The notes under the pieces were generated by a model that saw only the letters and a list, made by a program, of their open reading frames with translations, had not been told where the DNA came from and did not search any database. Position numbers and translations under genes: made by a program. Shown here in pieces: positions 1-64,000 of a stretch of 64,000 nt of DNA. Numbering within the stretch: the first letter of the stretch is position 1; every line of letters begins with the position of its first letter. The stretch is from Photobacterium angustum (GTDB lineage: Bacteria > Pseudomonadota > Gammaproteobacteria > Enterobacterales > Vibrionaceae), in the NCBI RefSeq assembly GCF_002954615.1, contig NZ_MSCJ01000003.1, positions 868,001-932,000 of the forward strand, read 5' to 3'.

Positions 1-2
1 TA

Positions 3-395
3 ACACAGCAATTGGTTGATATTAAAAAGCAGCAAGAGACAACTCAAAAACTAGTTGTTACAAAAAAGAAACTCAATAAAGAAGTGGTAGCGCTAAAGAC
101 TAAAACTAAGCAACAAAAAGAAGTGATCGATAATTCAAATGTGTTGTTTGAACAAAAATCAAAGACACAGCATGATTTAGCTGTAGTTCAAAAACAAATA
201 GCGACACTTAGCCCTGAGATCAAAAAAGCAAAAAAAGCGTGTGCTGAGTTTAAATCGGGTAATAGTTGGAATTGGGTATCACAAAAAGACTGTGATAATT
301 ATGAGGCACTTCAGCAGAAGCTTAATACGTTAAAAACACAAGAAAGTCAGTTAAAACAGTCTTTAGCTGCGCTTAATAAGAAAATTAATGCGTAA
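3..395 (+). CDS. C-terminal part of a coiled-coil protein (5' end outside window)
   Basis: The reading frame is open from the window edge to a TAA at 393-395, so the true start lies upstream; an in-frame TTG at 12 is not needed. The visible ~130 residues are rich in Lys, Gln and Glu with heptad-like spacing, so a long coiled coil is expected. A central CAEFKSG...SQKDCDNY stretch carries two cysteines that could form a disulfide if the protein is exported. No catalytic motif is visible and I do not recognise the family. A bidirectional terminator follows. Confidence 0.6.
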   Translation, partial: TQQLVDIKKQQETTQKLVVTKKKLNKEVVALKTKTKQQKEVIDNSNVLFEQKSKTQHDLAVVQKQIATLSPEIKKAKKACAEFKSGNSWNWVSQKDCDNYEALQQKLNTLKTQESQLKQSLAALNKKINA

Positions 396-443
396 ATGAG
401 TTAACCTTTATCAAGGTTCTTTCTTAGTGCTAGGAATAGCCTC

Positions 444-509
444 AAAAAAGCCGCAATGTTGATCTTTTACAGTGAAGTAACACTATAAAATGAGGCATTG
501 CGGCTTTTT
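444..509. terminator. Bidirectional rho-independent terminator
   Basis: A 14-nt inverted repeat (AAAAAGCCGCAATG / CATTGCGGCTTTTT) encloses a loop that itself contains a small AGTG/CACT hairpin. It lies between two convergent genes and carries A/T tracts on both sides, so it can serve both strands. Confidence 0.8.
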
Positions 510-537
510 ATAATTTAGCTATTAACCTATTAACCTA

Positions 538-2010
538 TTAACCTATAGGTTGAGCTAGTGAAGCAGGAAAACCGCGTTGAACGGCAATTTGTTCTGCATT
601 CGTAATGATATCTTGTTTATCTAACTGCAAGGTTGTGGAAAAAAGCTGTTCTCTTGTGCTTACATCATCATTATGCGAATTGATGATTCCTTTTTTAGTG
701 AGTTCACTCACAATAGCATCTGCTGCCGATAGTGCTGATGATGCTTTTACAATTTCAGAACGAGCATAGTTGTCACCAGAGAACGATATATCTGCAGCAC
801 GAAGCGTTGCATCAGCCCCTGGGATTTGCTGAGCGCCAAATAATGGTTTTCCGCCTACAACAGCACTTTTAAATGTATCAACATATTGTGCGACATGTTT
901 GATCGCTTTTTCTGTACGCTCAATTACTTCTTCTTCAGACCACTGACGTTTTAATTTTTCTTTAAAAGCGTCATTAAGTTTTGGTTGAGCAGAGGAATGA
1001 TCAGAAGTTACTAACCCATTTTCAAATAGAGTAATATCTTTTGTCATTCCATGTAATTGGAAGTAACCGTTAGGGTAAGGCGTCAGTTGAGCCATGCCTT
1101 TTGGCGTACCGCGCTCACCATGAATAATCACTTCTGGCCAGTGCCCCTCACATTTCTCCCAGCGTGTTACATAAGCGGCTTTAAATTCAACCATACGCTG
1201 TCGTGGAATATGTGCTAGATCATCGATTGTGCCAGAGCGATAGCCACAAGCATTGATTAAGTAATCAACAGTACACTGCTGCTTATCATTATCCTGAGTT
1301 TCATAAGTGATTAACCATCGCTGAGTTACTTGGTCATATTTAACCTCACACACCTTACTCGAAAGTAATACATGACAGTTATCCATCTGCTTCAGTGCTA
1401 GGGATGCGGTTGCTGCAATTCGAAAAACACTTAAACCATACTCTTGTACCATAACGATCGGGTATTTGAATTGATCTAATTGAAGAGATTTGGCAACAGG
1501 GATCATCCAATCATCAGGTGTGATCGGGTGTGCTGGATTATCTAATTGCCTTAACTTTTCTATATCTTGCTGCGAATAGAGAGTGAAGTAATCACTAGGT
1601 TCACCTAGGACTTTATTTTTACTATCTCGTTTTACCAATTGTTCATAAGTGGTTTTTAGTAAATCTAGGCGAGGTATTAAATCTAATGCCGAGCCCTTAT
1701 CGTCAATTGGCACAGCGATAACAGTAGGGCGAATGTTTGCAGTATGTTTGAACACTCTAAGCGTATCAATCGATTGCTCTAATAGGTTGAGACACTGTTG
1801 ATTGGAAATCTCACGATATAAATTGCCGCCCGCATGAAGATGGCAGATAGGCGGACCGTTAACGAGACTTATCCCTTCTTCGAATAGATTTATTGAAATT
1901 CCAAGTTCAGCAAGACGAAGTGCAATTGTAGCACCTGCGACTCCTCCACCAATAATACCAACAGTTGAATGGCGAATGCCTTCTGATGAGCGGTGTTCTG
2001 AAATATTCAT
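538..2010 (-). CDS. FAD-dependent oxidoreductase (DAO superfamily)
   Basis: 490 residues. A Rossmann FAD-binding fingerprint, GIIGGGVAGATIALRLAELG with an acidic residue ending the second strand (NLFEEG), sits at about residues 18-45, as in the DAO/GlpD group of flavoenzymes. A later 'INACGYRSG' segment near residue 250 fits the second FAD-contacting region. There is no signal peptide, so the protein is probably cytoplasmic. The substrate cannot be told from sequence. It is a single gene, transcribed away from the ompA-like gene, with a 539-bp intergenic region upstream. Confidence 0.8.
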   Translation of the reverse strand: MNISEHRSSEGIRHSTVGIIGGGVAGATIALRLAELGISINLFEEGISLVNGPPICHLHAGGNLYREISNQQCLNLLEQSIDTLRVFKHTANIRPTVIAVPIDDKGSALDLIPRLDLLKTTYEQLVKRDSKNKVLGEPSDYFTLYSQQDIEKLRQLDNPAHPITPDDWMIPVAKSLQLDQFKYPIVMVQEYGLSVFRIAATASLALKQMDNCHVLLSSKVCEVKYDQVTQRWLITYETQDNDKQQCTVDYLINACGYRSGTIDDLAHIPRQRMVEFKAAYVTRWEKCEGHWPEVIIHGERGTPKGMAQLTPYPNGYFQLHGMTKDITLFENGLVTSDHSSAQPKLNDAFKEKLKRQWSEEEVIERTEKAIKHVAQYVDTFKSAVVGGKPLFGAQQIPGADATLRAADISFSGDNYARSEIVKASSALSAADAIVSELTKKGIINSHNDDVSTREQLFSTTLQLDKQDIITNAEQIAVQRGFPASLAQPIG

Positions 2011-2549
2011 AATGATTAGGCTTAAATGTGAAATTCAATAGTAGTTATAACGTTAATATTTGTATGGCTTTAATTAAGCATGTTAAGCCAAATGTATTTT
2101 ACAAGGTTACAGTTACGAGAGAAATATAAAGTTAGATCAAAAGTTAGAATAGGAGTACTTGTATTTTTTGGCTCACAAAATAGGCGTTTTGTTTGATTAA
2201 GCATAAATATGAATAAAAAGTAGATATATAAGCTTGGTCAATATCTGAAAAATAAAATTACACAATTATGAATGTGAATATTCTTGTTATAAAAATGTGA
2301 CATTGATTTACTTTTATACAAGCGGTTTGTTTATGTGTAATATTTATGAATCTTTTAAATACAAACATTTAAAAATTTAAAATGTTACAAAAAATATTTT
2401 AGTATAGCTTTTTATTTTTTTGTTTGGTAAATTAAACCCTGTTTTTTTGAGGTGATTCGCAAAAACAAAAACTAGGTTTGTATTTGTGAGTTTAAGCATC
2501 TAAAAAAGCACCTGTAGTGGCAACATTCATAAAATAAAGGATAAAAAAC
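2011..2549. other. Long AT-rich intergenic/promoter region
   Basis: 539 bp between divergent genes (the oxidoreductase and the OmpA-like gene). I see no open frame worth calling and no tRNA or strong hairpin. The length and the strongly optimised codons of the downstream porin suggest a long regulated 5' leader for the porin. An AAAGGA ribosome site precedes its ATG. Confidence 0.5.
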
Positions 2550-3599
2550 ATGTCTAAAGCACGTTTTGCGATTTTACCTCTTGCACTTCTAATCTCTGGT
2601 GCAGTAAACGCAGCAACTGTTAACCCATTCTACGCTGGCGTTCGTGCTGGTGGCGTTCATTACGCTGACTTTGATACTAAAGATTACACAAACGGTACTT
2701 ACGGTAACGGTTCTGACGGTATTGATCGCGATGATTTCGCTGCAGGTATTTTCATGGGTTACAACGTAACTCCATGGTTTGCAATTGAAGGTGGTTACAC
2801 TTGGTTAGGTGAAGTTACTGCTAAGTACGACGAGCACCACGATCTTGGTAAAATTGAGCAACAAGCTATTGATCTAGTAGGTAAGTTCACTTACCAAGCT
2901 ACTGATAAAGTAGATCTATACACTAAAGTTGGTGGTGCATGGCAGTTCACTCGTGCTAAAGGTTTTGGCGAGACTGATCGTGATGACAGCCTAATTGCAA
3001 CTGCAGGTCTTGGTGCTGAGTACCACTTCACTGATAACCTATCTGCACGTGCTGAATACCAGTACTACCACAACATGGAATCTAAGCCGACTGGTACAGA
3101 TACTAAGATCAACTGGGATGCTAACTACTACGGTGTTAGCTTAGTTTACGGTTGGGGCGCTCCAGCACCAGTTGTTGCACCTGTAGTTGAAGAAGTTGTT
3201 GAAGCTGCAACTGTTCAAGTTGAGCCAATCTCTGTAACAATGCCTTTCGCATTTGACAGCGACAGCCTAACAGCTGAAGACCAAGCACGTCTTGAGCCTA
3301 TCGCTCAGCGTCTAGTTAACTTCCCTAACGCAGAACTAGTTGTTATCGGTCACACTGATAGCCGTGGTTCAGAAGCTTACAACCAGAAGCTATCTGAAGA
3401 GCGTGCTAAGACTGTAGCAGTATACCTAATGAAGCACTTCAACATCGATGCAAGCCGCGTTAAAGGCGAAGGCCGTGGTGAGCTAGATCCAGTAGCTTCA
3501 AACGACACTGCTGAAGGTCGTGCTCAGAACCGTCGTGTAGATGTAACTACTCCTGGTTTTGAAATCCAAGCTGAAGCTGCAGAAGCTGTAGCTCAGTAA
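2550..3599 (+). CDS. OmpA family outer-membrane porin (major paralogue)
   Basis: 349 residues. There is a signal peptide (cleavage near NAA at 20-22), an eight-stranded beta-barrel domain to about residue 203, and a Pro/Val/Glu-rich hinge (PAPVVAPVVEEVVEAA). The C-terminal OmpA-like peptidoglycan-binding domain spans about 228-335. The two residues that hold diaminopimelate in this family are present: D270 in GHTDSRGS and R285 in SEERA. Codon choice is visibly more optimised than in the neighbours (CTA/GGT/CGT/AAC-rich), which indicates high expression. An AAAGGA ribosome site precedes the ATG and a strong terminator follows directly. Confidence 0.93.
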   Translation: MSKARFAILPLALLISGAVNAATVNPFYAGVRAGGVHYADFDTKDYTNGTYGNGSDGIDRDDFAAGIFMGYNVTPWFAIEGGYTWLGEVTAKYDEHHDLGKIEQQAIDLVGKFTYQATDKVDLYTKVGGAWQFTRAKGFGETDRDDSLIATAGLGAEYHFTDNLSARAEYQYYHNMESKPTGTDTKINWDANYYGVSLVYGWGAPAPVVAPVVEEVVEAATVQVEPISVTMPFAFDSDSLTAEDQARLEPIAQRLVNFPNAELVVIGHTDSRGSEAYNQKLSEERAKTVAVYLMKHFNIDASRVKGEGRGELDPVASNDTAEGRAQNRRVDVTTPGFEIQAEAAEAVAQ

Positions 3600-3617
3600 T
3601 TAACTCTTTTGAGTTAT

Positions 3618-3644
3618 AAAAAAGCGCCGAAAGGCGCTTTTTTT
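3618..3644 (+). terminator. Rho-independent terminator of the ompA-like gene
   Basis: GCGCC-GAAA-GGCGC stem with a GNRA-type tetraloop, flanked by six A and seven T. The same stem-loop is reused after the second OmpA gene at 5603-5630. Confidence 0.9.
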
Positions 3645-3715
3645 ATGTCTGTAATAAAATTTAGAATCAATGTTAAACTACTACTTTAATCGTAGTTTAT
3701 TGATATGAGAGTCAA

Positions 3716-4144
3716 ATGGCTATTTGGAAAAGAGAGTTTAGCTTAGCTAGTCTTAATAAAACCTCAGAAAATACATTAATTAAACATTTAGGTATTACCT
3801 ATTCAGCTTTTGACGAAGAATCACTCTCGGCAACTATGCCCGTTGATCATAGAACACACCAACCACTAGGTATGTTACATGGTGGAGCCTCAGTTGTTTT
3901 AGCTGAAACATTAGGATCATTAGCCGCTAATTTGTGTGTTGATCATGATAAGTATTGCGTAGGCTTAGATATTAACGCAAATCATATTCGCGCAATAAGA
4001 GAGGGGATAGTAACGGGTCGTGCTAGTGCTCTTCATTTAGGCGCAACAACACAAGTTTGGCAAATTAAAATAAAAGATGAAAGACAGCGACTAATTTGTA
4101 CTAGCCGATTAACAATGGCCGTCATTAATAATAAGAAGAAATAA
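3716..4144 (+). CDS. menI: Hotdog-fold thioesterase, 1,4-dihydroxy-2-naphthoyl-CoA hydrolase (MenI/YdiI)
   Basis: 142 residues, close to the ~136 of E. coli YdiI. It keeps the family's hallmark block ATMPVDHRTHQPLGMLHGGA and the catalytic acid E64 in VVLAETLGS, plus the CoA-side motif LHLGATTQVWQI. By family knowledge it hydrolyses DHNA-CoA in menaquinone synthesis and also other aromatic acyl-CoAs; the exact substrate here is inferred. It is followed after only 7 bp by a DUF3389 gene, so the two probably form an operon. It has its own intergenic region after the ompA terminator. Confidence 0.87.
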   Translation: MAIWKREFSLASLNKTSENTLIKHLGITYSAFDEESLSATMPVDHRTHQPLGMLHGGASVVLAETLGSLAANLCVDHDKYCVGLDINANHIRAIREGIVTGRASALHLGATTQVWQIKIKDERQRLICTSRLTMAVINNKKK

Positions 4145-4151
4145 ATATCCG

Positions 4152-4388
4152 ATGATAATACATTTTGAACAAGGTCGAATTATCGCGACTCAACGAGAAG
4201 TTGTTGTAAGAATTGATGGTGATTGCAGAATCAATCTCCAAGCACAAGTTGATGAGCTAACACTTATTTCTGGCGCTAATGTTGTTAGTGCTGTTGGTAG
4301 CGGTATTAATTGGTCTATAAAGTTAGATTCGGATGAACAATTGCAACAACTTGCTAATGAAATAGGTATTGCGATTACTATTTATTAA
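4152..4388 (+). CDS. DUF3389-like small protein
   Basis: 78 residues with no signal peptide or membrane segment; predominantly beta in appearance, with repeated hydrophobic/charged alternation. The composition (IIATxxEVVVRIDGD, LQAQVDEL, NWSIKLDSDEQLQQLA) matches my memory of the Vibrionaceae DUF3389 family, which is commonly found next to a hotdog thioesterase. Function is unknown. The tight coupling to menI suggests a related role. I am fairly sure it is a real gene and less sure of the family name. Confidence 0.65.
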   Translation: MIIHFEQGRIIATQREVVVRIDGDCRINLQAQVDELTLISGANVVSAVGSGINWSIKLDSDEQLQQLANEIGIAITIY

Positions 4389-4556
4389 CCTTATTTGCTT
4401 TGTATTGAATAAAGAATATTAAAATTATCTTTATGAACTAATTTATCTATGAATAACCTAGTTGAAATTATAAATATGGAATATTATTCTCGATGGAAAA
4501 CATTTATCCCTAAAGGGTATGTTTGAGTAATAATTGAACAATAATAAGAATTTCAC

Positions 4557-5600
4557 ATGTCTAAAAAATATATTGCATTACTACCGCTTGCATTAGTTGT
4601 ATCAACCGCTGTATCTGCTGCTACTGTTAATCCTTTTTATGTTGGTGCACGACTAGGTGGTGCTCACTATTCAAATTTTCAACAGAACTATCAAGATATA
4701 ACAGGCATTAATCTTAATAAAGATGATGTCGCGGCTGGTGTATTTGCAGGTTACAACTTTACACCTTGGTTTGCGGTTGAAACGGGTTATACATGGTTAG
4801 GTGAAGCTAAGTTTGAAAACAATAAGATTAAGCAACATGCTATTGATCTTGCAGCTAAAATGACATGGAATCTGAATGATCAATGGGGTGTGTTTGGTAA
4901 GTTAGGTGGCAGTTATATGCTGGCTGATTTCCATGGCTATGGTATTAAAGATCTTGATGATCATTTACTTGGTACTGCTGGTGTCGGTGTTGAGTATAAA
5001 TTGACTAACCATCTATCTACCCGTTTAGAATACCAACTTTACCACGATATTCAGTCTAAGCCTCGTGACACGAATTTAGCTTATAACTTTGATACACAGT
5101 TCTATGGCTTGAGCCTTGTATATAGCTGGGGAGCAGCGCCTGCCGTTGTTGCACCAGTTGTTGATACTGCGCCGCCAGTTCAAGCTGCAACAGTCACAGT
5201 AGAGCCTTCAACGGTTACGATTGCTTATGGTGTTAATGGTAAGCATTTAACGGAAGAAGATAAGCAACGTCTTCAACCAATGATTCAACGTTTAACACGT
5301 TACCCGAGTGCAACTGCTGAAGTAACTGGTTATACATCAAATACAGGTAGTGCTGCTTATAACCAGAAATTATCTGAAAAGCGTGCGAAAAATGTAGCTG
5401 ATTTACTTTCTCAGTATGTTGCTGACGCTAGCCAAATTACAGCGAAAGGGATGGGTGAAGCAAATCCAATCGCTACTAACGATACCGCTAAAGGTCGAGC
5501 AGAAAATCGTCGTGTAGAGATTTACTCTCCAGCATTAAAGATTGCGACAGAAGATGCTGCTGAGCGTCCAGATTGCTGCGCAATGGAAAATAACCTATAA
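4557..5600 (+). CDS. OmpA family protein, divergent paralogue
   Basis: 347 residues. It is clearly a duplicate of the porin at 2550-3599: the same AATVNPFY mature N-terminus, barrel pattern, Pro/Val/Ala hinge and C-terminal domain. In the peptidoglycan-binding domain the diaminopimelate-contacting Asp is replaced (S261 in GYTSNTGS against D270 in the paralogue), while R276 in SEKRA is kept. The first strand of the domain is also altered (AYGVNGKHLT versus FAFDSDSLT). The extreme C-terminus carries a Cys pair (DCCAMENNL) absent from the paralogue. Codon use is less optimised than in the first copy, so expression is probably lower. Confidence 0.88.
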   Translation: MSKKYIALLPLALVVSTAVSAATVNPFYVGARLGGAHYSNFQQNYQDITGINLNKDDVAAGVFAGYNFTPWFAVETGYTWLGEAKFENNKIKQHAIDLAAKMTWNLNDQWGVFGKLGGSYMLADFHGYGIKDLDDHLLGTAGVGVEYKLTNHLSTRLEYQLYHDIQSKPRDTNLAYNFDTQFYGLSLVYSWGAAPAVVAPVVDTAPPVQAATVTVEPSTVTIAYGVNGKHLTEEDKQRLQPMIQRLTRYPSATAEVTGYTSNTGSAAYNQKLSEKRAKNVADLLSQYVADASQITAKGMGEANPIATNDTAKGRAENRRVEIYSPALKIATEDAAERPDCCAMENNL

Positions 5601-5602
5601 AT

Positions 5603-5630
5603 AAAAAAGCGCCGAAAGGCGCTTTTTTTT
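5603..5630 (+). terminator. Rho-independent terminator of the second OmpA gene
   Basis: GCGCC-GAAA-GGCGC stem with A6 before and T8 after. It is the same stem-loop as after the first paralogue and may also serve the convergent rodA-like gene. Confidence 0.88.
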
Positions 5631-5634
5631 GACT

Positions 5635-6786
5635 CTATCTATTCGGATTAGGTGCGCAAATAGATTTCTTTCTTAAACAAAGTGCCATAATAATACCGAA
5701 AATAGCACCTTGAGTAATAATCGCTGAACCACCATAGCTAAAGAAAGGTAATGGACTTCCCATTACAGGTAATACACCGCTTACCATACCTATGTTAATA
5801 AAACTATATAGAAAGAAACTTAAAGCAAACGAGCCACTGACTAATCGTGCAAACGTTGATTCTGATTGATTCGCCAGCCATAGCACTCTAAAAGTCATAA
5901 ACGTATAAATTGCTAAAATAGTGAAGCTACCAATGTATCCCCATTCTTCTGCAAATGTTGAGAATATAAAATCGGTATGACTTTCTGGAATGAAACCAAG
6001 ATGACCTTGTGTTGCATCCATCCAACCTTTGCCAGATATACCGCCAGATCCAATTGCAATTTTGGATTGTATGATCTGATAACCAGAGCCTAATGGATCT
6101 GATTCAGGATTTAAAAATTGAAGAATACGTTTTTTCTGGTAAGTCTCCATCACAAAATACCACGCTAATGGAAGACTGACACCAATAATGGCTATCACAG
6201 ATGAAATTAACTTCCATGACATTCCCGCAAAATACAGAACAAATAGAGCGTACATTACTGTAAAGATAGCACCATCTAGATCTGGCTGAATAAAAATCAA
6301 TCCAGCTGGAATTGCGGTTACTATCAAACAAATCATGATCTTTTTAATACTTGGTCGACCCGCATCACTGACAAGGATCCAAGCCATCATAATTGGGACT
6401 GCTATTTTTACAAGCTCTGACGGTTGAAAACGTATTGGTCCTAATGCTAACCAGCGTTGTGAGCCATTGGTACTATCACCAAGAACAAATACACCAACAA
6501 GTAAAAGCACAGTAATAAAAAACAAATATGGAGCACTTCGTTCATAAGCGGCAGGTGAAATTGATGACATCACTAATAATGCGACAATCGCAATTCCGGC
6601 ACGAATGAGGTGACGCTCTATGATTGGCTCACTAAAGCTACTTGCACTCCATACACTCAAAGAGCTGAACGTGATAAGAATTAAAATCGATATCAATAGT
6701 GGTATATCGATATAAGGACGGAATTTACTCATCGTGTAATTCACTGATTCACGCAAATTTGCGTAGACGTTAGTAATGTTTGTCAC
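5635..6786 (-). CDS. RodA-like SEDS peptidoglycan glycosyltransferase (orphan)
   Basis: 383 residues and about ten membrane helices. SEDS landmarks are present: RFQPSELVKIAVP, NPESDPLGSGYQIIQSKIAIGSGG, IPESHTDFIFSTFAEEWG (with the Asp needed for glycan polymerisation in the family) and PLPFFSYGGSA. The usual QPDLGTA loop reads QPDLDGA. It is much closer to RodA (elongation) than FtsW. No PBP2, mreBCD or rlpA gene is beside it, so it is probably a second copy. The first codon as called is GTG with no clear ribosome site; ATG at 6732 (residue 19, MSKFRP) is an equally plausible start. Confidence 0.82.
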   Translation of the reverse strand: MTNITNVYANLRESVNYTMSKFRPYIDIPLLISILILITFSSLSVWSASSFSEPIIERHLIRAGIAIVALLVMSSISPAAYERSAPYLFFITVLLLVGVFVLGDSTNGSQRWLALGPIRFQPSELVKIAVPIMMAWILVSDAGRPSIKKIMICLIVTAIPAGLIFIQPDLDGAIFTVMYALFVLYFAGMSWKLISSVIAIIGVSLPLAWYFVMETYQKKRILQFLNPESDPLGSGYQIIQSKIAIGSGGISGKGWMDATQGHLGFIPESHTDFIFSTFAEEWGYIGSFTILAIYTFMTFRVLWLANQSESTFARLVSGSFALSFFLYSFINIGMVSGVLPVMGSPLPFFSYGGSAIITQGAIFGIIMALCLRKKSICAPNPNR

Positions 6787-7007
6787 TTTAGGGGAGTTAT
6801 TATTTGCCGCAAGATAAAAAGTGAAACAAAATGTGGCTTGAGCTTAAAAGGAAATATTATGAGTGATTTTCTAACACTAAGAGCATAAAAAGATGATTGA
6901 AGTAGCGCAAACTGTATAACAAGAATATTTGTTAAATAGTGACAAAGTACAGAGAAGCAAAGATAAATATAGTTATACTTTCTCTGTAATTTTAGTCGGA
7001 GAATCAG

Positions 7008-7922
7008 ATGGATCGTTACTACTGGGGTGTTGATTTAGGTGGTACGAAAATCGAATGTATTGTGATAGATCGTAACACTGATCAGTCGATTGTTCGTGAA
7101 CGTATCGAGACAGAAAGTATTAAAGGCTATCAACATATACTTGGTCAAATAAAGATACTGATTGAGCGGTGCGCAAACATAGTCGGACATTATCCTAATG
7201 CGGTTGGGTTTGGAACACCAGGCACGCTTGATCCTGTTCATGGCGTAATGAAAAACTGCAATACCACGGCCTTAAACGGCCATCCTCTTGATAAAGATCT
7301 TAATGAAACTCTCGGCGTCCATGCAGTTATTGCTAACGATGCTAATTGCTTTGCTTTAGCCGAAACTCATTTTGGGGTCGTAAAACGTATTAAGCCTGAA
7401 GCTCAAATTGTGTTTGGTATCATTATGGGAACGGGAGTGGGCTCAGGCATAGTGGTGGACGGCAAATGTTTATACGGTTGCCATGGTATTGCTGGTGAGT
7501 GGGGACATAATGTACTTGAACCAAAGGGTGCAGATTGCTATTGCGGTAAGCAAGGTTGTGTAGAAACGGTTATTTCTGGTAAAGGGTTAGAACGTTATTA
7601 TTACGAGCTATCATCTCAAGCGTTATCTTTGCCTGAGATCGTCGAGCAAGCGAAACAGAATAATCATGAAGCAGTGAAAACAATAACGCGTTTACGTGAG
7701 TATTTTGGTTTAGCGGTAGCACGAATTATTAACGTAATTGATCCTGAGGTTATAGTGATTGGTGGCGGTGTCGGTAATATTGATGCGTTATATCAAGATA
7801 TAGAAACACAAATTTTACCGCACTTGTTTAATACAGAGCTTAATACCCTGATTGTAAAACCAGAGCTAGGTGATAGCGCTGGTGTTTATGGCGCTGCGGC
7901 TTTAGTGAAAAACATTAGCTAA
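7008..7922 (+). CDS. ROK family sugar kinase (fructokinase/Mak-like)
   Basis: 304 residues. It has an N-terminal phosphate loop (GVDLGGTKIECIV), the sugar-binding block ANDANCFALAE with the catalytic Asp, the EWGHN motif and a ROK zinc site (CYCGKQGCVE). The 'NTTALNGHPLDKDL' segment resembles E. coli Mak (manno-fructokinase) more than NagK or NanK, so a fructose or mannose kinase is the best guess. It is monocistronic, preceded by an AGTCGGAGAA ribosome site and followed by a strong bidirectional terminator. Confidence 0.85.
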   Translation: MDRYYWGVDLGGTKIECIVIDRNTDQSIVRERIETESIKGYQHILGQIKILIERCANIVGHYPNAVGFGTPGTLDPVHGVMKNCNTTALNGHPLDKDLNETLGVHAVIANDANCFALAETHFGVVKRIKPEAQIVFGIIMGTGVGSGIVVDGKCLYGCHGIAGEWGHNVLEPKGADCYCGKQGCVETVISGKGLERYYYELSSQALSLPEIVEQAKQNNHEAVKTITRLREYFGLAVARIINVIDPEVIVIGGGVGNIDALYQDIETQILPHLFNTELNTLIVKPELGDSAGVYGAAALVKNIS

Positions 7923-7943
7923 ACAAGAGTTGTCCTAAAAGTT

Positions 7944-7978
7944 AAAAGCGCGATACTCATTAATAGTATCGCGCTTTT
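7944..7978. terminator. Bidirectional terminator
   Basis: A perfect 14-bp inverted repeat (AAAAGCGCGATACT / AGTATCGCGCTTTT) with a 7-nt loop lies between the convergent ROK kinase and MFS genes. Confidence 0.92.
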
Positions 7979-7981
7979 ATT

Positions 7982-9142
7982 TTAACTCGCCAGAACTTGA
8001 GGTTTACGATGTAAACTTGCTACTAGCATGTAAATTGCCGTTGCAAGTAGAACAATGAAGAAGAAATCCATTATTCCATTTTGTTCTGCCATAAAGCTGT
8101 TAGCACCAATCGGACCCAGTGCTGAACCAATGCTGTAACTAAACAGCATAACTTGTGTTGCAGCAACAATATATGAAGAATCCAAGTTGTCACACGCTAA
8201 TGTAATTGCAATTGGGTAAAGCGCAAAAGCAGACATGCCTAACAACGCCAATGCAGTGATCAGAACAACATAGTCTGATGATAGGTAAGTAATACCCATA
8301 GCAAAAACACCAAGCAAAGACATTAAAGCAAGCAATAGCGTTTTGCTCATTTTAATTGAAAGTTTGCTAATGATAGGTTGAATAACCATACCACCAAGAA
8401 TGGTTGCAGCCATCAACACGCCTACTTGATCTGTTGTTAGAGCGCTTTGCTTTAGTGCTAAAGGCATTAAACCGTAGATGCTGCCCATTACAACACCTGA
8501 AGTCATACAACCAATAATCGCAGGCTTACTCAAACGTGCAATTTGCTTTATTGATAACACTTGGTGTGAATCACTGCTAGGTTGGCCTTGTTTTACAAAC
8601 AAAGGCGGTAAAATAGCAATTAACAACAGTACTAGAATAACGATAAAAGGAATAAAGCCTTTAACGCCAAACATACCTACGGCTAATTGACCAACAGTAG
8701 TACCACCGTAGAGCGAGGTCATGTAAAAACCAAGACGTTTTGCTCGCTCTTTCGCGTTATCACCAATAAGTAGCCATGATTCAACAACAACAAAAATACC
8801 CGCAACAGCCATACCGGCAATTAGGCGTGCAAATAGCCATACTTCCTTATTTGGAAACATGGGTAAAACCGCAACAGTTGCTGCTAGCAAACCTAAAAAA
8901 GTAATAAAAGCCACACGGTGACCAATCTTCGCAATAATTGGTTCGATCATCATCGAGCCGATAAGAAGACCAATATAATAGATGCTTGCTAACCAACTCG
9001 CATAACTGCTATCAATTTTAAAATTTGTTAATGATAACGGGACCAAGCTCATAAGGTAGCCTGATGCGATTGCGAATACAGTTAGTCCAGCAACAGGCAC
9101 AAAAATGCCGCCGCTTTTGCGACAAGTAGTGATGTCTTGCAC
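7982..9142 (-). CDS. MFS transporter, YcaD-like
   Basis: About 386 residues with twelve predicted membrane helices. It carries the internal signatures of the YcaD subgroup (VVVESWLLI in helix 4-5, MTSGVVMGSIYGLMPLAL in helix 7, FALYPIAITLACD in helix 10). I chose the GTG at 9142 because a GGAGA sits 8 nt upstream and the length then matches the family (~382). The frame could be extended to 9226, giving a charged N-terminal tail of 28 residues, with poorer support. The substrate is unknown. Confidence 0.8.
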   Translation of the reverse strand: MQDITTCRKSGGIFVPVAGLTVFAIASGYLMSLVPLSLTNFKIDSSYASWLASIYYIGLLIGSMMIEPIIAKIGHRVAFITFLGLLAATVAVLPMFPNKEVWLFARLIAGMAVAGIFVVVESWLLIGDNAKERAKRLGFYMTSLYGGTTVGQLAVGMFGVKGFIPFIVILVLLLIAILPPLFVKQGQPSSDSHQVLSIKQIARLSKPAIIGCMTSGVVMGSIYGLMPLALKQSALTTDQVGVLMAATILGGMVIQPIISKLSIKMSKTLLLALMSLLGVFAMGITYLSSDYVVLITALALLGMSAFALYPIAITLACDNLDSSYIVAATQVMLFSYSIGSALGPIGANSFMAEQNGIMDFFFIVLLATAIYMLVASLHRKPQVLAS

Positions 9143-9677
9143 TACCTTGGTCTCCAAGTGAAATGTTTGAATTAATCTGTCTTTATTTAAGGTAATACGT
9201 TTAGAAAACGAAAAACCAGAAACCAAGGAATGATCACTGGAAATAACAAGACAGAGCTGTTTAAAAAAGTGTTTTATTCGAAAACGCGGCGATTATTGAC
9301 GCTAACCTAACATTAGTAAAATGAGAAAAACTAATGCGAAATGGGTTGTTTCATTACATTGAATAATGCCAAAAAATAATCGTTAGAGTAGTGATAATTA
9401 AAATGAGCACAAAATCACACTTTATCTGATTAATATATTTGTTTTTAAAGAATTAGAGCTGAGTTTACTGATGTAGAGTAGGGGGTAATTCAAATAATCA
9501 TTAGTGTTGTAATTGTTGCTGTATCCAAAAAAATAGTAAACGGTAGCTAATTTTCATCAAAATAATATAAAAAAAATTGGTTTCTAATGAAGAGTTTGGA
9601 TTACATATACTAAAAAGCCACCTTCCTATAGCGATATGGCACTATGAGTGAGGTGGCTAGTTATATTTTGAAGTCGA
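9143..9677. other. Intergenic region
   Basis: Upstream region of the MFS gene and downstream region of rbgA. It is AT-rich. Apart from the terminator at 9612-9658, I see no gene or RNA in it. Confidence 0.4.
9612..9658 (-). terminator. Rho-independent terminator of rbgA
   Basis: On the minus strand, AGCCACCT pairs with AGGTGGCT and is followed by five T. It lies 20 bp after the rbgA stop. Confidence 0.8.
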
Positions 9678-10631
9678 TTAACGTTTATTTTTTAGATAGC
9701 GTTTACGTCGTTCTTCTTTCTTTTTGATCTTTTGTTCTGCTTTGCGTTCAGCTTCTACTGCCACATTGATCAGCTCTTCAGTGATCATATCTGGATGCTC
9801 TAAAGTAATGTGACCCAGTGTACCGTTACGCAATTCATTGATAAGAATAACTGAGGCTTTGTGCAGATCAACACGACCACCTCCTTTTAAACAACCACGT
9901 TTACGCCCAATCTCTTCCATTAGCTCAATTTCAGATTCAGGCAGATCATCATCAAGGTTATAACGTGCCTTAATCATATCTGGGTATGCTTTGATCAGGT
10001 ATTCAATGGTAAAGAAACCAACATCGATATAATCCATCGCGGTATCTTTAATTGCACCTGTTGCAGCAAGGCGGAAACCACTGTGTGGATTTTCCACTTT
10101 TGGCCATAGAATTCCCGGTGTATCAGAAAGCAGTACGCCGTTATCTAGGTTAATACGTTGCTGTTGACGTGTTACAGCAGGTTGGTTTCCTGTGATTGCA
10201 ACAGTTCGGCCTGCTAGTGCATTGATAATGGTCGACTTACCAACGTTAGGAATACCCATGATCATGGTACGAATTTTTTTACCTGCTTCTTCACGGTGAG
10301 GTGCAAGCTTACGGCATAATTCCATGATCTGATTAACTTCGTTTAAGTTTTCAGTGGTGACTGCAATGGCTTTAACACCTTGTTCTTTTTCAAGGTGATC
10401 GATCCAAAGTTGTGTCATCTCAGGATCGGCCAAATCACGCTTGTTCAAAACTTTAACAACAGGCTTACCGTCATTGGTATTACGGAACGATTTGATCAGT
10501 GGGTTTTCACTACTAAATGGGATACGAGCATCTAAAACTTCGATGATCACATCAACTTTCGGCATCGCCTCTTCAATTTCTTTGCGGGCTTTGTGCATGT
10601 GCCCTGGAAACCACTGAATGCTATTACTCAT
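9678..10631 (-). CDS. ylqF: Ribosome biogenesis GTPase YlqF/RbgA
   Basis: 317 residues. A circularly permuted GTPase: the G4 motif NKRD (about residue 63) comes before G1 GIPNVGKS (about 126-133) and G3 DTPG (about 170). The N-terminal IQWFPGHMHKA motif is diagnostic of the RbgA/YlqF family. The C-terminal tail is a Lys/Arg-rich helix (KKKEERRKRYLKNKR) suited to rRNA contact. The family assists late 50S subunit assembly. It is monocistronic. Confidence 0.92.
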   Translation of the reverse strand: MSNSIQWFPGHMHKARKEIEEAMPKVDVIIEVLDARIPFSSENPLIKSFRNTNDGKPVVKVLNKRDLADPEMTQLWIDHLEKEQGVKAIAVTTENLNEVNQIMELCRKLAPHREEAGKKIRTMIMGIPNVGKSTIINALAGRTVAITGNQPAVTRQQQRINLDNGVLLSDTPGILWPKVENPHSGFRLAATGAIKDTAMDYIDVGFFTIEYLIKAYPDMIKARYNLDDDLPESEIELMEEIGRKRGCLKGGGRVDLHKASVILINELRNGTLGHITLEHPDMITEELINVAVEAERKAEQKIKKKEERRKRYLKNKR

Positions 10632-11021
10632 TATTTATGTACTCTTTATTTTTCTAGGTGTCCCTTGGGGTACAACCAGGGGTACTAAAATCTGTTGCAA
10701 GAGAGTGAGGTACGATTAAGTACATGAATACTTTACTCACTTACATTAAAACATTATGACAAGTTTACCATAAGTAGGCTAGGATGCCTCGTTACTACTT
10801 AACCAAATTTGTTGGTTTAAATGTTTGCACGATAAATTAGTTTATTAATAAATAATTGAGGCATAGTAAATAACGAAGAAGGTAATAGTTTTCTTAAAAA
10901 AGCTTAATATACAAAAAAATAGAGCACTCATTTCATGATATTAGATCTATTCATAGCTAAATGTAAAGAAAAGCTGCAAATTAGCAGCTTTATTTTAAAT
11001 GACATCTAGATAAAATTAGTC
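10632..11021. other. Boundary region between rbgA and the AT-rich cluster
   Basis: 390 bp. It holds the rbgA leader, with an imperfect GC-rich hairpin (CCCTTGG...CCAGGGG) at about 10660-10684, and, toward 11 kb, very AT-rich sequence and the terminator of the biosynthetic cluster. No tRNA, integrase or direct-repeat attachment site is visible here. Confidence 0.4.
10970..10991 (-). terminator. Terminator of the minus-strand arm of the biosynthetic cluster
   Basis: AAAGCTGC-AAATTA-GCAGCTTT hairpin, 30 bp past the stop of the fusion oxidase gene. On the minus strand the right arm ends in a T-rich stretch. Confidence 0.7.
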
Positions 11022-12533
11022 TTATTCAATATTTACAGTATTAGAAGAAAAGTGTTTTTTTACAGTTTCTTCAAGGCATTTATAATATTCTTCAGCGATT
11101 CTAAAACGGATCAAAACACCTTTGGCGATTTCTTGGCAAATACGCTCGCTTTTTGATGTATAAGGCAGCAATACATGTTCAAGCCATTCTGTACCATGAA
11201 TTGAGTCTATATGTATATGTTCTCTGTGATAAGCAATCGCTGATTCTGGGTAACCGCAACGTTCCATACCTTGTGTGATTGCTCTAAACCTTAATGGCGC
11301 TGAACCTTCAATAAGTCCAATGGCACCAAAAAGACGCAAGACGTATTTACGTCTTAGTGACCAAAAAGAAACAAGATTACCATTCATTAGGCAAGCTGTT
11401 GGAATTTTAGTAGGAAGAGAAATTGAAAAATTATCAAGGAGTTTACGACAATATTTTGATGAGTTGGTAAACATTTCAGTATGTATTTCTGAAAAATTTC
11501 CATTTCCCATTTCATCCCAATAATTTTCTGCTATTGTAAGTTTTGAATTATTTTCTACGCCTATCTGTGCAAGAGCCATAACATCATCAAAGCTCCCATC
11601 AACAAGCTCTTCCATGCAAACATAATATGCAATAGCTTCAGGTGAAGCTTCATTTTTTAGATAATCTAAAAATTCTGATATATTACTATTTAATTTAATA
11701 AGTTGTATTGTATACCAGTCTTTAAACTCTATAGGGTTAGAAGGTAATATTTCTAAACTTATATTTTCTTCTTCCCAATTCATCCAATTGTTTTCAATTC
11801 TCCTTATATTAGATAGGGTGTCTATATCATCTATAATATTATTAAAATTCATTGGGTCATCTATTTGAGCACAGTAATAGTTATACAGTTCTTTTTGAAT
11901 ATTATGTTCATTAAATTTATCTTCGATACTATTTTCTTTTATCACGGGTGATTCCTTTCTTATTATATATGGTGATAGATCAGGTTTTGATTTCCAATAT
12001 GGTTCTGGAGCAATCTGATCTTTTATTGGGCTGTAAATAGAGATTTCTTTAAAATGCATCGTATGTATATACCGCGGGCAATTAGGAAAAATAAATTCAG
12101 CATCGACAATGATGACACTTTCCGCATTAGGGAAATATGACAGTGTTTCAATGTTTTTTGATATTCTTGCAGTTCCATTAATGCGAATACGTCTTTTATC
12201 ACCTTCAAACTGAATAAATAGTAAAGCAACTTGATTTTTTTCATTAATATTTCCTAATGTACGATACATACCATTACCATCATAATTTGCAAATGCTAAT
12301 TGATTGTCTGATATGACTTTAACAAAGCCTGAACATCCTCCTTTATATGAACAATCCAATTTTCCATCAATGCTTGTTGTTGCAATAAAAAAGAAAAGTG
12401 AATTATTTATAATCTGACTGGTATCATCATTAAAGTTAGTGAGAAGACGAGTATCTCTAAGTTGATTTGCTATTAATTCACTGCCATTTTCATTCTGTAG
12501 TTTTTTTTGGCCTTCATTATAAAAATTATTCAT
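11022..12533 (-). CDS. PNPOx-like / haem-oxygenase-like diiron oxidase (HDO) fusion
   Basis: 503 residues, two domains. Residues ~25-190 look like a pyridoxamine-phosphate-oxidase-type split barrel (SLFFFIATTSIDGKLDCSYK, QVALLFIQFEGDKRRIRING). Residues ~265-490 are an all-helical 'iron-containing redox enzyme' (haem-oxygenase-like) domain with the expected metal-ligand pattern: E308/E309 in CMEEL, the WDEMGNG..EIH block (E341, H351), and H439-xxx-D443-xx-H446 in REHIHIDSIHGTEW. Known HDOs N-oxygenate, decarboxylate or fragment amino acids and fatty acids (SznF, UndA, BesC); the substrate here is unknown. It lies 9 bp after the desaturase gene in the same operon. Base composition is very AT-rich. 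Confidence 0.75.
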   Translation of the reverse strand: MNNFYNEGQKKLQNENGSELIANQLRDTRLLTNFNDDTSQIINNSLFFFIATTSIDGKLDCSYKGGCSGFVKVISDNQLAFANYDGNGMYRTLGNINEKNQVALLFIQFEGDKRRIRINGTARISKNIETLSYFPNAESVIIVDAEFIFPNCPRYIHTMHFKEISIYSPIKDQIAPEPYWKSKPDLSPYIIRKESPVIKENSIEDKFNEHNIQKELYNYYCAQIDDPMNFNNIIDDIDTLSNIRRIENNWMNWEEENISLEILPSNPIEFKDWYTIQLIKLNSNISEFLDYLKNEASPEAIAYYVCMEELVDGSFDDVMALAQIGVENNSKLTIAENYWDEMGNGNFSEIHTEMFTNSSKYCRKLLDNFSISLPTKIPTACLMNGNLVSFWSLRRKYVLRLFGAIGLIEGSAPLRFRAITQGMERCGYPESAIAYHREHIHIDSIHGTEWLEHVLLPYTSKSERICQEIAKGVLIRFRIAEEYYKCLEETVKKHFSSNTVNIE

Positions 12534-12542
12534 AATTTTACC

Positions 12543-13418
12543 TTAAATTGACTCAAGGAAAAATTCTGAGTATGAATGATTCGTATGTTTAATTTCACTC
12601 TTCATTTTTCGATGTAATATAGATAGTTTTTCAGGACGAACTAATGGAAACATATGATGTTCAACATGGTAATTGTTCCCATTTGTATACCACACCATAA
12701 AACTACTCGCTTTAATTGAACGTGTGTTTTCAAGTATATTTTCACTTTCATTATTACAACCAAAATGCTCTGGAAATTCAACTAGCGTATGTATAGGTGC
12801 GGCAATAAATAGAAGTGGAAGTAACCATATTGATATATATTCAATATTATTTGTATATGCTAGAATAGCACATGCTGCTATTATAGTGAGAAACATATAA
12901 ATATACTCATTATTGATTTTTCTATTTGTATTTTTATTAAATAGAGGGTTTATGTCCATTCTTTTAATTGATTTAATTGTTCGATTAAAAAAATCAATAT
13001 AATGAGAAATTAAAAAGAAACATAAAATTTTAGGAATTAATCCTTTATCTTTATCCAAGGTATTAAATTCAAAGAACTCTATATCATCTTCTGTACCTAC
13101 TTTTTCATGATGTATAAGATGACTAGCTTGATAGTTAGAGTAAGATACGAGCATCGGAGCACCTAATAAGAACCCGGTAATACGGTTAATTTTCTCATTA
13201 GTAAAAGCTCCGCCATGTAGTACCTGGTGTTGTAATTCAACACCATGTGAAAATGCTAAGCCAAGTACGATAATACCTAAAAAATATAGCCAACCGCCTT
13301 GGAAAAACAGCCATACACCAGATCCTATCATACTGATATAAATTAATATTTTTATTGTAAATGATACATTGCATGCACCGGAAATGTTCTTTAAGTCAAT
13401 TGCTTCAATAGTGTTCAT
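12543..13418 (-). CDS. Membrane fatty-acid-desaturase/hydroxylase superfamily protein
   Basis: 291 residues from ATG 13418, which has an ideal AAGGAGATATT leader; the frame runs on to 13460 without support. Three histidine boxes typical of integral-membrane diiron desaturases are present: HGVELQHQVLH (about 58-68), HLIHH (100-104) and HVEHH (251-255). Four to six hydrophobic helices surround them. By family it would use O2 and electrons, probably from a ferredoxin, to hydroxylate or desaturate a lipid or a small molecule; the divergent neighbour at 13592 encodes such a ferredoxin. It is first gene of the leftward operon. Confidence 0.85.
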   Translation of the reverse strand: MNTIEAIDLKNISGACNVSFTIKILIYISMIGSGVWLFFQGGWLYFLGIIVLGLAFSHGVELQHQVLHGGAFTNEKINRITGFLLGAPMLVSYSNYQASHLIHHEKVGTEDDIEFFEFNTLDKDKGLIPKILCFFLISHYIDFFNRTIKSIKRMDINPLFNKNTNRKINNEYIYMFLTIIAACAILAYTNNIEYISIWLLPLLFIAAPIHTLVEFPEHFGCNNESENILENTRSIKASSFMVWYTNGNNYHVEHHMFPLVRPEKLSILHRKMKSEIKHTNHSYSEFFLESI

Positions 13419-13591
13419 AATATCTCCTTGTTTTTTTACTATCTTATTTTTGAATAGCAAGAAGTAAATTTGAAATAATTTAATATTGATTAATTTATTT
13501 TTAACGTAAATTTTTTTGTATGCATATTAAGAAAAAGTTGATTGATAAATGTTTATTTTTTTTTATGATAAAAGCTCAAATGGAGGTTTAT
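13419..13591. promoter_or_regulatory. Shared divergent promoter region of the biosynthetic cluster
   Basis: 173 bp separating the leftward (desaturase, HDO fusion) and rightward (ferredoxin onward) arms. It is extremely AT-rich, with a T9 run at 13556-13564. It is the natural target for the cluster's LysR regulator, but the composition is too skewed to single out a T-N11-A site. Confidence 0.5.
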
Positions 13592-13852
13592 ATGAGTTAC
13601 TCAGATATTTTTTTATCAGAAGAGCAGTACATACATGAAGTTGATGACACTGATGTACAATTCGGATGTAAAAGGGGAGTATGTGGCCAATGCGTAGTAC
13701 TTATTAATGATGATAGTAATATATTAAGTAATAAATGTGAATATGAAAAAATGACTTTAGACATTATAGGGAAGTCTCAAAAAAATTATCGATTAGCATG
13801 TATGTGTAAAGCCTTATCAACTGGAAAAGTATCATTGTCTACAGCTATATAA
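13592..13852 (+). CDS. 2Fe-2S ferredoxin (plant/vertebrate type)
   Basis: 86 residues from ATG 13592, chosen because TGGAGG sits 7 nt upstream; the frame can be extended to 13520 but lacks a ribosome site. The cluster-binding pattern C26-x4-C31-x2-C34 ... C70 (GCKRGVCGQC, RLACMCK) fits a small [2Fe-2S] ferredoxin. It is likely to supply electrons to the oxygenases beside it, most obviously the membrane diiron enzyme encoded divergently. No ferredoxin reductase gene is in the cluster, so a host reductase must serve. Confidence 0.85.
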   Translation: MSYSDIFLSEEQYIHEVDDTDVQFGCKRGVCGQCVVLINDDSNILSNKCEYEKMTLDIIGKSQKNYRLACMCKALSTGKVSLSTAI

Positions 13853-13866
13853 ATAGGAATAATAAG

Positions 13867-14559
13867 TTGAATTTATTGAAAGAGGTTGAAAGAAATTTCT
13901 GTGTTGTATCTGACATAGAAAAAGTATTGGATATGGATGTTTTAAATACATCTGACTGGGATTTATTTAAGAACTCTTGGAATAAACTTGGTCTTGATAA
14001 TTTTATGAACGATGGCGGTCAATATCGTAGAAGAAACTTTTGTAAATTTAGATATCATTTTGATGATAATTCATTATGGATAAAAGAACATGATTATTAT
14101 TTTCAACCAGAAAATGTAAATACTTTAAATGGCGGAATAAAGAGGTGGTTTACTCCTGTAACCAGTGAAGTTTTCTATAATAAAGTGGTTAATAAACTTA
14201 TTAAAAAAATGGGTAAAGAACTATCATTATTAACAGATCAAAAAACTTGGGATGTGAATTTTTATCAAAATAGAATTATTGCTGAACAAGGTAAAGAAGG
14301 AAAACCTTCTCCTGAAGGAATACATAAAGATGGCGTCAAATATAGCATATTATTACTTATAGATAGAGAAAATATAAATGGAGGTAGAAATACTATATTT
14401 AACTTAGATCGTGAGCCTATTTTTTCTCATACTCTTAAAAAAGAAGGCGAATGTATTATTTTTTCTGATGATCAAACATATCATTTTGCTTCTTCAATTG
14501 AACAAGTCAAACCTAATATTGTAGGTAAACGTGATTTACTCGTCGTTGAGTTTTATTAA
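13867..14559 (+). CDS. 2-oxoglutarate/Fe(II) dioxygenase, 2OG-Fe_Oxy_2-like (amino-acid hydroxylase type)
   Basis: 230 residues. The facial triad reads H153-x-D155 (PEGIHKDG) and H206 (DDQTYHFAS), with R222 placed to bind 2-oxoglutarate; the intervening LLLIDRENINGGRNTIF block is typical of PF10014. Characterised members hydroxylate free L-amino acids such as isoleucine (IDO), so an amino-acid substrate is the best inference. The start is a TTG at 13867 with AGGAAT upstream, 14 bp after the ferredoxin stop. Hand count of 13861-13920 gives 16 G/C in 60. Confidence 0.8.
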   Translation: MNLLKEVERNFCVVSDIEKVLDMDVLNTSDWDLFKNSWNKLGLDNFMNDGGQYRRRNFCKFRYHFDDNSLWIKEHDYYFQPENVNTLNGGIKRWFTPVTSEVFYNKVVNKLIKKMGKELSLLTDQKTWDVNFYQNRIIAEQGKEGKPSPEGIHKDGVKYSILLLIDRENINGGRNTIFNLDREPIFSHTLKKEGECIIFSDDQTYHFASSIEQVKPNIVGKRDLLVVEFY

Positions 14560-14573
14560 ATAGGTTTTAATTA

Positions 14574-15119
14574 ATGTACGGAGATAAAAAAGATAAGACG
14601 ATCATTTATCGAGGGATCAGAAATCGTGATGCTGAAACTATAGCTGATATAATGTCTATGCCAGGAGTTACACATGGACTTTCATCGATTCCGTATACGA
14701 GTGAAAGTATTGTGAAAAGTATGATTGATGATATTACAAATAAACATTGGATTATTGCAGAGAATGAAGGGAAGGCGATCGGCTTTATTTATCTAAATTG
14801 GCCTAATGGGCGTTGGCGTAGAGTTTCTTCATTAGCCATGGGGGTATCTGATGAATTCGTATCTCAAGGTATTGGTTATGGTTTACTTCAAAGGGCTTTA
14901 CAAGTTGGATTCGATTATCTTGATTTTGAAAGAATCGAGTTAGTAGTTTATCAAGATAATATTTCAGCAATATCTATTTATAAAAAAAGCGGAATGGTTC
15001 ATGAGGGTAAAAGAGAAGAACAAGTTATTCGTAATGGTATTTATTATGACTCATATTTAATGGGTATCACGAGAAGCCAGTACAAACAATCAGTTAAAAC
15101 TACCAATTTTAATTATTAA
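14574..15119 (+). CDS. GNAT family N-acetyltransferase
   Basis: 181 residues. The acetyl-CoA-binding motif SQGIGYGLLQRAL (about 97-109) is the Q-x-x-G-x-G/A signature. It is followed by the RimJ/RimL-like 'LVVYQDNISAISIYKKSGMVHEGKR' region, broken here by ordinary spacing. Such enzymes acetylate small-molecule amines or protein N-termini. Sitting 14 bp after the hydroxylase gene and 14 bp before a ThiF-like gene, it probably modifies the amine of the pathway intermediate or protects the host from the product. Confidence 0.8.
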   Translation: MYGDKKDKTIIYRGIRNRDAETIADIMSMPGVTHGLSSIPYTSESIVKSMIDDITNKHWIIAENEGKAIGFIYLNWPNGRWRRVSSLAMGVSDEFVSQGIGYGLLQRALQVGFDYLDFERIELVVYQDNISAISIYKKSGMVHEGKREEQVIRNGIYYDSYLMGITRSQYKQSVKTTNFNY

Positions 15120-15133
15120 TATGAGAGGGACAA

Positions 15134-15940
15134 ATGAATAATACAAATAACTATGAGCATTCTTTGTTATTTAGCCGAATGCTTGGCATTATTAATGAAG
15201 ATGAACTTAAAGTTTTAGAAAATAAAAAAATAGCTGTTCCAGGTGCAGGTGGTGTTGGATTTACTCATGCTGAGACACTTGTAAGAATGGGAGTTGGAGC
15301 TATTAATATTGCTGATTTTGATACGTTTGGGCCAGAAAACATGAATCGGCAATTTGGTTGTACGATAAGTACAATTGGTCAAGAAAAAGTATCTATTCTT
15401 AATGAACGTTTAAACGATATAAATCCTAATATAAAGACCCAAACTTTTGAGGGTATATCTTATGAAAATATTGACGATTTTTTAGATGGCGTTGATCTAG
15501 TCTGTGATGCTATGGATTATTTTGTTATTGAACCTAGAATACTCATGTATAAACGAGCTCGAGAAAAAGGAATTCCTGTAATTGTTTCTGGTCCTGTAGG
15601 GTTTGGGGCTTCTTTGCATGTGTTTTCACCTGATGGTATGTCATTCGAAGAGTTTTTTGATTTAAAAGCATCAGATACTACTGATGAGAAATTACTAAAA
15701 TTTGGTATTGGCCTGACACCTTCTGAACTCTATCTAGATTATCAACCCTCCGCTTGTTTAAATTTTAATACAAAAAAAGTATCTTCAATTAGTAGTTCTT
15801 GTTTACTGGCTAGTTCATTAACAGGAAGTGCAAGTCTTTTACAATTACTTGGCTCACAAAGTTTTAAGGCAGTTCCTTACTGCTACCAATTAGATTTACG
15901 TTCTTTTAAATTTGAGGAAGTATTATTTAGGAAGAAATAG
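15134..15940 (+). CDS. ThiF/MoeB/E1-like adenylating enzyme
   Basis: 268 residues. It has a Rossmann nucleotide site (KIAVPGAGGVGFTHAETLVRMG, GAGGVG at 37-42), the DFDTFGPENMNRQ strand-helix with the conserved Asn-x-x-Arg (R72), and an Asp equivalent to the Mg-ATP-binding Asp of MoeB in VCDAMD (about 125). The CxxC zinc pairs of canonical E1s are absent and there is no rhodanese domain. Family members adenylate a carboxylate, usually the C-terminus of a ubiquitin-like protein or peptide. No such partner is encoded nearby, so a small-molecule carboxylate is possible. Confidence 0.82.
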   Translation: MNNTNNYEHSLLFSRMLGIINEDELKVLENKKIAVPGAGGVGFTHAETLVRMGVGAINIADFDTFGPENMNRQFGCTISTIGQEKVSILNERLNDINPNIKTQTFEGISYENIDDFLDGVDLVCDAMDYFVIEPRILMYKRAREKGIPVIVSGPVGFGASLHVFSPDGMSFEEFFDLKASDTTDEKLLKFGIGLTPSELYLDYQPSACLNFNTKKVSSISSSCLLASSLTGSASLLQLLGSQSFKAVPYCYQLDLRSFKFEEVLFRKK

Positions 15941-16115
15941 GGTAATATTATCTTCATTTATCTTATATTTATAAAATATAGAATGATATTTATCAGTTAT
16001 TTTTAATTATAGTGAACTAACTACATATATTACTGTTATTTATTATAAATTTTTTTATATATAATAATTGAATTAGCTTTTATTTTATGGAAAAAATTCA
16101 AGTGGTAAATGAAAT

Positions 16116-16946
16116 ATGCAAATGAACCAAATTAATGCATTTATAGCTATCGCTAAATCAGGCTCATTAGCTAGAGCTGCTGAGCTTGTGCATGCAACAC
16201 CAGCTGCTTTAAGTCAGCGTATTAAGCAGTTCGAATCACGCTTAGGAGCTCAAGTCTTTGTGCGTAGTAATAAAGGTATGGAGTTATCACCTCAAGGAGA
16301 GGTTATTTACGATCATGCTTTAAATATTTCAGAGGAGGTAAAGAATTTATTAGCTTCTGTTTCAAAAGTTTCAATTGAAAATAAAAGAGAAACCTTAGTT
16401 GTTAGCAATGGTTTTAACCCGGAAAATATATGTAAACTTACATTATCAAGTGAAATTGAAAATTATGCTATTAATATTAGAAGGATGGGAGATGATTCTA
16501 TATTAATGGCTTTGAAATCTGGTCATGTAAATATGTGTATTGGATTTTTTTCGTTTGATAATGAAAATATAAAATCAATATATCTTGGTACTAATACATT
16601 TGTATGCGTAAGCTTTAATAAAACTAAAATTGGACGAGGAAATTTATCTATTGCAGGACCTAATATACCTAATTTGATGAACTTCTTTAGTCTTGGCTCA
16701 GCAGATAAAGTTCGATATAACGATTGTTACGATAATATACTGAGGTATGCTGCTGATAAAGGTTATTATGCTATTATGGATAAAGATTTTGCTCTTGAAT
16801 GTATTAATAAGCATAAAGGGTTGAATATTGTTGGTGAGAGTGTAAAAATACCTTTTTACTTAAATTTTAATGAGTTAGGTGTCGAAAAGAACATTTTAAA
16901 TCCTATTAAAGGTGTTTTTTCTAATTATTTAAAAAATGAAAAATAA
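16116..16946 (+). CDS. LysR family transcriptional regulator
   Basis: 276 residues, slightly short for the family. The N-terminal winged helix-turn-helix (MNQINAFIAIAKSGSLARAA...ALSQRIKQFESRLGAQVF) is unmistakable; the effector domain is divergent. It lies 175 bp after the ThiF-like gene in its own AT-rich promoter region and 45 bp before argC, with which it is probably co-transcribed. It is the only regulator in the cluster and likely controls the divergent promoter at 13.5 kb. Confidence 0.85.
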   Translation: MQMNQINAFIAIAKSGSLARAAELVHATPAALSQRIKQFESRLGAQVFVRSNKGMELSPQGEVIYDHALNISEEVKNLLASVSKVSIENKRETLVVSNGFNPENICKLTLSSEIENYAINIRRMGDDSILMALKSGHVNMCIGFFSFDNENIKSIYLGTNTFVCVSFNKTKIGRGNLSIAGPNIPNLMNFFSLGSADKVRYNDCYDNILRYAADKGYYAIMDKDFALECINKHKGLNIVGESVKIPFYLNFNELGVEKNILNPIKGVFSNYLKNEK

Positions 16947-16991
16947 CCATTATCTTATTTAAATATATAATTTACATGGAAGGTAATTAAT

Positions 16992-17951
16992 GTGAACAAA
17001 ATTTTTATTGATGGTCAAGTTGGTACTACAGGATTACAAATACATTCTAGATTAAAATATCGCACTGATATAGAAATAATAGAGATTGATAACAAATATA
17101 GAAAAGATGCATCAGTTCGTAAGGAAGTAATAAATAGTTCTGATGTGGTTATTTTGTGTTTACCTGATGAGGCCGCGAAAGAATCTGTATCGTTGATTGA
17201 TTCTCATAATGTTAGAGTTCTTGATGCGAGTTCTGCTCATAGAGTTAGTGAAGGTTGGACTTATGGTTTGCCCGAACTTTCAAAGAACCAGACTTTAAAC
17301 ATTTCTAGTGCTCAGCGAGTTTCTAATCCTGGTTGTTATCCAACTGGAGCTGTGCTGTTGTTGAATCCTCTCATTAGCACCGGCCTATTAGATGGTAACT
17401 ATCCCTACTCAGTTAATGCTGTATCTGGCTATACTGGCGGTGGGCGCGATGCCATTAATCGTTTTGAGGATAGTACACGAAGTGATTATATTTCGAGTAC
17501 TTCAAGACGTTATGCACTCCATCATGAACACAAGCATATTAAAGAAATGCAGGAGTATTCTGGATTAGGCCAAAAACCAATATTTCAGCCAGCTTATGGT
17601 AGTTATAGGCAAGGAATCGTTTTACAGATACCGATACATTTAAATGCTCATAAAACAGGCCTAACGGACGATATATTACGTCAAACATTATTAAGTTATT
17701 ATGCTGATTCAGCTTTTATCAAAGTATTAAACAAGTCAGAAACATTAAATATTGAAGGGTTAGATCCAGAGATACATAATAATACAAATAATATAACTTT
17801 GGCTGTATTTAGTCCTGAAGGTACTGATCATGTGGTATTAGCTGCAATATATGATAATTTAGGTAAAGGCGCATCAGGAGCTGCAGTTCAAAATTTAGAG
17901 ATAATGTTAAATTTAGTTCCTTCTGATGGAAAAGTATTAGCGCTAGATTAA
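16992..17951 (+). CDS. argC: N-acetyl-gamma-glutamyl-phosphate reductase, type 2 (ArgC-like)
   Basis: 319 residues. It matches the shorter 'type 2' ArgC family: IDGQVGTTGLQI nucleotide site, ILCLPDEAAKE, DASSAHRV, catalytic C115 in SNPGCYPTGA, NAVSGYTGGGR, EHKHIKEMQ and a C-terminal NLGKGASGAAVQN. The family reduces an acyl phosphate of an N-acetylated amino acid to the semialdehyde. The GTG start has GGAAGG upstream. In arginine-synthesising Vibrionaceae the primary argC sits with argBGH, so this copy in an oxygenase cluster is probably a pathway-specific paralogue. Confidence 0.88.
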   Translation: MNKIFIDGQVGTTGLQIHSRLKYRTDIEIIEIDNKYRKDASVRKEVINSSDVVILCLPDEAAKESVSLIDSHNVRVLDASSAHRVSEGWTYGLPELSKNQTLNISSAQRVSNPGCYPTGAVLLLNPLISTGLLDGNYPYSVNAVSGYTGGGRDAINRFEDSTRSDYISSTSRRYALHHEHKHIKEMQEYSGLGQKPIFQPAYGSYRQGIVLQIPIHLNAHKTGLTDDILRQTLLSYYADSAFIKVLNKSETLNIEGLDPEIHNNTNNITLAVFSPEGTDHVVLAAIYDNLGKGASGAAVQNLEIMLNLVPSDGKVLALD

Positions 17952-18002
17952 TATTTATTATTCTTATAGAACTATAAGATTATAGATATAATTCATTAAA
18001 TA

Positions 18003-18026
18003 AAAAGCTGCAATTATGTGGCTTTT
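18003..18026. terminator. Weak hairpin between convergent argC and usher genes
   Basis: AAAAGC/GCTTTT stem with a 10-nt loop and an adjacent A/T tract on each side. It is short, so the call is tentative. Confidence 0.5.
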
Positions 18027-18081
18027 ATATTGTTATTTTCATAGTGATGTTATTGTTTGATTTAAATGTTAATTATTTTAT

Positions 18082-20519
18082 TTAGTTAATATCAAGCTCA
18101 CATAATTCTTTTTTGTCAATACATCCAACGTCAATTTCGATATTGCTTATCCACGTTTGATTATTTTCTATAATCCATGGCGTTGATATTTGCTGTGTGT
18201 TTGTTTTATATGTAACGGTATATTCAGCAGGAGTTAGATCTTCTATAATGAAAAAACCATCACCTTCTATTTTATAACTACGAGCAACTTGATTTCGATT
18301 GTTTAAAAAAGTAATGCTCGCATTTGGGTCACCATTAAAGTTCACAATATAGCCATCGATACCGACAATTTGATCTAGATGCACAGTTACAAACGTTATC
18401 CCGCCTTCTTCTGTATTCATTAATAATGGATTAAATTGCGGCTGATAACTCACATCAAGCGTTGTGGGATCGATATGTAGAGGAATGTTGTCATTAACGC
18501 TAACACCCTCAATGGTAAAGTGCCCATTTTCATCAGATTGTGTCTTATGACGGTATACACTGAGCCCTATATCAGGAATTGGTTTCCCATTACTATCAAT
18601 CACAACACCTTTGATAGCGGCATAGCCATAGTCATTGGGTGAGATAGATTTAGCATACCAGCGTTGCTCTTTGTATGCTTTGAAGCTGTATTGAATTTTA
18701 CTTGATAACGAGAATGAATTATCGCTCACTTCAGCTGTAAGTTTAATATTGGGGTTTAACTCAACAGACATTAACGCTGCTGCTGATAATTTCTTATCAT
18801 ACCGAACTTTAAATTTGTATTGTGTTTGTTCTGTTATTAAAAAAGAAGGGAAAAAACAGTTATCGCAGAAATAACGATAGCTTGCGTAATAATCGAGATG
18901 CGTAGTATTGTGTTTTTGCCTTAGCATTACCGTCAATGCTTCATAAAAACTTCTATTATAGATTGTCTTAAATTCATACTCTTGAGAGTTTTCGTCTTTT
19001 TTACGTTTATCTGAAACATTAAAATAAGTAGAGAGAGAAGATGTGATTTGAGTTCTTAGTTGTACATCGGTATGTAGCTTTTTCTTCGTCTGTTTGGATT
19101 GTAAATTTAATGATAAGTAGCGATTGAAATAGCGATATTCTAACTGATTGAACGTTTTATTTGGTCGATTTGATAATAAGTCATGCTGATTATAATTAAG
19201 TTTTAAATAGTGATTAGCTGACAGGTTGAAATCAACTTCTGCTGATAACTTACGTTGTTGTGTTAACCATGCAATATTAACAGCAAGGTTAGGACGTAAA
19301 ATAGCTCTAAATCCTGTCACTATATTCATTTGAGTATCAGAATTAAAAAGGCTGAGACCAAGGGTCATTTTATCTTTTAAGCCATAACTAAAACGTGCTC
19401 TTGATTTATGTTCATTAAAGACATCACCTTGAGTGGCATATGAAAAATCGCCTTGTTTTATGATCGATTCAGAAATACTCGCAATATGAATATACTCTGT
19501 GTTTATTTGACCAACATCGATTAACTCTTTGAGTGAAATAATATCATTAGGAGATACGTTAAATCCATTTACAACGTATCTACCTGCATTGTTTGCTTGT
19601 ACTGTTTTTACATAAATACCATTAAGATAAACATCAACATAAGCATCAGGCGTGGTGTATCTTTCATCATAAAAAGCGCCGTCACCATTGTCTTCATAAT
19701 TGGTGAGGCTAAATCCATGTTGAAAATGATTGAGTGAATTAGTTGTAGATTCTGAAATTGTAATATCACCTAAAGTGAGGTCGGAATTGCCAAAAATATG
19801 ATTGTATTGATATTTGTAATAGGTGAGTGGGTCATGAACGCTTGTATCTAGTGATAAATCTATAAATTGATCATGGTGACGAAAAAAAAATCACTATCTG
19901 CTTCTATGCGATGCGCATGTTTACTGTAATACATATTTAATCCAAGTTTTCCCTGCACTCCCGTTGTTTTTGTAGGTATTGTAATAGGTTGGGATTGGAT
20001 GTTTTTAACTTCTTTTGCATGCTGTATTGCAGCAAGACGACTTTCTTCAATATTTTTTTGAAGATCATCAGCAGAGCGATGATGAGTGGTAATTTTTAAA
20101 ATATAGCGATTAGGATGCCAATATACGCTGGCATTAAAACATGTTTCTATCGCTTGCCACGATAGCCACAATTCGTTATCAATCACCTTACTTTGAATAT
20201 CTTTTTTTTCGTTGTTGTTAGTCGCTTTACAATATTGATGTTGAAAATCAATTGTCACGATTGCTGCTTGAGAAGTTGAGGGGCTTTGATATTTACATAC
20301 AAAGGTATCACATGTTTGCTGTAAACCAGATAGGAAAGGGATAACAGAGTTCATGTTTATGTAGGGTGTATCATCGTCAAATAATACCCTGAAAAAAGAG
20401 TCGTAGTGGCTGTTTGAACGTAGTTCTATATATGCTTCAGTAAGTTCACTAGCATAAATAGAAAAACTGAATAAAACGAAAACCAGATACTTATGAGCAT
20501 GTTTTAATTTGTTCATCAT
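18082..20519 (-). pseudogene. Fimbrial outer-membrane usher, split by a frameshift in a 9-base homopolymer
   Basis: The N-terminal part (20519 down to ~19860) starts with a signal peptide and ends prematurely after ...DSDFFFVTMINL. Adding one base to the T9 coding-strand run (plus-strand A9, 19882-19890) gives a frame that stays open to 18082 with usher-like beta-barrel sequence (DLTLGDITISES, PDAYVDVYLNG, GRYVVNGFNVSPNDIISL, ...) and a C-terminal carboxypeptidase-regulatory-like domain (KGVVIDSNGKPIPDIGLSV). The restored protein would be about 810 residues, normal for an usher. Possible causes are phase variation, transcriptional slippage, true inactivation or a sequencing error. Its start overlaps the chaperone gene by 29 bp. 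Confidence 0.8.
19882..19890. repeat. A9/T9 homopolymer at the usher frameshift
   Basis: Nine consecutive A on the plus strand (T on the coding strand). One extra base restores the full usher frame; one base fewer gives an early stop as well. Confidence 0.85.
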
Positions 20520-21180
20520 TGATTGTTACGTTTGTTTTTCCATCATAATTAAGCGCAAGATCAGATTGACGAAGTAAAATATATTTTTTGTATGTTTTGG
20601 TGTTTTTAAGTTCAACTTTAAGCTGGTATTTTGAGTTGTTAGTGATTTTAAGTTTACCGTCATTACACTGAACAACGGGAACGGTAGGTTTGTTTAAGCC
20701 CTTTTTTTGATAGTAAATTGGAACGGATGAATTGACTAGCATGGTTAAATTAAGTGCTAAGCCATCATTATTGTTCATATTGTTAGCTTTGATAGGGTTG
20801 ATCAGTTCTTGTTTAAAGTGCAGATGAGTTCGATATTCACCAGATGGAAAGTCATTAGGGACATCGTTAACACGAAGTCTAACTACGCGTCTTTCGTTAG
20901 GCATTAAACGGCTAAGAACCGGAGGGGATATACGAAGATAAGGGGTAAGATCTTCCGCTTCTTTGGTAATCTCTTTGTGTCTGGTTAAATAGCTGTTATT
21001 TGGTGTTGAAAGGTAGTCTGCTGATACACGAATACGTATAGGTTGATCGCCCGTATTTGACACTAAAAACTTTTGGGTAATGTTTGGTTCAGAAGTAACC
21101 ACCCTTAATGGCGCCACTTTCATATTGGCAAGACAGGGTAAGGTAAACATGACGAGAAAAAAAACAAATATAACTTTCAT
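20491..21180 (-). CDS. Fimbrial periplasmic chaperone (PapD-like)
   Basis: 229 residues. It has a signal peptide (cleaved near CLAN), then an immunoglobulin-like N-terminal domain with the family patterns LVSNTGDQPIRIRV and LRISPPVLSRLMPNERRVVRLRV, and a second Ig-like domain (KLKITNNSKYQLKVELKN). It folds and escorts pilin subunits to the usher. It starts 8 bp after the minor pilin stop and overlaps the usher start. An A8 run lies in its signal-peptide codons. Confidence 0.87.
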   Translation of the reverse strand: MKVIFVFFLVMFTLPCLANMKVAPLRVVTSEPNITQKFLVSNTGDQPIRIRVSADYLSTPNNSYLTRHKEITKEAEDLTPYLRISPPVLSRLMPNERRVVRLRVNDVPNDFPSGEYRTHLHFKQELINPIKANNMNNNDGLALNLTMLVNSSVPIYYQKKGLNKPTVPVVQCNDGKLKITNNSKYQLKVELKNTKTYKKYILLRQSDLALNYDGKTNVTINDEQIKTCS

Positions 21181-21188
21181 TTAATCCC

Positions 21189-21605
21189 TTAATTATCAAT
21201 ATACTCAGTATCAATTAACACATTTATATCAAATTTATCAGCGCTAATTTTAGGGTGAATGAGAAAGATAGCATCAAGAGTAAGCGTCTTTGTTAGGCCT
21301 TTACTATTTGTTTTTGTGATATTGTTTCTTATAAAGCCTTGACGGTAATTTATTTTCTGTAAAGTAATATACTTTTTACTTTCAGCACGTGCATTTACTC
21401 TAATGTAAGCATTTTCTTTACCTTTTAATTTAAACTTGAAATTACTGCTATTAAGATCATGACCACCTAGATTAATTAATTGAGGATAGTTTGCCTTTAC
21501 AACGGTTATAAAAGCCAATTCTCTATCAATGATTTCAATAGCAGTTACATCAAAACAGAAAAATAATAAGGAAAAAAAAACTTTATTGGTAAACAACCGA
21601 TACAT
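21189..21605 (-). CDS. Minor fimbrial subunit (putative)
   Basis: 138 residues from ATG 21605, overlapping the pilin stop by 23 bp; an upstream extension to 21650 would bury the signal peptide. It has an N-terminal hydrophobic segment (VFFSLLFFCFDVTA) then a beta-rich mature domain with no recognised motif. Its position between pilin and chaperone suggests a minor or anchoring subunit. The signal-peptide codons contain a nine-base A/T run at 21572-21580, a second possible slippage site in the operon. Confidence 0.6.
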   Translation of the reverse strand: MYRLFTNKVFFSLLFFCFDVTAIEIIDRELAFITVVKANYPQLINLGGHDLNSSNFKFKLKGKENAYIRVNARAESKKYITLQKINYRQGFIRNNITKTNSKGLTKTLTLDAIFLIHPKISADKFDINVLIDTEYIDN

Positions 21606-22038
21606 TAAATGTGCCTGTGTAGGTACCAACAACAAGTGGACTTGACGCATTCACTATATCTGCAGTGCCGCCAACTTTTACTTCTGTTGGTGATGTACTT
21701 AATAGTGCAGTTGTAAGATCTGTCGTAATACCTGTGACAGAAATAGTATCACTGGTTGTACTGTGCGTCATAGTGGCAGTATTATCATGAGTAATATTAA
21801 CTGAATCACCATCATGCCCAGTAATGTTGAATGCTGCGGCACCTGCATCAGTAGTTGCGACAACGACATTTGTCGTACTATCAGAAAAAATAGTACCAAA
21901 GTCCAATGCACTCGTTTGTACTAGCGTTAACGGGGCAATAACTTCAATAGTTGCTTGAATATTTTGATCTTCAGCGTGTGAGAGTAAAGGTAATGAAGCA
22001 AAAGTTACAAAAGTAACGGCACGTATAATTTTTTTCAT
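21583..22038 (-). CDS. DUF4402-like major pilin subunit
   Basis: 151 residues. There is a clear signal peptide (MKKIIRAVTFVTFASLPLLSHA), then a Thr/Ser/Val-rich beta-sandwich beginning ATIEVIAPLTLVQTSALDFGTIF, which is the DUF4402 pattern, and ending GTYTGTFNVSVVYQ with the penultimate aromatic typical of chaperone-usher pilins. It is first in the operon and is the likely shaft subunit. Confidence 0.8.
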   Translation of the reverse strand: MKKIIRAVTFVTFASLPLLSHAEDQNIQATIEVIAPLTLVQTSALDFGTIFSDSTTNVVVATTDAGAAAFNITGHDGDSVNITHDNTATMTHSTTSDTISVTGITTDLTTALLSTSPTEVKVGGTADIVNASSPLVVGTYTGTFNVSVVYQ

Positions 22039-22218
22039 AAATTAATACACATATAAATGAGTGAGTAATTTAAATGTAGTTATAGTTTCTAACTATTTCA
22101 ATTTTACTTTATCTTGAAACCTATTATTAATTCTTTAATATACAATAAGTTAAAATTTGTAATTATTTTTTTTAATATTATTAGAAATAAGCTGATTTCT
22201 CTAATTTGAGAAAGAAGT

Positions 22219-22249
22219 AAAAAGCCCGATAATATTTATCGGGCTTTTT
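22219..22249. terminator. Terminator (yccS-like gene / pilin promoter boundary)
   Basis: AAAAAGCCCGATAA pairs with TTATCGGGCTTTTT around a 3-nt loop. It lies just past the FUSC stop on the minus strand and separates it from the fimbrial promoter. Confidence 0.9.
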
Positions 22250-22253
22250 AGAG

Positions 22254-24362
22254 TTAAATATTATTAACTTTGATTGCGGATGTAAATAAGTCCACTTCTT
22301 TTGCTAATAACTGCAGTAAAGTATGGTTATCAAGTTTATATATTTCATTTTCAATATAGATGAAAGATTGATAAATCAATTTCTCTTGTTTTGATATGTG
22401 TTTAAATAGTTCTGTGTGGTTTTGCGATTTCTTAAGTGTTTTATCTAGCTCTGTTAGAGATGCAATCACACTATCTAGGTCACTATTGATGGTAGAATCC
22501 AATGATAATGACTGTTTGTTTTCATTCAGTTGGGTCAATATACGCAAGATAATATTAGAGCTGCGACTGCATAATAAAATGTGTTCACCCGTTTGTGACT
22601 TTCTATGCGGTTCACCTAAATACCCCATCCAATGATCAAATAGGTTGGTATCGTTAACCACGCAACCTTGGTAGTGACGTTGTAACTGAGTGGCCGTGCT
22701 ATCTGATTCATCTGTTACGTACATTTTTAAAGAGACCAGATAATCAATATAGCCTGTTGTTGTTGCCGTTAACTGAGTAGGGAATAATTTCTTATTCCAA
22801 CCAGGTGATAAGATAAATACAAAAAATAAAGGTAAGAACACACCTAGAACAGTGCTGTCTAGGCGAGGTAAAAGAATATTATCGCCTTGTCCGTTAAGAG
22901 AGAAGCCTGCAAATACAAACAAAGTCACGCAGAATACCGCAAAGCCGTAATGACGTGCAGAGGTATGGAAAAAAAGTATTACAGCGATACAAAATATGAA
23001 CGGCAAGATGCTTGACGATACTTGGAAGTGCAGTAATCCAACAACAACTAATAAACCACAAATTGTACCGGTTAATCGTTGAAGTAATCGTGTCCACGTC
23101 ATTGATAAGTTCGGACGTAATACCAACAAACTGGTCATAAGAGTCCAAAAGCCAAAGTCTAAGTTTAATGTTCGAACAATAATTAACCCCGTGGCTAAAC
23201 TTAATGTTCCGCGAAGTGCATGTCGAAAATAACTCGATTTTAACGTCATTTGACTGGTTAACTTCGAGGCTAACTCTCGCCATTTCCATGACACAACAAT
23301 AGGCTTAATAATGCTAGAGCTTAATGTTTGGCTTGTTTGTTGGCTCAACTGCTGAAGTGTTAAGTAGATAATATCCAGTTTATTAATATATGAAAGCGCA
23401 GCTAGTGCTTCCTCTTTTATATTTTCTTGTATTGTATATTGGCGTAACTCTTCAAAGTCGATACTTGGAATGTTTATACGATGAACATTATCGACAGTAA
23501 CTTGCTCTAAATATTGACTTATTTTTAACGTTGCTTGGTGAATCTTATCTAACCATTCAGGACATGTTTGTTGTAGATTTGAAGTAGGAATGAAATAAAG
23601 TAAACGTGTTTGTTCGTTAATACGCTCAGCAACTTTTAAAAAACGATAAATATCTTGCAGTTTTGCGCTATCTTCACCAGCAGTAAATTGCTGGTGAATT
23701 CGACCTTCTAAGGTGTGAGATAAGCCCGCAATTTGGGATCGTAATTGCGCCGATTTAATAAACAACTCATTTTTGTCGGAAGAAAAAATAAAGCCGTGAT
23801 CGTGAGTGATAAGCTTTTTAGCAATAGCTTGATATAGATCAGACAAGATGTCTTTGGATTCTTGATTCGGAAGAAAGTAGATGGCTAACGCTTGCCAAAA
23901 AATGTACCACAAAGCGCCACATGTTAACCACAAAGGAACAAGCCAAATAGGTCGACCATCTAAATGCAGTAACATAGCGTATATAGCGAGTAATATGGAG
24001 GCAAAACCAATAGCACCTAGCCTTGGGCTTAAAACGGCCAACATAAACAAGCTAAAACTGACAATAGTTAAGCTAAGAACGAATAGCACTGAATGCGGGA
24101 AAACGGCTTCAGTACCTAAACTAATAAGAAAGAAAACAGGAATAGCGATACAAAAATCAAGAATGCGATATTTTGTCACACTGGAGGTATCAGCAAAGCC
24201 ACAGCTAATACTACCCAGTGAAAATGCAATCCCCATGGTGACATGGCCCATCAGGAAAAAAGGTACTGAGCAGGTAATGAAGCTAAATGCAGCGATGTTG
24301 GTTCTAAAATTGAGTAAAGTCCGTAAAGTAGGGTAACGGAGGAGTATGTTATATAAGTTCAT
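22254..24362 (-). CDS. YccS/YhfK-type FUSC family inner-membrane protein
   Basis: 702 residues. There are two blocks of membrane helices (about residues 15-150 and 390-520) separated by a large cytoplasmic helical domain and followed by a C-terminal soluble domain, as in YccS. The second block (RHALRGTLSLATGLIIVR, FWTLMTSLLVLRPNLSMTWTRLLQRLTGT) matches the fusaric-acid-resistance-like motif. Related proteins export aromatic acids; the true substrate is unknown. It is monocistronic. Confidence 0.85.
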   Translation of the reverse strand: MNLYNILLRYPTLRTLLNFRTNIAAFSFITCSVPFFLMGHVTMGIAFSLGSISCGFADTSSVTKYRILDFCIAIPVFFLISLGTEAVFPHSVLFVLSLTIVSFSLFMLAVLSPRLGAIGFASILLAIYAMLLHLDGRPIWLVPLWLTCGALWYIFWQALAIYFLPNQESKDILSDLYQAIAKKLITHDHGFIFSSDKNELFIKSAQLRSQIAGLSHTLEGRIHQQFTAGEDSAKLQDIYRFLKVAERINEQTRLLYFIPTSNLQQTCPEWLDKIHQATLKISQYLEQVTVDNVHRINIPSIDFEELRQYTIQENIKEEALAALSYINKLDIIYLTLQQLSQQTSQTLSSSIIKPIVVSWKWRELASKLTSQMTLKSSYFRHALRGTLSLATGLIIVRTLNLDFGFWTLMTSLLVLRPNLSMTWTRLLQRLTGTICGLLVVVGLLHFQVSSSILPFIFCIAVILFFHTSARHYGFAVFCVTLFVFAGFSLNGQGDNILLPRLDSTVLGVFLPLFFVFILSPGWNKKLFPTQLTATTTGYIDYLVSLKMYVTDESDSTATQLQRHYQGCVVNDTNLFDHWMGYLGEPHRKSQTGEHILLCSRSSNIILRILTQLNENKQSLSLDSTINSDLDSVIASLTELDKTLKKSQNHTELFKHISKQEKLIYQSFIYIENEIYKLDNHTLLQLLAKEVDLFTSAIKVNNI

Positions 24363-24840
24363 AGTGTATTAAATATCGTCATATGTGCGATTTGCTTCGT
24401 TAATCATAATCTCTTTTTAAAAAGAGTGAAGGCTTTATTGGTATGTTTTATTTTTATTAGGTATTTAATGTTGGTTAATTATTCTTTAATTATGATTTAA
24501 TATTCTAACCATGAAGTAAAAAATTGGATTTGATTAGACTAATATACTGTATTTAATGTGAATGAAGATTTAATAGCTGATAATTATCAAGTATCACATT
24601 GTTTAATAAAATATATAATTATTTAAAGCATTATTTTTATATTTATTAAATTAATGACTAGATAAACGTGCATAAGATTGAATAACTAAGAAATAAAAAT
24701 TAACCATATTAATTTCATTGATTTTAAATGACTTATCATTTTTTATAATTATATTGATAAAGTTATTGATATATTTATTTAATGCTGTTTATGATGCGCT
24801 CAATAAAAAACGAATACAAACAACATGGAGATAGTTGTTA
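24363..24840. other. AT-rich intergenic region between divergent genes
   Basis: 478 bp holding the promoters of the FUSC gene and of the chemoreceptor. I see no ORF, RNA or strong repeat. Confidence 0.4.
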
Positions 24841-26469
24841 ATGTTTTTACTAAAGGATCTATCAATAAAGCTGCAGCTAATTATTCCTGTAATATTTATG
24901 GCTGTTTTATTATTTATTGCACTGATATTAGGGCGTAATAACCTTGTAGAAAGTGTTGATAAAATGAATTCAACAACACAATTGGTCGTTGAAGCTAAAG
25001 ATAGTACGGCGAGTTTAATTAGTAATAGTTATGCAATGAGAGTAAGTGCAATTTATGCACTTTATGATAAAGATTTATTATCACGTCTATCAAAGTCTCT
25101 TGATAGTAGCGAGTTAAGTAATAAAAAAGCGATTGCAAACCTGCAAAAAATACCTGAAATCAACCAAGAATTAGAAGCATTTCGAACATTAATGATCAGC
25201 TATATTAGCTTTAGCCGTGACACGATGTTAGAGGTGCTTGATCTTAGGCATTCGGGCCAAATTAGCGACTCTGAATATCAAAAATATATTGTTAAATATC
25301 GCCAATTAGGTGATGACATGATTTCAGCAATTGATGCTTTGGATAAGCGTGTAAATTTAACCGCAGATGCTTATATTGCTCAGCAAAAGAAAGAACATGG
25401 ACAAACAATAAATGCGATTGGATATGAATTTATCATTACATTGATAATTGCCATTGTTATTTGCTTGGTTATTGGCTCACTGATTGTTAAGCCAATTACT
25501 ATTTTGCAACGAGCAATGCAGAAAATAGCGGAAGGTAACTTGCAAGATGAAATTGCAGTGGACGGCACCAATGAAGTGGGCGAATTAGCACGTAATCTAA
25601 ATCGCATGATTGTTAAATTGCGCTCAACAGTTGCGGTATTAAATGATGTTGGTCGTAATGTCGCAGCCTCATCGACTGAGTTATCAATTGTGATGAAAGA
25701 TTCAGAGACTCACGCAAATAGCCAAGTGATTGAGATTGAACAAGTTGTGACAGCAATCGATCAATTAACAACAACGGCACAAGAAGTCACTCAAGCGGCA
25801 CAAAAATCTGATGAAAATTCAAAAAGTGCCAGTGAGTTAGCGAATAAGAGCCTTGATTTGTTTTCAAACAACCAGCAAGCAAATGAAGAAATGGCTGAAT
25901 CATTAGTAGAAGCTGCCGATGTTGTTGCGCAGTTAAAAGTACAATCGGCGCAAATTAGCCAAGTTATCGACTCGATACAAGGCATCTCTGAACAGACAAA
26001 TCTATTGGCACTTAATGCTGCAATAGAAGCCGCACGCGCAGGAGAAAGTGGTCGTGGTTTTGCTGTGGTAGCTGATGAAGTGCGTCAGTTAGCAGCAAGA
26101 ACGCAAGCATCAACAAAAGAGACACAGCAGATTATAGAGCGTCTGCAAGAGCAATCTACTTCTGCAAATGAGCGTATGCAATCTGCTATTGATACATTAG
26201 AAAGAAATAAGTTAGTTGCTTCTCAAGCAAATGAAGCGCTAGAAGGGATCACCGCTGCTATTTCAATGAATAGTGATATGAATACCCATGTTTCAACGGC
26301 TTCTGAAGAGCAGTTACAAGTCACAATGGATATCAGTAATAGTATTGAGAATATCCATCATATCATTCGACAAAATGCATCAGGTTTAAGCCAGTGTACG
26401 GTTGCAAGTGAAGAGTTATCCGATCTTGCTGAAAAGCAAAGCGAACAATTGAAATACTTTAGGTGTTAA
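24841..26469 (+). CDS. Methyl-accepting chemotaxis protein
   Basis: 542 residues from ATG 24841 (GGAG upstream; an in-frame TTG six bases earlier is less likely). It has an N-terminal membrane helix (~10-30), a four-helix-bundle type periplasmic sensor (~35-185), a second helix (~193-215), HAMP ([19 protein letters not shown]) and the signalling hairpin tip ([20 protein letters not shown]). The ligand cannot be predicted. It is monocistronic. Confidence 0.93.
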
Positions 26470-26505
26470 CGAATTGATAATCAGTTATAAATAATTGATT
26501 TTCTT

Positions 26506-26577
26506 GAAGCCTTACTGAGTGTATACATTTGATGATAAATCAATATGTAGCATACGCTGTAAGGCTTCTAGCTTTTT
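26506..26577. terminator. Convergent terminator, MCP / LysR
   Basis: GAAGCCTTAC at 26506-26515 pairs with GTAAGGCTTC at 26559-26568, with a T-run after it; the right arm overlaps the stop of the convergent LysR gene. The loop is long (43 nt). Confidence 0.65.
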
Positions 26578-27506
26578 TTACGACCTGTTTGAGTGCTTTG
26601 ACGATCTAGGTTAATTTCTTCAACACGTTGTAATAGGTAGTCTTTAAAATTAGCACATCGTACTGGCATATATTTTCGTGGTTTATAATACAAGCTAAGC
26701 TCAAATTCGCTGCTAATATAGTTATTTAATACCGTTACTAACTGACCTTTTTGAAGATCTTCTTTAATTAAACTGTAAGGCAGGTAAGCAATCCCCCCAC
26801 CGGCTAGGGCGATATTTTTTAAAATCTCACTGTCGTCTACTTCTACCGATCTAGGTATTTGAACGGAGTTATATTCCCCATTTTGTTCAAAGATCCATTT
26901 ATTTCCACCAACTAATGTTGTTGCAAATAGGCACAAATGCTTCTTTAGATCATGAGGGGTTATTGGCTCTCCATAGCGTTGGATATAACTTGGCGAACAA
27001 CAGGCTTTTAAAGGTTCACTGAAAAGAGAACGTTTAACCAGCAAGCTGTCTTTGTTTTGAAAACCGCGGTAAGTTGCATTTGCCCTAATGGCAAAATCGA
27101 CATCGTGTACATTATCAACTTCAAACGCTGTTTCTATCACAACAAAATTGATAGTAGGATTGTCACTGATATATTCGCCAATAATTTTACTTAAAAAATG
27201 TTTAGCAAACAGAGGGGTACTAGCAATTTTTATTGTGCCAATATCATCATTGCCTAAATTTTGTATTTCATTAATGGCATCGGTTATTTGATTATTGATG
27301 TGGCTAAATTGTTTAAACAGTAAGCTACCAGCTTGTGTCGGGGTGATTTTTCGCGTTGTACGTTTAACAAGGCTAACTCCCATACTTTCTTCTAGCTCTG
27401 TGAGCCAGCGACTACCAGCAGACGGTGATATGCCATATTGCTTTGCAGCATCAGTCACTGAATTGCAACGTACGACATGAAGAAAAAAAACAATTTTGTC
27501 TAACAT
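26568..27506 (-). CDS. LysR family regulator (single-domain-swap AaeR/DsdC-like type)
   Basis: 312 residues from ATG 27506, which has AAGGA in the right place; two further in-frame ATGs lie upstream at 27512 and 27521. The helix-turn-helix (FLHVVRCNSVTDAAKQYGISPSAGSRWLTELEESMG) is followed by a LysR substrate-binding domain. It is divergent from the SDR gene at 27781, 274 bp away, so it may regulate that gene. Confidence 0.85.
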   Translation of the reverse strand: MLDKIVFFLHVVRCNSVTDAAKQYGISPSAGSRWLTELEESMGVSLVKRTTRKITPTQAGSLLFKQFSHINNQITDAINEIQNLGNDDIGTIKIASTPLFAKHFLSKIIGEYISDNPTINFVVIETAFEVDNVHDVDFAIRANATYRGFQNKDSLLVKRSLFSEPLKACCSPSYIQRYGEPITPHDLKKHLCLFATTLVGGNKWIFEQNGEYNSVQIPRSVEVDDSEILKNIALAGGGIAYLPYSLIKEDLQKGQLVTVLNNYISSEFELSLYYKPRKYMPVRCANFKDYLLQRVEEINLDRQSTQTGRKKS

Positions 27507-27780
27507 TCGCATTCCTTGCATTGTTAATAACGTTCACGAGTATCAAATGTAAATAGTAACGTTATAGTTTATGATTTAAAGCAATCTTCACGGTAATTTT
27601 GTCTTTTTCTTATTTGTGGAACGTTATTTGATTATATGCAAGAGTGAATTGCTTTAATGCAACTGCACGCTGAGGACAGGTTACCTATTATTATATTAAG
27701 CCGTAAAGATTAGAGCTTATGTATTGGACGTAATAATAAGTATATAGAGTAAAAATGTCTTTTTAAGAGGGGTAGTAAAA

Positions 27781-28515
27781 ATGCTAACGGATAAGGTTTG
27801 CCTTGTAACTGGTGGTGCTCAAGGTATTGGTCGCTGTATTGTTGAAACCTTTGCTAACCAAGGCGCAAAGCATGTATTTGTATGTGATATGAATTTTGGC
27901 GCCATGGCCGATTTAGAGCAACAATTTCCTAATGTAACTGCACTCGAATTAAATGTATGCGATAGAGCTAATGTATCAGAGGCGATCACAAAAATCGCAC
28001 AACAGTATGGAACCATTGATGTATTAGTGAACAACGCAGGTATTACACGGGATAACTTAATTGAAAATATGTCGGAGAATGATTGGGATCTTGTCATTGA
28101 TGTCAATTTGAAAGGCGTGTTTAACATGACACAAGCCATTGCTCCGTTAATGATGGCTTCAGGCTCGGGCTCTATTATCACAATGTCATCAGTGGTTGGT
28201 ACCGACGGTAATATTGGTCAAACCAACTATGCAGCGACAAAAGCTGGCGTGATTGCAATGACAAAATCATGGTCAAAAGAGTTTGCACGTAAAGGTGCTA
28301 AAGTGCGTGCTAATTGCGTTGCGCCTGGTTTTATTGAAACGCCAATGACAGTCGATTTACCTGAAAAAGTTATCGATTATATGGTTTCTAAAACGCCGCT
28401 AAAACGTATGGGGCAGGCGCAAGATATTGCAAATGGTGTGCTATTTTTAGCGAGTGATAATTCAAGCTTTATTACTGGTCAAACATTGAAAGTCGATGGT
28501 GGGCTAGTGATATAG
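27781..28515 (+). CDS. Short-chain dehydrogenase/reductase, FabG-like
   Basis: 244 residues, classical SDR length. It has the cofactor site TGGAQGIG, NNAG at the central strand, catalytic Ser in SSVVG, Y-x-x-x-K in NYAATKAG, and a C-terminal ITGQTLKVDGG typical of 3-oxoacyl-ACP reductases. It is not in a fab operon, so it may act in another pathway (for example a polyhydroxyalkanoate or secondary reductase). An AGAGGGG ribosome site precedes the ATG and a terminator follows. Confidence 0.88.
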   Translation: MLTDKVCLVTGGAQGIGRCIVETFANQGAKHVFVCDMNFGAMADLEQQFPNVTALELNVCDRANVSEAITKIAQQYGTIDVLVNNAGITRDNLIENMSENDWDLVIDVNLKGVFNMTQAIAPLMMASGSGSIITMSSVVGTDGNIGQTNYAATKAGVIAMTKSWSKEFARKGAKVRANCVAPGFIETPMTVDLPEKVIDYMVSKTPLKRMGQAQDIANGVLFLASDNSSFITGQTLKVDGGLVI

Positions 28516-28531
28516 AGTCAATACATAATTT

Positions 28532-28565
28532 GCCTCCCTGTCTCATTTAGATGAGGGAGGCTTTT
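28532..28565 (+). terminator. Rho-independent terminator of the SDR gene
   Basis: GCCTCCC pairs with GGGAGGC, with an inner CTCAT/ATGAG stem and a following T4. Confidence 0.82.
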
Positions 28566-28813
28566 GTCTTGTTGCAAGATGTTTTTGGAACGAGTTACGC
28601 TCAGTATGTTAGTTGCTAAATAGACTTTAAACAAAGCTGATTCAATTTTGAACAATTATCACGATCAAATAAACATCAATATTGTTGAAATGGTTATATT
28701 TTTACACTGAATTGTCAGGATTGTGCAAAAAATTAGAGTTTTGCTAATATTTTCAATGCTTTCCACTTGAAAAGCATTAAACTGCGTCCACTTATGCCTT
28801 TAGGATTGATTTA

Positions 28814-29050
28814 GTGGTCACCTTTTTTATACACAATATAGGTGTTGAGAGTGTAGTTCTATTGCTTCTCGCTGTTATTTTATTGTTTTATTCAATGCAA
28901 AAAGAAAACATTTGGTTAAGCCGTTTAGCGCTTATATTAATGGTTTGCGGTGGGGTTGCTTTGATGAATAAACAATACCAAGAGTATCAGTCATTTTCTG
29001 AACAATTAAATATAAAGCATGATCACAGTGGCTTTGTTGATATTCCATAA
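28814..29050 (+). CDS. Small membrane protein (unknown)
   Basis: 78 residues with a GTG start and AGGA upstream. One or two hydrophobic helices (VESVVLLLLAVILLFYS and LSRLALILMVCGGVALM) are followed by a polar C-terminus. It is convergent with modE, whose stop lies 5 bp away. No family is recognised. The coherent two-helix pattern supports a real gene. Confidence 0.45.
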   Translation: MVTFFIHNIGVESVVLLLLAVILLFYSMQKENIWLSRLALILMVCGGVALMNKQYQEYQSFSEQLNIKHDHSGFVDIP

Positions 29051-29055
29051 GCGTG

Positions 29056-29856
29056 TTAGCACATTGTTGCGATCGTGACTTGGTTTGACTTAAAGAGGGC
29101 ATAGATAGACATACCGACACGGAGGTTTTCTTCTATCAGATCTTGATTGTCCACTAATGCACAGACTGTAATATCATTATTTAATGCGATGGTAACCTCG
29201 GTTGATTTCATATCTTGTTGAATCGACGTTATCGTGCCTAATAATTGGTTATCAAAGCGATCACGCTTTCCGTGGATCATATTTTCTTCACTACAAACTG
29301 TAATCGCTGGGCCTTTAATCAGAGCGACGACATCTTTGTTTTTTTCCAATTGAAGTTTTACCGTACTGCCATGGGTGATCGTGGCATAGATATTATGCAT
29401 ATCGGTAATCGTAATTGTAACGCGATCATGCAGGCTATGATGTTCGATAGAACTAATGTGTCCAAAGAATTGATTTCTCGCACTTGTCTGTAATGAAAAA
29501 CGAGACATGACACCCAACAAGCTATCTAATGGCGCGCTTTCATCATTTAAGGCTTTTAAGCCCATATCTTGAATTTGATTTAGCAGTTCATACATTTGCA
29601 CTAAACGTAAACCAAATCGCGTGAGCTCCGCACCACCGCCACCTTTTCCCCCTTTTTCACTTGTTACAAGTGCAGAGCCAGCAAGAATATTCATATCCTT
29701 AACGGCATCAAAAGCGGCTTTATAACTAATACCTGCAAGTTTTGCTCCTTTGCTTATCGAACCTGTTTGGTGGATGGCATTGAGTAGAGCAATACGACGA
29801 GGATTGGCGAAAATCTTATTTTCAATAAGAAGAGTAGAGATGGCTGTAAGGTTCAT
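29056..29856 (-). CDS. modE: Molybdate-responsive regulator ModE
   Basis: 266 residues. It has the ModE-type winged helix (RIALLNAIHQTGSISKGAKLAGISYKAAFDAVKDM) including the signature glycine-rich wing (SEKGGKGGGGAELT), then two MOP/TOBE domains (about 125-190 and 200-262) for molybdate. In E. coli it represses modABC; no molybdate transport genes are in this window, so the gene stands alone here. Confidence 0.9.
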   Translation of the reverse strand: MNLTAISTLLIENKIFANPRRIALLNAIHQTGSISKGAKLAGISYKAAFDAVKDMNILAGSALVTSEKGGKGGGGAELTRFGLRLVQMYELLNQIQDMGLKALNDESAPLDSLLGVMSRFSLQTSARNQFFGHISSIEHHSLHDRVTITITDMHNIYATITHGSTVKLQLEKNKDVVALIKGPAITVCSEENMIHGKRDRFDNQLLGTITSIQQDMKSTEVTIALNNDITVCALVDNQDLIEENLRVGMSIYALFKSNQVTIATMC

Positions 29857-30022
29857 AACGGTAATTTGATCTTATATTTTTTTCTATCTTAACGCAGTTT
29901 ACCCTGTAGGTATAATTTAAATATATAAGTAACCTTTTGTATTTATTATGATATTACTGTTTTATGTACAGTGAAGTTATTGAATAATCAAAGATTAGCT
30001 ATAACGTTGTTGGTTTTTTAAA

Positions 30023-30055
30023 CTGTCTGTACCCACAATGAGTGAGTACAGACAG
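30023..30055 (-). terminator. Hairpin downstream of the FMN dehydrogenase gene
   Basis: A perfect 10-bp inverted repeat (CTGTCTGTAC / GTACAGACAG) with a 13-nt loop just after the stop on the minus strand. The following T-run is short, so it may be a weak terminator or an mRNA-end stabiliser. Confidence 0.55.
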
Positions 30056-30059
30056 AGTA

Positions 30060-31229
30060 CTAATCCAACGTAAAAGGATTACGTTTTGCAATATGATCAG
30101 TAAGGTTACTGACTGATTCACAGCAACATTGTTCCATCACTTGCTGTAGTTGTTTTTTCAACATATTAATAGTGTGGTGACCACCGTTATGACCCAAGGC
30201 ACCTACACCATACATAAAACTACGACCAAGAAAGGCAAACTCAATTCCTGTTGAGAGTGTACGAGCAATATCAGCCCCGTCACGAATACCACTGTCCATC
30301 ATAATCGTAATTTGACCTTTGCATTTATCCATTATTTCAATGGACTTACTGATAGTAGAAGGTCCTGAATCTAATTGTCGGCCACCATGGTTTGAGATAA
30401 TGATGCCATCTAAACCAAGCGCAATGGCTTTTTGACTATCTTCAACCGTTGATAAGCCTTTTAATACCAGATTACCTTTCCACTTATCACGTAAACGTGC
30501 GACTTTATCTTCACTTAAGCGACCATTAAAGGTTTTATCCATGAATAAAGCGAGATGGTGCATGTCCATCGAGCCTGACATATATTTAGATAAAGTTTCG
30601 AACTGAGGCTGTCCTTTTTTCAACGTGGCTAATGCCCACTTTGGTGACAACATTATTTCGATAATGTTTTGCCATGTCATTTTAGGCGGCATAGCTAAAC
30701 CATTACGAATTTCTTTAGGGCGATAAGCAAAAGTAGGAACATCAGAAAGTAATACTAATGTTTTGATTCCAGCGTCTTCACAGCGTTTAAGTAAGTCATC
30801 TGTAATCTTGTCATCAACAGGGTGATAGAGCTGGAACCATGCTTTACCTTCTGTGATATCGGCAATCTTCTCAATCGGAGAGGTTGAAACAGTACTAAGA
30901 ATAAAAGGTACATTTTGCTCAAAAGCGGCTTGTGCCAATATTTCAGGCGCATTTGGCCAAATCAAACCTTGTAAACCCACAGGGCTGATACCAAATGGCG
31001 CATCATACGTTTCGCCAAACAGAGTTGTTTTTAAAGAAATCGAATTGTAATCACGAAGATAATAGGGGATTAGCTCAATTTGGCGAATATCATGAGTATT
31101 ACGTTTGAGTCCCATTTCAATGTTGCAGCCACCATCGACATATTCAAAGGCAAACTTAGGTAAGTTGAATTTCGCTTTACGGCGAAGGTACTCAACATCA
31201 GGGTAATGGGTATTAAAATAATCCTTCAT
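30060..31229 (-). CDS. FMN-dependent alpha-hydroxyacid dehydrogenase (L-lactate dehydrogenase family)
   Basis: 389 residues from ATG 31229; the longer frame to 31271 has no better ribosome site. The TIM-barrel family motifs are present: FAFEYVDGG near the N-terminus, ISPVGLQGLIWP, the FMN-binding VLKGLSTVEDSQKAI, and the catalytic SNHGGRQLDSGPST with the proton-abstracting His, followed by MMDSGIRDGADIART. Substrates in this family are L-lactate, glycolate or mandelate; which one cannot be decided here. The usual lldP/lldR partners are missing. Confidence 0.87.
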   Translation of the reverse strand: MKDYFNTHYPDVEYLRRKAKFNLPKFAFEYVDGGCNIEMGLKRNTHDIRQIELIPYYLRDYNSISLKTTLFGETYDAPFGISPVGLQGLIWPNAPEILAQAAFEQNVPFILSTVSTSPIEKIADITEGKAWFQLYHPVDDKITDDLLKRCEDAGIKTLVLLSDVPTFAYRPKEIRNGLAMPPKMTWQNIIEIMLSPKWALATLKKGQPQFETLSKYMSGSMDMHHLALFMDKTFNGRLSEDKVARLRDKWKGNLVLKGLSTVEDSQKAIALGLDGIIISNHGGRQLDSGPSTISKSIEIMDKCKGQITIMMDSGIRDGADIARTLSTGIEFAFLGRSFMYGVGALGHNGGHHTINMLKKQLQQVMEQCCCESVSNLTDHIAKRNPFTLD

Positions 31230-31617
31230 TTTTATTATCTCATTTTGACAAGTGCAAATAACATAGATCAATTGAATTGATTATGAACGTGATATTTACA
31301 ATATCTAAAAAACAAAAAATGGAATAAATAAAAATAGTTAACAAAGAAAAGATCAGCTTATTTATTATCGTGAATAGGTTACTCAGTAATGCTGATCAAA
31401 AGGTTATGCTACCGACCTTAAGCATTGGGGTATATATGCTAAAAGCAATGTTTAATAAGCACGGAAACCAATTAATCGATGTTGTAAAAAGCGATGCATT
31501 ACGTGTCTAATTAATTGCCTAAACATTAGCTAAAATAAAAACCTTGTTAATTACAGACTTATTTTAAATAAAATAGTAAGGACAAGGTTTTATTTGTGCT
31601 TCATCATTAGAGAACCA
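31230..31617. other. Intergenic region with one candidate micro-ORF
   Basis: 388 bp. The only noteworthy items are a terminator at 31537-31591 and an ATG frame of 24 codons at 31436-31510 with a weak GGGG upstream. I see no support for calling the latter a gene. Confidence 0.35.
31537..31591 (-). terminator. Terminator downstream of the zinc-finger-like gene
   Basis: AAAACCTTGT pairs with ACAAGGTTTT, leaving a T-run on the minus strand; an AT-rich inner hairpin lies within the loop. Confidence 0.65.
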
Positions 31618-32004
31618 TCAATCAATGGTTTCAAAGTAGAATTTGTAGTCGCGAACTCCGTCGATTTGAACGCCTTTCTCTCTTAATTCCAGAAACTGTT
31701 TGAGTTTAATTGTTCTAAAATCCATTGCTTTAAGCGCAAGAATGATTCGTAGCTCATCCATTGATCTTGATTTAGCTTCAGAGCTACACGTACCGCAAAC
31801 AACATGCGTTTTTTGTTTAAAGCCTACCTTATTCAGCCAGTTTAGTTCTTTGGGATCTTTACAAGTGCCACAAAAGTAACAGCAATTGTCTTGTTTTAGT
31901 GCGGCTTCTTCCCTTAATGCTTTAGGGCTAGGTGATGTAGTGGGTGAAGTCGCGCTATTTTTCTTATTACCGCTGAATGCAGAGAACTGAACGACATTAG
32001 ACAT
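31618..32004 (-). CDS. Small zinc-finger-like protein (unknown)
   Basis: 128 residues. A low-complexity Ser/Thr/Pro N-terminus (residues ~10-28) precedes a treble-clef-like cysteine set: CCYFCGTC near 41-48 and VVCGTCSSEAK near 69-79. This resembles a zinc ribbon or a degenerate HNH-type fold, but the His/Asn catalytic residues of HNH nucleases are not evident. It is a stand-alone gene. Cytoplasmic; function unknown. Confidence 0.65.
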   Translation of the reverse strand: MSNVVQFSAFSGNKKNSATSPTTSPSPKALREEAALKQDNCCYFCGTCKDPKELNWLNKVGFKQKTHVVCGTCSSEAKSRSMDELRIILALKAMDFRTIKLKQFLELREKGVQIDGVRDYKFYFETID

Positions 32005-32196
32005 TTTGATTGCTCTTACTCATTAAGGAAAATTTATTAAAATTGAACATGATTTTAATCTACCTGTATATCCTATTTCTTGTGCATTCAGTTAGTCAAA
32101 TATTCATAAAGTAACTAATGATGTTCAAAGTACTGTCATCGCAATGAAGAAGCAAGATAGAGAATACTGATTCACTTTTTGAACACAGTTCAGTGC

Positions 32197-32415
32197 TTAT
32201 ATCAAGATAAGGATACGTGGCGCGTAAACCACACAGTTCCCGAAAATGTTGTTTAAAATCTTTTTGGTTAATGTATAGGGCGATTTATCAAGTGGATACA
32301 TAATGCGAGGCAACGCACGACTATAAACATCAATCGTTGCAGGGTGTTTACCATACAATACGAGATAGGTAAGTTGTTGTTCATAAAATACGCTGAGTGA
32401 TATTGTTACTTCCAC
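32197..32415 (-). pseudogene. Remnant of a tyrosine-recombinase N-terminal (SAM-like) domain
   Basis: 72 residues. The stretch YGKHPATIDVYSRALPRI...LDKSPYTLTKKILNNIF has the layout of the core-binding domain of phage or IS91-associated integrases (a first helix, 'T-x-x-x-Y-x-R-x-L', then 'S-P-x-x-L-T'). A shifted frame just beyond (FKQHFREL) seems to continue it. No catalytic domain follows, so this is a decayed fragment of a mobile element. Confidence 0.5.
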
Positions 32416-32458
32416 TATTACTCGCCATTTAGTAAGGCGTTAAATCAAAGGATGGTTT

Positions 32459-33073
32459 ATGTCTATAGCAACGGGTATTGCACTATTTCTTGCTATGCTT
32501 CTATCTGCCGCTATTCCGGGACCAAGTGTGCTCGCTGTTATATCGAGATCTCTTACTTATGGTTGGAAACAAGGCTTATTAGTTGTGCTCGGAGTGGTAC
32601 TGGCTGATTACATCTTTATCTTTCTAGCTTTGTCGGGTCTATCTGTGGTTGCAAACGTTATGGGTGAGTTTGCGATAGTCATAAAATATGTAGGAATTAC
32701 CTATCTCTTTTGGTTGGCTTATGTCACATGGACTTCTGATGTTTCTATAACATCAACACAAGTTCCTGATAAAGGGATAAAAACTTCAAGTGTGGCTGTT
32801 GGTATGTTAATGACTTTATCAAACCCCAAAGCGATATTGTTTTATATGGGGTTCTTTCCCGCGTTTATAGATCTACAGTCAACTTCACTGTCAGACGTTA
32901 TTATTATTTTTATGATTTCGACGATATCTGTCGGTGGGGCACTAAGTATCTATGCTTGTATTACGTCAAGGGTAAGTTTTGTATTTGAGGGAAAGAAAGT
33001 GAAGAAGTTACTTAACAAGTTCTCTGGTGGTTTTTTAGCTGCCTGTGGGGTTTTGTTAGCAACCAAGGCTTAA
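32459..33073 (+). CDS. LysE/RhtB family amino-acid exporter
   Basis: 204 residues and about six membrane helices. It has the RhtB family's PGPSVLAVISRSLTYGWKQGL motif in helix 1-2 and the NPKAILFYMGFFPAF motif mid-protein. It probably exports a neutral amino acid or homoserine lactone-like compound. It starts 43 bp from the divergent integrase remnant, with AAAGGA upstream. Confidence 0.87.
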   Translation: MSIATGIALFLAMLLSAAIPGPSVLAVISRSLTYGWKQGLLVVLGVVLADYIFIFLALSGLSVVANVMGEFAIVIKYVGITYLFWLAYVTWTSDVSITSTQVPDKGIKTSSVAVGMLMTLSNPKAILFYMGFFPAFIDLQSTSLSDVIIIFMISTISVGGALSIYACITSRVSFVFEGKKVKKLLNKFSGGFLAACGVLLATKA

Positions 33074-33229
33074 AGTAGCGGACACCTATCTAACATGTTT
33101 GAAGTCCAAAAGATCTTAAGTAAGTAATCAGTGTCAATAGCATTAAGAGTTACGCTATAAGTAAGCACTACAAAGCTGATAGGTTAGGGGTAAGGCTAAT
33201 ATTTATTGTTAGATAAAATAAAACCTTGC

Positions 33230-33272
33230 GTCTGAATAACTTATTTGACAAGTAAACAGTCGCAAGGCTTTA
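33230..33272 (-). terminator. Terminator downstream of pmbA
   Basis: CCTTGCG pairs with CGCAAGG just beyond the pmbA stop, and the minus strand carries a TTTTA tail. Confidence 0.6.
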
Positions 33273-33281
33273 TCGGTTTAT

Positions 33282-34625
33282 TTACTTACCAGCAATATTT
33301 AGGCGAGCAAAACGGATTTTTGGCGCATAGAAGCTTCGATTGTAATCGTATTCTAATACATTACTTACCGCGTCTATTTCTTTGAGCATTTGGTAGAAGT
33401 TACCTGCTACCGTAATACCACGTACTGCTTGAATACGTTGACCATCACGGCATAAGAAACCACTTGCACCAAATGAGAAATCACCACTGATAGCATCTGC
33501 GCCAGAATGAACGCCTTGCAATTCAACAAGCTCTACATATTCACCACTTGTTGTATCATCAACGCTACTTGCGCCAACTGAAATAACTGTGTGACGAGAG
33601 CCAACACCTAATCCACCTTTTGCGGAGCGTGATGCATTTGCGGTGTTTTCGATCCCGAAGTAACTCGCAGTGTGGCTATTGTGCAGTAAGCTATTTAGTT
33701 GACCTTCACCTACTAGAACAGTATCGCGAGTGGCAAAACCTTCGCTATCAAAGGCTTTAATAGAAAAACCGCCTTCAATATAAGCTTTGTCAGTGATGGT
33801 AATAAGTGGACTCGCCACTTGGCTACCAATCGCATCACGCCAAGGGTTAATGCCTTTCATTGCAGCTTGACCAGAAGTACACATTCCAAATGCACCGAAT
33901 AAGCTACTAAGTGAGCTTAGGGTGAAAATGACAGGGTATTGTTTGGTAGCGATAGGTGAACCATCGAGTAGGGCTTTTGCCATGTCATAGCCATAGTTAA
34001 TACAGAAGTGAGCATCTAACTCACTGAACTTACGACCTGATGACATACCGCCATGCATCGCTTGCTTGCCGTCTTTTTCAATTAAGCTGTAAGCGTAACA
34101 GTAGGTCGAACGCTCACTGTGATGGCAAAGTGTACCTTGAGTATTCGCTAAAATCACATGGGCATCTGACTCAGCAAAGCCATTGTATGGGGCACTTTTA
34201 GCGTCAGGCTTGCTTACTACACCTTGCTCTAGTGATAGGGCGAGAGCGATCTTTTGGTCTACATCGCCATCATCATTTTGGTAAATCTCGTTTAAATCTG
34301 TGCTGATTTTGCTATCAATACAGCTAATAGTTTGATGTGAATCTTGCTGTGAATATTCGGCGTTCAATAGCGCGTTATCAACCATTAGATCAAGGCTCGT
34401 TGGATCTAATGACTCAGAATAGCTGGTGGCAATACGCTGATCTTTTACCACGCGGACGCCAATCACTTGTCCTGACGTTACCTTGTATTCATCGAGATCG
34501 CCATTATTGGCTTTAAGCGAGAAGTTATTGCTGCGATTAGCAATCACATCGGCACTCGCGCCTTTTTGAGTTACACGCTCAAGCACATGGTCGATGGCTT
34601 GCTGTAATTTATTTTGATCAGCCAT
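33282..34625 (-). CDS. pmbA: TldE/PmbA-like subunit of a TldD-TldE protease
   Basis: 447 residues, close to E. coli PmbA (450). It lacks the HExxxH zinc site of TldD and carries family blocks such as NNFSLKANNGDLDEY and VLVGEGQLNSLLHNSHTASYFG. It pairs with TldD to form the heterodimeric protease that trims unfolded or modified peptides (for example microcin precursors). Its start codon overlaps the tldD stop by one base, so the two are translationally coupled. Confidence 0.88.
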   Translation of the reverse strand: MADQNKLQQAIDHVLERVTQKGASADVIANRSNNFSLKANNGDLDEYKVTSGQVIGVRVVKDQRIATSYSESLDPTSLDLMVDNALLNAEYSQQDSHQTISCIDSKISTDLNEIYQNDDGDVDQKIALALSLEQGVVSKPDAKSAPYNGFAESDAHVILANTQGTLCHHSERSTYCYAYSLIEKDGKQAMHGGMSSGRKFSELDAHFCINYGYDMAKALLDGSPIATKQYPVIFTLSSLSSLFGAFGMCTSGQAAMKGINPWRDAIGSQVASPLITITDKAYIEGGFSIKAFDSEGFATRDTVLVGEGQLNSLLHNSHTASYFGIENTANASRSAKGGLGVGSRHTVISVGASSVDDTTSGEYVELVELQGVHSGADAISGDFSFGASGFLCRDGQRIQAVRGITVAGNFYQMLKEIDAVSNVLEYDYNRSFYAPKIRFARLNIAGK

Positions 34626-36010
34626 TAGTTACCACCTCCCACAAGAATATTATCAACTTTCAATGCAGCTTGACCCACAGTTGTCGGTACTGAACCACTG
34701 ACAGAACCACACATACCTGCCGCAAGGGCAAAATCATTACCAACCATGCTGATTTCTTTTAATACTTTAGGCCCCGTACTAATTAAAGTTGCAGATTTTA
34801 AAGGTTTAGTGATTTTTCCGTTTTCAACAAGATAGGCTTCCTGCACTGCAAAGTTAAACTCGCCTGTACCGGGTTGAACTGAACCCCCACCCATTTTCTT
34901 AGCGTAAATACCGCGCTCAACACCCGCTAGCATATCGTCAAGACTGCTATCGCCGGGTTCGATAAAGGTATTACGCATACGTGAAGTTGGCGCAAATTTA
35001 TATGATTGACGACGACCAGAGCCTGTACGAGCAAAGCCTGTTTTCATGCCGCCCATGCGATCAACCATAAAGCTAGTAAGTTTACCGTCTTTAATAAGCT
35101 GAGTGCGTTGGGTTTCCATGCCTTCATCATCAATATTGATAGAGCCCCATTCGTTTACCATAGTGCCATCATCCACTGCGTTCACGACTGAATTGGCAAT
35201 GGTTTCGCCCATTTTATCGTAGAAAACAGAGGCTTTTTTCGCAACAGAGGTGGTTTCAAGCAAGTGACCACATGCTTCGTGGAAGATTACTCCACCGAAA
35301 CCATTACCGATGATCACTGGCATTTCGCCTGATGGACAAGCATCAGCAAACAGTTTAACCATCGCTTGTTTAGCCACATCTTGACCTAACTGCTCAGGAT
35401 TGACCTTGCTATTAAATTCCCAACCTGTGAATGCGCCCGGTGCTTCATAGCCAGTGGATTGTTCGCTACCATTTTGCGCGACGGCATTAGCAGAAATACG
35501 GGTGTAGTGGCGAGTATCACCAATGTGTAAACCTTCAGAGTTGAAGATTTCAATCTGTTGTTCACGTTGACCAATATTACCGATGAATTGACTGATCTTT
35601 TCATTTTCAGCACGAGCAGCTTCATCTGCTTGGCGTAAAAACGCAATTTTTGCTGTCATGTTAGTGTCTTGGCTTAATGGTAATTGGCAACTGTGTTTAT
35701 TGGTAAAACGGTTTAAATTCAAACTACCAGCAGATAAAATTTGTTCACGTTTATCTTTTGCTGCCAGTAGGCTAGTAACGCGTTTCAATTCTTCTTCGTC
35801 TGTACTGTTGGTGTAGCCGTACAGAACTTTAAAACCGAAAAATAGACGAATACCGATACCAAAATCGATCCCTGAGTTGATTTTATCGATCTCACCTGAG
35901 ATTAACTGTACAGAGTTAGATTGGTGATGTTCAACAAAGAGTTCGGCAAAATCGGCACCTAAAAATAGCGCATGATCGATGACTGCTTTAGCAGTGCTAG
36001 GGTTTAGCAT
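34625..36010 (-). CDS. tldD: TldD-like zinc metalloprotease subunit
   Basis: 461 residues. The zinc motif HEACGH (H244, E245, H249) and the third ligand Cys in GMCGS (C434) are intact, so it should be active. It is distinctly shorter at the N-terminus than E. coli TldD (481). Being immediately followed by pmbA, it forms a dedicated TldD/TldE operon rather than the separated pair of E. coli. A COG0523 metallochaperone gene lies 126 bp upstream on the same strand. Confidence 0.88.
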   Translation of the reverse strand: MLNPSTAKAVIDHALFLGADFAELFVEHHQSNSVQLISGEIDKINSGIDFGIGIRLFFGFKVLYGYTNSTDEEELKRVTSLLAAKDKREQILSAGSLNLNRFTNKHSCQLPLSQDTNMTAKIAFLRQADEAARAENEKISQFIGNIGQREQQIEIFNSEGLHIGDTRHYTRISANAVAQNGSEQSTGYEAPGAFTGWEFNSKVNPEQLGQDVAKQAMVKLFADACPSGEMPVIIGNGFGGVIFHEACGHLLETTSVAKKASVFYDKMGETIANSVVNAVDDGTMVNEWGSINIDDEGMETQRTQLIKDGKLTSFMVDRMGGMKTGFARTGSGRRQSYKFAPTSRMRNTFIEPGDSSLDDMLAGVERGIYAKKMGGGSVQPGTGEFNFAVQEAYLVENGKITKPLKSATLISTGPKVLKEISMVGNDFALAAGMCGSVSGSVPTTVGQAALKVDNILVGGGN

Positions 36011-36136
36011 GTGTGCTCCCTTGTGTTTTTATGAGCTCTATTTAATAAACTAGCAGTTTTTTGTTATTTCTTCCTCTATTGGTGAAATAGGAAGAAACGA
36101 TTAAATACTGAGTTATCAGTGATTAACTGTAATACG

Positions 36137-37138
36137 TTAGTTGTTCTCATTTGAAGGCAAAATAATAGAGCGAAGAATTTGTTCAAGCTCATCCCACGGT
36201 AAAATTTCACTATCAATCACTTCAATGCGGGATTCAAAACCTTCGAGTGATAGTTCGTTAACGGAAACCACTTGATTTACAACATTAAAGGCAAAACAAC
36301 CATTTTCAGTATTCACGACAGCTTTTACACGGTTCGCATTTAAGCTTGAAAATAGACTGAAAAGCTTTGAAAATTCAAAATGTTGATCGGCGGCAAAGAA
36401 CCAACCACAACTGTGGAATCCTTGACCGTGGTTTTCTTTACGAATGAATTGCTGCCCTGGTAATAGCTCAATCTCTGGCTCTGGGGCGATATCATGGTGG
36501 TGATCATCGTGATGATGGTGATGGCTATGTTGTGCAGCACGATCAATACGTGGTATATCAAGCCACTCAAGTTCTAGCTTACCGAGTTCTACTTCACCGA
36601 TTAAAGCTTTTTTAGGTTCGGCTTGTTCAATTGCTGATTGGAAAGTGAAAAGATCGAAGTCATCACATTGGTCGATCTTGTTAGCAACGACAACGTCGGC
36701 AAGAGCAAGCTGATCTTGGAAGTTTTCATTATCAGTATAGAAACTATCAGCAAAGTGACGAGGGTCAACAAGGGTGATGGTGGCACGTAAATCGACGTAA
36801 TCTTCGTACACACCTGACGTTAATTTTTTAATCACTTCTTTTGGGTGACCTAATCCTGTTGGCTCTAACAGTAAGCGATCAGGTTTTTGCGCCAGTAGGG
36901 CATTAATACCGACAGACATGGGTAATCCAGCGACGCAGCACATGCAGCCACCAGGAACTTCTTTGATAATTGCGCCTTGTTGTTCGAGAATTGCGCCATC
37001 GACGCCAACATTGCCAAACTCATTGATAAGAATTGCCCATTTTTCATTTTCAGGTTTACGAGCAAGAAGAGAAAGAATAGCAGTTGTTTTACCAGCACCT
37101 AAAAAGCCAGTAATAATGTTAGTTGGAATACGTTTCAT
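36137..37138 (-). CDS. G3E (COG0523) GTPase, putative zinc metallochaperone
   Basis: 333 residues. It has Walker A GFLGAGKTT, the CxCC metal motif (C65, C67, C68 in GGCMCCV), the NKID guanine-specificity motif, a His-rich loop HSHHHHHDDHHHD (about 205-217) and a C-terminal CobW_C domain. By family it moves Zn(II), Co(II) or another metal to client proteins using GTP. A palindrome resembling a Zur site lies ~55 bp upstream. The adjacent TldD is a zinc enzyme. Confidence 0.9.
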   Translation of the reverse strand: MKRIPTNIITGFLGAGKTTAILSLLARKPENEKWAILINEFGNVGVDGAILEQQGAIIKEVPGGCMCCVAGLPMSVGINALLAQKPDRLLLEPTGLGHPKEVIKKLTSGVYEDYVDLRATITLVDPRHFADSFYTDNENFQDQLALADVVVANKIDQCDDFDLFTFQSAIEQAEPKKALIGEVELGKLELEWLDIPRIDRAAQHSHHHHHDDHHHDIAPEPEIELLPGQQFIRKENHGQGFHSCGWFFAADQHFEFSKLFSLFSSLNANRVKAVVNTENGCFAFNVVNQVVSVNELSLEGFESRIEVIDSEILPWDELEQILRSIILPSNENN

Positions 37139-37190
37139 GTTGTGCTGATCTCTATACGTCTACATTCTGTAATTTGTTTATTCTACCGTA

Positions 37191-37205
37191 TGTTACAGAG
37201 TAACG
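37191..37205. promoter_or_regulatory. Zur-box-like palindrome upstream of the COG0523 gene
   Basis: TGTTACAGAGTAACG: perfect GTTAC/GTAAC half-sites around AGA. It matches 10 of 15 positions of the gammaproteobacterial Zur motif TGTTATAATATAACA. Position and family favour Zur control, but the match is imperfect. Confidence 0.4.
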
Positions 37206-37268
37206 GTATCTCGCTGAAAAAAGCAAAAATGTGGATGTGTTGAGTCATTAATTTGTATAAAGATGAAT

Positions 37269-37292
37269 AGGAAGCCTAATGGTTGGCTTCCT
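37269..37292 (-). terminator. Hairpin after the HExxH lipoprotein gene
   Basis: AGGAAGCC / GGCTTCCT with an 8-nt loop, 30 bp past the lipoprotein stop. The T-run is poor, so termination is uncertain. Confidence 0.45.
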
Positions 37293-37321
37293 GATATTGT
37301 CTTTGAACGTGGGAGTTGAAA

Positions 37322-37858
37322 CTAAATATAATTTTTTGCTTCACTGTATGCCTCTATCTCCAAAGGCGTGCTGTTGTAACCGTAGATATAAATTTGCATC
37401 AAGTATTGCCGAATTTGTTCTTGTACACCGCGTTGTTCAAATTGACGAACATGAATAAGTTCATGGGCTAAGAGTTCACGATTATCTCGTTCTTTATTTT
37501 TGATCCAAATACCATATCCATAGGTGTATCCCGCCATATTAGGCCCCGCATAACCAGATTTTTTGGCTAATTGTGCTAATGTTGGATCTGTAGGAAATGG
37601 AAGTGTGTTGCTGTAATAAACATGCACTTTTTCTGGGTGTTTAATACCGATACGTTTGGCAATAGCTAATGCTTGCTTATTCAGTGGTTGACCTTTTTCT
37701 TGCGCGATTTTCTCTTGTTGTTTTACATATTCTGTCGCTGCGGGAAGAATAGCATTAATGCTTTCTGTTAATTTAGCAGGTGGGTTAGCGTAAATTTCAT
37801 CTCTGTTAATACACCCTGAAATTAATAGTGTGAACATGAGGATACATGCCAATCTCAT
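37322..37858 (-). CDS. Lipoprotein with HExxH metalloprotease-like motif
   Basis: 178 residues. There is a lipobox LLISGC with C16. A zinc-peptidase motif HELIH (H132, E133, H136) follows in an amphipathic helix (ELLAHELIHVRQFEQRG), and a downstream acidic helix (LEIEAYSEA, about 157-165) could donate the third ligand. It is anchored to a membrane in the periplasm. Family resembles DUF4157-type 'gluzincin' lipoproteins; substrate unknown. Confidence 0.75.
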   Translation of the reverse strand: MRLACILMFTLLISGCINRDEIYANPPAKLTESINAILPAATEYVKQQEKIAQEKGQPLNKQALAIAKRIGIKHPEKVHVYYSNTLPFPTDPTLAQLAKKSGYAGPNMAGYTYGYGIWIKNKERDNRELLAHELIHVRQFEQRGVQEQIRQYLMQIYIYGYNSTPLEIEAYSEAKNYI

Positions 37859-38217
37859 AACGATTCCTTTTTAAGTTTTCTACTTTCTTGTGTTATTAGG
37901 CATCGTATATAAGTGAATACTTGAGTGTTCCACTTTTACATAATAATACGAGCTATTTCACGAAAGTTGGAAAGAGTGATGAAAGCAGAGTATTTGAGAG
38001 TGAACTTGTTAATGAAGACTTTAAAATAGGTATTATTGATAACGGTTAGTTGCGTGTCAAAAACGTCAAATTCGCGGCATAGATGGAAAATGTTATTTTA
38101 GTGATTATTTTAACTTGTTGATAAATAAAGGCTGTCGTGTTTATGTCAGGCTTGTGACGTGATGTTTTTGATAAGATACCGTTAGGCTTTGGCGGAAAGT
38201 AGCAAAAAGGATTTGTA
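37859..38217. other. Intergenic region between divergent genes
   Basis: 359 bp with two promoters. I see no ORF, RNA or repeat in it. Confidence 0.4.
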
Positions 38218-38685
38218 ATGATTATTCGAAAATTACGACTACAACGTGGTTGGTCTCAGGAGCAACTTTCTCAATTAAGTGGATTAAGTATTCGTACGAT
38301 TCAACGTATTGAGCAAGGACAAAAAGCGGGGCTAGAATCACTCAAATCTTTAGCTGCTGTGTTTGAAATACAAGTATCAGATCTTCAAATGGAGCCGCCA
38401 ATGAATAAAGAAATAAATATTACAGAAGACGAAAAACAAGCGATTAACTATGTTAAAGGTATTAAAGGATTTTATTCGAATCTAACTACGTACGTATTAG
38501 TCATAAGTGCACTGTTCGTGATTAACTATTTTACGAGTCCTGGTTATTGGTGGGCAGTATGGCCTGCATTGGGCTGGGGGATTGGTATTGTGAGCCATGC
38601 GCTTAGTGCGTTTGAAGTCCTTAATATTTTCGGTCCTGAGTGGGAAAAAAAGCAAGTCGAAAAACGCTTGGGTCGAAAGTTATAA
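38218..38685 (+). CDS. XRE helix-turn-helix fused to a 2TM membrane domain
   Basis: 155 residues. The N-terminal XRE DNA-binding domain (IIRKLRLQRGWSQEQLSQLSGLSIRTIQRIEQGQ) is joined to a two-helix membrane domain (helices near 90-108 and 114-130) of the '2TM' type, ending in a charged RPGEWEKKQVEKRLGRKL-like tail. It may be a membrane-tethered regulator. AAAGGA precedes the ATG. It is monocistronic. Confidence 0.82.
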   Translation: MIIRKLRLQRGWSQEQLSQLSGLSIRTIQRIEQGQKAGLESLKSLAAVFEIQVSDLQMEPPMNKEINITEDEKQAINYVKGIKGFYSNLTTYVLVISALFVINYFTSPGYWWAVWPALGWGIGIVSHALSAFEVLNIFGPEWEKKQVEKRLGRKL

Positions 38686-38795
38686 CCTTAACTGTAAGTT
38701 ATTATCCCCGATTAAAATAACTACATAGAGTGGTTAAACCTAGAGCCCTATACTTTATAAAAACATAATAAAGGTAGGGCTATTTAAAATATATG

Positions 38796-39063
38796 TATAC
38801 CCAAGCGACTTCAAGATGCCTGATTCAGAGCGAAGTCACTGAGTTGGATTCAAGGAAGACAACGAAGCGGAATAGCGAGCTCTTTCCAAGTTGTCTGACG
38901 CAAGAAGTCGGCTCAGTGACACGCTCCCAAAGGGCGAGCGCCCTTAGCTCTCAGATTTTGTTAACGATTCTCAATGTAGAACCACTATATCTTCGAATCG
39001 TTGCCGCGCCTTAGAACTAAGGTCGTCTCGCTGAACACTGCATCTTGAGGTTGCTTGGGTATA
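38796..39063. repeat. Palindromic MITE-like element
   Basis: About 268 bp bounded by near-perfect inverted repeats: TATACCCAAGC.ACTTCAAGATGC at 38796-38819 and GCATCTTGAGGTTGCTTGGG.. at 39040-39063. The interior is GC-richer than the surroundings and contains further short inverted repeats (for example GGGCGAGCGCCC, and CGATTCTCAATG...CGAATCGTTG). There is no coding capacity worth calling. Elements with these ends recur in Photobacterium and Vibrio genomes as I recall; the class is a non-autonomous transposon or folded intergenic repeat. Confidence 0.8.
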
Positions 39064-39174
39064 TAGTTTCTTATTCTTTAAAAGAAGCAAACAAGTATAA
39101 ATATGCGATATCGTTTTAATGAGATAATCATGATAGGTTAACGATTCATGTAAGTGATATGTATTGGTGTAAAA

Positions 39175-41220
39175 ATGCTATCTTCCTTTGTCCGTAAAAC
39201 TTGGTCTACTCCTTCTATTAACTTCAGCCTTCGTGTATTCAGTGCATTATTATTAATTATTTTAATAGCTTTAATTTCTGGAGAAGTTAATTATGCAGTG
39301 ATGGCATTGATGGGTGTACCATCAACTTTAATTAGTGGGTTAGATATTGCAGGGCCAAGACGTTGGACGCGTTTTTTGATCTCATCAGTTGTATGGACAG
39401 GTGCGTTGTTAGTGTCTTACCTCATGCTATCTTATGCTATTCCATTGTGGATTACTTATGGGGTGTTATCGATATTAGCCGCAGGTTGTGCTCTTAATGG
39501 TCCGTTTTGGGGACGGTTAGGAGTCTCTAGCTTATTGACTACTGCTATGGCCTTGTCATTGTATAATTCAAAAGCTGACATATATTCCTATTTAATGCTG
39601 GTTTTAGGTTCATTAGGTTTTGCTTTATTCAGTTGGGCTTGGTTTGCATTATGGAAACACTATGCGCTAAAAGTGGGTTTAATTGCTATTTACGATCAGC
39701 TTAATGTTTTTTTTAAGCACAGAACCCAGTTTTTATTGGGTGAAGGTATCGAGAAAAAAGCAATAGAAACCAAATATCAATTGATTGAATTGTTTGAACA
39801 AGCCGTTCAATCAGAGTCATTTTTATTATCAAAAAACGATATAAACTCCTTAAAAAAAGAGTTATTTCTTGCTTCTGATATTTTTGAAGGCTTGATAAGT
39901 TGCCACACTAGAAATAAAGATCTGATCAGTCAGTTTCAACATGATGAAAAAAAGCGTCATCTGTTAATGAAATGGAGTGAAAATTGTCAACAGAGGTTAT
40001 TGTGTAAAGCGAAAGTACTCCAAAATTCACAAGTTACACTTCCTACAGAATCGTGTATTGCTATTGCAGATGAATTGATAGAGGCCGTTCAAGCTGAGTT
40101 AAATCATCAGACGGGATTTCATTACTGGGCGGCAAGTATTAAATATCTCTCTCGTCGAATTGAACTTGAACAACCATCGTTTGAAAGAAAGATAGAAATT
40201 CAACCCTTTGAATTAGCCTGGCATTTGCCAAAGAAAAATAATCCAATATGGCGACATGTGGCACGCTTCTCGTTGATCTTCACTTTGGGTGCAGTTATAG
40301 CGGACTCATTTCGTTTAGCGCATCCAGAGTGGGTATTTATTTCTATTATAGTGGTTATCCAACCGAGCTTTTCATCGACTAGAAGTAAAATATGGCAACG
40401 ATGGCTAGGCACAGGTTCAGGGTTATTATTTGCGACTGTGCTTATTTCCTGTGGACCCTCTGCTCTCCAAATTTATATACTGCTAACCATACTATTAGTA
40501 GTTGCCATATTAAATATGATTAAAAATTATGCAGTTACAATAGGTTGTACTACTGCGATGATGGTGTTGGTACCCCAAGTTGTAGCTAACAATGGCATTG
40601 ATATTGTTGTTCCTCGAATGATAGATAATCTTATCGGGTGCTCTTTAGTGTTAGTGGGCTATAGCGTACTTTGGCCACAATGGAGAGGAAAGGAGATCCA
40701 CGCTCAATCGATTAAAGCACTTCAAGCATCTAAAACCTTATTCTTGATGTGTTATGAGGAACTTCAATCTGAAAGTAATAAGATTGAGCCCACTCAATTT
40801 GGTAAAAAGCGTTTGGATATGTTATCGAAAGAACGAGGGCTAGAGCTGATTTATAATGAGATGCAGAATGAGCCTCGTTTCACACGCCGTGATCCTCAAT
40901 ACTATGAAGAGATGCTCAGCCATTATCGTTTGCTGTCTTACTATTTGTGTTTACTTATTCCTCTTGCAAGAAATGGAACCACAATACATAGTCTAACGGA
41001 CTGGGAAGGGACGATTAATCGAGCAATGGACGCTTTGATTTCAAGCATTCAAGGTGAAAAAGTCATTGAACTTCCCTATTTTGATGAAACAAATATACCA
41101 ATGACTTCAGGTAAGCCCACTAATGAGCAAGCAGCCTATGAGTTGGTTTGGTTATCTTTAATGGCTGTGAAACAAATGCATGATCTCGTACGTGATAAAT
41201 ACTCACAAGTTGCTAGTTAA
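39175..41220 (+). CDS. FUSC family inner-membrane transporter (aromatic-acid-exporter-like)
   Basis: 681 residues from ATG 39175, though the frame extends to GTG 39154. There are two groups of membrane helices (about 18-165 and 370-505) around a soluble helical domain, and a long cytoplasmic C-terminus. The second block (WRHVARFSLIFTLGAVIADS..HPEWVFISIIVVIQPSFSSTR..WQRWLGTGSG) is the FUSC signature. It is a distant paralogue of the gene at 22254. The substrate is unknown. Confidence 0.83.
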   Translation: MLSSFVRKTWSTPSINFSLRVFSALLLIILIALISGEVNYAVMALMGVPSTLISGLDIAGPRRWTRFLISSVVWTGALLVSYLMLSYAIPLWITYGVLSILAAGCALNGPFWGRLGVSSLLTTAMALSLYNSKADIYSYLMLVLGSLGFALFSWAWFALWKHYALKVGLIAIYDQLNVFFKHRTQFLLGEGIEKKAIETKYQLIELFEQAVQSESFLLSKNDINSLKKELFLASDIFEGLISCHTRNKDLISQFQHDEKKRHLLMKWSENCQQRLLCKAKVLQNSQVTLPTESCIAIADELIEAVQAELNHQTGFHYWAASIKYLSRRIELEQPSFERKIEIQPFELAWHLPKKNNPIWRHVARFSLIFTLGAVIADSFRLAHPEWVFISIIVVIQPSFSSTRSKIWQRWLGTGSGLLFATVLISCGPSALQIYILLTILLVVAILNMIKNYAVTIGCTTAMMVLVPQVVANNGIDIVVPRMIDNLIGCSLVLVGYSVLWPQWRGKEIHAQSIKALQASKTLFLMCYEELQSESNKIEPTQFGKKRLDMLSKERGLELIYNEMQNEPRFTRRDPQYYEEMLSHYRLLSYYLCLLIPLARNGTTIHSLTDWEGTINRAMDALISSIQGEKVIELPYFDETNIPMTSGKPTNEQAAYELVWLSLMAVKQMHDLVRDKYSQVAS

Positions 41221-41248
41221 GACAATTAATGGGTAATGAAGTATTTAA

Positions 41249-41277
41249 GAGAGTGAACAACTGTTCACTCTCTTTTT
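41249..41277. terminator. Convergent terminator (FUSC / XRE-cupin)
   Basis: GAGAGTGAAC-AACT-GTTCACTCTC perfect 10-bp stem with a following T5. Confidence 0.92.
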
Positions 41278-41291
41278 ATATGAATATAAAC

Positions 41292-41843
41292 CTAGTCTTC
41301 ATGCATTACTGTTGAGTAAGAAACGATGTTATGAAATACAACGGTTTCTGTCACTGCGCGATAGTCATGAGGTTTATCTGCCTCAAATCGAATACTTTCA
41401 CCTTTGGATAAATAGTGCCATTTATCATCGACATACACCCCTAACTCTCCCTCAGTAACAACAGAATGCTCAATCGTTCCAACCTTGTGTGGTGACGAAT
41501 GTTGCGTATGAAAGTGGGTTAGTGTGATTTCGAACATCTCAAATTTAACTGTAGGATCATAAGCGATTAACGTTTTCACATGCATATCGATATCGGCTGG
41601 AAAGATCCGTCCGTCAGTATCATTTTGATCACTAAAAAAAGCAGTGAATGATGAATTCAAACCACTAGATATCTTCCACAAGGTTGCCACGGTTGGGCTC
41701 GATTCTTTACGTTCTATTTGTCCTAGCATGGCTTTGGATACACCTGTTAATTTTGATGTTGCATCTAGGCTAAGTTTTTGTTTCTCACGCAATGCTTTTA
41801 AATGTTTCGATATTCTGGCTTTAAAAATTTCTTCGTTCATCAA
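41292..41843 (-). CDS. XRE-cupin transcriptional regulator (SutR/YdcN-like)
   Basis: 183 residues. It has an N-terminal helix-turn-helix (KLTGVSKAMLGQIERKESSPTVATLWKIS) almost identical in pattern to E. coli YdcN (SutR), and a C-terminal cupin with the His positions HFHTQHSS..H and KGESIRFEADKPH. It is divergent from a BenE-family gene, the same arrangement as ydcN-ydcO in E. coli. Three palindromes lie between them (41853-41939) and are the likely operators. Confidence 0.87.
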   Translation of the reverse strand: MMNEEIFKARISKHLKALREKQKLSLDATSKLTGVSKAMLGQIERKESSPTVATLWKISSGLNSSFTAFFSDQNDTDGRIFPADIDMHVKTLIAYDPTVKFEMFEITLTHFHTQHSSPHKVGTIEHSVVTEGELGVYVDDKWHYLSKGESIRFEADKPHDYRAVTETVVFHNIVSYSTVMHED

Positions 41844-41852
41844 TTTTCCTGT

Positions 41853-41870
41853 TGTGCGCTATAACGCACA
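41853..41870. promoter_or_regulatory. Operator repeat 1 (XRE-cupin regulator)
   Basis: TGTGCGCTATAACGCACA, a near-palindrome in the divergent promoter; the first of three at ~34-35 bp spacing. Confidence 0.75.
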
Positions 41871-41886
41871 ATGATAAGGTTCCGTC

Positions 41887-41904
41887 TGTGCGCTATAACG
41901 TACA
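41887..41904. promoter_or_regulatory. Operator repeat 2
   Basis: TGTGCGCTATAACGTACA, 34 bp from repeat 1; one substitution relative to it. Confidence 0.75.
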
Positions 41905-41921
41905 AATAAATCCACCTGTAT

Positions 41922-41939
41922 CGTGCGCTATAGCGCACA
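41922..41939. promoter_or_regulatory. Operator repeat 3
   Basis: CGTGCGCTATAGCGCACA, 35 bp from repeat 2, with an almost fully palindromic core (GTGCGCTATAGCGCAC). It lies 27 bp before the transporter ATG. Confidence 0.75.
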
Positions 41940-41966
41940 TGATAGCATTATTCTAAGGAGTAGAAA

Positions 41967-43148
41967 ATGAACGATCTGAGATTTAATTTAAGTCATATTT
42001 CAGCTGGAACAATTGCTGTTTTAGTCGGCTACACCTCGTCTGTTATTTTAGTTATTCATGCCCTAACAGAAATGGGGTTAGCTCAGTGGCAGGTTAATAG
42101 TTGGTTGTTTGCTCTGGGACTAATTATGGGCATAACCACCATCGCTTATTCTTTTTATTTTAAAGTACCAGTATTAACTGCATGGTCTACTCCCGGCGCT
42201 GCTTTTCTGATCACAGCGGTGCAGGGGTACAGCACGACAGATGTCATTGGCGCATTTATTGTTTGTGGTTTATTGACCTTTATTTCTGGGTTAATTCGTC
42301 CACTTGCTTTGGCGTTGCAACGTATCCCATCGCCAATAACTTCAGCTTTATTGTGTGGCGTCATATTGCCTATTTGTCTAAGTGGATTCACGCAAATAGA
42401 AACGCATCCATTCATGTTTTTGGTGTTGTTTAGCGTGTATATAATCACGAAACGGTTTATGGCTCGATATTCGATGTTGCTGACGTTACTCGCTTCTGTT
42501 GGTATTGCGCTGTATTCCAATACTTTAAATACCGCTTCAATCCATATGGCAATGCCAACATTTTATTGGCTAACTCCGAGCTTTCATTTTCAACCGATCA
42601 TTAATATCGCTATTCCTTTATATTTAATTACTATGTTGTCGCAAAATATTGCAGGTTTTGCAGTGCTTCAAAACTTTCAATTTAAAGTGCCAGTTCGGCC
42701 AGTATTTTTAGGAACTGGTTTAGTGAATATGATTGCTGCACCTTGTGGGATCTTCACGTTGAACCTTGCTGCAATAAGTGCCGCTATTTGTATGAATGAC
42801 GATATTGATGGTAAGCATAGTGATCGCTACAAAGCTGCTATCTGTGCTGGTGGGTTTTATATGTTAGTGGGTATTTGGGCATCGATTGTTGTCGCTATTT
42901 TCGTATCTTTGCCTGATGGATTAGCTGATATTCTTGCTAGTTTTGCTTTATTAACCACCTTAATTAGCTGCTTGTTTAATGCATTTTCTACCGATGAATA
43001 CCGAGAGTCGGCGATACTTACTTTATTAATAACTTTATCAGGTATTCATTTGTTAGGGATCAGTTCGGCTATATGGGGAGTGGGTATTGGTTTGTGCTAT
43101 TTCAAGTTAATGCAGAGTAGAAAAGCAGTATTAATTTCTGGGCGTTAA
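41967..43148 (+). CDS. BenE/YdcO-type transporter
   Basis: 393 residues and about 12 membrane helices. Family landmarks include TAWSTPGAAFL, RIPSPITSALLCGVILP and an AAPCGIFTLNLAAISAAICM loop. BenE members move benzoate with protons; E. coli YdcO is regulated by SutR in sulfur use, so the natural substrate here may not be benzoate. It is controlled with the divergent XRE-cupin gene. Confidence 0.85.
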   Translation: MNDLRFNLSHISAGTIAVLVGYTSSVILVIHALTEMGLAQWQVNSWLFALGLIMGITTIAYSFYFKVPVLTAWSTPGAAFLITAVQGYSTTDVIGAFIVCGLLTFISGLIRPLALALQRIPSPITSALLCGVILPICLSGFTQIETHPFMFLVLFSVYIITKRFMARYSMLLTLLASVGIALYSNTLNTASIHMAMPTFYWLTPSFHFQPIINIAIPLYLITMLSQNIAGFAVLQNFQFKVPVRPVFLGTGLVNMIAAPCGIFTLNLAAISAAICMNDDIDGKHSDRYKAAICAGGFYMLVGIWASIVVAIFVSLPDGLADILASFALLTTLISCLFNAFSTDEYRESAILTLLITLSGIHLLGISSAIWGVGIGLCYFKLMQSRKAVLISGR

Positions 43149-43442
43149 TAGGTGTATATCCAATTAGCCTTATATACAGCACAGTAAACCATTGCTTATT
43201 TAACAATGAATGGAATGCGATTAATAGTGTGCTTGTAAACAGTAATCACCATAATCTATTTGCTCAATAAATACTTCGTGTAAAAAACAATAAGGCACTG
43301 CTATTTGTCAGTTTTATGTAATTTATAACCCATTTTTGCTGTTATTGTTTGTTGTTTATCCTCTCAGTTGTTATGGTTGCGGCGAAATATTGTTTAGTGG
43401 TCTAAATAATATTATTGAGTTTACATAACAAGGTAGGATTTT

Positions 43443-45035
43443 TTGAATACTTCGACGGATAAAGTAAGTAGTAAATACAGTATAGAAACGACTGATTATC
43501 AAGTTGGACAAGATAATATTCAGCGCTGGGGTTTTGATATTCACAAACCGGTATTTGGTATTAGTGCGATATTAATTTTGCTATTTATTGCTGTGATGTT
43601 GGTTGTTGATCCTGCGACAGCAAAAACAGCATTAAATAATACTCGAAACGGCATTATGGAGCAGTTTGATAGCTACTTTATGTGGGCTGTTAATACTTTC
43701 GCAGTTTTTTGTATATTCTTAATGCTTTCACCACTAGGTAAAATTCGTATCGGTGGTAAAGAGGCAAAACCTGAACATTCAACATTGTCATGGAGTTCAA
43801 TGTTATTTGCTGCGGGTATTGCCAGCGGTATCATGTTTTTTGGTGTTGCAGAGCCAACAGCTTATTTCACTGACTGGTTTGGAACTCCTTTTAATGTTGT
43901 TGCTTTAACACCTGAAGCTAAGCAATTAGCGATGGCGGGTAGTGTATTCCATTGGGGGATCAGTGCATGGTCTATTTACGCAGTATCAGCGTTAGCGTTA
44001 GCCTTTTTTGCTTATAATAAGAACTTGCCGTTATCAATTCGATCTTTGTTGTTCCCTATTTTTGGTGATCGCGCATGGGGATGGTTAGGCCATGCCGTTG
44101 ATATTCTAGCCGTTGTTTCAACGTTATTTGGTTTGGTGACGTCTTTAGGTTTAGGTGCACAACAAGCGGCAAGTGGTATTAATTATGTATTTGGTACTCA
44201 CGGCGGCTTAGGGTTACAGTTCGGTATTATTGCCTTTGTTACATCAATCGCGATTTTTTCTGTAATACGAGGCATTGATGGCGGGGTTAAACTTTTAAGT
44301 AATATCAATATTGTTATTGCGTTTGGACTGTTAGTTTTAGTTGCCATTTTGGGTTTTGATGTTGTTAAACATTCACTACCTGATACATTTATGGCATATG
44401 CGAAGAACTTTTTTGCACTAAGTAATCCTATTGGTCGAACTGATGATACGTGGCGACATGGTTGGACTATCTTCTATTGGGCATGGTGGATTTCATATGC
44501 GCCATTTGTGGGTATCTTTATCGCTCGAGTATCAAAAGGACGAACAGTAAGACAGTTTATTTTTGCCGTTCTCTTTATTCCAACATTAGTAACAATGACT
44601 TGGTTTTCTGTCTTCGGTGGTATTGCAGTAGAGCAGGTAGCGACAAAGGTAGGAGAGTTGGGATTACATGGTCTGCAAGATCTATCCCTAACTTTATTCT
44701 ATGTATATGATGCGATGCCAATGAGCCTGTTGTTGTCTGTGATTTCGATTGTACTTATTTTAGTTTTCTTCGTGACATCATCGGATTCCGCATCGTTAGT
44801 TATCGACAGTATTACCGCTGGTGGTAAATTAGATGCGCCAGTACCACAACGTATTTTCTGGGCAACAATCGAAGGTGTTATTGCTGCCATTTTATTATGG
44901 GTCGGTGGTTCTCAAGCGTTAGAAGCATTGCAGTCTGGGGTTGTGATAACCGCGTTACCGTTTAGCTTTATTCTGGTAATTACCTGTGTAAGTTTATGGA
45001 AAGGGTTGATGAGTGAGCGGCACTTATATCCTTAA
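43443..45035 (+). CDS. BCCT family betaine/carnitine/choline transporter
   Basis: 530 residues and 12 membrane helices. The family's core motif is seen at WTIFYWAWWISYAPFVGIFIARVSKGRTVR, with MFFGVAEPTAYF and FFVTSSDSASLVID. The start is TTG at 43443 with AAGGTAGG upstream. It takes up quaternary-ammonium osmolytes with Na+ or H+, useful in marine salinity. It is monocistronic, followed by a hairpin terminator. Confidence 0.9.
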   Translation: MNTSTDKVSSKYSIETTDYQVGQDNIQRWGFDIHKPVFGISAILILLFIAVMLVVDPATAKTALNNTRNGIMEQFDSYFMWAVNTFAVFCIFLMLSPLGKIRIGGKEAKPEHSTLSWSSMLFAAGIASGIMFFGVAEPTAYFTDWFGTPFNVVALTPEAKQLAMAGSVFHWGISAWSIYAVSALALAFFAYNKNLPLSIRSLLFPIFGDRAWGWLGHAVDILAVVSTLFGLVTSLGLGAQQAASGINYVFGTHGGLGLQFGIIAFVTSIAIFSVIRGIDGGVKLLSNINIVIAFGLLVLVAILGFDVVKHSLPDTFMAYAKNFFALSNPIGRTDDTWRHGWTIFYWAWWISYAPFVGIFIARVSKGRTVRQFIFAVLFIPTLVTMTWFSVFGGIAVEQVATKVGELGLHGLQDLSLTLFYVYDAMPMSLLLSVISIVLILVFFVTSSDSASLVIDSITAGGKLDAPVPQRIFWATIEGVIAAILLWVGGSQALEALQSGVVITALPFSFILVITCVSLWKGLMSERHLYP

Positions 45036-45060
45036 GCTAATAGTAAATTAAATAATTATC

Positions 45061-45086
45061 AAAAAGTCGGCATTTGTCGGCTTTTT
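45061..45086 (+). terminator. Terminator of the BCCT gene
   Basis: AAAAAGTCGGCA pairs (two G-U) with TGTCGGCTTTTT, followed by more T. Confidence 0.75.
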
Positions 45087-45242
45087 GTTTTTCTAATCAT
45101 AAAATTCATCAATAGTGCAGGGTGATCCATCACTGAATTTTAAAATAATTACTTTATTTAGTTTGTCGACTACTAGCGAAAAGCCGAGTCTTTCTGCAAA
45201 CTGAAGCCAGTAATAAAGTCGTAAGTGAATGGAGTCACTAGA

Positions 45243-45458
45243 ATGATTAATTGGATCACCGTTGAGTCTAACTCAATTCGTAAAGTGGGTTATAACGAAA
45301 CAAAAAATGAGCTTTATGTTGATATGGGACAGCGTCAACCTTATTGCGTCTTTTCTGAAGTTTCCAAATATGCTTTTTTTCATTTTGCATCTGCAGAATC
45401 GGTAGAAGAGCATTTCAATAGCCATATTAAATCTGTTTATAGCCAAGTTATTGTTTAA
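45243..45458 (+). CDS. KTSC domain small protein
   Basis: 71 residues from ATG 45243 with GGAGTCACTAGA upstream; longer in-frame GTG at 45225 rejected. It has the pattern of a KTSC domain: an N-terminal beta-hairpin (SNSIRKVGYNETKNELYVDM) and 'YCVFSEVSKYAFFHFASAESVEEHFNSHIKSVY', split across ordinary length. KTSC folds are often found fused to lysyl-tRNA synthetase or alone; function unknown. Confidence 0.72.
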   Translation: MINWITVESNSIRKVGYNETKNELYVDMGQRQPYCVFSEVSKYAFFHFASAESVEEHFNSHIKSVYSQVIV

Positions 45459-45565
45459 TGCCTGTATGCACATGTTCGGTTTATTGCTTGTTTCTTAAGA
45501 TTTCATTTTTCGAATAAAATACAGATTGCTTAATAAACGCCACAGGCATATTTTTATGGTAATTG

Positions 45566-45594
45566 AGCGTAATCATAATGAGTAGAATTACGCT
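45566..45594. promoter_or_regulatory. Inverted repeat upstream of the RelA/SpoT-domain gene
   Basis: AGCGTAAT ... ATTACGCT, an 8-bp inverted repeat with a 13-nt loop, 28 bp before the ATG. Could be an operator or leader hairpin. Confidence 0.35.
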
Positions 45595-45621
45595 TATTTA
45601 TCGAAAATAGAGTAGGCAATA

Positions 45622-46614
45622 ATGAGCGTAGCAGATTTAAATGAAGCATCTTTTTTAAGTGCGAACCGTATAAGCCAAAAAGAATGGCAAGCCAGTTCAG
45701 TTGATTGGCCGACATTGCATCAAATTGGTCTTCATCATGAAGCCAATATAGAACAATTAAAAGAAACGGCTGAAATGTACGCCCGTATTATTCAACGTTG
45801 TCAGTATGTGCATTCTGTTCGCTGGCGGGTAAAAGATCCGCAGCATTTAATGGAAAAAATTGTTCGTAAAACCCAAGCGAATACACCCACATTTAAACAA
45901 AAATATGTCGGTATTAACCAAACCAATTACGACAGTATTGTGACTGATTTAATTGGTGTACGTGCGCTGCATTTATTTAAGGAAGATTGTTTACCTGTTC
46001 ATGATTATCTCTGCCAAGAATGGAAAAATGCAGAGCCACCAATTTATTATGTTCGTAATGGTGACGATAAGGTCTTTACTGAATTACCCAGTGATGTTGA
46101 AGTGAAGATCCACCCTGCGGGATATCGTTCATTACATTATGTTTTCGGTTCGCAGCCTTTAAATCATACTGTTTTTACTGAAGTTCAAGTTAGAACGATT
46201 TTTGAAGAAGGTTGGACTGAAATAGATCATAAAATTCGGTACCCTAATTTTTCTCATAATGAACAGGTATGCGAATTTTTATTGATGTTTAATCGTTTAG
46301 CAGGATCGGCTGATGAGATGGGCTCTTTTGTAAAACAACTTGTCAGTGAACTAGAACAACACCAAAAATCAATTGATGAAATTACACACAAAAGTGATGA
46401 AAACGCCCAAGAAGTCGCAGAGTTGTTTAAATTATTAGAGCAAAATGAATCAAAACAGCAAGGCTCTCAAGAACTTATTGATAAGCTACGGGCACAAGTT
46501 GAACAGTTACAAGCAGAGAAGAATGCCTTACAAAAAGCGACTAAACACCATGTCTCTAATAGACTAGATTTAATGGGAAAAGCGCAATGTAAAGCTGCTG
46601 AACTTATTAAATAA
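45622..46614 (+). CDS. RelA/SpoT-domain protein, putative small alarmone synthetase with coiled-coil tail
   Basis: 330 residues. The synthetase core (about 60-215) keeps the RxK-type lysines (VRWRVKDPQHLMEKIVRK), DLIGVRALHLF with D109 and R114, GYRSLHYVF and EVQVRTIFEEGWTEIDHKIRY, where E187 is expected to bind metal/ATP. There is no HD hydrolase domain. The C-terminus (about 230-310) is a long coiled coil (ELEQHQKSIDEI, ELIDKLRAQVEQLQAEK), unusual for a RelV/RelQ-type enzyme. It is probably cytosolic and makes (p)ppGpp or a related nucleotide. Confidence 0.82.
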   Translation: MSVADLNEASFLSANRISQKEWQASSVDWPTLHQIGLHHEANIEQLKETAEMYARIIQRCQYVHSVRWRVKDPQHLMEKIVRKTQANTPTFKQKYVGINQTNYDSIVTDLIGVRALHLFKEDCLPVHDYLCQEWKNAEPPIYYVRNGDDKVFTELPSDVEVKIHPAGYRSLHYVFGSQPLNHTVFTEVQVRTIFEEGWTEIDHKIRYPNFSHNEQVCEFLLMFNRLAGSADEMGSFVKQLVSELEQHQKSIDEITHKSDENAQEVAELFKLLEQNESKQQGSQELIDKLRAQVEQLQAEKNALQKATKHHVSNRLDLMGKAQCKAAELIK

Positions 46615-46734
46615 CCGCATAACTATCCGTTTTTCGGATAGTATCTAGTTTGTTAGCCGTAGTATAATGCTTATAATTCATATATTCCTTTTAGGTATCT
46701 ATAAAATATAAGAAAAGTTGTACTGAGGTTGTTT

Positions 46735-47157
46735 ATGATGAGAACACGTTTTGATCGTATTCGTCATGCTGTTTGTTTTGAAATTATTGGATTAGTGCTG
46801 TTAGTTGGTGTGTTGAGTCAATTTGGCTATGATTCTGATCATGTTGGAGCTGTTGGCATTGCGTTTTCATTTTTAGCTACAGGCTGGAACTACGTTTACA
46901 ATAACTGGTTTGATAAGCTGATGGTACGCCGCTATAAAACCCTGAAGAAAACATCGTTACAGCGAGTAGTACATAGTATAGGTTTTGAAGCTGGATTATT
47001 ATTTGTCACTATTCCTATTTTAGCTTGGGTATTAAAGGTGTCGATCTGGGAAGCATTTATACTGGATATCGGTATGGTTCTTTTCTACTTAATCTATGCT
47101 TATGTTTATAACCTGATTTACGATAAGATTTTCCCTGTTCCTGAAGTGGCACATTAA
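46735..47157 (+). CDS. PACE family efflux transporter
   Basis: 140 residues from ATG 46735 with GAGG upstream. It has four membrane helices as two repeats of the bacterial transmembrane-pair (BTP) domain, each starting FDRIRHAVCFEIIG and LQRVVHSIGFEAG, with the conserved Glu. By family it exports biocides such as chlorhexidine. It is monocistronic and ends with a strong terminator. Confidence 0.87.
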   Translation: MMRTRFDRIRHAVCFEIIGLVLLVGVLSQFGYDSDHVGAVGIAFSFLATGWNYVYNNWFDKLMVRRYKTLKKTSLQRVVHSIGFEAGLLFVTIPILAWVLKVSIWEAFILDIGMVLFYLIYAYVYNLIYDKIFPVPEVAH

Positions 47158-47171
47158 TTGGTGTTGCTACA

Positions 47172-47205
47172 AAAAAAGCCCTCAAGTTTACTTGGGGGCT
47201 TTTTT
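47172..47205 (+). terminator. Terminator of the PACE gene
   Basis: AAAAAAGCCCTCAAG pairs with CTTGGGGGCTTTTTT (one G-U), T6 tail. Confidence 0.85.
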
Positions 47206-47399
47206 ATATTACTAACATCGATATTCTTACTGTTTAGCACCTAGCATTGTCCTTACGATATGGTGCGGTGTTACAAATTGTAAGTTTTAGTTATTAATGA
47301 CTAACTAGCCAACACAGGGTTTGACTTGGTTTTAATTATGCTTTTAATGTATCTGGATATAGCGAATTATCCATAAATAAGATTGTAAGTTGAGGGATC

Positions 47400-47759
47400 A
47401 TGTTTCGATATATCCAACGCCGTAGAATAAAAAAAGTTATTAAGATCCTTTCACCTATCTTATTAAAAGGTTACGGAAGCCGTGATTATTTTACGATTGG
47501 ACAAGTAGAAGCCAATATAAAGTCACTTTGTAAACGTCAACAACAGATAGCATTTGCTTTGTTTGCTGATCCTAATGCACTTGATTTAACAAATAATACT
47601 GAATTAAACCAAATTCGCATGGATATATCTTACGATTTCTTTTTAGCCGATGAATATAACGCTCGTGATGTTCTTAATTTACTCGGTAAAGGTGGATGGA
47701 AAGGTGGTCGTATGGATGACGACATGTCGAACCGAATGGGAATGACTAGTCGTTACTAA
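47400..47759 (+). CDS. Conserved small protein, DUF6559-like (unknown)
   Basis: 119 residues, basic N-terminus (MFRYIQRRRIKKVIKILSPI) with an 'LLKGYGSRDYFTIGQVEANI' block, then a helical segment and an Asp/Gly-rich end (GGWKGGRMDDDMSNRMG). I tentatively associate it with DUF6559. No signal peptide or membrane helix. A TGAGGGATC ribosome site precedes the ATG. Function unknown. Confidence 0.6.
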   Translation: MFRYIQRRRIKKVIKILSPILLKGYGSRDYFTIGQVEANIKSLCKRQQQIAFALFADPNALDLTNNTELNQIRMDISYDFFLADEYNARDVLNLLGKGGWKGGRMDDDMSNRMGMTSRY

Positions 47760-47869
47760 TAATGGTTCTGGTTTAAAAGGTGAGTGATAATTTGCTCATA
47801 ACTGCTTATTTTACCGTGTATTTTCCTGGCATAAATAAAGGGATGTTTGCGAGTTTGTTATCGAGCGAT

Positions 47870-48448
47870 TTACATTCTCGCAGTTAGTTCAGAACGGGCT
47901 AATTCAAGGCTCTTTGCTGCTAAATCATCACCGAGGTTTAATCCTTCCGCATAAACAAACTTAACACTCGTGATGCCAAAGAAACCAAGTAAAGTTGTTA
48001 AGTAACCTGTTACGTGATCTGTTTCACCATCTTTATGAATACCGCCGCGGGTGGTAACAATAATCACTTTTTTATCTTCAAGCATCCCTTTAGGACCTTG
48101 TGCAGTATATGAGAAGGTCACACCTGATCGCGCCAGAAGATCAAACCAGTTTTTTAATTGTGTCGGCACCATAAAGTTATACATAGGTGCGCCAATGAGT
48201 AGGGTATCTGCTTGCTTTAGTTCTTCAACAAGCGTGTTAGATAGAGCCTGAATCTCTTTTTGAACACCTGTTAAGTCATCATCACTATTAATCGCTTTTA
48301 TTGTTTCGCCATCAAGAATAGGTAAGGGCGAAGTTGTCAGATCACGGACAATAATGTTTTCTATATCTTTAATAGCGGCATCAATAAGTTGGTTAGATTG
48401 AGAGTGTTCACCAAGAATGCTCGATTTAAGTACAAGTAGTGTAGACAT
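47870..48448 (-). CDS. azoR: FMN-dependent NADH-azoreductase / quinone reductase
   Basis: 192 residues with a flavodoxin-like fold: [15 protein letters not shown] phosphate loop, [19 protein letters not shown] and the VIIVTTRGG motif of AzoR. It reduces quinones and azo compounds, protecting against electrophilic stress. It is last of a doxX-pirin-azoR gene run transcribed away from a YhaJ-like LysR. Confidence 0.9.
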
Positions 48449-48506
48449 GACATTTCCTTTATTAACGGATAGATATCTTTAGAAGGTTGATTTCAGTAAA
48501 TAGATT

Positions 48507-49202
48507 TCAAGGCAAATCAAACAACAGTGCAGTCACTTCTTCTTGTCCTCTATTAGCGAAGTTGATCGTATGTGTATTGTCGATTTTTGCCCCGTCACCA
48601 GCATTAAGTTCAATATCATTAACAGAAAGTGTGCCATTAATTTGATGCAGATAAATCTTACGACCTGTTGCGATATCGATACTTAATTTGCTATCTGGTT
48701 TTAGTACTAATTGATGTAGCTTGGTGTCTTGCTTGATAAGTAAAGTACCGTCTTCACCCGTTGGTGTAGCTATGGTGGTTAGCCCTTGTGGTTTACCAAA
48801 GTCTTTCTGTGCGTAACTGGGTTTATTGCCTAAGCTATTTGGTTGAACCCAGATTTGTAAGAATTTTAAATGTTCTGTTGGTGACGCATTATATTCGCTG
48901 TGATATATCCCAGATCCTGCTGACATTAGCTGGAATTCACCAGCAGAGAGAATGTGCACATTACCTTCACTGTCTTTGTGCTCTATTGCTCCTTCAAGTA
49001 CATAGCTAATAATTTCCATGTCTTTATGGCCGTGAGTGTCAAAACCGCCACCAACTGCGACAATGTCGTCATTAATGACTCGTAGTGCGGAGAAGCCCAT
49101 ATGTTGTGGGTCATAATAATGACCGAACGAAAAAGTATGCTTGCTATTTAACCAACCAAAGTTTGCAAGCCCACGTTGCTCAGAGTGTCTTACCGTGATC
49201 AT
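48507..49202 (-). CDS. Pirin family protein (YhaK/YhhW-like)
   Basis: 231 residues with two cupin folds. The N-terminal metal set reads GFDTHGHKDMEIISYVLEG, with His, His and Glu of the pirin motif, and the HSEYNAS..LKFLQIW block follows. Known relatives have quercetinase or redox-sensing roles. It is coupled to azoR and doxX. Confidence 0.88.
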   Translation of the reverse strand: MITVRHSEQRGLANFGWLNSKHTFSFGHYYDPQHMGFSALRVINDDIVAVGGGFDTHGHKDMEIISYVLEGAIEHKDSEGNVHILSAGEFQLMSAGSGIYHSEYNASPTEHLKFLQIWVQPNSLGNKPSYAQKDFGKPQGLTTIATPTGEDGTLLIKQDTKLHQLVLKPDSKLSIDIATGRKIYLHQINGTLSVNDIELNAGDGAKIDNTHTINFANRGQEEVTALLFDLP

Positions 49203-49225
49203 ACTGTTATTGCCTTAAGAAGTGA

Positions 49226-49669
49226 TTAAGCTAACTTTCGTAAAATAAATTGGTCAAGTGACGCTTTTCCTGCGCCTGATATAAATAGAGACACACTGGC
49301 AGCCAATAAAGATAATCCGAATGCGTAGCCATTGTTGGCAATGAATAAACCGTGTTCAAAGTGCACCACGAAGATTGCAACTAACATGGTGAAGGCTAAT
49401 GCCAATGAAGCAGGTCGAGTGAACAAGCCTAATAAAATGAACAAACCACCTATAAATTCAGCACTGCCAGCGAAAAGTGCCATTAAAAACCCAGGAGCTA
49501 GGCCGATTGAATCCATCCATTGACCCGTTGTCTGAAGGCCGTAACCGCCGAACCAACCAAACAGTTTTTGTCCGCCATAAGCCATAAAAATAATGCCGAT
49601 AGGGATGCGTAAGGCCAGTGCGCCGTAGCCAGTTTCGGAATGAAAAAGTGTATTTATTAGGTTCTTCAT
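49226..49669 (-). CDS. DoxX family membrane protein
   Basis: 147 residues and four membrane helices; the RIPIGIIFMAYGGQKLFGWFGG motif and an FFIGGLFILLGLFTRPA-like block are typical of DoxX. It is first gene of the operon with pirin and azoR. Such gene trios are common under LysR regulators that answer to electrophiles. Confidence 0.85.
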   Translation of the reverse strand: MKNLINTLFHSETGYGALALRIPIGIIFMAYGGQKLFGWFGGYGLQTTGQWMDSIGLAPGFLMALFAGSAEFIGGLFILLGLFTRPASLALAFTMLVAIFVVHFEHGLFIANNGYAFGLSLLAASVSLFISGAGKASLDQFILRKLA

Positions 49670-49824
49670 TATTTATCCCTCAAATAGTGCCAATGTTATC
49701 TCTTGTTTTACTCGTGCTTACATGCGTGCTTTAAGCGTTGTAAATAAGTTTAGGTATGTTAGTTTGAGAAGAATATCGGAAGCTTTTGAAGTTTTAATTC
49801 AAATTTTTTGAATAAGGAGAAAGT

Positions 49825-50721
49825 GTGAATAATGCCATTACTATCGATGCGTTAAGAGCACTAGATGCTATCGATAAGAAGGGAAGTTTTGCAGCAGCAG
49901 CAGAATCTTTGTACAAAGTACCTTCTGCACTTACCTATACAATCAAAAAATTAGAAGAAGATATGGGAGTGGCATTATTTGATCGCACCCGTCAGCGAGC
50001 GATACTTACACCAGCAGGTAAGCTTGTTTTAGAACATGGCCGTGAAATTTTATTTGCGACCAATCGTTTAGTGGATTCAGTACAGCAATTAGAAAGTGGT
50101 TGGGAAAATGAAATTAGAATTGCAAGAGATACTGTCATTGACGCTCAAATCCTCTTTGATGTCCTGCATGATTTCAATCAATTAGATAATAAAGTCGATG
50201 TTAGCTTAGGTGTAGAAGTATTGGGTGGTGGATGGGATGCTTTACATAGCCGCCGAGCTGATATTGCCATAGGTGTGACGGGCGAATTACCGAAAGGTAT
50301 GTTTCAAACCTATAAGATAGGAAGTCTCTCTTTTGTATTTGTTGTTTCGCCAGATCATCCACTTGCTGATCATGATGGTGTGCTCGATGCTAAAACACTC
50401 AGTGAATACCCCGCGATAGTTGCGGCGGATACCTCTCAAATTTTGCCTGTAAGAGACAGTGGTTTATTCAATAGTAAAAGGGTGATACGTGTTAACTCAA
50501 TAGAATCTAAATTAGCAGCTCAAGCACAAGGATTAGGAGTGGGCTATTTACCTCGTCATATAGCTAAACCATTTATAGCAAGTGGTGAGCTTATTGAAAA
50601 ACAGTATGAGCTTCCAAGACAAGATCAAGATTTGTTTATCGCATGGCATAAAGATCAGGAAGGGAAAGCATTTGAGTGGTTTGTTAAAAAGTTATGTTCA
50701 CTAGATTGGGGATTAACGTGA
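49825..50721 (+). CDS. LysR family regulator, YhaJ-like
   Basis: 298 residues. It has an HTH at the N-terminus (ALRALDAIDKKGSFAAAAESLYKVPSAL) strikingly like E. coli YhaJ, then an effector domain. E. coli yhaJ also sits beside a pirin gene (yhaK), so the neighbourhood is conserved. It probably activates the divergent doxX-pirin-azoR operon. AAGGAG precedes its start. Confidence 0.87.
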   Translation: MNNAITIDALRALDAIDKKGSFAAAAESLYKVPSALTYTIKKLEEDMGVALFDRTRQRAILTPAGKLVLEHGREILFATNRLVDSVQQLESGWENEIRIARDTVIDAQILFDVLHDFNQLDNKVDVSLGVEVLGGGWDALHSRRADIAIGVTGELPKGMFQTYKIGSLSFVFVVSPDHPLADHDGVLDAKTLSEYPAIVAADTSQILPVRDSGLFNSKRVIRVNSIESKLAAQAQGLGVGYLPRHIAKPFIASGELIEKQYELPRQDQDLFIAWHKDQEGKAFEWFVKKLCSLDWGLT

Positions 50722-50758
50722 ATGCGTAATAATGGTAATGCTTAAGTGCAATAAAAAA

Positions 50759-50780
50759 GAGTCAGCAATAAAGCTAACTC
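50759..50780 (-). terminator. Terminator of the dCache chemoreceptor gene
   Basis: On the minus strand GAGTTAGC-TTTATT-GCTGACTC forms an 8-bp stem (one G-U) and ends in T6. Confidence 0.75.
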
Positions 50781-50806
50781 TCTGACTTTTAAAGAGCTTA
50801 ATATAT

Positions 50807-53113
50807 TTATGAATATTGTTTTATCACGGTATCCATTAGTTCGGATTGCTCTTTAAGATCCGTTGATATCTGTTTTATTTCTGATGATTTTTCCGCTGTA
50901 GATAGTGAAGACTCAGCAATAATTGCCATAGATTCACTAATATCATTGGTTACACTGGCTTGCTCATTCGTCGCTTGAGCAATTTCTTGACTCATTTTCT
51001 GTAATTCACTGAGCATGTTATGAATGTCGTGGAGATGAGCATTGTTCTCGTCACAACTTACCACTCCCTGATCGAGGAGTTGGTGTGCTTGCTGAACACT
51101 AGCGGCAATTTGGTTTGATTCATTTTGTAAGCGGTCTATTTTCAGTTTGATATTCTCTGTTGAATCTTTCGTCATCGAAGCAAGAACGCGAACTTCATCT
51201 GCTACTACGGCAAATCCACGCCCATGTTCACCAGCTCGGGCTGCCTCTATTGCAGCATTTAATGCCAGTAAATTAGTTTTTTCTGCCACTTCATTAATCA
51301 CATTAAGGACATCTGAAATATCGCGACTTTCATGTTTTAGACTGTCAATAATGGCTAACGCTTCATTCATTTGGCTAACAAGGCTATCAACATTATGTTT
51401 TAGCTGAACTGCACTTTGAATAGACTCGGTACTTTTTTCATTGGCTTCTAATACATGACGAGAAGTGTTATCAGAAAAGCGCGCAATTTCATTTACTGAT
51501 GCTGTCATTTCAGTAACAGCAGTGGAAATACTTTCACAGTTTATGTTTTGTTTTTCAGCAGATTTACTCATGGTGATAGCATTATTCGCTATGGTATTAG
51601 ATTGAATCTTTAAGGCATTGCTTGAATCTGAAAATTGAGAAAAAGATGCCTCTAATGTGGCGATAAAAGCATTGAAAGATGCTGATAATTCACTCACTTC
51701 TTTACCGCTATTACGAATACTCAATCGTGCTGAAAGGTTTTTATTATTGCTTATTGAAACAATATTTTTTGATAAAATTTTAATTGGTTTGGCAATGGAT
51801 TCACCAATAAAGTAGGAAATAATAGCGGTTAGCAATAATAAGATTAGAGTACAAAAAGCAACGGTTTTGTATAGATGTGTTTTAAGTAGCGCAACATCAG
51901 TTAAGGCTTCTGCTTTGTCTATTTCGCTAATAATGATCCAATGTTGATTAAGCAAAGTGATAGGTGTATACGCAGATAGTACTTCAACGTTCCGATAATC
52001 AGTAATAGCATGACTACCAGTTTTCCCTTCTTTGGCTAAAGTTACACTTGATGTATTGATAAGTTGATAACCAATAGCTGTGTCTTTCTTCTCAATATTA
52101 TCAATAATATAAGAGGGTATTACGTTACTTTCTAAGGTTTTGATGTATTCGTCTTTATTTTCTAAAAAGAAACGTGATTGGCTACGTAAGGTTAGATCCA
52201 TTCCCACTAAGTAGGTTTCACCGCTATTACCTAGACCTGCAGTATCCCATCTTCCATCAAAGGTCATAATGTTATTGATAGCGTCGATAGGCAATTGAAT
52301 AACTAATACCCCCAATTGTTCGTCACCTGAGAAAATAGGGGTAGCTAAAAATGATGCCGGTTGTTCAAATGAAGGTGTATAAGGGCTAAAGTCTGTTAAG
52401 GTTACCTCACCTGCGTTCAACGTTTTTGCTGTGTTATAAGCAGAAGCTATACCACTTGTTTTAAATGGGCCTTGTTCTAAATTAGTGGCAAAATCGACTT
52501 CTTTAAACACGCTATAAACAATGTCACCCTTGTTATCAATCAAGAATATATCGTAAAAACCAAATGATTCGAGATAATGGCGTAGAACAGGGTGGTAGCT
52601 AGCGTGGGCTTTGTCATAATTATTATTAAGCGTGTCGCTATCTAATAAGTGTTTTTCTCCCATCGGATAATGATTGTTAGCAATATATCTCGCTTGTAAC
52701 CCTGCAGCAGTAGGTGAGAGTTGTGGGTAGAGTTCTGCCACGCTTGCGATTTTATTTTTGTCTTTATATTTGGGTTCAAATTGAGTTTGATAAAATTGCT
52801 GCAATTGTTGTTTGTTTTGTAGGCTAATTTTATCGGCTGGATAAGAAGCATAAGCTTGCTCAAAATCTCTTATCGCATTTTGGATACTTGGATCATAAGC
52901 TAAAGTTGAAAGTAATGTTGCCGTGGTATTGAAATGATTTTTAATTTCAGATTTCTTGATTTCTCGGATAGAGATTAACTGCTCGATAGCGCGATCATAA
53001 ATGGCATCTTCGCTGATCTCTGCACTTTTCCACGCAATATACACACCAGATATAATGACGGAGCATGCGCATAAGATCGATAAGTATATCGTGATCTTTT
53101 TAGCTATTTTCAT
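50807..53113 (-). CDS. Methyl-accepting chemotaxis protein with dCache-type sensor
   Basis: 768 residues. The N-terminal membrane helix (9-30) is followed by a ~370-residue periplasmic sensor with the two-lobed Cache pattern ([40 protein letters not shown]), a second helix (~425-445), HAMP ([23 protein letters not shown]) and the signalling tip ([20 protein letters not shown]). The extended sensor suggests an amino-acid or amine ligand. Monocistronic. Confidence 0.92.
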
Positions 53114-53455
53114 ATAGAAATCATTCCTTTGTTACATCATTTTCCATTTATATAATTATTCTATATGCCAATAAGGATTTTTCATTATTATAAGTAATGC
53201 ATTGCATTTGGTGGAGGATTGTTGCGATGAAATTCAGAATTAATGAATGAGTATGCTTTTATTACATAGGGGGAGTGTGAATATTCCCTTATATAAGAGT
53301 GTAATAAATAGTTAATATTTCTAAGGTGTTAATGAAATTTAGGCATTATGGGTTATAGGTAAGGCTTCAAAAAGAAATAGATTCTTTATCTATTGAGCGT
53401 GAACGTTATATTCTCTACAATACCGACGTTTTTTATTAACGATAGAATCATTATC
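53114..53455. other. Intergenic region
   Basis: 342 bp between divergent genes with promoters for the chemoreceptor and the DUF3297 gene. No ORF, RNA or repeat seen. Confidence 0.4.
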
Positions 53456-53704
53456 ATGACAGATACTACATCACAACCAGCATTACCAGATCGTCTTTCA
53501 GGTAACCCTCGTAGCCCTCACCACGTGGCAGAGTGTTTCAACTATGACATCGGCATTCGTCTTAACGGCAAAGAGCGTTTTGATGTTGATGAGTACTGCA
53601 TCAGCGAAGGTTGGGTAAAAATTCCTTCACCTAAGGCACTAGATCGCCGTGGTCAGCCAATCTTGATCACACTAAAAGGTACGGTAGAAGCATTCTACAA
53701 GTAA
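53456..53704 (+). CDS. DUF3297-like small protein
   Basis: 82 residues from ATG 53456; an upstream in-frame extension to 53393 has no ribosome site and a non-conserved hydrophobic start. The body (PDRLSGNPRSPHHVAECF, DIGIRLNGKERFDVDEYCIS, GWVKIPSPKALDRRGQP, LKGTVEAFYK) matches the DUF3297 pattern. Function unknown; codon use is optimised, which suggests good expression. It is followed by a terminator. Confidence 0.8.
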   Translation: MTDTTSQPALPDRLSGNPRSPHHVAECFNYDIGIRLNGKERFDVDEYCISEGWVKIPSPKALDRRGQPILITLKGTVEAFYK

Positions 53705-53727
53705 TACGTAATAATTAGTGTATTACT

Positions 53728-53759
53728 GAAAGCCTAGTTTTCGAACTAGGCTTTTTTTT
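53728..53759 (+). terminator. Terminator of the DUF3297 gene
   Basis: AAAGCCTAGTT-TTCG-AACTAGGCTTT with T8 tail. Confidence 0.92.
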
Positions 53760-53795
53760 GAAATCAGAGAAATCGATTCAAAGCTGGAAGTAATG

Positions 53796-54413
53796 TTATT
53801 TCGGTCTTGCGACTGAAAATGTCTTTTCCAATACTGCGTATTCACTGCCGCCTAAGCGTGATAACGGATTTACCTTTAATGCTTCAATTACTAAGCGCTT
53901 TTGCTCACTATCGATAATTTCGTCATCAATATAGATCTGCTCAATTTCAGCGAAGATCAAGCTTTGTGGTGTTTCCCCAATCTCTTTCACTTCATATAAG
54001 TTACAACCAAAAGCAATAGGGCAATCTTTTAACCTTGGTAGTTCAAAGCCATCAAAAGAGGTGAGTTCTAATTGAGTGTGTTCAACCTCAGATTCGCCAT
54101 GCTCTAAGGTGGCGGCTGTTTGAGTAACTTGTTCTGCTAACGCAATATTAGCAATATGTACCACCATCTTTTTATTGGTAATAACGTTACGTGTGGTGTC
54201 TTTGATTTCACCGCTCGGCTTTTTACCCACAGAAAACATCAATAATGGTGGGTTACTAGCAACTGGGGTGAAATAAGAAAAAGGGGCAAGATTGTAGTTG
54301 TGCTCACCAGAATCTGTCAGTACCCATGCGATAGGACGAGGGATAATGGCTTGTGTCATTAAATGGTAGATATCAGTGGGAGACTGTGTGGATAGATCAA
54401 GATACATGTGCAA
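53796..54413 (-). CDS. Flavin reductase-like / FMN-binding split-barrel protein
   Basis: 205 residues. It has the flavin-reductase pattern: IPRPIAWVLTDSGEHNYNLAPFSYFTPVASNPPLL, KDTTRNVITNKKMVVHIA and GCNLYEVKEIGET. It likely binds FMN and supplies reduced flavin or reduces small substrates. Monocistronic. Confidence 0.85.
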   Translation of the reverse strand: MHMYLDLSTQSPTDIYHLMTQAIIPRPIAWVLTDSGEHNYNLAPFSYFTPVASNPPLLMFSVGKKPSGEIKDTTRNVITNKKMVVHIANIALAEQVTQTAATLEHGESEVEHTQLELTSFDGFELPRLKDCPIAFGCNLYEVKEIGETPQSLIFAEIEQIYIDDEIIDSEQKRLVIEALKVNPLSRLGGSEYAVLEKTFSVARPK

Positions 54414-54497
54414 ATCCTTCGCGCTGAAAAGTTCTATATATATTGTACTGCGAATGAATGTTAACTCAATGTGATCAAGTTGGAATGAATAGACAAT

Positions 54498-54525
54498 AAA
54501 AAGCCGACGGCGAAGTCGGCTCTTT
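54498..54525 (-). terminator. Terminator of the hypothetical gene at 54.5-55.0 kb
   Basis: AAAGCCGAC-GGCGAA-GTCGGCTCTTT hairpin immediately after the stop on the minus strand, with T5 on that strand. Confidence 0.82.
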
Positions 54526-54533
54526 AATGAAAA

Positions 54534-54965
54534 TTACGCTTTAATTACGTTTTTAAAATGCTTTTTCTTTGTAAATAAGAAATCAACATCAGGCGGGAAA
54601 TCTTTGTTCGTTTTAGCGTGCTTCATCATATCAAATACTTTGAATTCAGCTAATACGGCAAATTGGTAAGGTTCGAAGCTTTCGCTGTTTGCCTGAAGTG
54701 TTGGATCGTAGTATTTACCATCTTTGAAAATAATAGCTTGGTCAACGATGGTGTCTTCATTACAACGATAGCCAAGTACGTAACGCTCACCTTTGCAATA
54801 AATCACATTCATATAGCTGTTGTAGAAGGTTTCATTTTCAGTTGCTGTGCAGGTTGCCAGCATTTCTGGATCCATTGCTTCTACTGTCACAAGACGGACT
54901 TTTTCAGCAATAAAATTGCGTTCATTGAGTTGTTGGTGAATAGCTTCAAGACTTAGTTGAGTCAC
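54534..54965 (-). CDS. Hypothetical protein
   Basis: About 143 residues taking the GTG at 54965, where the coding character begins (VTQLSLEAIHQQLNERNFIAEKV); a longer frame starts from a TTG at 55067 but would begin with an odd hydrophobic stretch. It has two cysteines in a CTATENETFY..NVIYCKGERYVLGYRC region and a beta-rich mid-section. No family recognised. A downstream terminator supports a real gene. Confidence 0.55.
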   Translation of the reverse strand: MTQLSLEAIHQQLNERNFIAEKVRLVTVEAMDPEMLATCTATENETFYNSYMNVIYCKGERYVLGYRCNEDTIVDQAIIFKDGKYYDPTLQANSESFEPYQFAVLAEFKVFDMMKHAKTNKDFPPDVDFLFTKKKHFKNVIKA

Positions 54966-55173
54966 ATTAAATACCGCGAAATGAATAATGAATAAAAACG
55001 TGCAGATTATACGACTGTTAATGATAAATGTCTTCGTTAAAAACAGTATTGGGTACTGATTAATCAAGGCAACAGAAAAAGAGACGATGGCAAAGCGAAC
55101 AAAATGCTGCTTTTAGCCCTAATAATTCTTCATGAAATCTTTACGAATGCAAAGAATGTAAATTTAATGCAAA

Positions 55174-55188
55174 TGGTAATGGTTATCA
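55174..55188. promoter_or_regulatory. Fur-box-like site upstream of the TonB-dependent receptor
   Basis: TGGTAATGGTTATCA matches the 7-1-7 Fur motif TGATAAT-n-ATTATCA at 12 of 14 positions. It lies about 170 bp before the receptor ATG. Confidence 0.65.
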
Positions 55189-55359
55189 CTTATATTCCTT
55201 TTCGTCGTTTGGTAGGCACTTTATTACTTACCACGTAGTAGCCATGATTTGCTCTTTATATTATTACAAACAATACCTATTCAGCAGTGATAGGTGCTGA
55301 GAGCAACTCTGATTTGGCTTCACTTTCAGGTTATATCTTTATTTTGGAGTTAAAGGAAT

Positions 55360-57423
55360 ATGTTTTCTAAAAGCCAGCTGACGCTGTTAATTGGTGCGGT
55401 ACTTTCTGCACCTGTTGCTTATGCAGAATCAACAGAAGTTGATGAGCACATGGTAGTAACAGGGCGTGATTACGGTTATAAAGCCGATACTAATTCAACA
55501 GCGATGCGTATGGAGATGACTCAGCTAGAAACTCCAGGACAAGTTGCAGTAATTGATGAACAACTTATCGATGAACAGCGTGCGAGTACGCTAGGTGAGG
55601 TGTTAAAGAATGACTCATCAATTTCAGAAGGCTCCAAATCAACTAACCGTGAACGTTTTTACTTACGTGGTTTTGAACTAGGAAGTAGCAGTGGTTTCTT
55701 ACGTGACGGTGTTCAGCATTGGTCTCACTATCGTCAACCTATTGAGTTGTTAGAGCGTGTTGAAGTATTAAAAGGACCTTCTGGTTTACTATATGGTCAA
55801 TCAGCACCAGGTGGTCTGATCAATATGGTGTCTAAAAAGCCCACGTATGAAACTCAAGTTAATGTGAGTCAAGATATTGGCTCTAATAATCATACTCGTA
55901 CTGTTGCAGATGTCAGTGGTTCATTAAATGTTGATCAAACTTTACGTGCTCGTGCAATTATTGCCAAAGAGAATAAAGAGTCATGGCGAACCCGTTTTGA
56001 TGGTACATCAGTAGATACTGATCGTGTTGTTGGTGGTTTATTTATTGATTACGATATCAATGATAGCGTTATGTTATCTGCACATGTTGACCATACAGAT
56101 GAAACAGGTGATTTGGATAATGGTTCACGCGTTGATGAAAACGGTAATGTTATTGATCCCGATATTGTAAAAGATCAGAACTGGGCGAAAACAGATAATA
56201 AAGTCACAAATTACGGTTTAAACCTGAAAGCAAATTTGAACGATTCATGGGCATTGAATACAGGTATTAACCGTCAGTTCTATGAGCGTCAGCGAACTGA
56301 ATCAGATATTATTGCTGATGGTGAAAATAAATTTAAGTCTTCAGATCGTCATGATGAGTGGACTTTTGATACAGCATTTGTGGATTTCACTGGTGATATT
56401 GATGTTTTAGGTATGAATCATAAGTTGTTAGCCGGTATGAATGGTGTTCATTATGATTACAAGCGAGAATATGTTAGTCATACATTTGAAAGTGCAGATG
56501 GTCAAAATGGGTTTAATAAGCCTGCTGATTTAGATTATCGTAATGATGATAAAGTAGATCATTCAAAGAAAAAACAGTACGGATTATATCTACAAGACTT
56601 AGTGACGTTTAATGATCAATGGCAAGCGTTGGCAGGCGTTCGCTTTGCATACGATAAAGATATCTCAAGTAAAGGTGTAGAGAAAACTTATCACAATGTT
56701 TTGCCAAAATTTGGAATAACATATCACCCAACAGTAAATAGTTCTATTTATGGTGTGTATTCTGAAAGCTTTGAACCGATAGGTGATGTTTCAGATAAAG
56801 ATGATATCAATTACGGTAAATCTCAGAAACCTAAGCAAGGCAAACTATACGAGTTAGGTTCAAAAATTGAGTTGTTTGATAATAACTTAATGCTTTCAGG
56901 CGCATTGTTCCAAATTGAACAAGAAAACATGCAGATCACTGAAGATTTAGATGGTGGTGCAACTGAAACAACACAAGTTGGAAAGCAAGTACATAAAGGT
57001 ATTGAGTTATCAGCATCGGGGCAAGTGACTTCTGCTTTATCTGTAAATGCGTCTACAACAATTCTTGATGCTAAATACAAAAATGATCCAAGTCGTGAAG
57101 GTAAACAGCCTGTTGATGTTCCGGAGTTTACGGCAAGTGTTTGGACCAATTATGCATTTGAAAATGGCACTGATGTGAACTTGGGTGTTTTCCATGTAGG
57201 TTCTCGTTACGGTGATTCAGCAAATACGTTTAAGAAAGATGCATATACACGTGTTGATGTTGGTGTGGCACATACATACAAGTATGATGAAAAACTAGAT
57301 GTCATTGGCCGTATTAATGTTGAAAACCTACTTGATACTGATTACTTAGCTGGTGGTAGTAATAAAGGTGTTGTTGTTGGTGAAGGTCGTAACTTTATGG
57401 CAACGCTTGAGTTTAAATACTAA
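55360..57423 (+). CDS. TonB-dependent siderophore receptor
   Basis: 687 residues. A signal peptide (cleaved near YAES) is followed by a TonB-box-like segment (DEHMVVTG), a plug domain (QLETPGQVAVIDEQLIDEQ...ERFYLRGFELGSS..LLERVEVLKGPSGLLYGQSAPGGLINMVSKKP) and a 22-strand barrel ending in an aromatic residue (LEFKY). The plug motif groups it with siderophore receptors of the FhuA/FpvA type. A Fur-box-like site lies upstream and the TonB2 operon directly downstream. Confidence 0.92.
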   Translation: MFSKSQLTLLIGAVLSAPVAYAESTEVDEHMVVTGRDYGYKADTNSTAMRMEMTQLETPGQVAVIDEQLIDEQRASTLGEVLKNDSSISEGSKSTNRERFYLRGFELGSSSGFLRDGVQHWSHYRQPIELLERVEVLKGPSGLLYGQSAPGGLINMVSKKPTYETQVNVSQDIGSNNHTRTVADVSGSLNVDQTLRARAIIAKENKESWRTRFDGTSVDTDRVVGGLFIDYDINDSVMLSAHVDHTDETGDLDNGSRVDENGNVIDPDIVKDQNWAKTDNKVTNYGLNLKANLNDSWALNTGINRQFYERQRTESDIIADGENKFKSSDRHDEWTFDTAFVDFTGDIDVLGMNHKLLAGMNGVHYDYKREYVSHTFESADGQNGFNKPADLDYRNDDKVDHSKKKQYGLYLQDLVTFNDQWQALAGVRFAYDKDISSKGVEKTYHNVLPKFGITYHPTVNSSIYGVYSESFEPIGDVSDKDDINYGKSQKPKQGKLYELGSKIELFDNNLMLSGALFQIEQENMQITEDLDGGATETTQVGKQVHKGIELSASGQVTSALSVNASTTILDAKYKNDPSREGKQPVDVPEFTASVWTNYAFENGTDVNLGVFHVGSRYGDSANTFKKDAYTRVDVGVAHTYKYDEKLDVIGRINVENLLDTDYLAGGSNKGVVVGEGRNFMATLEFKY

Positions 57424-57577
57424 TTTGTAAAAATTGTAACTAAGGGGGAGCCGTTGCTTCCCCTTGTTGCGATTAAATGCTATTTCACTATTTTTGGTCG
57501 TTGTACGATTTAACTTTTTATTATTACTTCACTTTTTATTTTTTGCGATTAAAGATTACTCATTATTAAGTTTGATT

Positions 57578-58351
57578 ATGAATTTTATTAAAACCAGTTT
57601 AGCGGTTGTGATTTTAAGCATCACAACTGGGGTACAGGCATCGAGCCTTGATACCGCACGTTCTATTGAAAACAAAACCAATACGGCTTCAGCATTAAGC
57701 CAAGATAAGATTGATCGTAACGCTGATTCGGCTATCGCGATGAAAGCACAAATCGAGCAATTACAAGAAGAGCTTAAAAACCTGACGGTATATCACGATC
57801 ACCTTGCGCGTATGGTTGATAATCAAACCCAAGAAATGGCCTCTATTCATGAACAAATAGAGAACATTAAAGAGACGCGCCAAGGTGTTGTACCTTTGAT
57901 GTACCAAATGATTGATGGTTTATCGACTGTTGTTGAGCAAGATAAGCCTATCAAATATGAACAGCGTTTAGCGCGTATTGAAAAGTTGCAAACGATGATG
58001 TCGCAAGCTGATATTAGCGATGCAGAAAAATTCCGTCGTATTTTAGAAGCCTACCAGATTGAAATGGATTACGGCACGAAATTGGGTACGTACCAAGATA
58101 AAATCACGTTAGAAGACGGTAAAACAATCGAGGCTGATTTACTGTATCTCGGTCGTCTTGCATTTGTTGCTCGCAGCTTAAACGGTAGTCATTACTGGAG
58201 TTGGAACAGCAATAAACAGCAGTGGCTGGCGCTTGATACGAGTGAAGCTGCAAATATTGATAAAGCGTTTGCAATGGCAAATAAGCAAATTGCACCAAGC
58301 CTATTACGTTTACCTATTTCAGCAACCCTTGCTAACGTGGAGAGCAAATAA
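57578..58351 (+). CDS. DUF3450 family protein (TonB2 locus)
   Basis: 257 residues from ATG 57578; earlier in-frame starts give a hydrophobic extension and are rejected. There is a signal peptide (MNFIKTSLAVVILSITTGVQA), then a coiled coil (about 45-100) and a C-terminal beta domain (GRLAFVARSLNGSHYWSWN). DUF3450 proteins are encoded first in TonB2 operons and are thought to assist the inner-membrane complex in the periplasm. Its stop overlaps the ttpC start by one base. Confidence 0.85.
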   Translation: MNFIKTSLAVVILSITTGVQASSLDTARSIENKTNTASALSQDKIDRNADSAIAMKAQIEQLQEELKNLTVYHDHLARMVDNQTQEMASIHEQIENIKETRQGVVPLMYQMIDGLSTVVEQDKPIKYEQRLARIEKLQTMMSQADISDAEKFRRILEAYQIEMDYGTKLGTYQDKITLEDGKTIEADLLYLGRLAFVARSLNGSHYWSWNSNKQQWLALDTSEAANIDKAFAMANKQIAPSLLRLPISATLANVESK

Positions 58352-59718
58352 TGAAATTAAAAGCGTTAGCTATTGCACTATGTATGGCATCGGTTCCGTT
58401 CACAGCATCTGCAGAATCGGTTGTACAGCAAGCGAAACAAGAAAATGTCGCTCAGCAGCAACATAACGTGCAACGTGAAGCTGGATTTAGTCAAGAAGCA
58501 CAGAAAATTCGTCAACAACGTGATGCGTTATTAGCGCAGCGTAATACCTTAAAACAACAAACAGAATTACTGAGCCAAAGCTTTAGTACCAATGAAGCAG
58601 AACTCGCGAAATTAGAACAGCAACTTCAATTAGATTCTGGCAGTCTTGGTGAGCTATTTGGTGTAGTTCGCCAAACAGCAAAAGAATTAAAAGCTGAACA
58701 AAGTTACGCTGTCACTGGGGTTGATGTGACGAAATATATCCCGGTAGTTGACCAAATCGTTGACGCGAAAGCACTGCCGTCAATGCCGCAATTAAAAGGC
58801 TTGTGGCAAGCAATGGAATCACAAATCGTTGCAAGCGGTGAGTTGGCAAAAGTGAACGTACCATTTATTAATGGTGATGGTGAGCAAACCACAGAAAAAG
58901 CATTGCGTTTAGGCGCATTAGGCCTAGTAGCTGATCAGGGGTATTTAAAGTGGGATGGCCCTCGCCATCTTGCAACGGCTTATCAACAACAACCTGAAAA
59001 TGGCCCACAACTTTCAGATTTAGCTGCAATAGCGGCTGCAGGTAGTGAAAGTATTACTCTTGATCCTTCTCGTGGTGTGATGTTAGAGCAATTAGCTAAT
59101 GCACCTACGCTGGAAGATCGTCTAACAGCAGGTGGTGTGGTCGGTAAAATTATTCTACTTCTACTAGCTATTGGTGCGGGTATTGCCATTTTCCGTGGTG
59201 TTAAATTAGCGATTATTAACCGTCAAATTAAGCAACAATTAAAAAATCCAACTCAAGCAGGAAATAACCCACTGGGTCGTATTCTTGCTGTGTATAACAA
59301 AGAGCAAAATCGTAGCGTAGAAGCGTTAGAATTACGTTTACTTGAAGCGATTGTTGATGAGCAACAAGGACTAGAAAAAGGCTTATCGATGCTAAAACTG
59401 TTTGCGGCTTTAGCGCCAATGTTAGGCTTACTGGGTACGGTGACTGGTATGATTGAAACCTTCCAAGTTATCACGCAGTTTGGTAATGGTGATCCTAAAG
59501 TGATGGCGGGTGGTATTTCAATGGCATTGGTAACGACCGTTCTAGGTTTGATAGCCGCGATGCCTTTATTACTGGCTCATAATGTATTAAGTACACAAGC
59601 TGAAAATATTCGATTGATCCTTGAAAAACAAGGTATCAGCTTAGTTGCTCAGCAAGCTGAAAAAAACGAATCTTCTCAGGCATCTAACCGTAACGTATTA
59701 GCAGAACAGGCAGCATAA
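58351..59718 (+). CDS. ttpC: TtpC, ExbB-like proton-channel protein of the TonB2 complex
   Basis: 455 residues. It has a signal peptide (MKLKALAIALCMASVPFTASA), a long periplasmic coiled coil (~25-110) and a mixed domain, then three membrane helices and the MotA/TolQ/ExbB channel block (LFAALAPMLGLLGTVTGMIETFQVITQ, ISMALVTTVLGLIAAMPLLLAHN). TtpC proteins are specific to TonB2 systems of marine Vibrionaceae and required for siderophore uptake there. Fused periplasmic part and ExbB core are both intact. Confidence 0.9.
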   Translation: MKLKALAIALCMASVPFTASAESVVQQAKQENVAQQQHNVQREAGFSQEAQKIRQQRDALLAQRNTLKQQTELLSQSFSTNEAELAKLEQQLQLDSGSLGELFGVVRQTAKELKAEQSYAVTGVDVTKYIPVVDQIVDAKALPSMPQLKGLWQAMESQIVASGELAKVNVPFINGDGEQTTEKALRLGALGLVADQGYLKWDGPRHLATAYQQQPENGPQLSDLAAIAAAGSESITLDPSRGVMLEQLANAPTLEDRLTAGGVVGKIILLLLAIGAGIAIFRGVKLAIINRQIKQQLKNPTQAGNNPLGRILAVYNKEQNRSVEALELRLLEAIVDEQQGLEKGLSMLKLFAALAPMLGLLGTVTGMIETFQVITQFGNGDPKVMAGGISMALVTTVLGLIAAMPLLLAHNVLSTQAENIRLILEKQGISLVAQQAEKNESSQASNRNVLAEQAA

Positions 59719-60251
59719 TGGACTTCAGCTTATTACATGGCTGGTGGTTTTCGCTTTCTCATTTTATGGCGCAAGGTGGCGCCATATTATGGTGGCTTGC
59801 TGCGGTTGTTGCGCTATGTTGGCTTTTGGTTATTGAACGAGTGATTTATTTATTCTTCTATTTTCCAAAGCAAAAAGAGCAGTGGTTAACTAGCTGGATG
59901 GCTCGTAAAGATCATTCCTCTTGGCATGCATGTGCAATTCGTGATGGCTGGCTTAATGAAGCGAAAATTGCCCTTAATCAGAATTTAAATTTTATCAAAG
60001 TATTAGTCGCAATCTGCCCTATGCTAGGTTTACTTGGTACAGTGACGGGGATGATTTCTGTCTTTGATGTAATGGCGACGCAAGGTAGTAGTCAACCTCG
60101 TTTAATGGCATCCGGCATTTCTTTAGCTACATTGCCAACAATGGCAGGGATGGTTGCGGCCTTAGCGGGTATGTTTGTTCACGCACGTTTATCTAAAGCT
60201 TGTCAGATGCGTGAGTTTAAATTAGAAAAATTATTAAGGAGTCAGCAATGA
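59718..60251 (+). CDS. exbB: ExbB2 proton-channel subunit
   Basis: 177 residues, three membrane helices, and MLGLLGTVTGMISVFDVMA plus ISLATLPTMAGMVAALAGMFVHARL, the ExbB core. It is shorter than ExbB1, as usual for ExbB2. Its ATG overlaps the ttpC stop and its stop overlaps exbD by four bases (ATGA). Confidence 0.9.
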   Translation: MDFSLLHGWWFSLSHFMAQGGAILWWLAAVVALCWLLVIERVIYLFFYFPKQKEQWLTSWMARKDHSSWHACAIRDGWLNEAKIALNQNLNFIKVLVAICPMLGLLGTVTGMISVFDVMATQGSSQPRLMASGISLATLPTMAGMVAALAGMFVHARLSKACQMREFKLEKLLRSQQ

Positions 60252-60652
60252 GACTCAGCCGCCGTTCTTCAAATCGAGAAGATGCACAAATTGATTTAAC
60301 ATCAATGCTCGATATCGTATTTATTATGCTGATTTTCTTTATTGTAACGAGTTCGTTTGTACGTGAATCAGGCGTAGAAGTTAACCGACCTCAAGCAAGC
60401 CACGTGGTAAGCCAAAAAGATGCTGGGATCTTTGTTGCAATTACCTCAGCAAATGATGTTTATATAGATAAACGTGTTGTTGATGTAGAACGTGTTCAAG
60501 CAACATTAGAACATATGCTTACAGAGCAACCTGATGCTTCTTTAGTGATCCAAGCGGATGAACATGCCTATAACGGTACTGTGGTTAAAGTGATGGATGC
60601 AGCAAAAGGAGCAGGGATCAAAAATATCGCATTGGCGGCGGAGAAAAATTAA
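60248..60652 (+). CDS. exbD: ExbD2 subunit
   Basis: 134 residues. One N-terminal membrane helix follows the pore Asp region LTSMLDIVFIMLIFFIVTSSFV (Asp in MLD), and the periplasmic domain carries the typical ExbD fold (VYIDKRVVD, SLVIQADEHAYNGTVVKVMDAAKGAGI). It links ExbB2 to TonB2. Confidence 0.9.
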   Translation: MRLSRRSSNREDAQIDLTSMLDIVFIMLIFFIVTSSFVRESGVEVNRPQASHVVSQKDAGIFVAITSANDVYIDKRVVDVERVQATLEHMLTEQPDASLVIQADEHAYNGTVVKVMDAAKGAGIKNIALAAEKN

Positions 60653-61308
60653 TGATCCGTCTTTTAATGGCTTTTCCATTAGCTATTGTTGTAGCGTTAG
60701 GACTTTTTACTTTTATGGCATGGATGGTAGATAACGGGAATTACCAAAAGCCAGATGATAAAGAAGTGCTAGCGTTCAACATGGTAATGATGGAGCAAGA
60801 GCAAGCGCCTCAACGGCGACAGCGTGCGGTACCACCACCACCTGAAACACCAGAGCCACCACCAGAAGCAAAGCCGGTATCATCAAGAACTGCAACAGCA
60901 AGTGTTCAACCAGTTGCGTCTACGACAAGCTTAGGATTGGATACAGCTGTTACAGGCTTATCGATCAATATGCCGAAATTTAGTGATTTCAGCAGTGCAT
61001 CAAATGCGGTAGGTGAGCCGACTATCGGTCAGAGTCAGCAAGCTATGCCATTGTATCGTGTTGAGCCAAGGTATCCGCCCCGCGCGCTAAAACAAGGTAA
61101 AGAAGGTTACGTAATACTGAAATTCACGATTGATCCTCAAGGCCGACCAATCGATATTGCAGTGCTTGAAGCAAAACCTAATCGTTTATTTAATAAAGAA
61201 GCGATACGTGCATTGCGTAAATGGAAGTACCAACCACAAGTACAAAATGGCAGTGCTGTATCGCAGCCAGGTCAGACGGTACGTTTAGAATTTAAGTTGA
61301 ATAAATGA
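60652..61308 (+). CDS. tonB: TonB2 energy transducer
   Basis: 218 residues. It has an N-terminal membrane helix (8-28), a short proline-rich spacer (PPPPETPEPPPEAKP, about 60-75), and the C-terminal TonB domain (LYRVEPRYPPRALKQGKEGYVILKFTIDPQGRPIDIAVLEAKP..FNKEAIRALRKWKYQPQ). The spacer is shorter than in TonB1, as expected for TonB2. Its stop overlaps the next start. Confidence 0.92.
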   Translation: MIRLLMAFPLAIVVALGLFTFMAWMVDNGNYQKPDDKEVLAFNMVMMEQEQAPQRRQRAVPPPPETPEPPPEAKPVSSRTATASVQPVASTTSLGLDTAVTGLSINMPKFSDFSSASNAVGEPTIGQSQQAMPLYRVEPRYPPRALKQGKEGYVILKFTIDPQGRPIDIAVLEAKPNRLFNKEAIRALRKWKYQPQVQNGSAVSQPGQTVRLEFKLNK

Positions 61309-62492
61309 TGAAAAGATTAGCATTTATTATCGCTTTAACCGCCGCAGCGAGTTTGCCTTTATCATCCGCTTACGCGGGAGGTAAATTGTCGCAGTCGATT
61401 GCCGTTAAGGTTCAAAAAGCGAATAACTTACAGCTTGATGATAAGGTTAATCAGGCGATTGATTTACTTGTCTCTTTAAAGCCGATAGAGCCTTATGACA
61501 AAGCATTCGTTCAGCGTATGTTGGGCGTGTTTTATTGGCAGCAGGGTAACCCATCAAAAGCGATAAGCAATTTATCTAAAGCGGTTAAAAGTGGCTTATT
61601 GCAAGATGATCAAGCGTGGGTTACTCAGCGTATGCTGGCTGATATTTTACTTTCTGAGCAAAAATACAGCCAAGCATTGCCGCATTACTATCAGCTTACA
61701 AAGCGTATACCAAAATCACAAAAGGGCTATGAACTATGGTTGCGAATAGCTCAATCACATTATCAATTGAGCCAGTGGTCAAAAGTCCTCTCTGCAATGA
61801 AACGCTACGATGGCTATAAACGCAAAGATGAAATGTCTCCGTTGTCGATTAAGCTGGGTGCTCAGTTACAATTAAAGCATTGGAATGGTGCAACATCGAC
61901 ATTAAATCGTTTAATTGCGATAGAGCCAACTAAGCTCAATTGGTGGCAGCAATTAGCCAATATACAATTGCGAGCAGGGAAACCTGCAGATGCATTGAGT
62001 ACATTAAAATTAGCAAAATATCAAGGTGTTAAGTTAACGCAGCAGGATTTACACCGCCTAGCGCAACTGTATGCTCAGCGTGGTATTCCTGAACGTGCTG
62101 CCAAACAAATAGCTGAACTGGACGGTGCAACAACCAGTACAAGATTGCTTGTTGAGCAAGCAAATTACTGGCAGATGGCAAGAGAGTGGCAAAGTGCTAT
62201 CAATATTTGGGAGAAAGCTGCACAGCGTAATAATCGTTATCGTTGGCAACTTGCACAATTGTTGTTGCAGGAAGGGCAATATCAAAAAGCGTTAACTGAG
62301 CTTAATAAGGTTAAGCGTAAAGATAAACAGTCTGATGTTGAGTTGGCGAAAGTCCGTGCGTATTACAAGCTAAATAACTTCGATAAAGCGATTATTCATG
62401 CCAAACAGGCAAATAATATTAAGCCTTCATCGGCAGCATCGAGCTGGATAAAATATTTATCACAAATGCGTGAAATGGAACAAGCTAGCTAA
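61305..62492 (+). CDS. TPR-repeat protein of the TonB2 operon
   Basis: 395 residues. There is a signal peptide (MMKRLAFIIALTAAASLPLSSAYA), then repeated helical TPR units (about 40-390; for example FYWQQGNPSKAISNLSKAV, ADILLSEQKYSQALPHYYQL, YKLNNFDKAIIHAKQANNI). It is a periplasmic partner regularly encoded last in this operon, required in some vibrios for TonB2-dependent uptake as I recall. A strong terminator follows. Confidence 0.85.
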   Translation: MMKRLAFIIALTAAASLPLSSAYAGGKLSQSIAVKVQKANNLQLDDKVNQAIDLLVSLKPIEPYDKAFVQRMLGVFYWQQGNPSKAISNLSKAVKSGLLQDDQAWVTQRMLADILLSEQKYSQALPHYYQLTKRIPKSQKGYELWLRIAQSHYQLSQWSKVLSAMKRYDGYKRKDEMSPLSIKLGAQLQLKHWNGATSTLNRLIAIEPTKLNWWQQLANIQLRAGKPADALSTLKLAKYQGVKLTQQDLHRLAQLYAQRGIPERAAKQIAELDGATTSTRLLVEQANYWQMAREWQSAINIWEKAAQRNNRYRWQLAQLLLQEGQYQKALTELNKVKRKDKQSDVELAKVRAYYKLNNFDKAIIHAKQANNIKPSSAASSWIKYLSQMREMEQAS

Positions 62493-62520
62493 ATACTTTA
62501 TTTGTATTTAATCCTGAGCT

Positions 62521-62577
62521 AATCAAAAAAATGAGTGCGTTAACTTACTAATCATAAGTTAACCACTCATTTTTGAT
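62521..62577. terminator. Convergent terminator (TonB2 operon / TauE-like gene)
   Basis: ATGAGTG-GTTAACTTA ... TAAGTTAAC-CACTCAT inverted repeat with flanking AATCAAAAA/TTTTTGATT, one of the longest stems in the window. Confidence 0.9.
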
Positions 62578-62596
62578 TCTAGTTAACGAGCTTGGT

Positions 62597-63406
62597 TTAG
62601 CTAAGCACCATATTTGTCGCCATTGCTAATAATAATGCTGAGAAGATTTTTTTAATGATTGGTACAGGTAAATAGTTTGTTGCCTTAGCACCTAGCGGAG
62701 CGGTAAACCAAGAAGTACAAACAATACCGAATAATGCGGGTAGATAAACAAAACCTGCAAAGCCATCAGTAATAGAAAGATAGCTAATGCCTGAGCTGAC
62801 ATAACCGATAGAGCCAAAGAGTGCGATAACAATGCCACAAGCAGAAGCACAACCGATAGCTTTCTTCATATCGAGAGAGAAGAAGGTTAACAAAGGCACC
62901 AACAGTGCGCCGCCGCCAATACCAATCATGGCTGACAATCCGCCAGTAATTGTTGTTAAAAAGGTAAGAACAAAATTGTTTGGCATGTTACGTGTTGTTG
63001 TCGTTTCTTTTTTTGTACTGCTATAAAACATCTTAAATGCAATGAGTGCAACACTTACCGCAAATATAATACGAACAATATTACCCGGTAATAGGGCAGC
63101 TAAAAATCCACTGATGAGTGCACCTAAGGCAACACCTGTCATTATCCATGGTGCTAGGTTCCAAGGTACATTGCCATTTTTGTGGTGAGCGATGGCAGAA
63201 GATGTTGAAGTGAATAATATGGATGCTAGGGATGTAGCAATAGCGACGATAACCACTTGTTCAGGTGGTAAAATGGCGAAATGAAGCAAGATAATACTCA
63301 GAATTGGTACTATAACAAGTCCTCCTCCTATACCTAATAATCCTGCCAAAAAACCAACACCACTGCCGAGTAAAGCGCAGTATATTATTAACAATAATTC
63401 ATTCAT
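62597..63406 (-). CDS. TauE/SafE family sulfite/anion exporter
   Basis: 269 residues and eight membrane helices; two repeats with GSGVGFLAGLLGIGGGLVIVPIL and GGLSAMIGIGGGALLVPLLTFF, the family hallmark. It probably exports sulfite, sulfonate-derived or organo-sulfur acids. Divergent from mesX, which is in methionine synthesis, so a sulfur link is plausible. Confidence 0.88.
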   Translation of the reverse strand: MNELLLIIYCALLGSGVGFLAGLLGIGGGLVIVPILSIILLHFAILPPEQVVIVAIATSLASILFTSTSSAIAHHKNGNVPWNLAPWIMTGVALGALISGFLAALLPGNIVRIIFAVSVALIAFKMFYSSTKKETTTTRNMPNNFVLTFLTTITGGLSAMIGIGGGALLVPLLTFFSLDMKKAIGCASACGIVIALFGSIGYVSSGISYLSITDGFAGFVYLPALFGIVCTSWFTAPLGAKATNYLPVPIIKKIFSALLLAMATNMVLS

Positions 63407-63654
63407 CTCTTTGTCTTCTTATATGTGGTTAGCGGTTAACGCATTGAATAAAAATAGATATCCTTTCTATGTGACGAGAACTATAACTTACAAATTTGTA
63501 ACAACTCAAACGTAACCACTTGAATTTTTTTCATGTTGATAGTGAAAGAAATACGCTTTTATTGATCGAATACTCTACGTATAAATAAATACAGACAACT
63601 CGACAGCTTCTACGAACGTCATCATTTATTTCAGCTAATAGGATATCGGTCGCC

Positions 63655-64000
63655 ATGAATAACGATTTTACATTTACAATAAATAAGACTGGCCTTGATG
63701 AAAATTATCATCCCGCTAGCAATACGCGTATTACTACCAATTTCGCTAATTTAGCGAGAGGGGAAAGTCGTCAACAGAACTTACGCAATGCGTTAAAGAT
63801 GATCGATAATAGCTTTAATGCTTTAGCGAATTGGGATAACCCCGAAGGTGATCGTTATTCTATTGAGCTGGAAATTGTGTCGGTTGATATTGATATTGAA
63901 GGCAATGGTCAATCATTCCCATCGATTGAAGTATTAAAGACCCACATTATAGATAATCAAACCAATCAGCGTATTGAAGGGATTGTCGGTAATAACTTTT
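63655..64000 (+). CDS. mesX: MesX (DUF1852), 5' part; 3' end outside window
   Basis: At least 115 residues, open to the window edge. The N-terminus (NNDFTFTINKTGLDENYHPASNTRITTNFANLARGE, LRNALKMIDNSFNALANWDNP.GDRYSIELEI) is the DUF1852 signature. By published work on folate-independent methionine synthases, MesX is required with the adjacent MesD (a core MetE-like enzyme); mesD should therefore lie just downstream. AGGA precedes the ATG. Confidence 0.85.
   Translation, partial: MNNDFTFTINKTGLDENYHPASNTRITTNFANLARGESRQQNLRNALKMIDNSFNALANWDNPEGDRYSIELEIVSVDIDIEGNGQSFPSIEVLKTHIIDNQTNQRIEGIVGNNF

Follow-up and report, generated by a model that had tools for sequence, protein, structure and literature searches.

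The analysed DNA, a 64,000-nucleotide stretch from Photobacterium angustum (the window), contains eight genes that are supported as a genuine recurrent gene cluster (Table 1). The cluster has the appearance of a genuine pathway to a small molecule, most of it as yet uncharacterised. The first two genes lie on the minus strand and the other six on the plus strand, forming two divergent arms. The first-pass annotation had described this layout, the gene families and a hairpin at either end: all ORFs lie where it had placed them and the profile matches agree. Its hairpins were among nine detected in the region by the terminator scan (versus 2.7 ± 1.5 in shuffles), and both fold stably on the strand of their own arm (z = -2.9 for the left and -3.0 for the right one). 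A profile search of the eight genes found no NRPS or PKS, as had been stated, and likewise neither an NRPS or ATP-grasp gene for peptide assembly nor a DapF-like gene (hrmT/belM). The ferredoxin ORF (Fer2, 27.6 bits, cut-off 21) may alternatively start at 13520.

Table 1. Genes and terminator-like hairpins of the cluster, in window positions.
Feature	Position	Strand	Basis
Hairpin with T-rich tail, terminator-like, left-arm end	10970..10991		Terminator scan, folding
PNPOx (FMN split-barrel) + HDO fusion, 503 aa	11022..12533	-	Pfam, fold, HrmI alignment
Membrane diiron desaturase/hydroxylase family	12543..13418	-	FA_desaturase, three His boxes
2Fe-2S ferredoxin	13592..13852	+	Fer2, C26, C31, C34
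2OG-Fe oxygenase PF10014, HrmJ/BelL-related	13867..14559	+	2OG-Fe_Oxy_2, sequence, fold
GNAT acetyltransferase	14574..15119	+	Profile match
E1-like (ThiF) adenylating enzyme	15134..15940	+	ThiF profile, own clade
LysR-type regulator	16116..16946	+	LysR HTH, 65 bits
Type-2 ArgC (N-acetyl-gamma-glutamyl-phosphate reductase family)	16992..17951	+	TIGR01851
Hairpin, terminator-like, right-arm end	18003..18026	+	Terminator scan, folding

Moritella PE36 and Aliivibrio sifiae each have all eight genes together as well; Pseudomonas, Enterobacterales, Trinickia and Frankia share the core of the cluster. The outcome that would have spoken against a cluster, genes that never occur together elsewhere, thus did not arise. 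In one genome (G369), seven of the functions are encoded on one strand in matching order. Both the complete sets and this order make it extremely improbable that the eight genes are chance neighbours and not one pathway, although the region is differently arranged in three congeneric genomes and accessory genes can therefore gather at this site. These three genomes have the right-hand flanking gene; RbgA was unmatched in the 18–19 kb taken, and none of them offered a clean empty site. The ferredoxin was counted in 2 of 32 loci, or in 5 of 32 if the FDX matches of L022, L025 and L027 are included; these are about 5 kb away from the HDO gene and were left out of the count. Our own ORF caller missed genes in mid-GC genomes and served for leads only. 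A GyrB gene beside a Pseudomonas locus was rejected as a resistance copy: the next ORFs are sized like recF, dnaN and dnaA, so that, judged on size alone, it was taken to belong to an ordinary origin region.

The cluster also differs from its surroundings in composition. Sample counts had pointed in this direction (16 of 60 G/C at 13861–13920, 24 of 60 at 9901–9960), and our recount agrees with them. The GC content of 11022–17951 is 30.6%, versus 37.6% for the remainder of the window, and falls below the minimum of 33.3% found among 432 equally long sliding windows taken outside the cluster (mean 37.8%, s.d. 1.5). GC3 of the eight genes ranges from 0.160 to 0.236, while each of the 33 other scored genes, picked from the window's ORF list, lies higher (0.241–0.371). 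This composition suggests transfer, as the annotation had proposed. Among 52 genomes of the genus, a cluster-type first gene was present in one, the window's own. Apparently, the gene set was imported by transfer.

The first gene combines PNPOx_N (35.9 bits, cut-off 28.1) and Haem_oxygenas_2 (105 bits, cut-off 28.9) in a single ORF. By sequence and by fold, the nearest solved relative of its HDO part is HrmI (26% identity), the lysine N-oxygenase of hormaomycin according to the PDB entry title. In the alignment, E308, H351, E409, H439, D443 and H446 correspond to HrmI E161, H204, E258, H288, D292 and H295, and the set of three histidines and three carboxylates of the HDO pattern is thereby present. 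We presume these six residues to be the diiron ligands, following the general HDO ligand pattern. RohS and SznF share the fold and are the next best relatives, but they rank after HrmI and match weakly in sequence (RohS, E 0.075); both are N-oxygenases, RohS according to its entry title and SznF according to the relevant part of the review PMC13108848. We propose that the fusion protein may act as a lysine N6-oxygenase. The adjacent membrane diiron protein matched FA_desaturase (133.9 bits) and has three His boxes (H58/H64/H68, H100–H104 and H251–H255). Its best NCBIfam model is the guanitoxin arginine hydroxylase GntB, and GntC is that of a PLP enzyme in a sister cluster of Moritella marina, but the scores are far under the cut-offs (72 versus 380 bits and 214 versus 415), and the window protein is only weakly GntB-like.

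In the 2OG-Fe oxygenase (2OG-Fe_Oxy_2, 184.1 bits), H153, D155, H206 and R222 are invariant across 15 aligned homologues; we take them to be the ligands of Fe and 2OG. Its best PDB sequence match with a named function is an HrmJ, the partner enzyme of HrmI that forms the nitrocyclopropane; this match ties with the uncharacterised 3pl0. Position 136 sets the stereochemistry according to the part of PMC10764440 that deals with it, and would be Arg in the window enzyme if the alignment numbering carries over; it is uninformative here because the isoleucine hydroxylase has Arg there too. The assayed nitrocyclopropane enzymes named in that part of the paper are all from Streptomyces, and belL homologues are noted there in many Actinomycetota and Proteobacteria.

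The E1-like enzyme (ThiF, 134.1 bits) stays below the cut-off of the PRK08223 model (253.1 versus 266), and window-type ThiF proteins form a separate clade with a stem of 2.18 changes per column. They share G37/39/40/42, D61/63, N69, R72, Q73, K85, D121, D125 and D128 with 17–18 of 18 PRK08223-type proteins, residues that we assume to form the ATP site, but differ from these by clade-specific residues such as E47, GPE 66–68, C124, P134, H162 and K245. A class-wide search (E ≤ 1e-50) yielded matches in 19 of 369 genomes, of which the 18 others are 36–40% identical and belong to the other clade. Plasmid matches from three Nitratidesulfovibrio records (about 38% identity, at most 79% of the query) were rejected. 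All eight examined members of the window-type clade adjoin HDO and 2OG genes, and we take this clade to be dedicated to such clusters, where it would adenylate a pathway intermediate. The reductase scored 381.6 against a TIGR01851 cut-off of 229.85, which makes it a type-2 ArgC, and C115 and H182, presumably its catalytic residues, are kept. ThiF and ArgC proteins of the same kinds are encoded in the M. marina cluster, beside close homologues of HrmI and BelL/HrmJ and a DapF.

No characterised pathway could be named in the first-pass annotation. Our searches of open-licence PMC indeed found no description of the set itself, but two of its three oxygenases have HrmI/HrmJ (BelK/BelL) as their nearest characterised relatives by sequence. 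The combination of oxygenases with an adenylating and a reducing enzyme, without NRPS or PKS among the eight genes, is supported. In two Enterobacterales loci, the core does adjoin NRPS-type genes. The hormaomycin (hrmI-hrmJ-hrmT) and belactosin (belK-belL-belM) clusters also encode an HrmI-kind HDO together with an HrmJ/BelL-kind PF10014 enzyme, and have DapF in common with the M. marina cluster. In contrast to these clusters, as far as the part of PMC10764440 concerned describes them, the window has the PNPOx fusion, the membrane diiron enzyme, ThiF, ArgC and GNAT, and is without DapF, NRPS and ATP-grasp among the eight genes.

In our reading, the locus is a pair of operons, apparently acquired by transfer, whose product would be a nitro amino acid made from lysine along HrmI/HrmJ (BelK/BelL) logic; substrate, each reaction, step order and product are what we infer. 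Conversion of lysine to a nitro amino acid, as the enzyme families suggest, is about equally likely to be right or wrong. Electrons would come from the FMN domain and/or the ferredoxin. The PF10014 oxygenase would then abstract hydrogen from the side chain of this nitro compound to give a nitrocyclopropane ring, hydroxylation being less likely. The GNAT would acetylate the alpha-amine, the ThiF enzyme would adenylate the carboxylate, and the ArgC paralogue would take the acyl group on Cys115 and reduce it to the aldehyde, with LysR controlling the cluster. We are less sure of the ring and, above all, of the GNAT/ThiF/ArgC step. The proposed N-acetylation may protect an intermediate or confer self-resistance. 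ArgA, ArgB and ArgC acetylate, activate and reduce in this order. The window set resembles ArgABC in uniting an acetyltransferase with an ArgC-family reductase over the TIGR01851 cut-off, but there is no kinase among the eight genes, a ThiF-type enzyme stands where ArgB would be, and a type-1 ArgC is present elsewhere in the genome. The adenylating enzyme would thus replace the kinase. That ThiF and ArgC constitute a new two-protein carboxylate reductase dedicated to nitro- or nitrocyclopropyl amino acids, making with GNAT an N-acetyl amino aldehyde with a nitrocyclopropane, we regard as unlikely. In such a reductase, the acyl-adenylate would pass to the active-site cysteine of ArgC and be reduced with NADPH. 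Purely as speculation, we considered adenylation of a nitronate by ThiF on the way to a nitrile oxide.

Other chemistries have to be weighed against this reading. The HDO might desaturate or cleave a lysine-type substrate like BesC, with no nitration and an unsaturated amino acid as product. A 46%-identical HDO of P. capeferrum adjoins both an ATP-grasp gene and a gene for a BesD-like lysine halogenase (228 bits, where the BesD model requires 450), and BesC is, in the part of PMC13108848 concerned, an HDO with a substrate resembling that of HrmI; we nevertheless consider this quite unlikely. It is possible, but less likely than not, that the 2OG enzyme acts on the nitro amino acid as an ordinary C–H hydroxylase (IDO/BsmA type), giving a product with no cyclopropane. 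The sequence relatives of the enzyme include the isoleucine hydroxylase 6lnh, which by fold sits among the HrmJ/BelL entries, above HrmJ 9dqp and BelL, while 3pl0 and 8w8h come first, above all HrmJ entries. However, sequence favours HrmJ (3.7e-25) over the isoleucine hydroxylase (2.6e-7), and the gene is encoded with an HrmI-type HDO, the known pairing for cyclopropanation in the relevant part of PMC10764440.

ArgC could also serve self-resistance. The pathway product, acetylated or not, would then inhibit arginine biosynthesis at ArgC, and a second ArgC would keep the producer alive, with the GNAT perhaps detoxifying as well. In all eight ArgC-bearing cluster hosts tested, the cluster ArgC is an extra copy. 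In seven of them a type-1 ArgC exceeds the cut-off (the match in the L026 genome holds one stop codon), and in Trinickia the other ArgC match is under it. ArgC joined the cluster at least twice (two changes, forced by the starred tree branches). The cluster copies were compared with 28 other type-2 ArgCs, a set that left out HK_L098, the row nearest to M. marina's ArgC. At least 27 of these 28 agree in 60 columns, and all eight cluster copies keep 49 of those columns unchanged, including C115 and H182. Moreover, arginine biosynthesis is the proposed target of mangotoxin, an HDO product, in the part of PMC13185094 that treats it, and the best match of the M. marina GNAT is the arsinothricin-resistance model ArsN1a (78 versus a cut-off of 170). 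On the other hand, seven window-type ArgCs carry Y or I in place of V202 and I in place of M209, at positions conserved in 28 and 27 of 28 others; this fits an altered substrate at least as well. The Frankia cluster host is without a second ArgC. We consider self-resistance rather unlikely.

Together with its relatives, the window shows belL-type genes in a genomic setting: compact clusters that form one family, patchily distributed over marine and soil bacteria. An E1-like clade goes with such clusters in the eight cases examined. The fusion protein is a candidate for a diiron N-oxygenase that carries its own flavin domain and might be self-sufficient, the desaturase-like protein is one for a membrane diiron enzyme with a free amino acid as substrate, and ThiF and ArgC are candidates for a carboxylate-reducing pair; the whole candidate enzyme set fits in about 7 kb. 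If ThiF and ArgC did form the new carboxylate reductase, secondary metabolism would have re-invented ArgABC without a kinase and recruited ArgC at least twice, and the gene set would have spread among marine gammaproteobacteria, pseudomonads and Enterobacterales and, lacking ArgC, to Frankia.

The eight cluster genes occupy 11022–17951, where the ORF list and family scans gave two arms of opposite strand, in agreement with the place and the gene families of the first-pass annotation. GC content was 30.6% in this stretch versus 37.6% in the remaining window, and the GC3 values of the eight genes (0.160–0.236) were lower than those of all 33 other window genes scored (0.241–0.371). Both observations support the transfer proposed in that annotation. 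Adjoining the cluster is an accessory module (18082–21650) with a carboxypeptidase-regulatory-like gene and smaller genes, either lacking a family match or unscanned; among 51 further genomes of the genus, three were found to have it, at 32–57% identity and in another setting.

Features of the window cluster and of its Moritella marina sister cluster
Feature	Position	Strand	Remarks
Hairpin	10970–10991		T-rich tail
PNPOx + HDO fusion protein		minus	503 aa
Membrane desaturase-family protein		minus	
2Fe-2S ferredoxin		plus	
2OG-Fe oxygenase		plus	PF10014
GNAT		plus	
ThiF-like protein		plus	
LysR regulator		plus	
Type-2 ArgC		plus	
Hairpin	18003–18026		T-rich tail
M. marina cluster (L066, genome G087)	L066:3418–13493		ferredoxin (4Fe-4S), HDO, 2OG, ThiF, PLP enzyme, ArgC, DapF, GNAT

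The heme-oxygenase-like diiron oxygenase (HDO) protein matched in 6 of 52 congeneric genomes, own included (E ≤ 1e-10). Since the other five matches are weak (two are HDO-like with 26% identity, and the remaining three cover just the PNPOx part), the window's own genome is the sole carrier of a cluster-type HDO gene among these 52. HDO matches, some of them remote, occurred in 4 of 394 genomes of an order-wide and 4 of 197 of a family-wide draw (E ≤ 1e-20, own included in each). One family member is genome G798, where the match coincides in coordinates with the Aliivibrio sifiae locus (L002).

Co-occurrence elsewhere, a check named by the first-pass annotation, was found in full at two loci and in part at further ones. 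At 32 loci found via the window HDO protein, tblastn within 8 kb gave desaturase matches at 20, PNPOx matches at 16, 2OG matches at nine, and ThiF and ArgC matches at five loci each. Moritella PE36 (L001) and Aliivibrio sifiae (L002) carry the full set in the window's divergent arrangement, with PNPOx and HDO as separate frames in the latter. Winslowiella (L026) and genome G369 (L064) share the one-strand order desaturase-PNPOx-HDO-2OG-GNAT-ThiF-ArgC; their GNAT differs from that of the window, and the window ferredoxin and LysR had no match at either locus. In L026 (region 14666–20668) the family scan placed a condensation-domain gene after the core, and in the ORFs of L064 (region 13802–19803, unscanned) the core is succeeded by a look-alike of this gene and a long NRPS-like ORF. 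Because of these genes, the amino acid product may join a peptide in these two Enterobacterales loci. The set lacks PNPOx in Pseudomonas Irchel 3H7 (L024), ThiF in Trinickia (L005, with an EamA-type gene inside the run) and ArgC in Frankia (L008). HDO and desaturase occur together at 14 more actinomycete loci (L009–L021, L023), eight with PNPOx and three with the 2OG gene (L014, L018, L021). MFS, putative cyclase and nitroreductase genes lie close by in L014.

PNPOx is fused to HDO in the window, to the desaturase in Frankia and to GNAT in the database proteins P0080 and P0081, which suggests that PNPOx, HDO, desaturase and GNAT act on one substrate, although the PNPOx family is broad. PNPOx domains of the window kind in P0080, P0081 and P0106 have GNAT or a cyclase (PF04199) as partner. 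In Pseudomonas capeferrum (L003:8300–15294), a standalone HDO with 46% identity to the window HDO shares a row of genes with a lysine halogenase resembling BesD (PF23169, 284 bits), a member of the glyoxalase family and an ATP-grasp gene, possibly a cryptic-chlorination route to a lysine-derived product.

The M. marina cluster resembles those of hormaomycin and belactosin, combining an HrmI-type HDO, a BelL/HrmJ-type 2OG enzyme and DapF in a compact cluster of a marine gammaproteobacterium. Its HDO matches HrmI, the lysine N-oxygenase of hormaomycin, over residues 12–335 of 344 (E 5.7e-106), and its 2OG protein matches 8jms (BelL by title, E 6.7e-63) and 9dq0 (HrmJ by title, E 7.6e-63). DapF-like genes are described as the third pair common to hormaomycin and belactosin in PMC10764440. 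The PLP enzyme is GntC/VioD-like with scores below cut-offs, tblastn found no desaturase or PNPOx match at this locus, and transposase-like ORFs flank both ends (one IS3 by scan). The ThiF of M. marina ATCC 15381 (P0152), the strain that we take G087 to be, shares 58% identity with the window ThiF. Judged by homology, a ThiF/ArgC pair thus accompanies a nitrocyclopropane pair of textbook-like type in M. marina as well as the more distant pair in the window. No other observation speaks more strongly, in our view, for a nitro amino acid pathway in the window.

The eight cluster ThiFs examined formed one clade (support 100/100) with a long stem relative to 18 proteins like PRK08223. Since ATP-site residues are retained while clade-fixed positions differ (e.g. 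E47, G66-P67-E68, C124, P134, H162, K245), in our reading they would perform PRK08223-like chemistry on a different substrate. At E ≤ 1e-70, ThiF matched in 1 of 246, 2 of 11 and 1 of 398 genomes (partly overlapping draws), all four being HDO carriers found before; in a profile search, 120 of 320 database relatives, including Acinetobacter, Paraburkholderia and Billgrantia, reached E ≤ 1e-60.

Seven window-type ArgC copies group together (97/96), apart from the M. marina copy, which groups with that of another gammaproteobacterium (100/99) having no other cluster genes within 20 kb; ArgC was therefore recruited at least twice. This double recruitment would also suit a self-resistance copy instead of a pathway step, as would the mangotoxin precedent (PMC13185094) and the separability that Trinickia (no ThiF) and Frankia (no ArgC) show. 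The cluster ArgC is an additional copy in all eight ArgC-bearing hosts tested: type-1 ArgC scored above cut-off in seven (one match holds a stop codon), and Trinickia has a second ArgC match below it. Cluster copies retain C115 and H182. Sixty columns are conserved in 27 or more of the 28 other type-2 ArgCs, and at 49 of these none of the eight cluster copies shows a change. V202 and M209 are changed in all seven window-type copies, and ThiF and GNAT are neighbours. For these two reasons we prefer a reductive step, but a resistance copy would fit as well.

From homology, synteny, retained residues and fold, which are observed, we infer each reaction of the proposed pathway. The membrane enzyme would possibly hydroxylate lysine first, PNPOx-HDO would N-oxidise it to a nitro compound, and the 2OG enzyme would close a ring, or hydroxylate. 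GNAT would acetylate, ThiF would adenylate the carboxylate, and ArgC would reduce this activated carboxylate. The small amino acid product envisaged in the first-pass annotation gains support; its statement that no characterised pathway could be named is not supported in that form, since nitro amino acid pathways of the HrmI/HrmJ kind can be named as likely relatives. No published account of this gene set was found in the open-licence PMC literature searched. We read the cluster as a probable nitro amino acid pathway of the HrmI/HrmJ kind, to which the ThiF and ArgC adenylation-reduction module would be the new addition.
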